Assembly: GCA_018817715.1 (NCBI GenBank)
Contig: JAHITT010000002.1
Coordinates: forward strand, 1-46,330
Source: Patescibacteria group bacterium
Lineage (GTDB): Bacteria; Patescibacteriota; Patescibacteriia; Veblenbacterales; UBA10138
Length of the DNA stretch: 46,330 bases
Reading direction: 5' to 3'
A model generated the notes under the pieces. That model worked only from the letters and a program-made list of their open reading frames with translations. It did no database searches and was not told the origin of the DNA. A program made the position numbers and the translations under genes. This document shows, one piece after another, positions 1 to 46,330 of the stretch; the first letter of the stretch is position 1; each line of letters opens with the position of its first letter.

Positions 1-1445
<1,445 letters not shown>

Positions 1446-1475
1446 CAAGAACGAGTAGATAAATTACTCTAAAAA

Positions 1476-1589
1476 ATGCTTAACAAAATACCAGAAGGCG
1501 CGCGTTTAATAATCGCCGTTTTCGTTATCACAGTTTTTATCGGTTTAATATTTTATTTTACGCCACCCGTTTTATCGGTTGGCTATTAA
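1476..1589 (+). CDS. possible 37-aa single-pass membrane peptide between 23S and 5S
   Basis: An ATG-initiated ORF of 37 codons ends in TAA inside the 23S-5S spacer. The product has a short polar start (MLNKIPEGAR), then about 18 hydrophobic residues (from LIIAVFVI to IFYF), then TPPVLSVGY, which fits one transmembrane helix. There is no Shine-Dalgarno site, and the start is about 30 nt after the 23S end. I do not recognise the protein. A chance ORF in an AT-rich spacer is a real alternative; the coherent hydrophobic stretch is the only positive evidence. Confidence 0.25.
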   Translation: MLNKIPEGARLIIAVFVITVFIGLIFYFTPPVLSVGY

Positions 1590-1625
1590 ATAAAAATTTC
1601 GATAGAAAATTTTGTGGGGTATAGA

Positions 1626-1745
1626 ATTCTCGTGCTTCAAGCCGAGGGGCCACACCTCTTCCCATCCCGAACAGAGCCGTTAAGCCCTTGAGCGCCGATG
1701 ATACTGGGACATTAGTCCTTGGGAAAGTAGGCCAGCGCGAGAGTC
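1626..1745 (+). rRNA. 5S ribosomal RNA
   Basis: The 5S core is recognisable from cccatcccgaacagagccgt (loop C) and gcgccgatgatactggg. Helix I is formed by ttctcgtgc (1627-1635) with gcgcgagag (1735-1743), giving about 118 nt. An additional outer stem, gtggggtat (about 1613-1621) with gtatcccac (about 1748-1756), flanks it and is probably the processing stem. Ends are accurate to within a few bases. Confidence 0.9.
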
Positions 1746-1781
1746 CTGTATCCCACTTTTTGTTTAATCAGATATTTATAA

Positions 1782-1820
1782 AACAAACCTTCCTAATTTT
1801 AATTATTGGGAAGGTTTGTT
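1782..1820 (+). terminator. terminator-like hairpin after the rRNA operon
   Basis: AACAAACCTTCC (1782-1793) pairs perfectly with GGAAGGTTTGTT (1809-1820), a 12-bp stem just past 5S. It is followed by T/G-rich sequence rather than a clean U-run, so intrinsic termination is likely but not certain. Confidence 0.55.
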
Positions 1821-1868
1821 GGTTTGGTGGTTTATTGTTATTATTTATAACGTGTTATTGAAATTTTT

Positions 1869-3368
1869 ATGAAAGTAATCGTTGTAAAAAATTATCAAGA
1901 AATGTCTAAAAAAGCCTTAGGTTTGGTTATGGCCCAATTATGGGAAAAACCAGATTCAGTTTTAGGTTTGGCAACAGGTAGTACGCCATTGGGGCTTTAT
2001 AAAAAATTAGTTCAAGCTTATCGGCTGGGTAATGCTGATTTTTCTAAAGTAGTCACTTTTAATCTAGATGAATATTATGGCTTAGGCCCCAATGATAAGC
2101 AGAGTTATCATTATTATATGTGGGCTAATTTTTTTAGCCAGATTAATATTAGACCGGAAAATATTCATATTCCAGATGGTTTAGCAAGCAATAAAGAAGT
2201 TAAAAAGTATGTTCGCAATTATGAAAAAGCTATTTTTGAAGCTGGTGGAATTGATTTACAAATTTTAGGCTTGGGACGTAACGGACATTTAGGTTTTAAT
2301 GAGCCGGGTAGTAATTTTTCCAGTCCAACTCGTTTAGTTAAATTGTCTGCTTCAACCCTTAAGGCTAATGCCAGATTTTTTTCTTCTATAAAACAGGTGC
2401 CTAAACAAGCCTTAACCATGGGTCTTGGTACTATAGCTAAGGCTAATAAGATTATATTGTTAGCTGTCGGTGCTGATAAGGCCGTGGCCGTAGCAGCAAC
2501 TGTGGAGGGTAGAGTTAGTAAAAAAGTTCCAGCCACAATTTTACAAAAATTAAACAATGTTACTTTTATAATAGATGAAGCGGCCGCCAGTAAATTAAAA
2601 AAGAATTATAAGTCGTCTTTGTCTTTAGTAGATAAGCGTTTTAATGTTTTAACCGAAGATAATTTACCAAAAGATAAAAAAATTATTGTTATTTCCCCAC
2701 ATCCGGACGATGCTTCTATTAGTTTAGGTGGTACGATTAGTGCTTTAGCTAAGTATAATAAAGTTTATACTTTTATAATGACAACTGGATATCGCTCTTT
2801 CATGAATGGTAAAGATAAATTAGAGAGAATTAAAATACGAGAGAAAGAAGTTAGGCGGGAAGGTAAAATATTAGGCGCCGAGCCGATTTTTCTTCATTTG
2901 AGTTGTTATGACGCCAAAGATATTAAACAGGCTATTAAGAACGATGTTAATAAAGTAAAACATTTATTTAATCAGATTAAGCCGGATATTATTTTTTTAC
3001 CACACAAGAAGGATGGTCACCCTACACATATTGCCAGCCGTAAAGTTACTTTATTGTCTTTACCAAAGGTTAGGCAACCCTATGGCCAAGAATTAGAATT
3101 ATGGCAGTTTGAAGGTCCGTGGGCTATTTTTAGCGAAGGGGATTTTGATACTATTTTTGCTTTTTCTAAAAAGGCTATGTTTAAAAAAATGCAGGCTATT
3201 AGAGCTCAAACTTCGCAGATTAGTCGAACCCGTTTTGATGTAGCTGCTGAATCTTTAGCCAGATTAAGAGCTGCTTTAATACCAGAACAAGCTTTGTTTG
3301 GTTTTGGCCAAAAGAAAAGTAAAAAATTGGGCGACTATTTTGAGCTTTTTAAAGTAACCAGGAAATAG
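1869..3368 (+). CDS. glucosamine-6-phosphate deaminase-like (NagB) / PIG-L (LmbE) deacetylase fusion
   Basis: This 499-aa protein joins two sugar-amine enzymes. Residues 1-255 are a NagB-type isomerase/deaminase domain: the phosphate loop ATGSTPLG (35-42), NLDEY (65-69, catalytic Asp67) and GLGRNGHLGFNEPG (134-147, His140 and Glu145). Asn replaces Asp in the GRNGH motif, as in Bacillus-type NagB. Residues about 270-495 are a PIG-L/LmbE deacetylase domain: PHPDD (277-281) and HPTH (384-387) supply the zinc ligands, although the usual Glu after HPDD is Ala282. NagB converts glucosamine-6-P to fructose-6-P and PIG-L enzymes remove N-acetyl groups, so both steps on a GlcNAc-type substrate are plausible (inference). 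NagB-LmbE fusions are also known from Bacteroidetes. A TrmB-like regulator follows. Confidence 0.88.
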   Translation: MKVIVVKNYQEMSKKALGLVMAQLWEKPDSVLGLATGSTPLGLYKKLVQAYRLGNADFSKVVTFNLDEYYGLGPNDKQSYHYYMWANFFSQINIRPENIHIPDGLASNKEVKKYVRNYEKAIFEAGGIDLQILGLGRNGHLGFNEPGSNFSSPTRLVKLSASTLKANARFFSSIKQVPKQALTMGLGTIAKANKIILLAVGADKAVAVAATVEGRVSKKVPATILQKLNNVTFIIDEAAASKLKKNYKSSLSLVDKRFNVLTEDNLPKDKKIIVISPHPDDASISLGGTISALAKYNKVYTFIMTTGYRSFMNGKDKLERIKIREKEVRREGKILGAEPIFLHLSCYDAKDIKQAIKNDVNKVKHLFNQIKPDIIFLPHKKDGHPTHIASRKVTLLSLPKVRQPYGQELELWQFEGPWAIFSEGDFDTIFAFSKKAMFKKMQAIRAQTSQISRTRFDVAAESLARLRAALIPEQALFGFGQKKSKKLGDYFELFKVTRK

Positions 3369-3393
3369 TTTTTAAAAAAGATTAAAAGTTTCT

Positions 3394-3422
3394 ATGTCAA
3401 AAAAAATTTGACATTTTTTTTA
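3394..3422 (+). terminator. intrinsic terminator after the NagB-PIG-L gene
   Basis: An inverted repeat, ATGTCAAA with TTTGACAT, is followed directly by a run of eight or nine T. It lies 26 nt after the stop codon. It contains a TTGACA, but no suitable -10 box at the right spacing, so I read it as a terminator. Confidence 0.6.
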
Positions 3423-3486
3423 TTTAAGGTAGGCTTATATTGGTTAATTTTGATAAGAATTGTAGAAAAAAATCGGACAAGATTTT

Positions 3487-4233
3487 ATGTCAAAAATAAG
3501 GGAAATATTAATAAAATTTGGTCTAGCAGATAAGGAAATAGCTGTTTACTTATCTTTGCTTAAATTAGGGCCTTCACCTGTTAGAAAGGTGGCCTTGGAG
3601 GCTGGGGTTAACAGGGGTACGACTTATGATATTTTAAAAAGCCTGCAAGAACAGGGTTTAGTTAGTTATTTTCACGAAGAAAAACGGCAGTACTTTATTG
3701 CTGAAGACCCTAAGGCGTTAGTTGATTGTTTAGACAACAAAAAAATAAAAATGGATAATTTGCGAACGGATTTAGTGGCTTTGTTACCCGAGCTTAAATC
3801 TATTCAGTATGTTATGGAGGAAAGGCCAGTGGTTAAATTTTACGAAGGCAGTCAAGGAGTTAGAACTATTTTACAGGATGTTTTGGATGTTATGTCTACT
3901 AGCCAAATAGCAGAGTATTATGTTTTTTCTTCGGCTGATGTTAAAAAGTATATTTATCAAGCTTACCCCACTTTTACCGAAGAAAGAATTCATTTAGGTA
4001 TTAAAGTGCAGGCAATTTCTTTAGGTTCAGGGGGTGAAGAAACAGAATTATCTAAACGTAAATGGTTGCCTACTAACAATAGCGCGCCGACTTACACTTT
4101 AATTTATGCCGGCAAGGTAGCGATGATTTCCATTAATAACGAAAAAAAACAGCCGCACGGCGTTATTATAGAAGACAAAAGTTTGTATCAAACACAGCAA
4201 ATGATTTTTGATAGTTTGTGGAATAAAATTTAA
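3487..4233 (+). CDS. TrmB-family transcriptional regulator
   Basis: This 248-aa protein has an N-terminal winged helix typical of TrmB regulators: LIKFGLADKEIAVYLSLLKLG (about 8-28), then an HTH with VNRGTTYDILKSLQEQGLVSY (about 43-63) and a wing ending in YFIAEDP. A short coiled segment (about 80-100) is followed by the TrmB C-terminal effector region (KFYEGSQGVRTILQDVLDVM). TrmB-like proteins are sugar-responsive regulators, mostly archaeal but also bacterial. Its position after the NagB-PIG-L gene suggests it controls amino-sugar genes, which is inference. A 10-bp inverted repeat lies just downstream (4243-4284). Confidence 0.85.
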   Translation: MSKIREILIKFGLADKEIAVYLSLLKLGPSPVRKVALEAGVNRGTTYDILKSLQEQGLVSYFHEEKRQYFIAEDPKALVDCLDNKKIKMDNLRTDLVALLPELKSIQYVMEERPVVKFYEGSQGVRTILQDVLDVMSTSQIAEYYVFSSADVKKYIYQAYPTFTEERIHLGIKVQAISLGSGGEETELSKRKWLPTNNSAPTYTLIYAGKVAMISINNEKKQPHGVIIEDKSLYQTQQMIFDSLWNKI

Positions 4234-4242
4234 GAACAGTTG

Positions 4243-4284
4243 TTTTGTTAGGTTAGAATTTTAAAGAATTTTGTCCTAACAAAA
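4243..4284. repeat. 10-bp inverted repeat between the TrmB-like gene and the kinase-like gene
   Basis: TTTTGTTAGG (4243-4252) and CCTAACAAAA (4275-4284) are exact reverse complements separated by 22 AT-rich bases. It could be a weak terminator for the regulator gene or an operator. No T-run follows, which weakens the terminator reading. Confidence 0.5.
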
Positions 4285-4321
4285 TAAATCATAAAAAGGT
4301 TCTTTAAAAAACGAGGTAAGT

Positions 4322-5299
4322 ATGGATTCGCAAAAAGAAAGGGTAATTTTAACCCCAGGTTTTCATGTTCTTGAACCACTTTTGACGACTGATGAATTTG
4401 GTCGTCAGATAGTTGTGAAGACTATTGGTCAAGCAGATAAGGACATTCTTAACAAAGAAATGGCCGAACAATTAGTTAAGGATATTAAGTATTATCACAG
4501 TATTTTAAAAAATAATGGAGTAGCTGTTCCAGAGCAAATATCTGTTGAAATGATTAATCATGACAATGGACGTTGGGGAATAGTTGAAAAATCGTTGTTT
4601 AGTGGTATAGATTTAGAGAAATTATTACTTAAAGGTACTGAGAATGATTGTGTTAGATTGGTTAAGGGAATATTAATGAATTTGAATAAAATATTTCTAT
4701 TGAGAAATTTAGATAGTTATGATATTGAAGTAACAGTTGATCCTAAACCCGCTAATTGGGTCTGTGATTTTTCTGGAGTAGTTTATTATGTCGATTTAAT
4801 TCCTCCAAGATTTAGAAATGGACGAGGTGAAATTTTATTAGAATTTCCCAGAGCAACTCCATTGGCAGAGGATGATTGGAAGTTCTTATATCGCCGGTAT
4901 TTTGACAGGAGAGGAATAATTCACATACTATTTGTTCAACTTTGTCGATTAAGGCCGGAGCTAAGACCTATTTTCAGTAATTTAATAATCGATTTTTTGA
5001 CAGATCTAGAAGATGTTTTAGTTTTAGAATTTTTTAATTCCTTACCAGCCCAAAGATTGGCCGTCATTATAGAGAGTGGTATTTCACCAGGTGAAGCGAT
5101 TAACGAAATAATTGATACCATTGGTTTGGAATCAGCTGATAATATTCGCGACATCGCTTTGCAATTGCTTCAAAAAAAATCAACTTTTTTGGCTGAAATA
5201 TTTAATTTATCACATGTTGATATGTCCGGCAGGCTTCATTCGGAAAATGTTGAAAAATTAAAAAAACTGTTGGTCAAATTGGCTAACGGGAATCATTAA
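4322..5299 (+). CDS. uncharacterised protein with a kinase-like phosphotransferase core
   Basis: This 325-aa protein is not one I can name. Several elements match a protein-kinase/aminoglycoside-phosphotransferase fold: an N-lobe strand with Lys (QIVVKTIGQ, about 29-37), a hinge-like IVEKSLFSGIDLEKLL (about 87-102), a catalytic-loop-like VDPKPANWVCDF (about 139-150) with D, K and N in kinase spacing, and YYVDLIPPRF (about 155-164) where DFG would be. The C-terminal 110 residues are helical with no recognised motif. No signal peptide or TM segment is seen. A GAGGT Shine-Dalgarno site precedes the ATG. It stands alone, ending in a terminator shared with the convergent PHP gene. A second kinase-like gene lies at 28390. 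Confidence 0.6.
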   Translation: MDSQKERVILTPGFHVLEPLLTTDEFGRQIVVKTIGQADKDILNKEMAEQLVKDIKYYHSILKNNGVAVPEQISVEMINHDNGRWGIVEKSLFSGIDLEKLLLKGTENDCVRLVKGILMNLNKIFLLRNLDSYDIEVTVDPKPANWVCDFSGVVYYVDLIPPRFRNGRGEILLEFPRATPLAEDDWKFLYRRYFDRRGIIHILFVQLCRLRPELRPIFSNLIIDFLTDLEDVLVLEFFNSLPAQRLAVIIESGISPGEAINEIIDTIGLESADNIRDIALQLLQKKSTFLAEIFNLSHVDMSGRLHSENVEKLKKLLVKLANGNH

Positions 5300-5303
5300 A
5301 ATA

Positions 5304-5341
5304 AAAACGGGTGATTATATAATTAATTGCCCGTTCTTTTT
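5304..5341. terminator. bidirectional terminator between convergent genes
   Basis: AACGGG (5306-5311) pairs with CCCGTT (5330-5335), flanked by A-rich sequence on the left and CTTTTTATT on the right. It lies between the kinase-like gene (plus) and the PHP gene (minus) and overlaps the last codons of the latter. Confidence 0.6.
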
Positions 5342-6207
5342 ATTAGCTCTTTTTTGAATAAGACCCATTCTTTGTTAGTTAAACCTTTCATACCAAGATA
5401 TCTTTCTGGATGATGGAACGGCCCATGCCAGTCAGAGCTGCCAATACCTAATAAATTATTCTTAATTATTATTTTTTTATATAAACGTTCTTGTTCTGTA
5501 GTATGGTTAGGGTGCCGGAATTCTATGCCGTCTATACCTGCTTTAATTAGTTCCTTAGTCAATTTATTAATTATTTTTATAGTTTCTTTCTTACTTAATT
5601 TTGATCTGTTAATTAATTCTCCGGGATGAGCAAATATAGCAACAGCATTACTGTCTTTAATCCTTTTAATTAATCCTATTGGATTTTTTGCCCAACTGCC
5701 GTAGGGTACATGATATTTACCCTTAGTGTTCAGAAGTTTTCCTATTTCCCCAGGTTGGATCCCACTTATTTGAGCAGTTTTTTTTTGTATATGATATTTA
5801 GTAACGCAGGTACCCGCTGGTCTTTCTTTTAGAAGTTCTTGAAAATTTAATTTTAGACCTAATTTTTTTTCTAGTATTTTGGTTATTTTCTTTGATCTTT
5901 CATTATAACCTGTAATTATAGGTTTAAGTATCTTATTAATTTTTTTTATATCAAAGGCTATTGAATAGGCTAATATATGTACTTCAATACCTTTATATTT
6001 AGTGGATATTTCTACACCTTGTATTGTTTCTATAGAGTTGTTATCTGCTGCTTGTTTAAATTCTGAATAACCGGACAAGGTATTATGATCGGTTAATATT
6101 AAACCTTTTAATTTATTTTTTTGGGCCTTAATTATTATTTCTGACGGAGAGCAGTCTCCATCAGAGAGGGTTGAATGACATTGAAAATCATAGTTGTAGT
6201 CGGCCAT
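5323..6207 (-). CDS. PHP-domain metal-dependent phosphoesterase
   Basis: This 294-aa protein is a stand-alone PHP domain of the family that includes nucleoside bisphosphate phosphatases and RNase AM. Motifs in order: CHSTLSDG (about 10-17), LTDHNT (about 38-43), GVEIS (about 64-68), IFAHPGE (about 191-197) and GIGSSDWHGP (about 256-265). The first metal motif reads D-F-Q-C-H instead of the usual D-L-H-x-H, so Gln replaces the first His ligand; activity may differ from the classical trinuclear site. It is divergent from endoQ, another PHP enzyme, with 40 bp between the start codons. The exact substrate cannot be told from sequence. Confidence 0.8.
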   Translation of the reverse strand: MADYNYDFQCHSTLSDGDCSPSEIIIKAQKNKLKGLILTDHNTLSGYSEFKQAADNNSIETIQGVEISTKYKGIEVHILAYSIAFDIKKINKILKPIITGYNERSKKITKILEKKLGLKLNFQELLKERPAGTCVTKYHIQKKTAQISGIQPGEIGKLLNTKGKYHVPYGSWAKNPIGLIKRIKDSNAVAIFAHPGELINRSKLSKKETIKIINKLTKELIKAGIDGIEFRHPNHTTEQERLYKKIIIKNNLLGIGSSDWHGPFHHPERYLGMKGLTNKEWVLFKKELIKRTGN

Positions 6208-6247
6208 GGATTTTATGTTACACTGTTAATAAGTACTAGGCAATATT

Positions 6248-7552
6248 ATGAAAATTTACGCTGATTTACATATTCATTCCAAATACTCTCGGGCTTGTTC
6301 TAAAGAGCTTACACCCGAGAACATAGATTTATGGTGTCGGATTAAAGGTTTGGGGCTCGTGGCTACTGGCGATTTTACTCATCCTAAATGGTTTAGCGAA
6401 CTTAAGGAAAAGTTGGAACCAGCTGAGGAGGGTTTGTATAAACTTAAATCTAGTTATCAAAAAACCGAGCCATTATTTAAAGAAAAACAAATTCAACCAG
6501 TCAGATTTATGGTGGGTACGGAATTGTCTTGTATTTATAAACATAATGACAAGGTGCGCCGGGTACATCATTGTGTATTTACACCAAGTTTAGAAATTGC
6601 CAGTCAAATAAGCCAAGCTTTGGTAGACAGGGGTTGTAATATAAAGTCTGACGGCCGGCCGATTTTGGGTTTAGCCAGTAAAGAGCTGTTAAAAATTATT
6701 TTAGATATAGATAAACGTAATGTTTTAGTGCCGGCACATATTTGGACACCTTGGTTTGCTGTGTTTGGTTCTAAATCTGGTTATGATAGTTTAGAAGAAT
6801 GTTTTGAAGAATTAGCTGACAAGATATTTGCCGTGGAAACCGGGTTATCATCCGATCCTAAAATGAATTGGCGGGTGCCTAAATTAGACAAAGTAGCACT
6901 TATTTCCAATTCGGATGCGCATTCTTTGCCAAACTTAGGTCGGGAGGCCAATGTTTTTTCTGGAAATAGTTTATCCTACGATAATATTTGGCAAGCAGTT
7001 AAAGAAGTGGCTGTCAAAAATAAAACAGCCAGTTTAGTTTTGGAAAAAACCATAGAATTTTTTCCGGATGAAGGTCGGTATCATTTTGATGGGCATAAAG
7101 ACTGTCAAATATGTTTATCACCCCAGGAAACAAAAAAACAGCAAGGTCTTTGCCCTAAATGTTTAAGACCTTTGACCATTGGCGTGCTAAATAGAGTAGA
7201 GGAGCTGGCTAGTCGTCCAGAGGGTTATCAAACTAATCAACGCTTACCTTATATAAGTTTAGTGGAGTTGGATAAATTAATAGCTGAAGTTTTGGGGGTT
7301 AAGGGTCGACAAAGCAAGAAAGTTGGGGAAATTTATTGGCCTTTAGTGTCGGCTTTTGGCAGTGAGTTAGCTGTTTTATTAAGCAGTTCTGTAGGCGATT
7401 TAAAAAAGATAGCGGGGCCTAATTTAGCTAAGGGGATACAAAATTTACGACAAGGTCGAGTTAGTTTAAGCCCGGGCTATGATGGTGAATATGGTCAGGT
7501 AAGGGTGTTAAGCCAAGCAAAAAAACTTATTAATCAAACCAGTTTGTTTTGA
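6248..7552 (+). CDS. endonuclease Q (PHP-family, deaminated-base DNA repair)
   Basis: This 434-aa protein matches endonuclease Q in length and layout. The N-terminal PHP domain has DLHIHSKYSRA (about 6-16), TGDFTHP (about 40-46), MVGTELSCIY (about 89-98), PAHIWTPWFAVFGS (about 161-174) and SNSDAHS (about 220-226). A C-terminal zinc-binding region has CQIC and CPKC (about 285-308). EndoQ nicks DNA 5' of uracil, hypoxanthine and similar lesions. It is best known in Thermococcales and some methanogens, with scattered bacterial homologues. The gene ends in TGA, followed by a terminator, and is monocistronic as far as can be seen. Confidence 0.85.
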   Translation: MKIYADLHIHSKYSRACSKELTPENIDLWCRIKGLGLVATGDFTHPKWFSELKEKLEPAEEGLYKLKSSYQKTEPLFKEKQIQPVRFMVGTELSCIYKHNDKVRRVHHCVFTPSLEIASQISQALVDRGCNIKSDGRPILGLASKELLKIILDIDKRNVLVPAHIWTPWFAVFGSKSGYDSLEECFEELADKIFAVETGLSSDPKMNWRVPKLDKVALISNSDAHSLPNLGREANVFSGNSLSYDNIWQAVKEVAVKNKTASLVLEKTIEFFPDEGRYHFDGHKDCQICLSPQETKKQQGLCPKCLRPLTIGVLNRVEELASRPEGYQTNQRLPYISLVELDKLIAEVLGVKGRQSKKVGEIYWPLVSAFGSELAVLLSSSVGDLKKIAGPNLAKGIQNLRQGRVSLSPGYDGEYGQVRVLSQAKKLINQTSLF

Positions 7553-7579
7553 GTTTTTTTGTTTAAATTTTTTAAAAGC

Positions 7580-7618
7580 AAAAACCCTGCCCTTTATAAA
7601 AAAGTTGGCAGGATTTTT
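7580..7618. terminator. bidirectional terminator between endoQ and the H1-like gene
   Basis: AAAAACCCTGCC pairs with GGCAGGATTTTT with one mismatch. It is A-rich on the left and T-rich on the right, so it can serve both convergent genes. Confidence 0.65.
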
Positions 7619-7646
7619 GTTGTGTTAGAAAACTTTAGAGAAAGAA

Positions 7647-7781
7647 TTACTTCTTACCCTTTTTAGCCTTCTTGGTGGTCTTCTTGGCCTTCTTAGCTAC
7701 CTTCTTGGTCTTTTTTACAACCTTCTTAGCCACCTTCTTTGTTTTCTTGACAGCCTTCTTGGCTTTTTTCTTCATAGCCAT
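7647..7781 (-). CDS. lysine-rich histone H1/Hc1-like peptide (44 aa)
   Basis: Reading the minus strand from the ATG at 7781 gives a 44-residue protein made almost wholly of Lys, Ala, Val and Thr, in repeats of the type AKKA, VKKT and AKKV, ending GKK. There are no acidic or aromatic residues. This composition matches C-terminal tails of histone H1 and the chlamydial Hc1/Hc2 proteins, which bind and condense DNA or RNA non-specifically. The Shine-Dalgarno GGAGGTGA (about 7787-7794), 5 nt before the ATG, is the strongest in the window and implies high expression. A second ATG two codons in is possible. Some ribosomal proteins have similar tails, but nothing else is attached here. Confidence 0.75.
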   Translation of the reverse strand: MAMKKKAKKAVKKTKKVAKKVVKKTKKVAKKAKKTTKKAKKGKK

Positions 7782-8010
7782 TTGTATCACCTCCTCCCTT
7801 TATTAGAGGTAAGTTAGTCTACTTCTAGTATATATTATTTTTGTTTTTGATAATAGTCTAACTTTTTAATTACTAGAAGAAAAGTTTTTCAACTGATTAT
7901 ATTATAAGAATTATTTTCTAAAGCCGCAAGGGGTAGTTGGTTTTTAAGTTTTTAATTTCTATTTTTATAAAAATAAAACCCCATCGGTTAAGAATGGAGA
8001 ATTTTATAAA

Positions 8011-8060
8011 TGGTGGAGATGAGAGGATTCGAACCCCTGACCCCCGCCTGCCATAGCCTT
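8011..8060 (-). pseudogene. 3' half of an interrupted tRNA-Ala (probably GGC)
   Basis: Minus-strand sequence holds a complete T-arm (agggg, ttcgaat, cctct; 8038-8022), the acceptor strand catctcc (8021-8015), discriminator A and encoded CCA (8013-8011). It also contains TGGCA, which would fit a GGC anticodon. The matching acceptor strand GGGGATG lies at 8226-8220, 160 nt away, and pairs with it with G3.U70, the alanine identity element. Between the halves lie a repeat element and a complete tRNA-Ala(TGC). Either the gene is broken or the precursor is processed in an unknown way. Confidence 0.6.
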
Positions 8061-8131
8061 TGGACCTAGGGAGAATCGAACTCCCACCTGTCGGATGCAA
8101 ACCGACTGCACTACCATTATGCTATAGGCCC
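8061..8131 (-). tRNA. tRNA-Ala (TGC)
   Basis: A full cloverleaf is readable on the minus strand: acceptor gggccta/taggtcc with G3.U70, the tRNA-Ala identity pair; D-arm gcat...gtgc; anticodon stem gtcgg/ccgac with loop tttgcat (anticodon TGC); T-arm gggag-ttcgatt-ctccc. CCA is not encoded, unlike the other tRNAs here. It lies inside the fragments of another tRNA-Ala. Confidence 0.92.
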
Positions 8132-8150
8132 ATAGGTCATGGCGGGCAGG

Positions 8151-8226
8151 TCTAGCCTCAGCCAGAGGCTGATCTCGGCCAAAGGCTGACCAGCCTCTGG
8201 CTGGCGGAAACTTAAGCTACATCCCC
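8151..8226 (-). repeat. D-arm-flanked hairpin repeat, copy A
   Basis: On the minus strand the unit starts with a tRNA 5' end (GGGGATGTAGCT, 8226-8215), continues TTCCGCC, a duplicated inner hairpin (AGCCAGAGGCTGG), then ATCAGCCTCTGGCTGA, and ends GGCTAGA (8157-8151), which resembles the 3' side of a D-arm. It shares TTCCGYC and ATCAGCCTCTGGCTGA with copies at 15939 and 16631. It is about 20 nt upstream of tRNA-Ala(TGC) and is longer than the other copies because of the extra hairpin. Confidence 0.7.
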
Positions 8227-8242
8227 TAAGGTTTTTGATTTA

Positions 8243-8491
8243 TTATTTTAAGCTACCGAATAAAGGAGAGAGTAAGCCTAATAGTAAAGGTTCAAATAAT
8301 CCGGTGATAGTGGCAAAACCTATAATAATCAAGATAAAGCCGATTAATTTGTAAAATAATCTAGAGCCACCATCGCTACCTAAATGCTGTTCAGCCCAGG
8401 CTACTCCACCGAAGTTTCTAATAAGCCATTCGGTTCCCCAAATTAAACCAGCGCCAAGGGCAGTTATTATAGAACCAATAATAATAGGCAT
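8243..8491 (-). CDS. small membrane protein (82 aa)
   Basis: Starting from MPIIIGSIITALGAGL, the product is 82 aa with two hydrophobic helices (about 2-24 and 47-78) separated by a hydrophilic loop containing HLGSDGGSR. The frame stays open further upstream through the tRNA-Val gene, but that extension translates tRNA sequence and is not credible, so I use the ATG at 8491, 17 nt past the tRNA 3' end. No Shine-Dalgarno is evident. I do not recognise the family. It sits between tRNA-Val(TAC) and the repeat/tRNA-Ala block and may share the tRNA transcript. Confidence 0.6.
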   Translation of the reverse strand: MPIIIGSIITALGAGLIWGTEWLIRNFGGVAWAEQHLGSDGGSRLFYKLIGFILIIIGFATITGLFEPLLLGLLSPLFGSLK

Positions 8492-8507
8492 AGAATATTT
8501 GAGAAAA

Positions 8508-8584
<77 letters not shown>

Positions 8585-8606
8585 TGAATTATTAAACAAG
8601 AACCTT

Positions 8607-8693
8607 TGGTGCCCAGGAGAGGATTCGAACCTCCATGGGATTGCTCCCGCTACCACCTCAAGGTAGTGCGTATACCAGTTCCGCCACCTGGGC
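8607..8693 (-). tRNA. tRNA-Leu (GAG)
   Basis: Acceptor gcccagg/cctgggc, anticodon stem ctacc/ggtag with loop ttgaggt (anticodon GAG), a long class II variable arm (cgggagcaatcccat), T-loop ttcgaat and encoded CCA. It is the first gene of the minus-strand tRNA cluster. A weak promoter (TTGGTG, 16 nt, TATCCT) lies just upstream. Confidence 0.95.
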
Positions 8694-8728
8694 TAAATAA
8701 GACTATCTTTTAGGATACTATATTATTT

Positions 8729-8760
8729 TAAAACACCAAAACGAAAATGAGTTGGTGCTT
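8729..8760 (-). terminator. terminator after rplS
   Basis: On the minus strand AAAGCACC...GGTGTTTT forms a hairpin followed by TTTTAAAAT, about 35 nt past the rplS stop codon. Confidence 0.5.
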
Positions 8761-8793
8761 TAAGAGACTTCTTATTAGATAATCAAAAGACTT

Positions 8794-9156
8794 TTAGGAA
8801 ACTTCTTTTAGCTTTTTTTTGTAATCTCTTAAGTAAAATAATTTCGCCCGGTTGGTTTTAAAAGTTTTTAGAACTTCAATATCAGCGATAGTTGGTAGAT
8901 GTAGGGGAAAAATTCTTTCCACACCAACACCGTGGGAAACTTTTCGAACAGTGATAGTAGAATTAGTGCCCAAACCCCCGCGACGACTAAGAACCAAACC
9001 TTCAAATACCTGAATACGTTCTTTTTCTTCGCCTTTGGTGTTAGTTTCCTTTATTTTTTGGTGCACTTTAACCAATTGGCCGGACTTAATATGGGAGAAA
9101 TCTTTTTTCTCTGTCGGGGCAACAGCCTCAGCTGGGACGGTTTTTTGTTCAGACAT
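8794..9156 (-). CDS. rplS: ribosomal protein bL19
   Basis: This 120-aa protein has the bL19 signature: GQLVKVHQKIKE (about 26-37), ERIQVFEGLVLSRRGG (about 46-61), TITVRKVSHGVGVERIFPLHLP (about 67-88) and the basic end RAKLFYLRDYKKKLKEVS. The first 20 residues (MSEQKTVPAEAVAPTEKKDF) are a short extension beyond typical bL19. It binds at the 30S-50S interface. In many bacteria rplS follows trmD; here it is separate, with its own TTGACA promoter in the gap after gmk. Confidence 0.96.
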   Translation of the reverse strand: MSEQKTVPAEAVAPTEKKDFSHIKSGQLVKVHQKIKETNTKGEEKERIQVFEGLVLSRRGGLGTNSTITVRKVSHGVGVERIFPLHLPTIADIEVLKTFKTNRAKLFYLRDYKKKLKEVS

Positions 9157-9195
9157 AGCAAAATTAATTAAAATATATTGAGTTTAAGCTTAATA

Positions 9196-9224
9196 AAAAT
9201 AGCAATTTTTACGGCTACTGTCAA
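9196..9224 (-). promoter_or_regulatory. sigma70-type promoter for rplS
   Basis: Minus strand: TTGACA (9224-9219), 17-nt spacer, TATTTT (9201-9196). The start codon is at 9156, leaving a leader of about 33 nt. Confidence 0.55.
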
Positions 9225-9227
9225 GGC

Positions 9228-9797
9228 CTAGGAGGTATGGTTTAAGATGATGTTTTTAACTTGCCTGACTGTTTTATTCAAATAGCCCAAGCGGTTGATG
9301 ATTGTATATTGGTACATAGGTTTTTTCTTTAATTCTTGCTGGGCTTCCAACCAGCGTGAGTTTTTTTGTTCAGCAGTCATTTTAGTAGAAGCGAAGATTC
9401 GACGTTTTATTTCTTGTTTAGATTCAGCTGTAATAAATATTAGAATTGTTTCGGGTAATTTATTTTTTATTTGAGCGGCCCCCTGAACATCGATTTGCAA
9501 AATAACGTTTTTACCTTTTTTAAGAGCCTGCTCTACGGGTTGTTTAGGTGTACCAAAATAAGCTTGTCTAACCGTAGCCCATTCTAAAAATTTTTCTTGG
9601 GTAATCATTTTTTCAAAAATACTTGGTGGCACGAAATTATAAGCCTGGCCGTTTTTTTCACCTGGCCGCTTGTTTCGGGTGGTGTAAGTTATAATATGAA
9701 CCAAATTTAAAGAACTGTTTTTCCATAAGGAACGAACCACTGAATCTTTGCCGACCTGAGAAGGGCCGGAAATAATAAAAAGTTTACCTGGCTTCAT
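9228..9797 (-). CDS. gmk: guanylate kinase
   Basis: This 189-aa enzyme phosphorylates GMP to GDP. Visible motifs: P-loop GPSQVGKDS (about 11-19; the usual form is GPSGxGKST), TYTTRNKRPGEKNGQAYNFV (about 38-57) for GMP binding, and VILQIDVQGAAQIK (about 98-111). It overlaps the upstream pseudouridine synthase by 4 nt (ATGA), so they are translationally coupled. GuaA, GuaB and Gmk together cover IMP to GDP within this window. Confidence 0.93.
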   Translation of the reverse strand: MKPGKLFIISGPSQVGKDSVVRSLWKNSSLNLVHIITYTTRNKRPGEKNGQAYNFVPPSIFEKMITQEKFLEWATVRQAYFGTPKQPVEQALKKGKNVILQIDVQGAAQIKNKLPETILIFITAESKQEIKRRIFASTKMTAEQKNSRWLEAQQELKKKPMYQYTIINRLGYLNKTVRQVKNIILNHTS

Positions 9798-10732
9798 GAA
9801 AGTTGTTTAAGGAAGTCTTGTAGTTCTAAAGGTAGCGGACTAACAAACTCTTGCCAATTATTTAAGAGGTCAAAAAAGCCTAGTTTGGTAGCGTGTAAAA
9901 AAAGCCTACCAGGATTGTTTTTAAAACTCAAGTTTTTGGGGCGATAAATTGGATCGCCAACTAAAGGATGGCCATAAGAATTAAGATGGGTTCTTATTTG
10001 GTGGGTTCGACCAGTGGCAATGGTAACACTTATTAAGCAGACTGCTTGGTATTGTTTAACAACAGTAAAGTGGGTAACTGCTTCTTTACCACCAGTTTGG
10101 TTAGCGGCTTGAGCAGCCATTTTTGTGCGATTGTTTTTGGAACGGCTGATAGAAAAATTTATAGTGCCCGATGGTTGGTGCATTTGACCAATAACCAGAG
10201 CTGAATATTCTTTAGCTACTTTTCTTTCTTGAAAAGCATTTTTTAGATGTTCAAACATAGCTTGGTTTTTAGCCACAACCATTAGCCCCGAAGCTTCTTT
10301 GTCTAGCCTATGCACAATACCTGGTCGTAAAGCATCTTCGCCTACGGTTTTGAGGTCTGGATATTTAGCCACCACCCCTTCAATCAAAGTAGGTTCGGTA
10401 ACGCCTGATGCTGGATGGGTTGTTAAGCCGGACGGTTTATTGATAATTAAATAATCTACCGTGTCCTTTATTAGTTCCCATTTAACATTAGGGTTAGGTT
10501 GTAGGGTAGTTTTAGGTTTATTAACAAGCAGAGGATAGTTTATGACATCATCTTTTTTTAACCAATGGTGAGGAGTAGCTTTTTTGTTATTAACGGTTAT
10601 GAGCCCCTGTTTAATATTTTGTTGTAGCAAGTGTCGGGAAAGTGTTGGTAATTGGCTAACTAGAAATTTATCCAGACGGGTTGGTTGGGTAAGTGGGGGC
10701 ACAGTTATGGTTTGAGACATAAAAATTAACAA
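9794..10732 (-). CDS. RluA/RluD-family 23S rRNA pseudouridine synthase
   Basis: This 312-aa protein has an N-terminal S4 RNA-binding domain (RLDKFLVSQLPTLSRHLLQQ, about 18-37) and the RluA catalytic domain with GIVHRLDKEASGLMVVAKN (about 138-156; Asp of HRLDKEASG is catalytic), RTHQIRTHLNSYGHPLVGDP (about 243-262) and RLFLHATKLGF near the C-terminus. It most resembles RluD, which modifies helix 69. Met5 (MSQTITVPP) is an alternative start. The stop overlaps the gmk start. Confidence 0.88.
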   Translation of the reverse strand: MLIFMSQTITVPPLTQPTRLDKFLVSQLPTLSRHLLQQNIKQGLITVNNKKATPHHWLKKDDVINYPLLVNKPKTTLQPNPNVKWELIKDTVDYLIINKPSGLTTHPASGVTEPTLIEGVVAKYPDLKTVGEDALRPGIVHRLDKEASGLMVVAKNQAMFEHLKNAFQERKVAKEYSALVIGQMHQPSGTINFSISRSKNNRTKMAAQAANQTGGKEAVTHFTVVKQYQAVCLISVTIATGRTHQIRTHLNSYGHPLVGDPIYRPKNLSFKNNPGRLFLHATKLGFFDLLNNWQEFVSPLPLELQDFLKQLS

Positions 10733-10770
10733 ACAAGATGATTAATAATCAAAAACAAAATATCATGTTT

Positions 10771-12273
10771 TTACAATTTATTGTTTTTGCTTTGGTGATT
10801 TTTTAGATAACTAAGCGCTTCTTTTTTATTTTTAATAAGGCCGTTTACCTGGGCTTCTTCTAGTATTTTTAGTAGTTGGCCGACCTGGCGACCAGGTTTA
10901 ATTTTAAACTTAGTCATAATATCTTGGCCGTTTAGTAGTAGTTTAAGTTGTCCAGAGGGTAAGGATAATCTAACTTGTTTAATTTTTTTCAAAAGTTCAT
11001 CAAAACCATCTAGTAATCGTAAGTTATTGGTCGGTCGGGTGGCCCAAGTATCGGCAAAGATTAACTGGAGTAATAATTGGCCTTGGTCAGGGTTTTTTAG
11101 AAAATATTTATAAAGGGTAGTTGGTTTAAAGTCCTGAGGGCGACCGTGTGCCAGTAGTAGATGATTAGCTGTTAGCCAAGTTACAACAGTAGTTTCTATT
11201 TGACCAGCTAAGGGATCTTGGTAGCTGGTTAATTTTAGGCGTTCAATTAGGCCGGGTATCATTTTGGCTCCAACTATGTCGTGATTGTGGTTGCGTATGC
11301 GGTCAGTGCCGTGGCTTTGTGGGGTTTGTAAGGTTAATGGTTTACCAAGATCATGCAGTAAAATAGCTAAGAGAAGATTAAGACTAGGAGATTGTTTGGG
11401 CCAATATTTGGTCCAAGCGGGACTGGTTAAAGAAGCAAAAGCTAATAAAGTGTGGGTTAGTACGTCGCCTTCGCTGTGAAATTGTGGCGGTTGGGGGCAG
11501 GCGCGCAAATTTTGGACTTCGGGTAATAGTAGTTTTAAATAGCCATTTTTTTCATAAAGATTAATTGTCTCGATTGGGTTGGCCAAAAGGGATTTTAAAA
11601 ATTCTTTGGCTATGGTTTCTCGTGGCACCAAGTAAGTTTTGTTAATTTGTTTATTAGCCACGGAGCGGGCTATTTTTTTTATGGCCTGTAAAGTGGTTTG
11701 TTCAATAGTAAAATTTAATTGGCAAGCCAACCGCAATCCTCGCAATCCTCGCGATAAATCTTCTTGTAAGCGGTCATTGGCTCGGCCGACTGTTTTAATT
11801 ATTTTGTTGTTTAAATCACTTTGGCCGTTGTAAGGGTCGATAATTTTTCCGGTTGATAAATTTAAAGCTAGGGCATTTAGGGTAAAATCGCGTCTGGCCA
11901 AATCTTGTTCAACTGTTAAGTTGGCATCGCTTTGTACGCTAAAATCGCGGTAGTGGCCGCTGAAATTTAAACTGTGTTCGGTGCGTGGTAAGGCTACATC
12001 AATTAATTCGCCAGACCAATTTTTAGGCAGCCACTTAAAAACACCAAAATTTTTACCCACTAAATTGGTGGTCCCAAGTTTTTTTAAGTTCTTTTCCAGT
12101 GGATCGGCTGGTATATTTTTAACTAGCAGGTCGTAATCTTTGGTTGGCCTTTTTAACAATAAGTTACGAACCGCTCCGCCCACTAGATAAATTTCCGCTG
12201 TGGGGAGCAGTTTTTTTAATTGCTTAATTACTTTTATTAGCTCTTGTGGAAGTTTGGGTGGTAAGGAGGACAT
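10771..12273 (-). CDS. cca: CCA-adding tRNA nucleotidyltransferase with HD domain
   Basis: This 500-aa protein has the class II nucleotidyltransferase head: LVGGAVRNLLL (30-40), DYDLLV (46-51) supplying two catalytic acids, and ARRDFTLNALAL (about 127-138). A central RNA-binding region follows, then an HD domain (ILLHDLGKPLTL, about 300) and a helical tail. It completes or repairs the tRNA CCA end, needed here because tRNA-Ala(TGC) lacks an encoded CCA. It lies between the guaA terminator and the rluD-like gene, on the minus strand. Confidence 0.92.
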   Translation of the reverse strand: MSSLPPKLPQELIKVIKQLKKLLPTAEIYLVGGAVRNLLLKRPTKDYDLLVKNIPADPLEKNLKKLGTTNLVGKNFGVFKWLPKNWSGELIDVALPRTEHSLNFSGHYRDFSVQSDANLTVEQDLARRDFTLNALALNLSTGKIIDPYNGQSDLNNKIIKTVGRANDRLQEDLSRGLRGLRLACQLNFTIEQTTLQAIKKIARSVANKQINKTYLVPRETIAKEFLKSLLANPIETINLYEKNGYLKLLLPEVQNLRACPQPPQFHSEGDVLTHTLLAFASLTSPAWTKYWPKQSPSLNLLLAILLHDLGKPLTLQTPQSHGTDRIRNHNHDIVGAKMIPGLIERLKLTSYQDPLAGQIETTVVTWLTANHLLLAHGRPQDFKPTTLYKYFLKNPDQGQLLLQLIFADTWATRPTNNLRLLDGFDELLKKIKQVRLSLPSGQLKLLLNGQDIMTKFKIKPGRQVGQLLKILEEAQVNGLIKNKKEALSYLKNHQSKNNKL

Positions 12274-12317
12274 AATTTATTATTCTTAAACCAGATTTTT
12301 ATTCTGGTTAAACTTTA

Positions 12318-12350
12318 ACAAAAAAACCCCTTTTTAGACAGGGTTTTTTA
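12318..12350 (-). terminator. terminator after guaA
   Basis: AAAAAACCC (about 12321-12329) pairs with GGGTTTTTT (12341-12349). Read on the minus strand it overlaps the guaA stop and ends in a run of seven T. A second stem (AACCAGA/TCTGGTT, about 12290-12309) follows. Confidence 0.7.
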
Positions 12351-14135
12351 TTCCCATTCAATTGTGCCCGGGGGCTTATTGGTTAAATCGTAGAAGATGT
12401 AATCAACCAGTTTTAATTTTTTTATTTGCTTAACTATTTGGCTTAATGTTTTAGCTGGTAGGCGATAAGCCTGGCCAGTCATAGCTTCTTTGGAAGCAAA
12501 AGGCCTTAAAACTAGGCTGTCTTTATATTGCTGGCCAAAGGGTATAAGGATAACTGGACATTGCCAGATTTTATAATAAACATTAGCTTGTTTTAAAATT
12601 TTGCTGATTAGATGGTCGAGAATTTGTAGTTTTTTGATACGGTTGGCTGAGAGATAAGCTTCGTAAGGTTGGCCTAAGTTTATAGTGGGGCCAAAAATTT
12701 TTAAAATAACCCGATTTATTTCCGGATGTTGGTTAGCTAGTTTGGTAGCTTGTTTAGTGTAGTTAATAAAATTTTTATAAGTTCCTTCTAGGGCCAAAGG
12801 GTGAGCATAACTTCTTTCGTCGCCTTGTACGCCGACGCTTTTAATGGGTAGTAAGCGGTGCTTAAGTTTAAGTTTTGTTAATTGGAAATTATTAACAGCG
12901 GAATTTTTAAGTTCTTTTTTATTTAAGCAAAGAATTCTGACAGCTAGTCCCGGACCAGGAAAAGGGTGAGTCCAAATTAGCTCGGGTGGCAGTTTTAAAT
13001 CATTACCCAGCTGCCTAACCTCATCTTTATATAGTTTACGTAAAGGTTCCACCAGCAAACCTTTAGCTGCTAAGTCGGCTAATAAACCAATTCTGTTGTG
13101 GTGGGTTTTTATTTTATCAGCGTGTTTGGTGCCGCCAGATTCAATAGTATCGGGATAAATAGTGCCCTGACCTAAGAGCCAGTCTTTTTTATTAAGTTTT
13201 AAGTTTTTAATACCCAAATTAACGCATTGTAAAAAGGTTTGGCCGATAATCTGCCGTTTGGTTTCCGGTTCAGATATTTTTTTAAGTTTGTTTAGAAATA
13301 AATTTTTAGCTTGAATAATATGTAAATTATTAAAGCCAATTTTATTTAGAGCCCGTTTAACTAAAAGGCTTTCGTTTTGCCTCATAAAGCCAGTGTCCAC
13401 ATGCAAGGCTTGGACCCGGTTATTACCCAAAGCTTTACTCATGATAGCTAAAGCTACAGTAGAATCAATTCCGCCGGAAGCTAGCAGGAAAACTTTTTTA
13501 TTTTTAGCTTGTTTAATAGTTTCTTGTAGAATTTCTTGTACTAAAGAGGTTTGTTGATTAGTTTTAGTTTTACAAATATCAAAAACAAAGCGGGTTAAAA
13601 TATCTAAGCCGTAGGCGGTATGGTGAACCTCGGGATGAAATTGCAAGCCGAAAATAGGTTTAGTTTTATGAACAATGGCCGCTTGTTTTAGAGAGGTGGT
13701 GCTGGCTAAGGTAGTAAAGTCTTTAGGAAGTTTAGTGACGCTGTCGCCGTGGCTCATCCAAACTACGCTGACTTTTGGTAGGTCTTTTAGTAGGAGATTG
13801 TTTTTTTTAATCACCAATTTGGCTAAGCCATATTCTCGAATTTTGCTAGGAGTTATTTGTCCGCCAAAAATTTGAGAGATTAGTTGGTGACCATAACATA
13901 AACCTAAAATTGGTAGATTTAGTTTAAAAATTTGGTCATTATATTTAATTGGATTGGTTATAACGCTGTTAGGTCCGCCAGATAGAATTAGTCCTTGGGC
14001 CTTAGTTAGTTGATTACTTGAAACAGTTGGTGGAAATATTTTATAGGCCACGCTTAAATCTTTTAAACGTCGGCTAATAAGATGCGTATATTGGGAGCCA
14101 AAATCGATAATAGCTATAAATTTATTAGTAGTCAT
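12348..14135 (-). CDS. guaA: GMP synthase (glutamine-hydrolysing)
   Basis: This 595-aa enzyme makes GMP from XMP. The N-terminal class I glutamine amidotransferase has IIDFGSQYTHLI (9-20), GLCYGHQL (78-85, Cys80 nucleophile) and FHPE (166-169). The PP-loop ATPase domain has LLASGGIDSTVA (217-228), and the C-terminal dimerisation domain ends in the hallmark KPPGTIEWE. It is about 70 aa longer than E. coli GuaA, the excess being spread through the ATPase and C-terminal parts. The promoter places transcription start at or next to the ATG. guaB is divergent, 112 nt away. Confidence 0.97.
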   Translation of the reverse strand: MTTNKFIAIIDFGSQYTHLISRRLKDLSVAYKIFPPTVSSNQLTKAQGLILSGGPNSVITNPIKYNDQIFKLNLPILGLCYGHQLISQIFGGQITPSKIREYGLAKLVIKKNNLLLKDLPKVSVVWMSHGDSVTKLPKDFTTLASTTSLKQAAIVHKTKPIFGLQFHPEVHHTAYGLDILTRFVFDICKTKTNQQTSLVQEILQETIKQAKNKKVFLLASGGIDSTVALAIMSKALGNNRVQALHVDTGFMRQNESLLVKRALNKIGFNNLHIIQAKNLFLNKLKKISEPETKRQIIGQTFLQCVNLGIKNLKLNKKDWLLGQGTIYPDTIESGGTKHADKIKTHHNRIGLLADLAAKGLLVEPLRKLYKDEVRQLGNDLKLPPELIWTHPFPGPGLAVRILCLNKKELKNSAVNNFQLTKLKLKHRLLPIKSVGVQGDERSYAHPLALEGTYKNFINYTKQATKLANQHPEINRVILKIFGPTINLGQPYEAYLSANRIKKLQILDHLISKILKQANVYYKIWQCPVILIPFGQQYKDSLVLRPFASKEAMTGQAYRLPAKTLSQIVKQIKKLKLVDYIFYDLTNKPPGTIEWE

Positions 14136-14141
14136 GAATTG

Positions 14142-14170
14142 ATTGTAGCTTGTAAAGCTGATAGTATCAA
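14142..14170 (-). promoter_or_regulatory. sigma70-type promoter for guaA (leaderless)
   Basis: Minus strand: TTGATA (14170-14165), 17-nt spacer, TACAAT (14147-14142). Transcription would start about 7 nt further, at the guaA ATG itself (14135). Confidence 0.65.
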
Positions 14171-14207
14171 AGCATACTTTTAGAGTTAGGAATTATGAAT
14201 TAAGGGT

Positions 14208-14225
14208 AAGCATCTTAATGCTTAA
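14208..14225. repeat. palindrome in the guaA-guaB intergenic region
   Basis: AAGCAT and ATGCTT flank CTTA, 22 nt before the guaB start. It could be an operator for guaB or a small hairpin; no regulator can be assigned. Confidence 0.35.
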
Positions 14226-14247
14226 GTTATTATTTTAATTTTATTTT

Positions 14248-15324
14248 ATGTCTCTACCTTTATATTTAACTTATGACGATGTTTTATTAGAACCGGGTTA
14301 TTCGGATTTACGGCGTTCGGCTATAGATTTATCCACAATTTTAGGAAAAATTAAGCTAACAGCGCCAATATTATCAGCGCCAATGGATACGGTAACAGAA
14401 AGCGCTTTAGCTATAGCTTTAGCTAGATTGGGTGGGCTGGGCGTAATTCATATGAATATGCCAATTACTGCTCAGGTTAAGGAAGTTAGTAAAGTTAAAA
14501 AAGAAAAATTATTAGTAGGAGCCGCTATAGCTTATGGCGACGGAGCTTTTGAACGGGCCGAGGCTTTGCTTAAGTCGGATGTGGACTTGTTAGTAATAGA
14601 TACGGCTCATGGTCATTCTAAAGGTGTTATAGAGATGACTAAGCAGATTAAAAAGGATAAAAGATTTAATAAAGTAACTTTGGTAGCTGGTAATGTGGCT
14701 ACGGTCGAAGGGGTTAGGGTTTTAGTAAAAGCTGGCGCGGACGTGGTAAAGGTGGGGATTGGGCCAGGTTCCATTTGTACCACCAGAGTAGTGGCTGGTA
14801 TAGGCGTGCCTCAACTATCTGCTGTGATGCTGGCGGTTAAAGAAGCTAATAAGTTTAAAAAACCGATTATTGCCGACGGTGGTATAAATTATTCAGGGGA
14901 TATGGTAAAGGCTTTGGCTGGTGGAGCTGGGGCTATTATGTTGGGTAGATTGTTGGCTGGTACTAAAGAATCGCCAGGAAAATTAGTTAAGGCTAAGCAA
15001 GGTTGGTTTAAGGCTTATCGGGGCATGGGATCGTTTGAAGCTATGCAAAAAGGCAGTAAGAATAGATACGGTCAAGCTGATTTTAAAACTAAATATTTGG
15101 TGCCGGAAGGGGTTTCGGCTAGGGTACCTTATGTTGGTAGTTTATCTGATTATTTACAGCAAATGGTTGGTGGTATAAAATCCGGTTTTGTTTATATAGG
15201 TGCTAAAAATTTAAAAGAAGTTAAAAAGAAAGCTAAATTTATTAGGATAACCGAAGCTTCTCTTAAAGAAAGTCACCCGCATGATTTGTGGGCTATGCAA
15301 GTAACGTCTAATTATAATAAGTAA
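14248..15324 (+). CDS. guaB: IMP dehydrogenase lacking the CBS domain
   Basis: This 358-aa enzyme oxidises IMP to XMP, the step before GuaA. The barrel is complete: [12 protein letters not shown] (9-20), [10 protein letters not shown] (43-52), VIDTAHGHS (116-124), [11 protein letters not shown] (170-180, catalytic Cys177), [12 protein letters not shown] and the flap [10 protein letters not shown]. The paired CBS regulatory domains normally inserted after about residue 72 are absent: the chain runs straight from [10 protein letters not shown] to [14 protein letters not shown]. Nucleotide feedback through CBS is therefore unlikely. It is divergent from guaA and ends at a strong terminator. Confidence 0.95.
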
Positions 15325-15327
15325 ACT

Positions 15328-15360
15328 AAAACATCCCCCGCCTTAGCGGGGGATGTTTTT
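15328..15360 (+). terminator. strong terminator after guaB
   Basis: AACATCCCCCGC pairs with GCGGGGGATGTT around a TTA loop, followed by T5; preceded by A-rich sequence, so it may also act on the minus strand. Confidence 0.85.
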
Positions 15361-15717
15361 AAGAGTTAGGTAGTAGTCTTTTCGCGGCTGTTAGTAAAAC
15401 TACTAGCCCCAAGAAGATAGAGGATTTATTTTGCGAGCAATCCTCTAAACTCTTAATTTGGCATTAAGCAGGTTTATCGTAATTATTTGTTGGATACCTG
15501 TTCCCCGGCGATCTTGTAGAAGAATTGACTTGAGTTTCAAGGCGCCTATATGCCTAACTTGTTATCGCTAAATTTCCGCCCAGAAAAGTAGCTACACACA
15601 AGTTTATTAATAATAGCAAAAAATGGCGGTTTAATCAAGGGTTTTTGTTAAATAAGGGCTAATATTAGGTAATTTTTAGCTGCTAGTGATTGGTTGATAA
15701 TTACCAACTTTTAAATC
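15361..15717. other. gene-free, structured stretch; candidate non-coding RNA of unknown class
   Basis: No plausible ORF occurs in about 360 nt bounded by two strong terminators. Foldable elements are dense: AAGAGTT (about 15360-15366) with AACTCTT (about 15448-15454) closes a multibranch region that contains TAGAGGATT/AATCCTCTA with a 12-nt loop and GGTAGTAG/CTACTAGCC. Further on come CAGGT...ACCTG, GGCGCC, GCGAT...ATCGC and GGTAATT...AATTACC (about 15669-15706). I looked for tmRNA (T-arm, tag ORF), RNase P RNA (GAGGAAAGTCC) and SRP RNA signatures and found none. Strand is undetermined; the plus strand is slightly favoured. Confidence 0.4.
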
Positions 15718-15752
15718 AAAAATTCCCCGGGGTTTAGGCTGGGGAATTTTAA
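15718..15752. terminator. bidirectional terminator
   Basis: AAAATTCCCC...GGGGAATTTT: a strong stem with A-run and T-run on the two sides. It can end a plus-strand transcript of the 15361-15717 region and minus-strand transcripts running from tRNA-Val(GAC). Confidence 0.75.
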
Positions 15753-15831
15753 GTAAGGGGCAATTAAAGGCTTAATTAAGATATGGTGGGCGGGACCCCG
15801 CCGTGGCGTGGTGTGATGTTTATTTACACAC

Positions 15832-15908
15832 TGGTGGGCACGCCCAGACTCGAACTGGGGACCTCGTCGATGTCAACGACGCACTCTAACCAACTGAGCT
15901 ACGTGCCC
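15832..15908 (-). tRNA. tRNA-Val (GAC)
   Basis: Acceptor gggcacg/cgtgccc, D-arm tagctcagttggttagagt, anticodon stem cgtcg/cgacg with loop ttgacat (anticodon GAC), T-loop ttcgagt, discriminator A and encoded CCA (15834-15832). It is the second tRNA-Val of the window; together with TAC it covers all valine codons. Confidence 0.95.
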
Positions 15909-15938
15909 AATAGTGTGTAAATAATTTATTAATGTTCT

Positions 15939-15987
15939 GCTCTAACCTCAGCCAGAGGCTGATTAATCTTTGACGGAAGCTGAGCTA
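15939..15987 (-). repeat. D-arm-flanked hairpin repeat, copy B
   Basis: Minus strand: TAGCTCAG, CTTCCGTCAAAGATTA, ATCAGCCTCTGGCTGA, then GGTTAGAGC. The ends are the two sides of a tRNA D-arm, so the hairpin core sits where the D-loop would be. CTCAG and CTGAG also pair. It lies 31 nt upstream of tRNA-Val(GAC) and overlaps the last codons of the Nudix gene. Confidence 0.75.
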
Positions 15988-16388
15988 GCCGCTTGTAAAG
16001 TTTTTAAAATAGGATCCAAGTATATATCATGCCGAAGTTCAGAAATTTTTTCAAGTGAGCACCAAACAAAGTCAGTGTGTTCTTGAGGATTAAGTTTTAT
16101 TTCTCCAACAGTTTGTACTAGATAGGTTAAACGGACAACATGTTTGTCAGAATTTCTTAGAATATCTTGAGCCTGAATTATTCGTGGTTCATTAGTTATG
16201 GTTAAACCGGTTTCTTCAGTTATTTCTCTTTGTAAAGCTTGTTCAATAGGTTCGCCAATATTTATTCGTCCGCCTGGTATGTCCCACCTGGGTTCGCTTT
16301 CTTCGGGGTATGGTTCAGTCCTTTTGAGCAGTAGATAATTACCAGATTCGTTTTTTATTAAAGCTTTGACGCCGACTTGTAATTCCAT
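15963..16388 (-). CDS. Nudix hydrolase
   Basis: This 141-aa protein has a perfect Nudix box: GGRINIGEPIEQALQREITEETGL (about 39-62), matching G-x5-E-x7-R-E-x2-E-E-x-G. It hydrolyses a nucleoside diphosphate-linked substrate with Mg2+; the substrate (mutagenic dNTP, NDP-sugar or other) cannot be told. The domain starts with VGVKALIKNESGNYLLLKRTEP, typical of MutT-like enzymes. The C-terminal residues SSASVKD and the stop are encoded by repeat copy B, so the repeat seems to have replaced the original end. Confidence 0.9.
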   Translation of the reverse strand: MELQVGVKALIKNESGNYLLLKRTEPYPEESEPRWDIPGGRINIGEPIEQALQREITEETGLTITNEPRIIQAQDILRNSDKHVVRLTYLVQTVGEIKLNPQEHTDFVWCSLEKISELRHDIYLDPILKTLQAASSASVKD

Positions 16389-16503
16389 AGCTTACTTAAT
16401 AGAGGATAAAACTTTTTAGCCCTCCTTAACCAAGGCTTTTTAAGGGCAACTTTTTTTATTAATTAAGGTGTAATAATTATAACAATTGAAACCTTGATGA
16501 AAA

Positions 16504-16580
16504 TGGTGGGTGTGGATGGACTCGAACCATCGACCTGGCGCTTATAAGACGCCTGCTCTAACCAGCTGAGCTACACACCC
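16504..16580 (-). tRNA. tRNA-Ile (UAU anticodon)
   Basis: Acceptor gggtgtg/cacaccc, D-arm tagctcagctggttagagc, anticodon stem ggcgt/gcgcc, loop cttataa, so the anticodon is TAT; T-arm gatgg-ttcgagt-ccatc; A73 and encoded CCA. UAU reads AUA. Most bacteria read AUA with a CAU tRNA modified to lysidine by TilS, so this is an uncommon decoding choice. Repeat copy C and a 12-nt duplicate of its 5' end lie upstream. Confidence 0.93.
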
Positions 16581-16630
16581 ATAATATTTATTAAAATTTA
16601 AATCCTTTGGTTTTTATATTTATTATAATG

Positions 16631-16685
16631 TCTAACCTCAGCCAGAGGCTGATCCGTCTTTGGCGGAAGCTTAAGCTACACACCC
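16631..16685 (-). repeat. D-arm-flanked hairpin repeat, copy C
   Basis: Minus strand: GGGTGTGTAGCT (16685-16674, identical to the first 12 nt of the downstream tRNA-Ile), then TAAGCTTCCGCCAAAGACGG, ATCAGCCTCTGGCTGA, then GGTTAGA. The intact tRNA-Ile starts 50 nt further on. The unit therefore looks like a truncated tRNA-Ile copy whose D-loop is replaced or invaded by the hairpin core. Confidence 0.75.
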
Positions 16686-16692
16686 ATAAAAT

Positions 16693-16770
16693 TGGTTAAT
16701 AGCTAGTAGTTAATAGTAACAATAGCCTTAGCTATAAGCTTACATCATTAACTAGTAGCTATTTATTAAT
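16693..16770. repeat. imperfect long palindrome downstream of the DHH gene
   Basis: TTAATAGCTAGTAGTTAAT and ATTAACTAGTAGCTATT are near reverse complements about 35 nt apart. The position is 3' of the minus-strand DHH gene, so a terminator or transcript-end structure is the simplest reading. Confidence 0.4.
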
Positions 16771-16798
16771 AGCATTGGCTATTTTAGCATTAGTTAAA

Positions 16799-17941
16799 CT
16801 AGCTCTCAAGGGGTTTAAGAACAGATTTAATATGTTCAATGATTTTTTTTTCCGCAGTCACTACGGTTTCATTAATAAAAGCGGTAGCCCGATGCCGGTC
16901 ACCTTGGGGATTAAAAGGTTTGAGTAAATCTAAAGCATAATGACCACTGCCACCGTAGAGGAATATTTCTGTTTTGTTAGGTGTCATTTCATAAAGCAAA
17001 ATAACAGTGCCAGCTTCTGGTGAATTAATTAATAGTTCTTCTATAACACTGGGTAAGTCTTGGCTTCCGGCACCGGCTTTAACAAAATCATCCGGTTGCA
17101 AAAGCGACCAAACGAGCTTGCGTTGAGGGTCATTTTTTAATCTAGCCAAAACCCGTCCCCAGAGTTTAAGAGTATTAAGTTGTTTGGTGCGGTAAAGGTG
17201 AGTAACCACTTCTTCTCGCCTGGCACCCAGATTGATTAATTGCGCGGCGGCACCTAGGGAAGTCGGTGTTACTTTGGGTGAGGAGAAACTTTTGGTCGCG
17301 GCTGTTAAACCGGTAAACAAGCAGGTGGCTATATCATTGTCCAACAATGTGGAATCTATTTTTTGTATTATTTCAAAAATTATCTCGGCCGTGGAAGAAG
17401 CATTGAAATTAACCAGATTTATTTGGCCGTATTGTTCGTTAGCTGGATTGTGATCAAAATTTATTATATTAGTATTAAAAAAGAAATCGGTATTTTGTAA
17501 ATAAAGTTCACCCAAACTATTTAAGTCTGGGGTATTTAAAGTAATAATTAAATCATACAAAAAATCAGATGAGCGGGTGGTAACTTGGCGAATATTAAAA
17601 CTGCCTTGTTTGGGTGTTAAATAAATATTAAGTTTATCCTTATCCACACTGTAACTGACATTGTTTAGTTGATTTTGGCTAATATCTACAGAAACAATAA
17701 ATTTTCTTAAGCTGTTTATTTGATTGTTTATTACTTTAGCTTGAGGTAAAAAACGGAAAGTTCCTGGTAAAGTAAAATCGGTTGATACTATATCAACGCG
17801 TTTATTCTTTTTTTGTAGCATTAAATATAAAGCCAAGGCGGTCGCTATAGCATCGCCGTCTTGTCGATTAGGGAAGGTTATTAAAATGTGGTTGCTACGG
17901 TTAAGAATGTCCCGTATTTGTTCGTATTCAGTTAAGGCCAT
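16799..17941 (-). CDS. degenerate DHH/DHHA1-family protein (NrnA-like paralogue)
   Basis: This 380-aa protein has the DHH-DHHA1 layout of NrnA/RecJ-type phosphoesterases, but catalytic motifs are eroded. Motif I keeps QDGDAIATALAL (about 22-33), motif II keeps SVDIS, motif III reads FDHNPANE where DHH is expected (His to Asn), motif IV reads LTAATKSF where TDT is expected, and the DHHA1 end has GGSGHYALDLL instead of GGGGH. It probably binds nucleotides or RNA rather than cleaving them, or acts weakly. It is divergent from infB and shares ancestry with the intact NrnA at 20478. TTGACA (17990-17985) may be its promoter. Confidence 0.75.
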   Translation of the reverse strand: MALTEYEQIRDILNRSNHILITFPNRQDGDAIATALALYLMLQKKNKRVDIVSTDFTLPGTFRFLPQAKVINNQINSLRKFIVSVDISQNQLNNVSYSVDKDKLNIYLTPKQGSFNIRQVTTRSSDFLYDLIITLNTPDLNSLGELYLQNTDFFFNTNIINFDHNPANEQYGQINLVNFNASSTAEIIFEIIQKIDSTLLDNDIATCLFTGLTAATKSFSSPKVTPTSLGAAAQLINLGARREEVVTHLYRTKQLNTLKLWGRVLARLKNDPQRKLVWSLLQPDDFVKAGAGSQDLPSVIEELLINSPEAGTVILLYEMTPNKTEIFLYGGSGHYALDLLKPFNPQGDRHRATAFINETVVTAEKKIIEHIKSVLKPLES

Positions 17942-17961
17942 ATATTAAAAATAATCGTCTT

Positions 17962-17990
17962 ACCTTACCTAGAAAGGCATTTTTTGTCAA
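17962..17990 (-). promoter_or_regulatory. possible promoter for the DHH paralogue
   Basis: Minus strand: TTGACA (17990-17985), 17-nt spacer, weak -10 TAAGGT (17967-17962). The -35 is perfect; the -10 is poor. Confidence 0.4.
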
Positions 17991-18007
17991 GATTCTTTAA
18001 TAACTGA

Positions 18008-18036
18008 TTGACAAAAGCCTTAAAAATCGGTAAATT
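18008..18036 (+). promoter_or_regulatory. sigma70-type promoter for infB-rbfA-nrnA
   Basis: TTGACA (18008-18013), 17-nt spacer, TAAATT (18031-18036). The infB start is at 18082, giving a leader of about 39 nt. Confidence 0.6.
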
Positions 18037-18081
18037 TAATAAAGTCTTGTTGTTGTTTAATTATATAAAATACTGCTAAAC

Positions 18082-20094
18082 ATGAATATTACTGAGCTGG
18101 CTAGAAGGTTAAAAGTGCCGACCCAACAGTTAAAAGACGAGTTGCCTCGTTTAGGTTTTGATATTGGACAACGGGCTATAAAAATAGATGACGCGGTAGC
18201 TGGGAAGGTAATTAAGTTATGGCAAAATCGACGGCAGGCTGTTCAAGAGGATAAATATGTAGTAATAGAAAAGCGATTAAATAAAACTGAAGATGATTCT
18301 AAAAAAAGAGAAGTACTAATTCCCTCTAGAATAAGCCCGCGGGATTTTGCCGCTCTTTTAAAACTGCCGGTCACTTCGGTGATGGCGGAACTTTTTAAGA
18401 ATGGTGTAATGGCTTCTATTAATGAAGTTATAGATTTTGAGACAGCTTCAATTATTGCTCAGGACTTGGGCTATGTTACTACGCAGGCTACAGAACAAGA
18501 AACCACAGGACAAGAAGAAACAGAATCAGCCAATTTAAAAGAGCTTATTAAAGATGACAAGGAGACTGATTTAGAGCCTCGGCCACCAGTAGTGGTAGTA
18601 ATGGGGCATGTTGATCATGGTAAGACTACTTTATTAGATGCTATTCGTTCGGCCAATGTGGCGGCCTACGAAAGCGGTGCGATTACTCAACATATTGGTG
18701 CTTATCAAGTAGAGGCTAAAGGAAGGAAGATTACTTTTCTGGATACACCAGGTCATGAAGCTTTTTCTTCTATGCGCGCCCGCGGTGGTCGTTTAGCGGA
18801 TGTGGCTATTATTGTAGTGGCGGCTGATGATGGTTTACAGCCACAAACTTTGGAGGCCATTGAAATAGCTCAGAAGGAGAAGCTGCCTTTTTTGGTAGCC
18901 ATAAATAAAATTGATCGAGAAACAGCTGATATAGAAAGAGTTAAAAAATCTTTGTCGGAAGTTAATTTATTGCCTGAAGATTGGGGTGGTAAAACTATTT
19001 GTGTGCCAATTTCCGCTAAAAAGAATGAGGGTATTACCGAAGTATTGGATATGGTTTTGCTTTTGGCTGATTTAGAAAAACTACAAGCTAATCCCAATCG
19101 TTTGGCTGTTGGTACGGTTATTGAGGCTAAATTAGATAAAGGTGAAGGACCAGTGGCGACTGTTTTAGTTAGGACCGGTACTTTAAAAATTGGCGATTTA
19201 TTGATAGTCGGAGCTATTGGGGGCAAGGTGAAAGGCATGAGAGATTTTACCGGACAGGTGGTAAAAATAGCTACTCCAGCTATGCCAGTACGTATTTTGG
19301 GTTTAAAACAAACACCTCAGGCTGGTGATATATTTAAGGTAGTGGATAATGAGGAGGAAGTACGAGCAGTTCTTCGTAAAGCACCTCGTTTTCAGCGAAG
19401 TCCCCAGGTCAATGATAAACAGGCAGTGGTTGTGACGGAAGAGGAAAAAGAAGCGGACCAAAGTATTAGTGTGAATATTATACTAAAAACCGATGTTTTA
19501 GGTTCACGGGAAGCTTTACTTGGTTCCTTGTCAGAGTTATCTAATGATGAAGTTAAGGTTAAGGTAATAAAGACAGCTTTAGGTAGTATTAGTGAAGCCG
19601 ATATTATACAAGCGGAAGGTAGTCGGGCTATTGTGATGGGTTTTAATGTGCCCTTACAGCCAGCTGCTCAAAATTTAGCCCGGACAAAAAAAGTTTTTGT
19701 TCAGACCTATAAGGTTATTTATGATTTATTGGATGAGGTTAAAAAACAATTGAATGCTTTATTAAAACCAGAATTGGTTAGGCATCAATTGGGAGTGGTT
19801 GAAGTAATTAAAATTTTTAGGCAAACTAAATCGGAACAAATTATTGGCGTGCGGGTAGTGGAAGGTACGGTTAGGGCTAAAACTAAAATTCATCTTTTAC
19901 GTAATAGTCAGCCAGTTGTTGGTACTTGGGATTTGCAAGAAGTTAGATTAGGTAAAGAAATGGTTGGTGAAGTTGGCCAGGGAGGGGAATGTGGTTTAAG
20001 TTTGAAAGGCAGAGTACCTTTGTTGGTTAATGATCGTTTGGAAATATATCATGAAGAAATTAGACAGCGCGTTATTGGGCGCCAAACAAGTTAA
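18082..20094 (+). CDS. infB: translation initiation factor IF-2
   Basis: This 670-aa GTPase recruits fMet-tRNA to the 30S subunit. An N-terminal IF2_N helix-turn module (NITELARRLKVPTQQLKDEL, 2-21) and a second similar module (about 90-130) precede the G domain: G1 GHVDHGKTT (175-183), G3 DTPGHEAF, G4 NKID and G5 SAK. Domains II, III and the C-terminal fMet-tRNA-binding part follow, ending in YHEEIRQRVIGRQTS. It is shorter than E. coli IF-2 (890 aa) because the N-terminal linker is reduced. It opens the canonical infB-rbfA-nrnA operon and its 3' end overlaps rbfA. Confidence 0.97.
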   Translation: MNITELARRLKVPTQQLKDELPRLGFDIGQRAIKIDDAVAGKVIKLWQNRRQAVQEDKYVVIEKRLNKTEDDSKKREVLIPSRISPRDFAALLKLPVTSVMAELFKNGVMASINEVIDFETASIIAQDLGYVTTQATEQETTGQEETESANLKELIKDDKETDLEPRPPVVVVMGHVDHGKTTLLDAIRSANVAAYESGAITQHIGAYQVEAKGRKITFLDTPGHEAFSSMRARGGRLADVAIIVVAADDGLQPQTLEAIEIAQKEKLPFLVAINKIDRETADIERVKKSLSEVNLLPEDWGGKTICVPISAKKNEGITEVLDMVLLLADLEKLQANPNRLAVGTVIEAKLDKGEGPVATVLVRTGTLKIGDLLIVGAIGGKVKGMRDFTGQVVKIATPAMPVRILGLKQTPQAGDIFKVVDNEEEVRAVLRKAPRFQRSPQVNDKQAVVVTEEEKEADQSISVNIILKTDVLGSREALLGSLSELSNDEVKVKVIKTALGSISEADIIQAEGSRAIVMGFNVPLQPAAQNLARTKKVFVQTYKVIYDLLDEVKKQLNALLKPELVRHQLGVVEVIKIFRQTKSEQIIGVRVVEGTVRAKTKIHLLRNSQPVVGTWDLQEVRLGKEMVGEVGQGGECGLSLKGRVPLLVNDRLEIYHEEIRQRVIGRQTS

Positions 20095-20431
20095 AACACC
20101 TAACCGGCGTTTGTTGCGTTTAGCTAGTGTTATTAGACAGCATTTAGCTAACATTATCAGTCGGGAATTGGAAATTCCCCGGCGAACTTTGTTAACCATT
20201 TCTACAGTAGAAGTTTTAGCCGATTATAGCGCGGTAAAAATTGGTTTAGTTGTTTGGCCAACGGATCAGCAGGAAGTTGTTATGGTTATTTTAAATAATA
20301 ATCTTAAACGACTGCAGATGTTATTGGCGCAAAAACTGACGATGTATCGGGTGCCTCGTTTACAGGTTAGTTTGGATGAGTCGGCTAACAAAGCCGCTCG
20401 CTTAGAGGGCTTGCTTGACAGTTTGGAGTAA
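20051..20431 (+). CDS. rbfA: ribosome-binding factor A
   Basis: RbfA is a KH-like 30S maturation factor. The protein shows NRRLLRLASVIRQHLANIISRELEIPR near the N-terminus and LTISTVEVLADYSAVKIGLVVWP (beta strands with the conserved V-x2-S-x-D-x-x-x-A pattern). I prefer the ATG at 20051 (126 aa), which overlaps infB by 44 nt; an in-frame start at 20030 would add MIVWKYI with no homology value. Coupling to infB translation is likely. Confidence 0.85.
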   Translation: MKKLDSALLGAKQVKTPNRRLLRLASVIRQHLANIISRELEIPRRTLLTISTVEVLADYSAVKIGLVVWPTDQQEVVMVILNNNLKRLQMLLAQKLTMYRVPRLQVSLDESANKAARLEGLLDSLE

Positions 20432-20477
20432 TAAGTAATAGTATGCCAAGTCCTTCTTAAGTTTAAGGGCTTGATTT

Positions 20478-21443
20478 ATGATAGATGAAAATTTATTAAA
20501 CCGTTTAACTGCTTTGGTAACTAGCGCCGATCGGATACTGGTAGCTGGCCATAAAAATTGTGGTGATGCTTCTGGTGCTGTGACAGCCTGCCAAACAATT
20601 TTAGAAGAGCAAGGTAAAAAAGTTACAACCTTTTTGCCGGCTGTTGTGCCGAAAGTTTTTGCTTATTTAAAAAATAGTGAACGAGTTATGACGGATCCCA
20701 ATAAAATTAATTGGCAGGACTATGATTTATTTTTATGTTTGGATTCGGCTGAGCCTAATTTAACTGGTTTGGGTGACCGCTGGGCGGATAAACCGGAAGA
20801 ATTATTGGTGGTAAATTTTGACCACCATTTAACTAATCCAGAATATGGTGATGTGAATATAGTAGATAAATCGGCGGCCGCCACCTGTTCCATGTTGGTG
20901 GAATGGTTTTTATTAGCTGGTTATCGAATAAGTCCGGCGGTAGCCACGTCTTTATTAAATGGTATTTTGACTGATACGGGTTCTTTTTGTAATCCAGCTA
21001 CCAATCAATCATCTTTAAGCCAAGCTGGTGAGTTATTGAGACTGGGAGCTAATGTTAACAGATTTTTTTCTGAAGTTATTAGAAGTAAAACTTTATCAGA
21101 ATTAAAAATTTGGGGTAAAGCCTTGGAAAGGCTGCAGACCAATGATCAGTTAGGTTTGGTAACTACCATAATTACTCAGCAGGATTTAATTGAAACCGGT
21201 TTGACTGGTGAGGCAGTTGAGGGTTTGGCTAATTTTTTAAATGATTTATCGGGTGTTAAGATAGTTTTAGTCTTAAAAGAACAGTCTGAGGGTACGATTA
21301 AGGGGAGTTTTAGAACAACTCGTGATGACATAGACGTTTCTTTATTAGCTAGAGCTTTGGGTGGAGGTGGGCATAAAAAAGCTGCTGGTTTTACAGTGGC
21401 AGGTCAATTAATTCAGGGTTTAGGTAATTGGCAGATTAAATAA
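20478..21443 (+). CDS. nrnA: NrnA-type bifunctional oligoribonuclease / PAP phosphatase
   Basis: This 321-aa DHH-DHHA1 protein degrades short RNA oligonucleotides and dephosphorylates pAp. Visible motifs: GHKNCGDASGAV (motif I), LCLDSAEP (II), NFDHHLTNPEYG (III, the DHH motif), GILTDTGSF (IV) and the C-terminal DHHA1 RALGGGGHKKAAGF. All the metal-binding acids are present, in contrast to the paralogue at 16799. Its place after infB-rbfA is a common bacterial arrangement. Confidence 0.9.
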   Translation: MIDENLLNRLTALVTSADRILVAGHKNCGDASGAVTACQTILEEQGKKVTTFLPAVVPKVFAYLKNSERVMTDPNKINWQDYDLFLCLDSAEPNLTGLGDRWADKPEELLVVNFDHHLTNPEYGDVNIVDKSAAATCSMLVEWFLLAGYRISPAVATSLLNGILTDTGSFCNPATNQSSLSQAGELLRLGANVNRFFSEVIRSKTLSELKIWGKALERLQTNDQLGLVTTIITQQDLIETGLTGEAVEGLANFLNDLSGVKIVLVLKEQSEGTIKGSFRTTRDDIDVSLLARALGGGGHKKAAGFTVAGQLIQGLGNWQIK

Positions 21444-21458
21444 TTTGTAGTTTTGTTT

Positions 21459-21486
21459 TTGAAAGATTTTTAAAAAATGTTATAAT
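21459..21486 (+). promoter_or_regulatory. sigma70-type promoter for clpP (leaderless)
   Basis: TTGAAA (21459-21464), 16-nt spacer, perfect TATAAT (21481-21486). Initiation about 7 nt further would fall at about 21493, one or two bases before the first ATG (21495). Confidence 0.7.
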
Positions 21487-21494
21487 CTTAATAT

Positions 21495-22094
21495 ATGTCC
21501 AATAAAAATATGAATTTAATACCTATGGTTGTGGAAAAATCGCAGTTTGGCGAACGGGCTTATGATATTTACTCTAGGCTCCTTAAGGAGAGAATAATTT
21601 TTATTGGTGATCCGATTACTGACGATTTAGCCAATGCTATTATTGCTCAGCTGCTTTTTTTAGATAGCCAAGACCAGAAAGCTGATATTAAGCTTTACAT
21701 TAATACACCAGGCGGTTTGGTGACCAGCGGTTTGGCCATTTACGACACTATGCAACATGTTAAATGTGAAGTAACGACTATTTGTGTTGGTATGGCTGCT
21801 TCCATGGGCGCAGTGTTATTATCGGCCGGTAACAAAGGTAAGAGATTTATTCTACCCAATGCTGAAGTGATGATTCACCAAATTATGGGTGGGGCGGAAG
21901 GTCAGGCTACTGATATTAAAATTAGGGCAGAGCATATTTTACGCTTAAAGGATCGTTTAAACAAAATTTTAGCCAAACATACAGGTCAAGATTTGGGAAA
22001 AATAGAAAAAGATTCTGATCGTGATTATTTTATGACCGCCGAAGAGGCTTTGAAGTACGGTATCGTGGATAAGGTTATTAAACCAGCTCGTTAA
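21495..22094 (+). CDS. clpP: ATP-dependent Clp protease proteolytic subunit
   Basis: This 199-aa serine protease forms the tetradecameric chamber fed by ClpX-type ATPases. The catalytic triad is Ser103 in [14 protein letters not shown], His128 in VMIHQI and Asp173 in EKDSDRD. The handle and head match closely ([19 protein letters not shown]). An alternative start at Met6 (21510) would give [11 protein letters not shown], the usual Firmicutes N-terminus. With the promoter ending at 21486, the first ATG would be leaderless and the second would have a leader of about 17 nt without Shine-Dalgarno. Confidence 0.97.
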
Positions 22095-22113
22095 TTGTAA
22101 GTAGTTATTTTTT

Positions 22114-22139
22114 AAAACCCCAAATTAAGGGGTTTTTTT
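22114..22139 (+). terminator. terminator after clpP
   Basis: AAAACCCC (22114-22121) pairs with GGGGTTTT and runs into seven T. Confidence 0.85.
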
Positions 22140-22143
22140 GGAC

Positions 22144-22172
22144 TTGATTTTGACTTTAATTTAGGGTATAGT
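22144..22172 (+). promoter_or_regulatory. sigma70-type promoter for rny
   Basis: TTGATT (22144-22149), 17-nt spacer, TATAGT (22167-22172). It implies a leader of nearly 290 nt before the rny ATG. Confidence 0.55.
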
Positions 22173-22179
22173 GAAAAAG

Positions 22180-22463
22180 CTGATATTTAACTTACAAGTC
22201 TTTTCAGAATTGATTAGCAAGGAGTTTTGGTGGCCTTATTGTGGAATGTTATAAGAATGAAGTTATAGCTATCGGTTTTAGTAGTACATTTATTAAACCA
22301 ATGGTAATTAAACCAGTAGTTATTAAGAGTGATCTAATAAAGTAAACCGGTCTATAAAATATAGACGGGTGCTGGTTTAAGGTAACTTCAATTTAATATT
22401 AGTAAGGCCGGATTATCCTTGGTAGTCGCCAATCGGAAGCGATTTGTGATATAAGGATTTTTT
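22180..22463 (+). promoter_or_regulatory. long structured leader of rny
   Basis: The 284 nt between the promoter and rny hold no real gene. Seen in it: AAGGAG (22219-22224) ahead of a 12-codon ORF starting GTG at 22230 and ending TAG at 22268; a strong hairpin GTCTATA-aaa-TATAGAC nested inside AAACCGG...GGTTT (about 22345-22380); and TCGC...GCGA near 22427-22443. This could be an attenuating or RNase Y-autoregulated 5' UTR. No known riboswitch class is recognised. Confidence 0.4.
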
Positions 22464-23987
22464 ATGTCTAGTTTAGTTTATTTATTTATTTTGCTGGCTT
22501 TAGCCGCCGGTTTGTTTTTGGGTTATTTGTTAAGGCGTTTATTGTCGGTCCGTTCTAAAGATGCGGCCGAGGTAGAGGTTAACAATATTATTAGTAGTGC
22601 CAAGAATCAAGAAAAAGATATATTACTGCAAGCTAAAGAGAAGGCTATTAAAGTTATTGAGGATGCCAAACAGGAAGAGTCGGCCCGTCGGCGGGAGATT
22701 CAGCATTTGCAGGACAGATTGGAAAAAAGAGAGGCAACTTTTGATAGCAAGTTTTTGGAATTAGAGAATCAAAAACAAAAAACCGAAGAAGAGAGGTTAA
22801 AATTCGAGGCAGCTCGTGAGGAAATAAAAAAAGTTAGAGAAGAACAGTTTCAAAAATTAGAAAAAATAGCTACCTTAACCAGGGAAGAGGCGCAAAAAGT
22901 TTTATTTGATAATGTCGAGGAAAGAATAAAGGATGAATTAGCGGTTCGGATCCGTAAGTTAGAGGATGTTTCTAATCACGAAGTAGAAAAAAAGGCTAAG
23001 TCGATTATTGCCACAGCCATGGAAAGAGTAGCTTCTTCTCATGTGGTAGAAACAACTACCACGGTGGTGGATTTACCTAATGATGATATGAAGGGGCGAA
23101 TTATTGGTAAGGAAGGTCGCAATATTAAAGCTATTGAACAGTTAACCGGTGTGGAAATAATAGTTGATGAAACGCCGGGTACTATTGTTTTGTCTGGTTT
23201 TAATCCGATTAGACGGCACGTGGCTTGTAAGGCTTTGCAGGCTTTAATTGCTGATGGTCGTATTCATCCAGGAAGAATAGAGGAATCAATTGATAAGGCT
23301 AAGAGGGAAATTAGCGAAGATATAAGACGGGCCGGTGAAGAGGCGGCTTATGAGGTTGGCGTGGCTGGTTTGGATCCCAAATTAATTCAATTGCTTGGTC
23401 GCTTGAAATTTAGAACTAGTTATGGACAAAATGTTTTACAGCATTCCAAAGAGGTAGCTCTTTTATCTAAATTATTGGCTGAAGAATTAGGGGCTAACGT
23501 AACGGTGGCCACTAAAGGTGGTTTACTGCACGACATTGGTAAAGCAGTTGATCATGAAATTCAAGGTTCTCATCCAGAAATTGGTTATGACATAATGAAG
23601 AAATTTGGTTTGCCGGAGGAGGTTTCTTATTTAGCTATTGCTCATCATGAAGATTCGCCACACACTTTGGAAGGTATTATTACTAAGGTGGCGGACGCCA
23701 TTTCGGGAGCTAGGCCGGGAGCCAGAAAAGATACTTATGAAAATTATTTACAACGTTTACAGGAATTAGAAAACGTGGCTACTGGGTTTTCCGGTGTCGA
23801 TAAGGCTTATGCCATTCAGGCTGGTCGAGAAGTCAGGGTATTTGTTCAGCCAGAAGCTTTGGATGATTATGCCGCTATTAAGTTAGCTCGAGATATTGCT
23901 GATAAAATAGAACAGGAACTTAAATATCCAGGGGAAATAAAAGTCAATGTTATTAGGGAAACTCGAGTAGTGGAATACGCTAGATAA
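22464..23987 (+). CDS. rny: ribonuclease Y
   Basis: This 507-aa membrane-anchored endoribonuclease initiates mRNA decay. Order of parts: N-terminal TM helix (LVYLFILLALAAGLFLGYLL, 4-23), a long charged coiled coil (about 35-185), a KH domain (GRIIGKEGRNIKAIEQLTGVE, about 211-231) and an HD domain with LLHDIGKAVDHE (about 353-364) and AIAHHED. Length and layout match B. subtilis RNase Y (520 aa). ymdB follows within 20 nt, as in many bacteria. Confidence 0.97.
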   Translation: MSSLVYLFILLALAAGLFLGYLLRRLLSVRSKDAAEVEVNNIISSAKNQEKDILLQAKEKAIKVIEDAKQEESARRREIQHLQDRLEKREATFDSKFLELENQKQKTEEERLKFEAAREEIKKVREEQFQKLEKIATLTREEAQKVLFDNVEERIKDELAVRIRKLEDVSNHEVEKKAKSIIATAMERVASSHVVETTTTVVDLPNDDMKGRIIGKEGRNIKAIEQLTGVEIIVDETPGTIVLSGFNPIRRHVACKALQALIADGRIHPGRIEESIDKAKREISEDIRRAGEEAAYEVGVAGLDPKLIQLLGRLKFRTSYGQNVLQHSKEVALLSKLLAEELGANVTVATKGGLLHDIGKAVDHEIQGSHPEIGYDIMKKFGLPEEVSYLAIAHHEDSPHTLEGIITKVADAISGARPGARKDTYENYLQRLQELENVATGFSGVDKAYAIQAGREVRVFVQPEALDDYAAIKLARDIADKIEQELKYPGEIKVNVIRETRVVEYAR

Positions 23988-24006
23988 GTTTTTGGATCTT
24001 GGTTTT

Positions 24007-24807
24007 ATGAAATTACTTTTTATTGGTGATATTGTTGGTCGAGCTGGTCGGCAAGCTTTAGCCAAAGTTTTACCTGATTGGCGCAGGGAATATCAACCGG
24101 ATTTAATAATAGCTAATGTTGATAATTTGGCTCATGGTCGAGGGGTAACTAAGAAGACTTTGGCTGAGTTAGCTTCTTTATCGATAGATGTTTTTACGGG
24201 AGGTGATCATGTTTTTGATACACCCGAGGCTATTGAGTTACTGCAAAATAGTAACAATTTTTTATTACGTCCTTTAAATTACCATCCAGATCAACCAGGC
24301 CGGGGAGCTATGAGAGTCAAAGTAGGTAGTCGAGAAATTTTAATTGTTCATTTGTTAGGGCAGGTTTTTATGGACGATCAAGTGGCTTCGCCCTTTAAAA
24401 CAATTGATGAGTTTTTAAAAAAAGAATTATTACAAGCTCCAGTTAATGGTATCGTGATTGATTTTCATGCGGAAGCCACTAGCGAGAAAGTAGCTTTAGG
24501 GTGGTATTTGGCTGGACAAGTTACAGCCGTGTTAGGTAGTCATACTCATGTTATGACAGCTGATGAAAGAATTTTACCAGGCGGTACGGCTTATTTAACT
24601 GATATTGGTATGACTGGCGCTATAGATGGGGTAATTGGAGTTAAGAAAGAAGGTAGTTTACAAAGATTTTTAACTGCTTTGCCCCACCGATTGGAGCCTT
24701 TAGAAAATGGCCAGACTCAAGTAGCAGCTGTTTTGGTTACTTTTTCCCCACTTAACGGTCAGGCTGAGGCTATTAGTCGTTTGAGTAAAATAGTGGCTAT
24801 TGATTAG
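24007..24807 (+). CDS. ymdB: YmdB-like calcineurin-type metallophosphoesterase
   Basis: From the ATG at 24007 (266 aa). Motifs: FIGDIVGRAG (metal-binding Asp), NVDNLAHGRG (Asp where YmdB has Glu in GENAAGG), TGGDHVFD (Asp where Asn is usual), IDFHAEATSEK, GSHTHVMTADERIL and TDIGMTG. YmdB hydrolyses 2',3'-cyclic nucleotides and is linked to RNase Y and biofilm switching in Bacillus. An upstream TTG in frame (23992) would add five residues; the ATG is preferred. Two conserved ligand positions are altered, which may shift metal preference. Confidence 0.9.
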   Translation: MKLLFIGDIVGRAGRQALAKVLPDWRREYQPDLIIANVDNLAHGRGVTKKTLAELASLSIDVFTGGDHVFDTPEAIELLQNSNNFLLRPLNYHPDQPGRGAMRVKVGSREILIVHLLGQVFMDDQVASPFKTIDEFLKKELLQAPVNGIVIDFHAEATSEKVALGWYLAGQVTAVLGSHTHVMTADERILPGGTAYLTDIGMTGAIDGVIGVKKEGSLQRFLTALPHRLEPLENGQTQVAAVLVTFSPLNGQAEAISRLSKIVAID

Positions 24808-24885
24808 CTTTTGTGGTAAAATTACTATAGTTAGCGGTTTTAAGCTAAATCTACGCTAAAGTTTTAAAGGAAAGGGGGTGACACC

Positions 24886-25164
24886 ATGAATAAAGCGGAA
24901 CTAGCCGAGAAAATAGCAGCTAAGGTTCAGCTTAGTAAAAAGCAAGCTGAAGAAACTTTGGAGGCTATGGTGGAGATTATTATCAATACCTTAAAATCCG
25001 GCAGCGAAGTGACGATTACGGGTTTTGGCAGTTTTTCTGCTCGGCAGCGTGCCGCCCGCATGGGCGTCAATCCTCAGAATCCGGGAGAAAAGATGCATAT
25101 TCCAGCTGTTATTGTGCCTAAGTTTAAGGCCGGTAAAAGCCTGAAGGATGCGCTAAAATCGTAA
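24886..25164 (+). CDS. HU-family DNA-binding protein
   Basis: This 92-aa histone-like protein matches HU/IHF throughout: MNKAELAEKIAAKVQLSKKQAEETLEAM helix pair, ITGFGSFSARQRAARMGVNPQNPGEKMHIPA (beta arm) and PKFKAGKSLKDAL. It has a strong Shine-Dalgarno (GGGGGTGA, 5 nt before the ATG), which together with its own terminator suggests high monocistronic expression. Confidence 0.95.
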   Translation: MNKAELAEKIAAKVQLSKKQAEETLEAMVEIIINTLKSGSEVTITGFGSFSARQRAARMGVNPQNPGEKMHIPAVIVPKFKAGKSLKDALKS

Positions 25165-25177
25165 ATCATTTTGTTCT

Positions 25178-25210
25178 AAAAATACCCTACTTTTTGGTAG
25201 GGTATTTTTA
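25178..25210 (+). terminator. terminator after the HU gene
   Basis: AAAAATACCCTAC pairs with GTAGGGTATTTTT; symmetrical and strong. Confidence 0.85.
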
Positions 25211-25214
25211 TTTA

Positions 25215-25242
25215 TTGACTTTAAGTTTGATTGGATTAAGAT
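25215..25242 (+). promoter_or_regulatory. promoter of the valS T-box transcript
   Basis: TTGACT (25215-25220), 16-nt spacer, TAAGAT (25237-25242), immediately after the HU terminator and at the head of the T-box leader. Confidence 0.55.
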
Positions 25243-25248
25243 AAAGGT

Positions 25249-25548
25249 ACAAGTTAATAAAAACCTTAGGGTGAATTAATGTCCTCACTCAATCTAGGTT
25301 AAGAGAAGAAAACTTTGTTTAACTAAAGTTAGTAGAACTCTTCGGGGTACGCCCGTTATAGTGTGAGAATTAAGAGATTTTGAGAATAGCTAGGGTATAA
25401 ATTCTGTAGCTAGGCTCGGAATAAATAAGGTGGTACCATCCCGTTTATTCGCTATCTGCCAATTGGCCGAAGCCTAAACAGGGTCCTTATCCCAAGTCAG
25501 TTAGGCTGTGGGATTTTTTATTTGATTTATTTATATCCAGTTAATTTT
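25249..25548 (+). promoter_or_regulatory. T-box riboswitch controlling valS
   Basis: The 300-nt leader contains the T-box core AAGGTGGTACCATCCCG (25427-25443) inside an antiterminator stem GGAATAAA/TTTATTC. Its bulge sequence UGGU pairs with ACCA, the 3' end of tRNA-Val (both tRNA-Val genes here have A73 and encoded CCA). Stem I is closed by CTCAC (about 25292-25296) with GTGAG (about 25362-25366). The specifier is not certain: GTT followed by A near 25354 is the best valine candidate. A competing terminator, ATCCCA/TGGGAT (25489-25514) plus T6, precedes the gene. Uncharged tRNA-Val should allow read-through. Confidence 0.88.
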
Positions 25549-28359
25549 ATGGCCAATCAAGAACTACCTAAAGCATATGAACCGCAAAAATATGAAAGCG
25601 ATATTTATAAAAAATGGGAAGACAATGATTTTTTTAATCCGGATATTTTAAGAAAGTCTGCCGAGTCTTTTACTATTAGTTTGCCGCCACCTAATGCCAC
25701 TGGAACTTTGCATTTGGGGCACGCTACTATGTTGGCCATTCAAGATTTAATAATTCGTTTTCATCGTCTAGCTGGCAAAAAGACTTTATGGTTGCCTGGT
25801 ACTGATCACGCCGCCATTGCCACGCAAAACGTTGTAGAGAAGAAATTATATAAAGAGGAAGGTAAAACTAGGTTTGATTATGGACGTCCAGAATTACTTA
25901 AGAAAATTGATGAGTTTGTTGCCAGTTCTAAAAGTACTATTCGTCAGCAAATGAGGGCTATGGGGGCTTCTTGTGATTGGTCCAGAGAAAGGTACACTTT
26001 GGATGAGGGATTATCGCGAGCGGTTAAAGAGGTGTTCGTTAGAATGTATAAGGATGGTTTAATTTATCGTGGCAAAAGAATTGTTAATTGGTGTACGCGC
26101 TGTGGTACTACTTTATCTGATGATGAGGTTGAATATAAAAACAGTCGGAATAAATTTTATTATTTAAAATATGGCCCGATTGTTATAGGAACGGCTCGAC
26201 CAGAAACTAAAGTTTTGGATAAGGTAATTATTGTTCATCCTGATGACGAACGTTACCAAAAGTATCTAGGTAAAGAGTTTGATGTGCCTTGGATAGATGG
26301 TACGGTGCGGGCCAAAGTAGTGGCTGACCAAACAGCGGAAAAAGATCTTGGTACCGGCGCCATGACTATTACGCCGGCCCATAGTTTTGTGGATTTTGAG
26401 TTAGCGCAAAAATATGGTTTTGACATAGTGGATATAATTGGTCCCGATGGCAAGATGACCAAAGCGGCTGGTAAGTTTGCTGGTTTGCCGGTTAAAGAAG
26501 CTCGGAAAGCTATAGTAGAGGAATTACAGTCTAAAGGTTTAGTGGAAAAGATTGATGAAGATTATGAACATAATTTATCCATTTGTTATCGTTGTGGTTG
26601 GGCTATTGAGCCTATGCCCCAAGAGCAATGGTTTGTGGCTGTGGATAAAGAATTTACTGCTTTAGACGGACAGCCAACGACTTTAAAGAAATTAGCTTTA
26701 CAAGCCGTGGCTAGTGGACAAATTGAGATTATCCCCGAACGATTCGGTAAGATTTATTCTCAGTGGTTGAATAATTTAAAAGACTGGTGTATTAGTAGGC
26801 AAATTTGGTTTGGCCATCGGGTTCCGGTTTGGTACTGCGGTGTCCAGACAGGCGCCAATAAAAGAATGGGTTGGGCAGATGATGTGGTGCCTCAAGTTAA
26901 GGATGGAAAAACTTGTACCTATAGATTACGTGATCATGGTTTTTTAGTAGGCGATAGAGTAATTTTTGAGGATAGCTTTAAGCATCAGGTTTTTGGTTAT
27001 GGTCGTATAACAGAGATTAATAGAGCTAGAGTTAAGGATTTAAATTTACAGGATAAGAGACACTATACATTATATGATAGTACTGAACAGTTAATAGGAG
27101 TTTTTAAAAAAAGAAATTCAAATAAATTAGTTGATGAGGAAACAGCGGTTTGGTCCTATGTTTATGAATTTGATAGTCAGCTACCTGACAAAGATTGTGG
27201 TTGTAGAATTATTTCCTCGGTAGAGCCTTTAGTTTGCCCTACTTGTGGTGGCCAAGAATTACACCAGGATCCTGATACTTTGGATACTTGGTTTTCTTCT
27301 GGACTTTGGACTTTTTCTACTTTGTTGGCTAAAGACCATGATAAATATAAAACTTGGCAGGAGTGGCTTGATAACAGTCCAGATTTAAAAAATTATCATC
27401 CCACCAATTTAATGGAAACCGGTTATGATATTTTGTTTTTTTGGGTGGTCAGAATGGTTATAATGACTAAGTATTCTTTAAACCAAATACCTTTTAAAAA
27501 GGTTTATTTGCATGGTTTGGTTAGGGATAAGCAAGGTAAAAAAATGTCCAAATCTTTGGGCAATGGTATTGATCCTTTGGCTATGATAGATAAATATGGC
27601 GCCGATGCTTTGCGTTTATCGATGATAGTTGGTACTACGCCGGGTAATGATTTTAGATTATACGAAGAAAAAATTGCCGGTTATCGGAATTTTATTAACA
27701 AGTTATGGAATATCAGTCGGTATATTCTAATGAATTTGTCTAAGCCGCAAAGGGTGGAAGATGTTCCCGCAGCAAAAACCTTGGCTGATAAATGGATATT
27801 ATCTCGTTTATCCCGAATAATAACTTTGGTTACGGAAAAATTGGAAAATTATGAATTATCCCAGGCAGCTGAATCTTTGTATGATTTTACTTGGCACGAG
27901 CTGGCTGATTGGTATTTGGAAGTAGCTAAAGCGGAAGAAGATAAGGAGGAAATATTTAATTATTTATTGACCCAGCTTTTAAAATTGTGGCATCCTTTAG
28001 CGCCGTTTATTACTGAAGTGTTGTGGCAAGAAGCTTTTGGTGACAAAACTGATAAAATGTTAATAGTGCAAAGTTGGCCCCAGCAGTTAAAAAAGATTGA
28101 CGAAGAAGCAGAAGCGGCCTTTAAGAAAATTCAAGATATTGTGACGGTTATTAGAAATTATCGGGCGGTTAATAAAATGGTTTCTAGTCAGCAGTTAAAA
28201 ATTTTTGTTAAACAAGGGGAATTAACTAAAGAAGCTAAGCTATCAATAAAAAATTTAAGAACAAAAATTGATTGGTTTGATAACTTAGATAGTTATCAAG
28301 AAGAAATCGTCGTGGCGGATATAGTGTTAGGTGTTGACATAACCGGGAATAAGGATTAA
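25549..28359 (+). CDS. valS: valyl-tRNA synthetase with an ASCH-like insertion
   Basis: From the ATG at 25549 the protein is 936 aa. It has PPPNATGTLHLGHAT with HIGH-type HLGH (55-58), an editing domain (about 190-340), DWCISRQIWFGHRVPVWYC, the DTWFSSGLW motif, KMSKS (665-669) and an anticodon-binding domain; the C-terminal coiled coil is short. Unusually, residues about 430-545 hold an extra segment between WYC and CPTCGG, where other ValRS have only a small zinc knuckle. Within it, DGKTCTYRLRDHGFLVGDRV and GRITEINRARVKDLNLQD resemble an ASCH (PUA-like) domain. Expression is under the T-box. Confidence 0.96.
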   Translation: MANQELPKAYEPQKYESDIYKKWEDNDFFNPDILRKSAESFTISLPPPNATGTLHLGHATMLAIQDLIIRFHRLAGKKTLWLPGTDHAAIATQNVVEKKLYKEEGKTRFDYGRPELLKKIDEFVASSKSTIRQQMRAMGASCDWSRERYTLDEGLSRAVKEVFVRMYKDGLIYRGKRIVNWCTRCGTTLSDDEVEYKNSRNKFYYLKYGPIVIGTARPETKVLDKVIIVHPDDERYQKYLGKEFDVPWIDGTVRAKVVADQTAEKDLGTGAMTITPAHSFVDFELAQKYGFDIVDIIGPDGKMTKAAGKFAGLPVKEARKAIVEELQSKGLVEKIDEDYEHNLSICYRCGWAIEPMPQEQWFVAVDKEFTALDGQPTTLKKLALQAVASGQIEIIPERFGKIYSQWLNNLKDWCISRQIWFGHRVPVWYCGVQTGANKRMGWADDVVPQVKDGKTCTYRLRDHGFLVGDRVIFEDSFKHQVFGYGRITEINRARVKDLNLQDKRHYTLYDSTEQLIGVFKKRNSNKLVDEETAVWSYVYEFDSQLPDKDCGCRIISSVEPLVCPTCGGQELHQDPDTLDTWFSSGLWTFSTLLAKDHDKYKTWQEWLDNSPDLKNYHPTNLMETGYDILFFWVVRMVIMTKYSLNQIPFKKVYLHGLVRDKQGKKMSKSLGNGIDPLAMIDKYGADALRLSMIVGTTPGNDFRLYEEKIAGYRNFINKLWNISRYILMNLSKPQRVEDVPAAKTLADKWILSRLSRIITLVTEKLENYELSQAAESLYDFTWHELADWYLEVAKAEEDKEEIFNYLLTQLLKLWHPLAPFITEVLWQEAFGDKTDKMLIVQSWPQQLKKIDEEAEAAFKKIQDIVTVIRNYRAVNKMVSSQQLKIFVKQGELTKEAKLSIKNLRTKIDWFDNLDSYQEEIVVADIVLGVDITGNKD

Positions 28360-28389
28360 ATTTAATAATTAATATTTGTTGTGTTTAAT

Positions 28390-29070
28390 ATGTTTGAGAA
28401 TATAAATTACAAAGAAATATTTGCTCATAATGAAAAAGTTAATCAGGACAATATAGAAATTGCTCATAAGTTAATTGAAGAAGTTTCAGTTAATCATATA
28501 GAGTTGGGGCAAGGTGACGAAGCTCGGGTTTATTTTTCTCATGATGTAAACAAGCAGGATTTTTGCGTCAAGGAGTTACATCTGCCGCCTAGAATTTTCG
28601 TGGTTAATACCATTCAACAGGAAATGTCTTTGCAAGAACAAGCTATTCAGTCTGGTGTTAGGTCGCCCAAGCCAGTATTATGTTTAGAAACAGATAAAGG
28701 TGAATCATTTTTGGTTATGGAAACAATTAAAGGCCATAATCTTCTGGAGATTATAGAAAAAGGTTTGGCTTTGCCAGAAAATTTTAAACAAGAATTTTTT
28801 TGGGATGAACTAAAAAATATGTTAGATAAATTGCACGCCGAGCAAATTTATCATCGAGATATTAAGTTGGCTAACATTATGATGGATTACACAGACGGTT
28901 CGCCGATAATAATTGATTATGGTCGGGCGGCTCGGGTCGTGGGAGAAGACAATCCTTATATTGATATTGACTATGGTAAAAACGAGCAGATTAATTATAA
29001 AGATGATTTAAAAGCTTTAAATTCTGTTAAGTCTCAATTCACCTCTTACTTGACAAATAGATTAAAATAG
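28390..29070 (+). CDS. small protein-kinase-like protein
   Basis: This 226-aa protein (ATG at 28390; an in-frame GTG lies at 28381) has a compact kinase core: GQGDEARVYFSH as a glycine-rich loop (about 40-51), FCVKEL with the N-lobe Lys, FLVMETIKGHNLLEII as hinge, HRDIKLANIMM as catalytic loop and PIIIDYGRA replacing DFG with DYG. It resembles Rio/Bud32 and lipopolysaccharide-kinase-like bacterial families; the substrate is unknown. It begins 30 nt after valS with no visible promoter, so it is probably on the T-box transcript. Confidence 0.75.
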   Translation: MFENINYKEIFAHNEKVNQDNIEIAHKLIEEVSVNHIELGQGDEARVYFSHDVNKQDFCVKELHLPPRIFVVNTIQQEMSLQEQAIQSGVRSPKPVLCLETDKGESFLVMETIKGHNLLEIIEKGLALPENFKQEFFWDELKNMLDKLHAEQIYHRDIKLANIMMDYTDGSPIIIDYGRAARVVGEDNPYIDIDYGKNEQINYKDDLKALNSVKSQFTSYLTNRLK

Positions 29071-29105
29071 ATTATTATATGATATTAAAAAATATAGGAG
29101 AACAA

Positions 29106-29312
29106 ATGGAAAAAATAAAAATCTCTGAAGAGATTTTGTCTAAAGCTAAAGCAGTTCTTGAAGAAATGATTGCTGGGGATTTAGAAAAAAAATCTTTAGG
29201 GGATGATAGTTTCCCCAATTTTTATATTGTTCGTGGTGAACCGCAAGAAGGTATAAAAATTGCTCGTCTGGAATCTTCAGACGAAAAAAAGGCTTACATA
29301 ATCAGCCTTTAA
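29106..29312 (+). CDS. small acidic protein of unknown function (68 aa)
   Basis: An AGGAG site (29096-29100), 5 nt before ATG 29106, fixes the start; an earlier in-frame ATG (29079) has none. The product, starting MEKIKISEEILSKAKAVLEE, has an N-terminal helix and a beta-rich C-terminal half (FYIVRGEPQEGIKIARLE...KAYIISL). I do not recognise it. It closes the valS-kinase gene string and may be its partner; that is only positional. Confidence 0.6.
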   Translation: MEKIKISEEILSKAKAVLEEMIAGDLEKKSLGDDSFPNFYIVRGEPQEGIKIARLESSDEKKAYIISL

Positions 29313-29320
29313 AAAAATTG

Positions 29321-29350
29321 TAAGAGCTACCCTTAAGGTAAGCTCTTATT
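29321..29350. terminator. bidirectional terminator between the small ORF and pilB
   Basis: TAAGAGCT...AGCTCTTA with inner ACC/GGT, A-rich on the left and T-rich on the right. It overlaps no coding sequence and serves both convergent units. Confidence 0.7.
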
Positions 29351-29351
29351 T

Positions 29352-31034
29352 TTATTCAGCTACTAAAAAGACTTCTTGAACAGTGGTAATTCCTTCGGCA
29401 GCTTTAAGTAGACCGTCTTGAATCATAAGTACCATACCGTTTTTTATAGCGACTTCCTGAATGGCGTATTCAGAAATTTGGCCAGATAAGAGTATTTTTT
29501 CTATATCTTCGTTAAGGATTAGTATTTCATAGATGCCAATTCGTCCTTGATAACCTAAATGATTGCATTTATCACAGCCCTGACCACGGAAGAATTTGGT
29601 TTCAGCTAGATTAATTTGCCGGCCACTGTTTTTAGGTAGAGCGGTTAGTTGTTTTTTAATTCGGTCTAGTATTTCTTGGTCCAAAGGGTCTTCTTCTCGA
29701 CAATGGGCACAAATTTTTCTAACTAATCTTTGTCCGATAATACAATTTAAGGCGGGTGCTAAGAGGAAGGGTTTAACTCCCATAGCCAAAAAGCGCGGAA
29801 TGGCTCCAGCAGCGCTGTTAGTGTGGATAGTGGATAAAACCAAATGCCCGGTTAAGGCGGCATTAACGGCGATATCAGCTGTTTCAAAATCTCTAATTTC
29901 ACCAATCATTACCACGTCTGGGTCTTGTCGTAGAATAGCTTTTAGGCCGCCAGCAAAATTATAGCCGGCTTTATGGTCAATTTGGCTTTGATTAATACCT
30001 TTTAGTTTGTATTCAATTGGATCTTCTAAGGTGATTATTTTGGTGGCTGGATCGTTAAGTTGGTTGAGGATAGCATAAAGAGTGGTTGTTTTACCGCTAC
30101 CAGTAGGACCGGTAGTAATGACCATACCATTAGGACGAACGATTTCTTTTTTTAAATCATTATAGGAGTTGCCTTTGAGACCCAATTGATCAAAATTAAG
30201 CCCAGTAGCCGAAGAACGTAATAATCTCATAACAACTGATTCGCCGTAAGCAGTGGGGATAGTGGAGACACGAACATCAACTTGATCTTGTTTTAGATTA
30301 ATAGTAAAACGACCGTCTTGTGGTTGGTTGATAATATTTATTTTGAGCTTGGCTAATAATTTAAGGCGGGAAATTATTTTAGACCAAACCTCGGCTTTTA
30401 ACTCAGCTACTGTATAGAGTGTGCCATCAATACGATAGCGGATGATTATTTCATGTTCATTAGTTTCTAAGTGAATGTCTGAAGCTTTCATAGCTAAAGC
30501 ACCGGCTACAGTAACTGTAACGAGTTCAGTGGCGTTAGCTTGGTTAAGTAGATTATTGAGTTCTTTTAAGTTACTGCTGGTGGCCAAATATTTATTAATA
30601 TCTGCTTCATTAACCGTTAAACCGCTGGTTACTAGACGTTTTTTGGGCAGATTAGCATATTGTTTAAGTCCAATAGTTAAACTATGTTCAGAAATTAGAT
30701 AGATCAGAACTGTTTTTTTAAGTTGGTTAGTTAAGTCGGTTAAGAAATTTTTAAAAGCTGAACCTACCGGCTTTAAACAAGCTAAGTGGATTTCTTTATC
30801 AGACAGCAATATAGGTACTACTTGTAAGGCGAGAGCTTGCTGTTCTGGTACAGCTGATAGGGCCTCCGGAGTAATGGGGAAATTCTGGAGGTTAACATAT
30901 TTTAAATTTGATTGACTAGCTCGTTGTTTAACTTCTTGTTCCAACTCTTTTAATTTGAGGTCGGTTATTTTGGTTGTTAACTTTTGATTCGCTTGGTTGA
31001 AAGTTGAAGGAGATTGTTGGGTAATTCGTGGCAT
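29352..31034 (-). CDS. pilB: type IV pilus assembly ATPase PilB/GspE family
   Basis: From the ATG at 31034 the product is 560 aa (a TTG at 31067 would add 11). The N-terminal MshEN-like region is followed by the secretion ATPase: Walker A GPTGSGKTTT, Asp box ITLEDPIEY, Walker B VMIGEIRDFETADIA, His box LSTIHTNSAAGAIPRF and a zinc motif CAHC...CDKC. It powers pilus extension at the inner membrane. Type IV pilus genes are widespread in CPR and thought to serve host attachment or DNA uptake. No other pilus gene is in the window. Confidence 0.93.
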   Translation of the reverse strand: MPRITQQSPSTFNQANQKLTTKITDLKLKELEQEVKQRASQSNLKYVNLQNFPITPEALSAVPEQQALALQVVPILLSDKEIHLACLKPVGSAFKNFLTDLTNQLKKTVLIYLISEHSLTIGLKQYANLPKKRLVTSGLTVNEADINKYLATSSNLKELNNLLNQANATELVTVTVAGALAMKASDIHLETNEHEIIIRYRIDGTLYTVAELKAEVWSKIISRLKLLAKLKINIINQPQDGRFTINLKQDQVDVRVSTIPTAYGESVVMRLLRSSATGLNFDQLGLKGNSYNDLKKEIVRPNGMVITTGPTGSGKTTTLYAILNQLNDPATKIITLEDPIEYKLKGINQSQIDHKAGYNFAGGLKAILRQDPDVVMIGEIRDFETADIAVNAALTGHLVLSTIHTNSAAGAIPRFLAMGVKPFLLAPALNCIIGQRLVRKICAHCREEDPLDQEILDRIKKQLTALPKNSGRQINLAETKFFRGQGCDKCNHLGYQGRIGIYEILILNEDIEKILLSGQISEYAIQEVAIKNGMVLMIQDGLLKAAEGITTVQEVFLVAE

Positions 31035-31082
31035 AGTTTGTAGGGGGTAATATGGTAACTTTAGCAAGTGGTTAATTTAAAA

Positions 31083-31109
31083 ACAACCCCCGCTACTGGC
31101 GGAGGTTGT
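31083..31109 (-). terminator. terminator after the six-TM protein gene
   Basis: Minus strand: ACAACCTCCGCC...AGCGGGGGTTGT followed by TTTTT, 12 nt after the stop of the gene at 31121. Confidence 0.75.
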
Positions 31110-31120
31110 AGGAAGATGAT

Positions 31121-32110
31121 TTAATTTTTTTTAAACCACTTAGGTAGTTTGATTGGTAAATCCTGTCGCCAACGGGTAAGCTTAGCTGTAACACTGCCAG
31201 CTCTAAGCCGGCGGAAGAGTAGGGTCCAAGTAACATATTGGAAAACAGCGAACCACATGCCAGCTACTATAAAGAGTAGGAAAATCGGTAGGAGTCTGAA
31301 TAAAGTTAAGAAGTTAAAATTAGTTAACAGGACATAAACTTCTAAAGCAATAGTATTGGGGGTTACTAAGAATAGACTAAAGCCCAGTGCCAAATTAATA
31401 AAGAAAAGTATGGCGGCTGTTTCTAGGGAGATAAGCCAATTTTTAAAGAATAAGTTCAAACCTTTTTCCAGAGCCGACCACCAAGATTCGTTTTCTAATA
31501 CAATATATATGGCGGCGTAACGTAGAATGAAAGACAGAATGATTGTTAAGGGTATGGAAATGAGGTAGGAAATTACTAAGAGAGCATTAAAATTCCAGTT
31601 GTTATTGGGGTTGGCTAAGAAAGAAATTAAGAAGGGTAAATAGGCTACTATTAATAATAGGGCGGTTATAAAACGGGTTAAGGCATTTAACCAAAAGATC
31701 GGCCAAAACTTTTTTATACCTGTTTCGCTGGCTGTAACTAAACTGATTGGTTGTTCGGCATCGATATTACCAGCCGCTTTAATAAGAGCGGCTTGGGAAA
31801 CGGTAATTATCCAAATAGCTAATAAAAGTACAGCTAAAATAACAACAATTAACCAAACGCTGGCAATCGGTGAAGCAGAAAAGTTGGCCATTAAGTTTTG
31901 GCTAATTTCTTTTAGTTGGTCGGCACGTAAGGTTTGTTTTAAAGCAGTTAAAGCACTAGCTTGATTATTTATTTGTTCTCGGCTTAAAGACAGTATGTTA
32001 TATTCACCGCCATTACCAGCTAAAGCTGTTAACAATCCCAAAGGCCACAGCCAGTAAAAACGCCAGAGAATTTGCCAAGAACGTTTAAGTATATCGCGGT
32101 ATATTTTCAT
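31121..32110 (-). CDS. polytopic membrane protein of unknown function
   Basis: This 329-aa protein has about six TM helices, near residues 16-32, 83-108, 135-165, 174-203, 222-247 and 268-298, with short loops and a basic C-terminus (LTRWRQDLPIKLPKWFKKN). The pattern resembles a family of uncharacterised membrane proteins common in CPR and Gram-positive bacteria (related to the glycerophosphodiester phosphodiesterase membrane-domain group), but no catalytic motif is visible. It lies between ftsH and pilB on the same strand. Confidence 0.7.
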   Translation of the reverse strand: MKIYRDILKRSWQILWRFYWLWPLGLLTALAGNGGEYNILSLSREQINNQASALTALKQTLRADQLKEISQNLMANFSASPIASVWLIVVILAVLLLAIWIITVSQAALIKAAGNIDAEQPISLVTASETGIKKFWPIFWLNALTRFITALLLIVAYLPFLISFLANPNNNWNFNALLVISYLISIPLTIILSFILRYAAIYIVLENESWWSALEKGLNLFFKNWLISLETAAILFFINLALGFSLFLVTPNTIALEVYVLLTNFNFLTLFRLLPIFLLFIVAGMWFAVFQYVTWTLLFRRLRAGSVTAKLTRWRQDLPIKLPKWFKKN

Positions 32111-32211
32111 AAAATGACTGTTAATTAATAGTTATAACTAAACACCTTCTTTACATAAAGAAGTATACAACATTTTGACAAATAAGTTCTAGCGCTTAGA
32201 AAATCCAAATT

Positions 32212-34035
32212 TTAATCATTTTGAGACATTAGTTGCTCAAAGGCTTCTTTTTCTAGGACTTCCTGGCTTATTAGGGTATTGGCTAATTTATCTAGTTTGG
32301 CCTTATTTTTTTTGATTAAGGAGTGGGCGGTTTGGTAAGCGGTTTTTAAAAATCGGCCGACTTCGTCGTCGATGGCTTCAGCAACTTTTTCACTATAATC
32401 GCGTTGTTCTGATATTTCACGACCTAAAAAGATCATTTCTTCTTTTAGGCCAAATGTTCTGGGGCCGAGTTTATCTGACATACCATACTCGGTTACTAAT
32501 TTTCTGGCTAGTTTAGTGGCTTGCTGAAGATCATTTTGAGCACCAGTAGTTACTTCGCCGAAGATTTCTTTTTCTGTGGCATGGCCAGCTAACATAACTG
32601 CTAAATCAGCTTCAAATTCTGAACGTTGGTGCATGTATTTATCTTCACTCGGCAATTTTAAGGTATAACCAGCTGCTTGTCCTCGAGCAATAATAGACAC
32701 CTTGTGAACTGGATCAGCCTTGGGTAGCAGGTGGGCAATTAAGGCATGACCAGCCTCATGATAAGCGGTTATTTTCTTTTCTTTGGTGGATAAGATATGG
32801 CTTTTTCTTTCCGGTCCGAGCATAACTTTTTCAATAGCCTCTAAACAATCACTTAAGCTGATTTGTTTTTTATTGTGGCGGGCCGCTGAAATAGCCGCTT
32901 CATTTAATAAATTACTAAGATCGGCACCAGAAAAACCAGGTGTTCTTTCAGCTATTAATCTTAAATTCACCTCCGTAGCTAAAGGTTTAGTTTGGACATG
33001 AACTTTTAGTATGGCTTCGCGGTCATTAATATCTGGTGGGTCTAAGGCTACTCGGCGGTCAAATCGCCCCGGTCTTAATAAAGCCGGATCTAAAACGTCT
33101 GGACGGTTAGTAGCAGCCATGACAATGACATTAGCTGTTGGTTCAAAACCGTCCATTTCTACTAATATTTGGTTAAGGGTTTGTTCTCGTTCATCATGAC
33201 TACCACCTAAACCAGTGCCACGTTGTCGGCCGACGGCATCAATTTCATCTACAAAAACAATGCAAGGTGAATTTTTTTTGGCTCGGGTAAATAAGTCTCG
33301 GACCCTGGAAGCACCGACACCGACAAACATTTCTACAAATTCTGAGCCGGAAATATGAAAAAAGGCAACATTAGCTTCGCCAGCTACCGCCCGGGCCAAT
33401 AGAGTTTTACCAGTGCCTGGTCGGCCGACTAGCAAGACACCTTTAGGTATGCGTGCCCCTAAATCCAGGAATTTCTTGGGACTTTTTAAAAATTCCACCA
33501 CTTCTAAAAGCTCTTGCTTGGCTTCTTTAACGCCAGCGACGTCTTTGAAAGTTACCTTGCTTTTATTGTTTTTAAAGTTACTTTCTCGGGCTTTGGATTG
33601 TCCAAAAGATAAAGCGCGATTATTAGCCCCTTGAATTTGGCGGGACATAAAAATTATGAAACCAACCAATAAAAGCAAAGGCAATAAGAAAGGTAATAAG
33701 GTGGCTAACCAATAACCCAGGCCAGTTGGTTGTTCAACTGTAATAGTTAATTTTTTTAGTTTTTCCGGAGCTATTTGATAGTTGCTGATAAGGGTGGATA
33801 AAGAATCACTGGATTCCTTTTCTGTTTTTATAATTTTACCGTCTTGCAGAGTTAAGGACAGTTCATTACCAGCGATGTTTATACTTTGAGCTGTTTCATT
33901 ATCTATGGCGGTGATTATTTGGTCCAGACTTACACTGGTGGCTGGTTGTTGGCTATTTTCATACCAAGAAAAAATTGCTGCCAGTAAAAGAAATGCTAAA
34001 AAGAAAATCCCGAAATTTTTTATCATGTTGGACAT
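32212..34035 (-). CDS. ftsH: ATP-dependent zinc metalloprotease FtsH
   Basis: This 607-aa protein has two N-terminal TM helices (about 5-24 and 107-130) flanking a periplasmic-type domain, an AAA+ domain with Walker A GRPGTGKT (204-211), Walker B and second-region motifs [15 protein letters not shown] and RPGRFDR, and the protease zinc site HEAGH (426-430) with a third acidic ligand in [10 protein letters not shown]. It degrades membrane and soluble proteins. Met4 (34026) is an alternative start. A TTGCTG-18-TATACT promoter lies upstream. Confidence 0.97.
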
Positions 34036-34084
34036 AAGGTTAACTTAGTTTATTTATGGGTAATTTATAAAATTTAGTAACTTG

Positions 34085-34114
34085 AGTATACCTTGATTAG
34101 GCTAAGGTCAGCAA
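34085..34114 (-). promoter_or_regulatory. possible promoter for ftsH
   Basis: Minus strand: TTGCTG (34114-34109), 18-nt spacer, TATACT (34090-34085); the leader would be about 45-55 nt. Confidence 0.4.
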
Positions 34115-34130
34115 GTGATTTTATTAATAA

Positions 34131-34166
34131 AAATACTCCATTTACCGACGGATAAATAGAGTATTT
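34131..34166 (-). terminator. terminator after rpsA
   Basis: Minus strand: AAATACTCTATTTATCCG...GGTAAATGGAGTATTT followed by TTATT; a long stem about 25 nt past the stop codon. Confidence 0.7.
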
Positions 34167-34189
34167 GATTAGCTAGTAGAGCTTTATAG

Positions 34190-35371
34190 TTAGTCAGTTT
34201 TTTTGTCAGTTTCTTCTGGTTTACCAGGCTCGTTAACGGACTCTTTTTCTACTTTGTCGTCGGTATTAGATTTATCTAAAGCTTTAATAGATAAACCTAA
34301 GCGGTGTTCTTTAGGGTCCATGGAAATTATTTTGAATTCCCTAGTTTCGCCAATAGTAACTATTTCGCTAGGGTCTTTGATATTTTTGGCTGAGACTTCG
34401 GAAACGTGACAGAGCCCGTGTATTTCTGGATCAAGTTCCACAAAAACACCAAAAGGATTTAATTTAATAACTTTACCCTGAACAATATTTTCTACTTTGT
34501 ATTTTTCGGCTACTGATTTCCAAGGATCATCCATTAAGCGCCTAAAGGATAGAGATATTTTAGAGCCGTCAATATTTATTATTTTGGCTTTGACTTCCTG
34601 GCTTACTTTTACAACTTCTCTGGGGTCATCGATTCTTTGCCAGGCTAATTCGGAAATATGAACCAAACCTTCTAAGCCTTGGCCGAATTCCACAAAGCAA
34701 CCAAAATCAACCACGCCAGAAATTTTTCCTTCTATAATATCGCCGACTTGGTATTTATCCAGCTTGTCCTTTTGTTTTTCCTCCCAAGCTGCTCTTTCAG
34801 AAACGATGAGTTTATCATTTTCTTCATTAACTGTAATTACTTTGGCTTCTAGCATCTCGCCAATGAATTTTTTTAACAATTCTAAAATTCGAGATTTGTC
34901 GCCACCTTCTACTCTAGGATAGTGTTCAACAGCTAGTTGAGAAACTGGTAAAAAACCATCAATCTGTCCCAATTTGACCATTAGGCCACCTTTATTAGCG
35001 TCGATTACCTTAACTTCTATAACTTCACCGGATTTTTTTAAGTCTTCCAGGTTACCCCAGGCTTTTTGGTGACCAGCCTGTCTAAAAGAAAGTTCCATTT
35101 CACCAGTTTCGTTTTCTAATTCTAAAACTGTGGCTGTAACTTGATCATGTATTTTTAAATCGGAGTAATCGCCAGATTCGTCAAATAGTTCCCGGCCACG
35201 TATTACACCAGTGGTAAAACCTGGTAAGTCCAGTTTAACTTCTCTTTTTCCTAAAGTGATAATTTGACCTTGAACTAAGTCGCCGACTTTTGGTACAGTG
35301 GCACCTTCTGGACTGTTTAGGAGCGCTTGCATGGCTGAATTCGGCGCTTCATTTAATTTAGTTTCTTTCAT
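34190..35371 (-). CDS. rpsA: ribosomal protein bS1 (four S1 domains)
   Basis: From the ATG at 35371 the product is 393 aa (a TTG at 35380 would add three). Four S1/OB repeats are seen: VGDLVQGQIITL (about 28-95), GEVIEVKVIDANKGGLMVKL (about 113-185), VGDIIEGKISGVVDFGCFVEF (about 205-272) and VENIVQGKVIKLNPFGVFVEL (about 290-360), then an acidic/lysine tail. E. coli S1 has six; four-domain forms are usual in Gram-positives and CPR. S1 helps structured or leaderless mRNAs reach the ribosome. The region upstream holds a palindrome AAGCTTAGGC...TAAGCTT (about 35501-35527). Confidence 0.93.
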   Translation of the reverse strand: MKETKLNEAPNSAMQALLNSPEGATVPKVGDLVQGQIITLGKREVKLDLPGFTTGVIRGRELFDESGDYSDLKIHDQVTATVLELENETGEMELSFRQAGHQKAWGNLEDLKKSGEVIEVKVIDANKGGLMVKLGQIDGFLPVSQLAVEHYPRVEGGDKSRILELLKKFIGEMLEAKVITVNEENDKLIVSERAAWEEKQKDKLDKYQVGDIIEGKISGVVDFGCFVEFGQGLEGLVHISELAWQRIDDPREVVKVSQEVKAKIINIDGSKISLSFRRLMDDPWKSVAEKYKVENIVQGKVIKLNPFGVFVELDPEIHGLCHVSEVSAKNIKDPSEIVTIGETREFKIISMDPKEHRLGLSIKALDKSNTDDKVEKESVNEPGKPEETDKKTD

Positions 35372-35570
35372 AAGTAACAAAAAAATAACCTAACCCATCC
35401 CGCAATAATTTTACGCGACAGGCCCTTTAAAGCAGTTTAAGCCACCAATAAATTTTGGTTGGCCGTTGCTTAAGGACAAATAAATAAATAAAATTTTAAG
35501 CTTAGGCTATTTAAAATAACTTAAGCTTCAATACTATAGGTTAAAATATCTATTTTGGCAAGACTGACCC

Positions 35571-35599
35571 TTGTCCTAGGGGTAAAATTATGCTATGAT
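35571..35599 (+). promoter_or_regulatory. promoter for the MBL-fold gene (nearly leaderless)
   Basis: TTGTCC (35571-35576), 17-nt spacer, TATGAT (35594-35599). The start site would be about 35606 and the ATG is at 35611. Confidence 0.5.
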
Positions 35600-35610
35600 T
35601 AGGCTGTTAT

Positions 35611-36264
35611 ATGGTTATACAGTGGTTTGGACAATCTTGTTTTAAAATTCAAGCCAAACCGGGACCAGGGCAAGAGGTCACGGTTATTTTTGATCCTTTT
35701 GATCCCAAAAGGGTTGGTTTAAAATTACCTAAATTAGTCGGAGATATTGTTGTGGTAACACACGATCATTTTGATCACAATTATACGGAGGGGGTTACGG
35801 GGCAACCTTTTTTGATAAACGGTCCTGGGGAATATGAATTTAAGGGAGCCTTTTTGTATGGTTTACCCGCTTGGCATGATGATCAAGAAGGTAGGGAACG
35901 AGGAGCTATTACCATGTGTTTTTTGGAAGTAGAAGGTTTATCCGTGGCCCATTTAGGTGATTTAGGGCAATCGGAACTAACTAGTCAGCAAATGGAACTT
36001 TTGGAAGGGGTGGATATTTTACTTTTGCCGGTGGGTGGAAATTATACAATTGATGGAAAGAAAGCGGCTAGTATAGTTAATCAAATTGAACCAAGGATTA
36101 TTATCCCGATGCATTATAAATTACCTGGTTTAAAAGTAGAGATTGAGGGAGTAGATAAATTTGTTAAGGAAGTTGGTTTTAAGCCGTCAACAATGGATAA
36201 GCTTAAAATAGTCAAAAAAGATTTACCGCAAGAAGATTCCCAATTGATTTTATTAACGGTTTAG
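35611..36264 (+). CDS. metallo-beta-lactamase-fold hydrolase
   Basis: This 217-aa protein has WFGQSCFKIQ at the N-terminus, the zinc motif THDHFDHN (about 50-57), INGPGEYEFKG, HLGDLGQ and IPMHYK near the C-terminus. It belongs to the small MBL group related to UPF0173/YtkL. Substrate unknown; likely a cytosolic metal-dependent hydrolase. It heads a run with a small TM protein and gyrA. Confidence 0.85.
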   Translation: MVIQWFGQSCFKIQAKPGPGQEVTVIFDPFDPKRVGLKLPKLVGDIVVVTHDHFDHNYTEGVTGQPFLINGPGEYEFKGAFLYGLPAWHDDQEGRERGAITMCFLEVEGLSVAHLGDLGQSELTSQQMELLEGVDILLLPVGGNYTIDGKKAASIVNQIEPRIIIPMHYKLPGLKVEIEGVDKFVKEVGFKPSTMDKLKIVKKDLPQEDSQLILLTV

Positions 36265-36276
36265 GTTTAATGTTTT

Positions 36277-36483
36277 ATGCCTTTGAAAATAGGCAGAGCT
36301 CAAAATCGGTTTTCTGATAAGAAGAAAGTAGTTTTGTTTTTTTTGTTATTATTTTTAATAAGTTGTTTGGCTTTTTTTTCCATTAGTTATAGTTGGCGTT
36401 TAGCCGACAAGAAGCCTAGTGTAGATTTATTTCAATCTATTAAAGAACGTTTAACTAATATATCACCGTCTTCAGTTCGTTAG
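36277..36483 (+). CDS. small single-pass membrane protein
   Basis: This 68-aa protein has a basic N-terminus (MPLKIGRAQNRFSDKKK), one TM helix (VVLFFLLLFLISCLAFFSIS, about 18-37) and a soluble tail. It fits between the MBL gene (12-nt gap) and gyrA (9-nt gap), so it is probably cotranscribed. No family is recognised; the tight spacing and clean topology argue that it is real. Confidence 0.6.
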   Translation: MPLKIGRAQNRFSDKKKVVLFFLLLFLISCLAFFSISYSWRLADKKPSVDLFQSIKERLTNISPSSVR

Positions 36484-36492
36484 TTTAATTTT

Positions 36493-38973
36493 ATGACTAG
36501 TAAAAAAGATAATTTAGCTCTAATAGAAAATCCACCGGAGGTTAATAGAGTAATCAACCAATCAATCGAAGAAGAGATGAAACAATCCTATTTGGATTAT
36601 GCTATGTCGGTTATTGTGGCGCGAGCTTTGCCAGATGTTCGGGATGGTTTGAAGCCGGTTCACCGTCGGATACTTTATGCCATGTGGGATATTGGTTTAA
36701 AACCTAACGCCAAATTTAGAAAAAGCGCGACAGTGGTTGGTGAAGTTTTGGGTAAATATCATCCGCACGGTGATGCGGCGGTTTATGATTCTTTAGTTCG
36801 TTTGGCTCAACCTTTTGCCATGCGCCAGGTATTGGTAAAAGGTCAGGGCAATTTTGGTTCGATTGATGGTGATTCCGCTGCCGCTATGCGTTATACCGAA
36901 ACTAAACTAGCCCAAATATCTGAAGAATTACTAACAGATATAGAAAAGGATACGGTTAATTTTTTACCTAATTATGATGGTTCGCATCAGGAGCCTCAGG
37001 TCTTACCAGCTCGCCTACCTAATTTGTTGCTTAATGGCACCATGGGTATTGCTGTTGGTATGGCTACCTCTATTCCACCTCATAACTTGGGGGAGTTAAT
37101 TGAAGCTATTCAGTATTTAATAAGTGATCCAGAAGCCACAGTGGATGATTTAATGAAATTTGTTCAAGGCCCAGATTTTCCCACGGCCGGTGCTATTTTT
37201 AATAAAGAAGATATTAAGCAGGCTTACGCTACAGGCAAAGGTTCAGTGGTTATGCGCGCTAAAGCTGAAATAGAAGAATTTAAAGGTGGTTTTGCCATAA
37301 TTGTTACGGAATTGCCTTATCAGGTTAATAAGGCTGAGTTAGTAATGAAAATAGCTGAGTTAGTTAAAGAAAAAAAGATTGAGGGTATAAAAGATTTGCG
37401 AGACGAATCGGATAAGGATGGTATTCGGGTAGTTATTGAACTTAAAAAAGATGCTTATCCTAAGAAGGTTCTAAATCAGCTTTATAAGCACACGGCTTTG
37501 CAAACTAGTTTTCATTTTAATATGTTGGCTTTGGTGGATGGTTTGCAACCTCGAGTTTTGACTTTAAAGAGTATTTTGGAAGAATATCTAAAGCATCGTC
37601 AGGAAGTAGTTAAACGTCGAGCAGAGTTTGATTTAAAAAAAGCTGAGGATCGAGCCCATATTTTGGAAGGTTTGGTAATGGCCTTGGAAGATATTGATAA
37701 AATAATTACCACTATTAAAAAATCTAAAGATAAAGAAGATGCTAAAAAGAATTTAATAGCCAGATTTAAATTATCCGATCGTCAGGCCGAAGCTATTTTG
37801 GAAATGAAGTTACAGCAGTTGGCCAATTTGGAAAAATTAAGATTAGAGGAAGAGTTGAAAGATAAACGGAAATTAATTAAGGAGTTGAAAGAGTTATTAG
37901 CTAACCAAAAAAAGATTTTAGGTGTTATTAAAGAGGAGTTAATTCATATAAAGGATAAGTATGCTACCAATCGATTAACTAAGGTTTATGCCGGGGCGGT
38001 TGATAAGTTTACTCAGGAAGACTTAATTCCTAATGAGGCGACGGTGGTTATAATCACCAAAGACGGTTATTTAAAACGTTTAGCGCCGGATACTTTTAAG
38101 GCTCAGGGTCGGGGCGGTAAGGGTGTGATAGGTTTAACTGCTAAAGAAGAAGATTCAGTGGAGCAATTGTTTTCCACCACTACGCACGCTGATTTATTAT
38201 TCTTTACTAGTCGTGGCAGGGTGTTTGAGCTTAAGGCTTATGATGTGCCTCAAGGTTCTAGAACTTCTAAAGGCCAGGCAGTAGTGAATTTTTTGCAGTT
38301 ATCACCTGAAGAAAAAGTGTCGGAGGTTCTGTCTTTGACAGAGTGGGAAGGTTATAAGTATTTGATTATGGTAACCAAGCAGGGTGTTATTAAAAAAGTA
38401 ACTATCGATGCTTTTAGTAATGTTCGGCGGTCTGGTTTAATTGCTATTAATTTAAAAAATGGAGACTCTTTGTTATGGGTAAAACCATCAACCAGTGAAG
38501 ATGATGTAATAATGGTAACAGCTAAGGGGCAGTCTATCCGTTTTAAAGAAAAAGGTGTTCGACCCATGGGTCGAACGGCCGCGGGGGTTCGAGCCATACG
38601 TTTAAAGAGTGGCGATGAGGTAACTGGCGTGGATTTAATAAATGAAGGTCGACCAGGTCCAGATGAACAATTATTGGTAGTTATGGCTCATGGTTATGGT
38701 AAACGAACTAAACTTCGGGAGTATAAGGTGCAGGGTCGCGGCGGTAGTGGTATTAAAACAGCTAATATTACAACTAAAACCGGTCAGATAGTTTATGCTT
38801 TGGTGGTTAATGCCAAACGAGAACAGGAAGATTTAATTGTCATGTCTGATAACGGTCAAGTTATTCGTTTGGCTCTTAAAGCTGTGTCGGTTTTAGGTCG
38901 CGCTACTCAAGGTGTTAGAATAATGAGATTTAAAGCAGAAAAGGATCAAGTGGCTAGTGTGACTTTTGTTTAG
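36493..38973 (+). CDS. gyrA: DNA gyrase subunit A
   Basis: This 826-aa subunit breaks and rejoins DNA. The winged-helix core has [18 protein letters not shown], the quinolone-region stretch [19 protein letters not shown] and catalytic Tyr134 in AAMRYTE. A coiled-coil gate ([20 protein letters not shown]...) precedes the C-terminal beta-pinwheel, whose GyrA box reads QGRGGKG, so this is gyrase rather than ParC. gyrB is outside the window. A clear terminator follows. Confidence 0.97.
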
Positions 38974-39023
38974 GGTTATTGGGGATTTCATTTTGGTGGC
39001 CGGGTATAAACTAATACTTAAAT

Positions 39024-39054
39024 AAAACTACCGTTTATATTGACGGTAGTTTTT
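39024..39054 (+). terminator. terminator after gyrA
   Basis: AAAACTACCGT...ACGGTAGTTTTT, a symmetrical stem with T5. Confidence 0.8.
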
Positions 39055-39089
39055 AGGGTAGAAATATTTATTATTTTCAGTTTATTTAT

Positions 39090-39117
39090 TTGACTTATAA
39101 GTAAAAACCAGTATAAT
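39090..39117 (+). promoter_or_regulatory. promoter for rpmF-nusB
   Basis: TTGACT (39090-39095), 16-nt spacer, perfect TATAAT (39112-39117), about 40 nt upstream of the rpmF start. Confidence 0.65.
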
Positions 39118-39164
39118 CAGTAGAGCATTAACTAAATGTTTTAATTGTTTTAACATTATATATT

Positions 39165-39413
39165 ATGGGTTTACCTGGTCATAGACGGACATCTTCTCAC
39201 AAGCGTAGGCGGGCTTCTCATTTTGCACTTAAACCGGCTCATCTTACCAAGTGTACTAATTGCCAACAACCGGTGGTTACCCATCAGGCTTGTGCCAATT
39301 GTGGTTATTATAAGGGGCGTCAGGTTTTGGAAGTTAAATTGAAGAGTAAGGCTCTGAAAGCCAAGGTCGCTGAGGTGAAACAAGATAAAAAAGATAAAAA
39401 AGAAGCCAAATAA
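39165..39413 (+). CDS. rpmF: ribosomal protein bL32
   Basis: This 82-aa protein has the bL32 N-terminus (MGLPGHRRTSSHKRRRASHFAL, normally GxPKRRxSxSRxxxRRxHW) and a zinc ribbon CTNC...CANCGYYKGR (about 29-46). A lysine-rich tail of about 25 residues extends it beyond the usual 57-60 aa. nusB begins 10 nt later. Confidence 0.92.
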   Translation: MGLPGHRRTSSHKRRRASHFALKPAHLTKCTNCQQPVVTHQACANCGYYKGRQVLEVKLKSKALKAKVAEVKQDKKDKKEAK

Positions 39414-39422
39414 TTTTTAATA

Positions 39423-39944
39423 ATGTCTTCTCGCCATCTTATTAGGACTGCTGTTTTACAAACCATGTTTCAATGGGATTTTTTGGATAAGGCGGGGAAT
39501 TTGTCAGCTATGGTGGAAACTAATCTAGAGGAATTAGCACCGGGTGCGCTAGATGATGGATTTGCCCAGAGGTTAAGTCAGGGTATAGTCAATAACTTAA
39601 AAGATATCGATAGTACTTTAAAGCGTTTGGCTCCAGAATGGCCTCTTGATCAAATTACTGGTGTTGATCGTAATATATTACGTTTGGGAGTTTACGAACT
39701 TAAGTATGGTAAGGAGATTCCACCTAAAGTAGCCATAAATGAATCTATTGAGTTGGCTAAAGCTTTTGGTTCGGATGCTTCTAGTAAGTTTATTAATGGT
39801 GTCTTAGGTAGTTTATATAAAGAAATGGCTGGTGCGGGTGAAGTACCGATTGAGGATTTTAAACAGGTTTTTGAGCAAACTCTGGCGGCCGAACCTGGTT
39901 TACCAAAAAGTAAGGATAATGTAGATGTGGTGAGCGAGGGTTAG
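39423..39944 (+). CDS. nusB: transcription antitermination protein NusB
   Basis: This 173-aa all-helical protein has the NusB signature: [13 protein letters not shown] near the N-terminus, [38 protein letters not shown] and [14 protein letters not shown]. NusB with S10 binds boxA in rRNA leaders; a boxA-like site is present at 45599. The C-terminal 30 residues are an acidic extension. A 190-nt AT-rich gap with no detected gene separates it from rnc. Confidence 0.93.
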
Positions 39945-40137
39945 TTTGTGATAGAATTAAATAATCATTATTAATAAATCTTAAATTTTAAATTTAAACT
40001 CTAAATAATTACCAATACCTAAAACATAATAAGTTGTGATTTGGTTATTGTGATTTATTTTTTTTGACCAGTGAGTAATAACGCTTTTAAAAAAAGAGAA
40101 TAAATTAAGATTTAGATTAAGAGGGAAACCTATTGTT

Positions 40138-40830
40138 ATGCGGGATTTTAGTGAGTTAGAGAAAATAATTGGTTATAAATTTAAAGAGATTGATTTGTTG
40201 CGTCAGTCTTTGGTTCATCGGTCTTATCTTAATGAAAATCCGGGTTTTAATTTGCCACATAATGAGCGTTTGGAATTTTTGGGGGACGCTGTTTTGGAAT
40301 TAGTGGTTACGGAATATCTTTATAAAAATTATCCTAATCCCGAGGGGGAGTTAACTAATTGGCGAGCGGCCTTGGTTAATGCTAATTTTTTGGGAGAAAT
40401 TGCCGGTTTTTTAAATTTAGGTGATTATTTGTATTTATCACGCGGTGAAGCCAAAGATAGTAATAGTAAAGCTCGGCTTTATATTTTAGCTAATGCTATT
40501 GAGGCGGTTATCGGGGCTATTTATTTGGATGCTGGTTGGGAGCAGGCTAGTCAGTTTATTAATAAAAGTATTTTAAGTCATTTGCCGGAAGTTTTGGCTA
40601 AGGCTTTATATTTGGATCCCAAGAGTCGCTTTCAGGAAATTGCTCAAGACAAGGTTGGAATTACTCCTCGTTATGATGTTTTGTCTGAAGTGGGTCCTGA
40701 TCATGCTAAAATTTTTCGAGTTGGTTTATATTTAGATTCGGAGTTAATAGCTGAAGGGCAAGGCAGTTCTAAACAGGAGGCTCAAGTATCGGCTGCCCAA
40801 GCTGGTTTAGTAGCCAAGGGTTGGGAATAA
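40138..40830 (+). CDS. rnc: ribonuclease III
   Basis: This 230-aa double-strand RNase has the signature NERLEFLGDAVLELVVTEYLY (about 42-62, catalytic Glu/Asp), a downstream acid pair in NAIEAVIGAIYLDAG (about 119-133) and a C-terminal dsRBD (DPKSRFQEIAQD...SSKQEAQVSAAQAGL, about 160-228). It matures rRNA and may cut the stems flanking 5S. smc follows within 25 nt, a common bacterial pairing. Confidence 0.95.
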   Translation: MRDFSELEKIIGYKFKEIDLLRQSLVHRSYLNENPGFNLPHNERLEFLGDAVLELVVTEYLYKNYPNPEGELTNWRAALVNANFLGEIAGFLNLGDYLYLSRGEAKDSNSKARLYILANAIEAVIGAIYLDAGWEQASQFINKSILSHLPEVLAKALYLDPKSRFQEIAQDKVGITPRYDVLSEVGPDHAKIFRVGLYLDSELIAEGQGSSKQEAQVSAAQAGLVAKGWE

Positions 40831-40853
40831 TTTAAATTTTGTTTTTTTATATA

Positions 40854-43439
40854 ATGTTTTTACAAAAAGTTGAAATTCAAGGTTTTAAATCATTTGCTCG
40901 TAAAACGGTCTTAGAATTCAATCGGCAGTTCACAGCAATTGTTGGTCCTAATGGTTCTGGTAAATCAAATGTGGCTGATGCTATTAGGTGGGTTTTAGGT
41001 GAGCAATCTCTTAAGACATTACGCGGCAAAAAAGCTGAGGATGTTATATTCGCCGGCAGCGATAAAAAAAGTCGTTTGGGTATGGCTGAAGTGTCTTTGT
41101 ACTTGAATAATGAAAATGGTTTGGTGCCTATTGAATTTGGCGAGTTGGTTATTACTAGGCGTATTTTTCGCGATGGTCAAAGTGAATATTTGTTGAACAA
41201 TTCTCAAGTTCGTTTGCAGGACATTCAGTTATTATTGGCTCGAGCTAATATTGGTCAAAGAACTTATAGTGTGATTGGTCAGGGTATGATTGATTCTATT
41301 TTGTCTTCTTCGCCAGCTGAGCGGAAGGAGTTTTTTGAGGATGCTACTGGCGTGAAACAGTATCAGCTTAAGAGGGATCAGGCTATAAATAAACTAACAG
41401 CTACTTATGTAAATTTAGAGCAGGCCAGTTTATTATTGCAGGAAATAGAGCCTAGACTTAGGGTTTTAACTAGGCAAGTAAAAAGATTGGAGCATCGAGA
41501 GGAGTTAACGGTAAGTTTAAGGCAACAGCAAAAAGATTATTATCGTTATCGTTATTGGTATTTAGAAAGGAGCCGTTTAGTTATCGGTAAAACTTGTTCG
41601 GAAATGGAAGTAGCTTTACTTAGTCAGCAAAATTTAATAAAAGATTTGAGAGCTAAATTAAACGCTAAAGAAAAATCAGTTACTGTGTCTTCGGCTTGGC
41701 AAAAATTGCAAAGCCAGCAGGCTGAACTACGCGTTAAAATTGGCCAATTAACTAAAGATTTAGCCGTTGCCCAGGCTGCTGAGGAAATAGGACATTTTAA
41801 AAAAGGTGAAGGAGAAATTGCTTGGCTTAAGCAAAGATTGGCCGAAGTAGAAAGGGAATTAAATGAAGCCGAAGCTAAAGAGACTGATTTACAAAATGAC
41901 CTGTTGAGTAAACGGCGACTATTGGCTTTAAAAACTAAAGAACGGACTCAAGTAGCTGTTTTGTTTGATGCTTTAGATAAAGAAGAAAAACCTGATTGGC
42001 TTAATAAAGATTTAGAAATCTGGCTAGCGCAAGCAACTAATTTATCCAGTCGTTTTGATCAGGCAGTTGATTTATCTGCAGTGGCTGTTTTAGCTGAAGA
42101 GCTAAAAAAGGTTATAAAAAAGATAGCCATTATTTTAGAACGTTTAAAAAAGCCAGCTGGTTCTTCTAAGGCCGATTTTACTAAAACCTTGGAACATCAT
42201 GAAGGTTTAATTAATGAATTAGCTTCTTTAACAGCTGAAATAGCTAGTTTGGAAAAGTCGGTGGTTAGTTTAAAGGAAATAGCTAATCGATTACGAGATA
42301 CTAAGATTAAAGTAGAAAAATCTTTGCAAGTTAAACCAACCAAGGTTAGTGATGTTAATCAAACAAATGAAATTAAAAAGTCTTTAATTAATTTGGAAAA
42401 CCAAATAAATCAGATTGAAGTTAATTTGGCTCAGTTTCATACTAGGCAAGAGGCTAAGGAGGCAGAGTTATTTAACCTGCAAAGGGAATTAGAAACAGCT
42501 ACTAGCCAGGAATTAATTTTGGAAAGAAAATATCATGAGAGTAAAGTAGAACAAGCTAGGATAGAAACCCGCTTAGAAGATTTAGAGCATGAATTAGCCC
42601 AAGAAACTACTGTGGAGTTGGTTAGAGAAATAAAAGAAGTTGGAGAGGTTAAATTAATTGATGAGGGAATAGTTGCTTTAGAATTACAAAAGTTAAAAAG
42701 GCAATTGGAATTAACTGGTGGTATTGAGCCGGAAGTAGTTACTGAATACCAGCAGACTAAAACTCGATTTGATTTTTTAACTAGCCAAACAGGTGATTTA
42801 GAGCAAGCGGCCAAATCTTTAGAATCAATTATTCAGGATTTAGATAAGACTATCGAAAAGAAATTTACTGTTGATTTTAACAGAATAAATGATAAGTTTA
42901 CTGAATATTTTAAGGTTTTATTTTCCGGCGGCCGGGCTCAGCTTAATTTACAAAAAAATGAGCCAGTTACCGAACAAACAACCGGGGAATCTGTTTTGTC
43001 TGATCAGGTTGATTCAACTAATCAGGAGCCTGTTGGTCCCAAGCAAAAGTTTCTATTAAATGAAAAAATTAGAGCTTCTTTATTTTCTGGGGTTGATATT
43101 CAAGCTACTCCGCCGGGTAAAAAATTATCTTCTATAACCGCTTTATCGGGTGGTGAAAAAGCTTTAACCTCCATTGCTTTAATTAGCGCTATTATTTCTT
43201 GCAATCCATCGCCCTTTGTGGTTTTGGATGAAGTAGACGCGGCTTTGGACGAATCTAACTCAGAAAGATTTGCCGCTATTTTGGAAAAATTAAATAAACA
43301 AACTCAATTTATTACTATTACTCATAATCGGGCGACTATGCGTCAGGCTGATATATTATATGGTGTAACAATGGATGAGGATGGTGTTTCTAAATTGTTA
43401 TCAGTTAAATTAGAAGAAGCTAAACAAATAGCTGAGTAG
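40854..43439 (+). CDS. smc: SMC chromosome-segregation ATPase, short form without recognisable hinge
   Basis: From the ATG at 40854 the product is 861 aa; canonical bacterial SMC is about 1,150-1,200. The N-terminal head is complete: QGFKSFARKT, Walker A GPNGSGKS (31-38), Q-loop region SVIGQGMIDSILSSSPAERKEFFEDATGV. The C-terminal head has signature LSGGEKALTS (about 764), Walker B FVVLDEVDAALDE (about 789) and the His switch ITHNR. Between them is coiled coil with a helical break around 370-430 (about KPDWLNKDL to KKPAGSSK), but I see no Gly-rich SMC hinge. A TTG at 40839 would add five residues. Confidence 0.92.
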   Translation: MFLQKVEIQGFKSFARKTVLEFNRQFTAIVGPNGSGKSNVADAIRWVLGEQSLKTLRGKKAEDVIFAGSDKKSRLGMAEVSLYLNNENGLVPIEFGELVITRRIFRDGQSEYLLNNSQVRLQDIQLLLARANIGQRTYSVIGQGMIDSILSSSPAERKEFFEDATGVKQYQLKRDQAINKLTATYVNLEQASLLLQEIEPRLRVLTRQVKRLEHREELTVSLRQQQKDYYRYRYWYLERSRLVIGKTCSEMEVALLSQQNLIKDLRAKLNAKEKSVTVSSAWQKLQSQQAELRVKIGQLTKDLAVAQAAEEIGHFKKGEGEIAWLKQRLAEVERELNEAEAKETDLQNDLLSKRRLLALKTKERTQVAVLFDALDKEEKPDWLNKDLEIWLAQATNLSSRFDQAVDLSAVAVLAEELKKVIKKIAIILERLKKPAGSSKADFTKTLEHHEGLINELASLTAEIASLEKSVVSLKEIANRLRDTKIKVEKSLQVKPTKVSDVNQTNEIKKSLINLENQINQIEVNLAQFHTRQEAKEAELFNLQRELETATSQELILERKYHESKVEQARIETRLEDLEHELAQETTVELVREIKEVGEVKLIDEGIVALELQKLKRQLELTGGIEPEVVTEYQQTKTRFDFLTSQTGDLEQAAKSLESIIQDLDKTIEKKFTVDFNRINDKFTEYFKVLFSGGRAQLNLQKNEPVTEQTTGESVLSDQVDSTNQEPVGPKQKFLLNEKIRASLFSGVDIQATPPGKKLSSITALSGGEKALTSIALISAIISCNPSPFVVLDEVDAALDESNSERFAAILEKLNKQTQFITITHNRATMRQADILYGVTMDEDGVSKLLSVKLEEAKQIAE

Positions 43440-43502
43440 TTTTTTAATAAAAAAGTAACTTTAGTCCAAGTTAAGATTGGTAGTTTTGTTTATAGGGTTT
43501 TC

Positions 43503-43531
43503 TTGACAGTCGTTTGGTTTATTGTTATTAT
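43503..43531 (+). promoter_or_regulatory. sigma70-type promoter for rpsP
   Basis: Perfect TTGACA (43503-43508), 17-nt spacer, TATTAT (43526-43531). It overlaps the extended reading frame beginning at 43522 and so supports the later start at 43570. Confidence 0.75.
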
Positions 43532-43569
43532 CATCTGGCATTAATCTTAAGTTAGTTTATAGAAAAAAT

Positions 43570-43935
43570 ATGTTAGCAATCCGTTTGGCGCGAATAGGTA
43601 AGAAGCAAAAGGCTTATTTTCGTTTAATAGTTTCGGAAAAAACCAAAGACACTCATGGTGATTATTTGGAAATTTTGGGTAATCTTAATCCTCATACTAA
43701 TCCCAGCACTGTGGTTTTGAAAGAGGATAGAATTATTTATTGGTTAAGTAAGGGTGCCCAACCTTCGGCTGTTGTTCATAATATGTTAGTAGATAAAGGT
43801 TTGCTTAAGGTCGCTAAAGTAAAAGCTTGGCGAGCTAAACCAAAGACAACGAGTGAATTAGAAGCGGCCAAGACTGTTAAGGAAGAGTCAGCCAAGGAAG
43901 TAAAAGTAGAATCGGTTGCTCCGCCAGCTGCTTAA
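43570..43935 (+). CDS. rpsP: ribosomal protein bS16
   Basis: From the ATG at 43570 (121 aa) the protein reads MLAIRLARIGKKQKAYFRLIVSEKT, the bS16 N-terminus, followed by EILGNLNPHTNPSTVVLKEDRIIYWLSKGAQPSAVVHNML. A Lys/Glu/Ala-rich tail of about 35 residues follows. An in-frame ATG upstream (43522) falls inside the promoter. It has its own terminator and so is not strictly in an operon with khpA. Confidence 0.95.
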   Translation: MLAIRLARIGKKQKAYFRLIVSEKTKDTHGDYLEILGNLNPHTNPSTVVLKEDRIIYWLSKGAQPSAVVHNMLVDKGLLKVAKVKAWRAKPKTTSELEAAKTVKEESAKEVKVESVAPPAA

Positions 43936-43948
43936 TTATAAATATTTT

Positions 43949-43987
43949 AAAACCTCCCCAAATAAGTTGACTTCGGGGAGGTTTTTG
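43949..43987 (+). terminator. terminator after rpsP
   Basis: AAAACCTCCCC (from 43949) pairs with GGGGAGGTTTTT (43975-43986). Confidence 0.8.
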
Positions 43988-44155
43988 TTTTACCATAAGT
44001 CTTGTTGTTTGTTCTTTGATAATTTAAACGACTATATTATAAGGTTGGCCGAAAGTCTGACAAAAGGTCGAAATATTTATCAGTTTTAGGTCCGGACCAA
44101 AGATTGGTTGTTTTTTTAAAGAATGAATGGCAGTTTTATCTTTAGTGTTATGAAT

Positions 44156-44515
44156 ATGTCACAAGATATACCGAAAGACCAGGAATTCATTGACTACGTT
44201 GTGAAAGCGTTGGTTGATCATCCTGAGGGAGTTAAGACCGAAAGAACGGTTGATGAAATGGGTGTTCTTATTACCCTACACGTCAGCCCTGAAGATATGG
44301 GACAGGTTATTGGCCGTAGTGGTCAAACTGCCCGCAGCTTACGCACCCTTTTGCGGGTGGTAGGCGCTAAGAATAATGCTCGAGTGAATCTTAAGATTTA
44401 CGAGCCAGAAGGATCCAAGGGTCCTAGGTACAGCCGAGAAGAGCGCGCCCCGATGTCGGGTGAAGGTGATTCCGCTGCTACCGATACATCGATGGTTGAT
44501 GATTTGAAGATATAA
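44156..44515 (+). CDS. khpA: KH-domain RNA-binding protein KhpA
   Basis: From ATG 44156 the product is 119 aa; in-frame ATGs at 44123 and 44150 are alternatives. It matches KhpA/YlqC: DQEFIDYVVKALVDHPEGVKTE, then the KH loop GQVIGRSGQTARSLRTLLRVVGAK, and an acidic, disordered tail (about 80-119) absent from short KhpA. It is an RNA chaperone that partners KhpB/Jag in Gram-positives. Position between rpsP and trmD is canonical; rimM, which usually follows, is missing. Confidence 0.9.
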   Translation: MSQDIPKDQEFIDYVVKALVDHPEGVKTERTVDEMGVLITLHVSPEDMGQVIGRSGQTARSLRTLLRVVGAKNNARVNLKIYEPEGSKGPRYSREERAPMSGEGDSAATDTSMVDDLKI

Positions 44516-44524
44516 AATTGTTTT

Positions 44525-44560
44525 TAAACAGCCCTCCGCTACCAGTGGAGGGCTGTTTAA
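44525..44560 (+). terminator. terminator after khpA
   Basis: TAAACAGCCCTCC...GGAGGGCTGTTTA, a strong stem with only a short T stretch. Confidence 0.65.
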
Positions 44561-44644
44561 TGGCCAAGATTTATTTAGCAAGGAATTTGGGTGATTTTCG
44601 ATTTTTTTTGGACTTTTTTAAATAATTCAAATAATATGGTAGTT

Positions 44645-45370
44645 ATGAAAAAGTTTGAAATAGTTTCCATTTTCCCCCAGGCTTTAAACTCTTATTTTGA
44701 GGTTAGTATTTTAAAACGGGCGCAGGAAAAAAAATTAATTAAGATTACCAGCCATAATTTACGTGATTTTACTACGGATAAGCATCGCAAGGTGGATGAT
44801 AAGCCTTACGGCGGGGGAGCCGGTATGGTTATGATGGCTGAGCCGATTTTAAAAGCTTTAAAATTTTTAAAAGCTTTGCCTAACAAAACCAGTGCCCGAA
44901 AAAAAGTTAGAACTATTTTATTGGCCGCCAACGGCCAATTGTTTAATCAAGCAACGGCTAAAAAGTTAGCTAAGTATGATAAGTTAGTTTTAATTTGTGG
45001 TCGCTATGAAGGGGTGGATGCCAGGGTAGAAAAATTTATTGATGAAAAAATTTCTGTCGGACCTTACGTAGTAACAGGCGGTGAATTGCCGGCGGCTATA
45101 ATTATTGATGCCGTATCAAGAATGGTACCTAAGGTAGTTGGTAAGGAAGAGTCTATAAACAATGAATCGTTTTCTAATACTAGTAGTGAGGTACAAGGAA
45201 CGAGTGGTGAAAAGTATTTAGAGCATCCTCATTATACGCGTCCGGAAAAATTAGTTATTCATAAAAAGAATTATAAAGTCCCTAAGGTATTGCTGAAGGG
45301 CAATCATAAATTAATTATTGATTGGCGCTCTAAAAATTCATTTAAAGTAATCAAAAAATCACCAGGCTAA
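44645..45370 (+). CDS. trmD: tRNA (guanine-37-N1)-methyltransferase TrmD
   Basis: From ATG 44645 the product is 241 aa (MKKFEIVSIFP); in-frame ATG 44636 and GTG 44591 are alternatives. It carries the SPOUT knot: DDKPYGGGAGMVMMAEPI, LICGRYEGVDARVEKF and SVGPYVVTGGELPAAIIIDAVSRMVP, and the C-terminal LEHPHYTRPE. It methylates G37 of tRNAs and prevents frameshifting. A short Ser/Asn-rich linker (about 174-190) is slightly longer than usual. rplS is not adjacent, unlike in many bacteria. Confidence 0.95.
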   Translation: MKKFEIVSIFPQALNSYFEVSILKRAQEKKLIKITSHNLRDFTTDKHRKVDDKPYGGGAGMVMMAEPILKALKFLKALPNKTSARKKVRTILLAANGQLFNQATAKKLAKYDKLVLICGRYEGVDARVEKFIDEKISVGPYVVTGGELPAAIIIDAVSRMVPKVVGKEESINNESFSNTSSEVQGTSGEKYLEHPHYTRPEKLVIHKKNYKVPKVLLKGNHKLIIDWRSKNSFKVIKKSPG

Positions 45371-45399
45371 TAAGTTGCTTAATTGTCTTATCGTTAGTC

Positions 45400-45428
45400 T
45401 TGACAAAAACAGCACTCTTTTCTATACT
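45400..45428 (+). promoter_or_regulatory. rRNA operon promoter
   Basis: Perfect TTGACA (45400-45405), 17-nt spacer, TATACT (45423-45428). It is the best consensus promoter in the window and lies about 365 nt before 16S. Confidence 0.8.
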
Positions 45429-45598
45429 AAACAAGCATTAATAACTAACCTTTAAAACAACCGCCTAGAAACCCCTTAAAATTTAAGGAGATTTTAGAAA
45501 AAACAGTGGTACTTAATCAATTAGGATTTTGAGTATCTCTGTTTTTTCTACGCTTTAAAAAGCCTAGGGAAAATCTTCTTAAATTAGGAAGAGAAATT

Positions 45599-45611
45599 TG
45601 TTCTTTAATAA
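45599..45611 (+). promoter_or_regulatory. boxA-like antitermination site in the rRNA leader
   Basis: TGTTCTTTAATAA matches 10 of 12 bases of the E. coli rrn boxA core TGCTCTTTAACA. NusB, which binds boxA, is encoded at 39423. Confidence 0.5.
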
Positions 45612-45792
45612 AGTGATAGGAAAAGCCATAATAAGTCAATTTCCGATTTATCAGCCTTAGGCTGGTAGATCAACTGGTCAGCTTAAGTTTTGTATCTTTC
45701 CAACATAAAAGATACGTTAGAAACTAAGGTTCATCGCCAGTCTAAATAAGTGTGAACTCATAAAGAGCTAATTCAAACATCTTGAATTTTTA

Positions 45793-46330
<538 letters not shown>

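Follow-up and report, generated by a model that had tools for sequence, protein, structure and literature searches.

The window, a 46,330-nucleotide stretch of a patescibacterial genome (G000), contains on its minus strand an intact tRNA-Ala(UGC) gene lying within the remains of another tRNA-Ala gene. The inner gene and the two arms flanking it are referred to below as the cassette (108 nt in the window). The locus, read along the minus strand, and the relatives of its hairpin repeat comprise the following features.

8243-8490, minus strand: upstream gene of a small membrane protein of about 82 aa, which defines the orthologous locus in relatives
8211-8226, minus strand: 5' piece of the outer tRNA-Ala, GGGGATGTAGCTTAAG, with the acceptor 5' strand, U8, A9 and the start of the D arm; pairs 7/7 with 8021-8015
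8158-8210, minus strand: hairpin-forming repeat within the outer D loop (repeat copy A; inverted repeat I3)
8151-8157, minus strand: GGCTAGA, likely the 3' part of the outer D loop, ending in TAGA
8132-8150, minus strand: left arm of the cassette, CCTGCCCGCCATGACCTAT, forming a helix with the right arm
8061-8131, minus strand: inner tRNA-Ala(UGC), intact, without encoded CCA (Rfam RF00005, 69.1 bits)
8043-8060, minus strand: right arm of the cassette, AAGGCTATGGCAGGCGGG, forming a helix with the left arm and including the letters TGGCA
8011-8042, minus strand: 3' piece of the outer tRNA-Ala, GGTCAGGGGTTCGAATCCTCTCATCTCCACCA, with the V loop, T arm, acceptor 3' strand and CCA
7979-7999, minus strand: terminator-like stem followed by a T-run, just 3' of the outer CCA (one site; chance expectation 1.2)
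C2:16630, C2:15941, C1:99712 and C4:135673: related copies of the hairpin repeat, each beside a 5' tRNA fragment

Most of this layout had been recognised in the first-pass annotation, made from the letters alone. The outer acceptor strands, GGGGATG (8226-8220) and CATCTCC (8021-8015), do pair at all seven positions with G3:U70, and an acceptor-pair test recovers this pair independently; around the GIY-YIG loci described below the same detection is noisy (null 3/41 tRNAs), and only cases read by hand were used there. The T arm and encoded CCA on the 3' side, the repeat copy within the gene, the complete inner tRNA-Ala(TGC) and the flanks that pair around it are all present as it had described them. 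These flanks, 8150-8132 and 8060-8043, pair into a helical extension of the inner acceptor stem; the 109-nt piece of arms and inner tRNA has a predicted folding energy of -56.4 kcal/mol (z = -5.1), which none of 200 shuffles equalled. All 216 nt of the locus fold as one cloverleaf containing a second cloverleaf, with the outer D loop filled by the hairpin and the outer anticodon arm absent. The terminator-like site after the outer CCA suggests that the nest may be transcribed as a single RNA.

One earlier reading has to be withdrawn. The letters TGGCA, taken for an outer anticodon GGC, belong to the right arm ATGGCAGGCGGG, which is conserved in more than 100 cassettes, also around tRNAs of other isotypes, while the outer gene of this nest has lost its anticodon arm; an outer anticodon GGC is therefore rejected. 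A tmRNA at the locus was likewise rejected, in ordinary (26.2 bits) and permuted form (22 bits), against a gathering score of 47; the true tmRNA, at C6:268781, scores 90.6 bits.

The BLAST matches of the hairpin repeat (8210-8158) elsewhere in the genome cluster at four further places. Two of these lie in the window, where the repeat occupies the D loop in 5' fragments of tRNA-Val and tRNA-Ile (15941-15985 and 16630-16684) that are followed downstream by intact Val(GAC) and Ile(TAT) genes; these fragments are probably remnants of nests.

Recurrence of the arms and nesting of the cassettes

A survey of the class, with a pattern consisting of two arms around a T-loop motif, found the arms CCTGCCCGCC…GGCAGGCGGG flanking intact tRNAs in 35 of 286 genomes, against none for the reversed-pattern control. 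With a stricter arm pattern, a scan of 84,980 species returned 100 stretches, mostly from Patescibacteria of many groups; Bacteroidota accounted for some of the others, and Neomarinimicrobiota and Nanoarchaeota were each the label of a single record. Four Bacteroidota loci (L157, L161, L190 and L221) are cognate nests of tRNA-Val or tRNA-Leu, and the title of the L157 record names a strain, Flagellimonas beolgyonensis; the Bacteroidota nests suggest either a spread beyond Patescibacteria or errors in the binning of metagenome-assembled genomes. The complete chromosome CP011216.1 carries a Val(CAC) cassette within a Val(CAC) gene, and no other Val(CAC) was found there.

After the removal of duplicates, 117 distinct cassettes with one intact inner tRNA were obtained, 3 of 120 lacking an intact inner tRNA. 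They measure 106-150 nt (median 113 nt, n=117), encode no protein, and share their arms and fixed ends across many lineages and 11 tRNA isotypes. Thr and Arg together account for 73 of the 117, and anticodons with C34 are over-represented (65/117, 56%, versus 34% in one background genome). The complementarity of the arms is maintained by covariation (0.756 for paired arms versus 0.604 for shuffled ones, with a shuffled maximum of 0.65). The same arms also occur without a tRNA, as dispersed hairpins, in 25 of 144 genomes (control 0). These hairpins lie mostly away from tRNAs, with 3 of 32 examined near one; confinement to tRNA genes is seen in the tRNA-carrying form alone. The cassette thus looks like a hairpin element that holds a tRNA in its loop.

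The nesting was examined by cutting each cassette at its fixed ends, joining the flanks and searching for an ARAGORN call across the junction. An outer tRNA was called in 39 of the 117 cases, never on the opposite strand; inner and outer genes are thus co-oriented. The anticodons of the two were identical in 31 of these 39 nests, and the other 8 outers were read by eye as the same isoacceptor with damage at the boundary or from decay. When 102 ordinary tRNAs were cut out as a control, 6 junction-spanning calls resulted, none with the same anticodon. In the 31 clean cases the cuts fall after outer nucleotides 21-24 (18 cases), 33-38 (10) and 54-55 (3), that is, in the D, anticodon and T loops, respectively. 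The sequence TAGA, which ends the likely D-loop segment of the window, is the commonest one ahead of D-loop cassettes (28 of 59). Clean nests are exemplified by L130 and L213, while L131 and L292 show repeated nesting.

Although about two thirds of the outers cannot be called, the inner tRNAs are almost always intact, and remnants of the outer are recognisable on both sides in 84 of the 117 nests and on at least one side in 115 (remnant test with a 5% null per side). The median identity of an inner tRNA is 0.79 to its own outer and 0.78 to outers of other genomes. The inner tRNAs, being no closer to their own outers than to foreign ones, therefore look foreign themselves, and duplication of the outer in situ was rejected for the clean cases on this comparison.

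The orthologous site and the tRNA genes of the genome

The genome of 872 kb, 99.9% complete and examined via the stretches around its tRNA genes, encodes the usual anticodon set. The inner tRNA of the window is the only Ala(UGC) gene found, whereas intact Ala(GGC) (C4:223443) and Ala(CGC) genes are located elsewhere, as is the tmRNA. A separate Ala(GGC) gene, which the first-pass annotation had proposed looking for, is thus present; it had linked such a gene, together with a lack of conservation of the 3' half in relatives, to the locus being a decaying duplicate, but the nest is no private duplicate, since the same layout recurs across the phylum.

The upstream membrane-protein gene is 48-60% identical (tblastn) in four relatives, G002, G005, G006 and G007. 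The orthologous site is occupied by a plain tRNA-Ala(UGC) of the common type in G005 and G006, and by an unusual type of tRNA-Ala(UGC) (TAGCATAATGG) in the window genome, G002 and G007. Outer remnants have been kept in the window genome and in G002, as the remnant of a nest, and are absent from G007. The situation is reversed for Val(TAC), which is nested in G005 and plain in the window genome. Because the site holds a plain Ala(UGC) in G005 and G006, and inner and outer are of one isoacceptor in each of the 39 nests that could be tested, the broken gene of the window was most likely Ala(UGC) itself, a match that is drawn here from synteny and from the other nests, the outer anticodon of this nest being lost. 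The first-pass proposal of a broken gene whose loss is covered by the UGC isoacceptor holds as to the break, but not as to the identity of the gene as GGC; most likely the inner tRNA is the replacement of the broken gene rather than a separate isoacceptor standing in for a lost GGC gene.

Other interrupted or duplicated tRNA sequences were seen in these genomes. On a 6.7 kb contig, the anticodon loop of a second tRNA-Glu(TTC) (C3:2122-2312, L009) is interrupted by 117 nt of inserted sequence. Intact Ser(GCT), Lys, Tyr, Leu(TAA), Pro(CGG) and Gln(TTG) genes are followed, at a distance of about 50-190 nt, by copies of tRNA 3' ends, most of which start at the T loop (GAATCC...CCA); the loci are L105, L006, L002, L402, L414 and L409 in the window genome and L085 in G005. 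Most of the inserts at these loci have a conserved fold that starts with GGATTCGAAGGG, complementary to the T arm, and matched no Rfam family.

Proposed origin and spread of the cassettes

The window probably holds a mobile tRNA cassette that has been inserted into a tRNA gene of the same isoacceptor, destroying and replacing the resident. The cassette would be a short inverted-repeat hairpin with a complete tRNA gene in its loop. Its point of entry would be precise, in one of the loops of a resident gene for the same isoacceptor; in the window this was most likely tRNA-Ala(UGC), entered at the D loop. Insertion would inactivate the resident, and the cassette tRNA, co-oriented and hence inside the resident's transcription unit, would take over its role. 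The resident could then decay, gathering further hairpins and deletions. We infer the horizontal mobility, the transcription from the resident's promoter, the release of the inner tRNA by RNase P and RNase Z, and the identity of the inserting enzyme.

An integrase or an ordinary transposon does not fit what was found, as the cassettes lack room for an integrase gene and plain removal of the cassette restores the outer tRNA in the 31 clean cases, with no target duplication in the form of a flanking direct repeat. Insertions of the IS200/IS605 type are precise and produce no target duplication, and the arms resemble REP palindromes, so one might consider hairpins that a Y1/RAYT (IS200-like) transposase mobilises, the tRNA travelling as a passenger. 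However, a search of the window genome and the seven members of its family (G000-G007) detected no Y1 transposase (PF01797), though nests occur there, and we give this explanation very little credence. It is improbable, too, that the nests arose in two steps, a tRNA-less hairpin having broken a dispensable tRNA gene in whose hairpin loop a foreign cognate tRNA was later captured and selected for restored decoding. The tRNA-less hairpins with the same arms are in keeping with such a course, as is the excess of C34 tRNAs, which are often dispensable; a perfectly rescuing cassette would not need this excess, which counts against the cassette model. Nevertheless, two steps would require capture to be repeated exactly in the hairpin loop, in constant orientation, for dozens of combinations of isoacceptor and site, and the Ala(UGC) of the window would as a rule be indispensable.

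The nested precursor envisaged in the first-pass annotation was right about the nesting, which is real. A precursor in which the outer tRNA is functional as well, its halves being joined after the release of the inner one in the manner of an intron or a split tRNA, is nevertheless very unlikely. The helix of the arms would keep the halves together, and the joined outer can be called as a tRNA in the 39 nests mentioned; the remaining outers are uncallable, and that of the window has lost its anticodon arm and has a D loop filled by a hairpin. Enzymes for splicing went undetected as well: neither the tRNA-splicing endonuclease (PF01974) nor RtcB was matched in the nearly complete window genome, whereas control genomes were matched, and no intron family, group I included, was found among the Rfam matches up to E = 10 in the region 7400-8800. 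Equally hard to credit is ordinary local decay without a mobile cassette, the fragments on either side of an intact tRNA-Ala being leftovers of a tandem duplication or rearrangement of that gene. Inner and outer genes of the window are both tRNA-Ala, and tRNA fragments are frequent near the tRNAs of this genome, but local decay does not account for ends that are fixed and arms that stay the same across 11 tRNA isotypes and many lineages, nor for inner tRNAs that differ from their own outers as much as tRNAs of different genomes do.

As to how a replacing cassette would spread, the preferred route is recombination of the homing type, with cognate alleles as its targets; GIY-YIG endonucleases encoded next to tRNA genes might initiate it. 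Small GIY-YIG genes lie beside a tRNA in 5 of 6 non-UvrC cases in the window genome, in 13 of 29 top hits in relatives and in 8 of 11 other loci, all 8 on the strand of the tRNA. A GIY-YIG gene is present within 800 nt in only 6 of 98 cassette loci, so that the nuclease, unless unrelated, would have to work in trans at most of them. In the composite nests L108 and L112 of the window genome and L278 of G044, it lies between the outer tRNA fragment and the intact cognate tRNA or inside the same nest. Small GIY-YIG genes between outer tRNA fragments were also observed at C1:99300-99900 and C4:100120-103326, adjoining intact Pro(CGG) and Ser(GGA) genes. While the replacement is rated high, the homing step is conjectural. 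A more specific version, tentative and rather doubtful, is that GIY-YIG nucleases cut the loops of standard tRNA genes, into which hairpin cassettes with a diverged, cleavage-resistant tRNA of the same isoacceptor are copied, the element becoming the sole source of an essential tRNA.

Comparison with known systems

Mobile DNA is generally assumed to enter essential genes by splicing out or by restoring one gene end. If the cassette model is true, there would be a third way, in which a tRNA gene is destroyed, a complete cognate replacement is brought in and the host becomes dependent on it, and this would also be a route for the horizontal replacement of tRNAs. It could explain the fragments, hairpins and small GIY-YIG nucleases around patescibacterial tRNA genes, whose annotation would hide nested genes, and it yields testable predictions on processing, dependence and cleavage. 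The accessible literature, which leaves out most subscription journals, yielded no description of a tRNA cassette nested in its cognate tRNA.

Genomic islands and phages integrate at tRNA genes by means of tyrosine integrases and restore one end of the gene through the att site. The cassettes share the target and the restoration of function by a carried-in sequence, but here it is a whole diverged tRNA in a hairpin of 106-150 nt within a loop, with neither an integrase gene nor an att repeat. REP and other hairpin elements, to our knowledge, have no tRNA cargo and no matching to a cognate gene, unlike the cassettes. Their likeness, which double-hairpin elements share, is that of palindromic repeats spreading between and into genes; the sponge mitochondrial RHE (PMC2800124) is an example from this group. 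SegB of phage T4, a free-standing GIY-YIG homing endonuclease in the tRNA region that favours the inheritance of this region, similarly adjoins tRNA genes; however, it is listed with an intergenic tRNA target and without any nested replacement tRNA (PMC2988022), and the linkage in the present case is only partial. The insertion sequences in rRNA genes of CPR bacteria, the same group of organisms, are short uncharacterised inserts at the tops or bases of stem-loops, some with GIY-YIG, but they occupy rRNA sites and bring no replacement gene, and tRNA is not mentioned in the main text of that paper (PMC11270868). Group I introns also interrupt bacterial tRNA genes (PMC3984707); they are self-splicing RNAs, whereas no group I core was matched at the window locus. 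Each of the nearest known systems thus differs from the cassettes in at least one defining feature.
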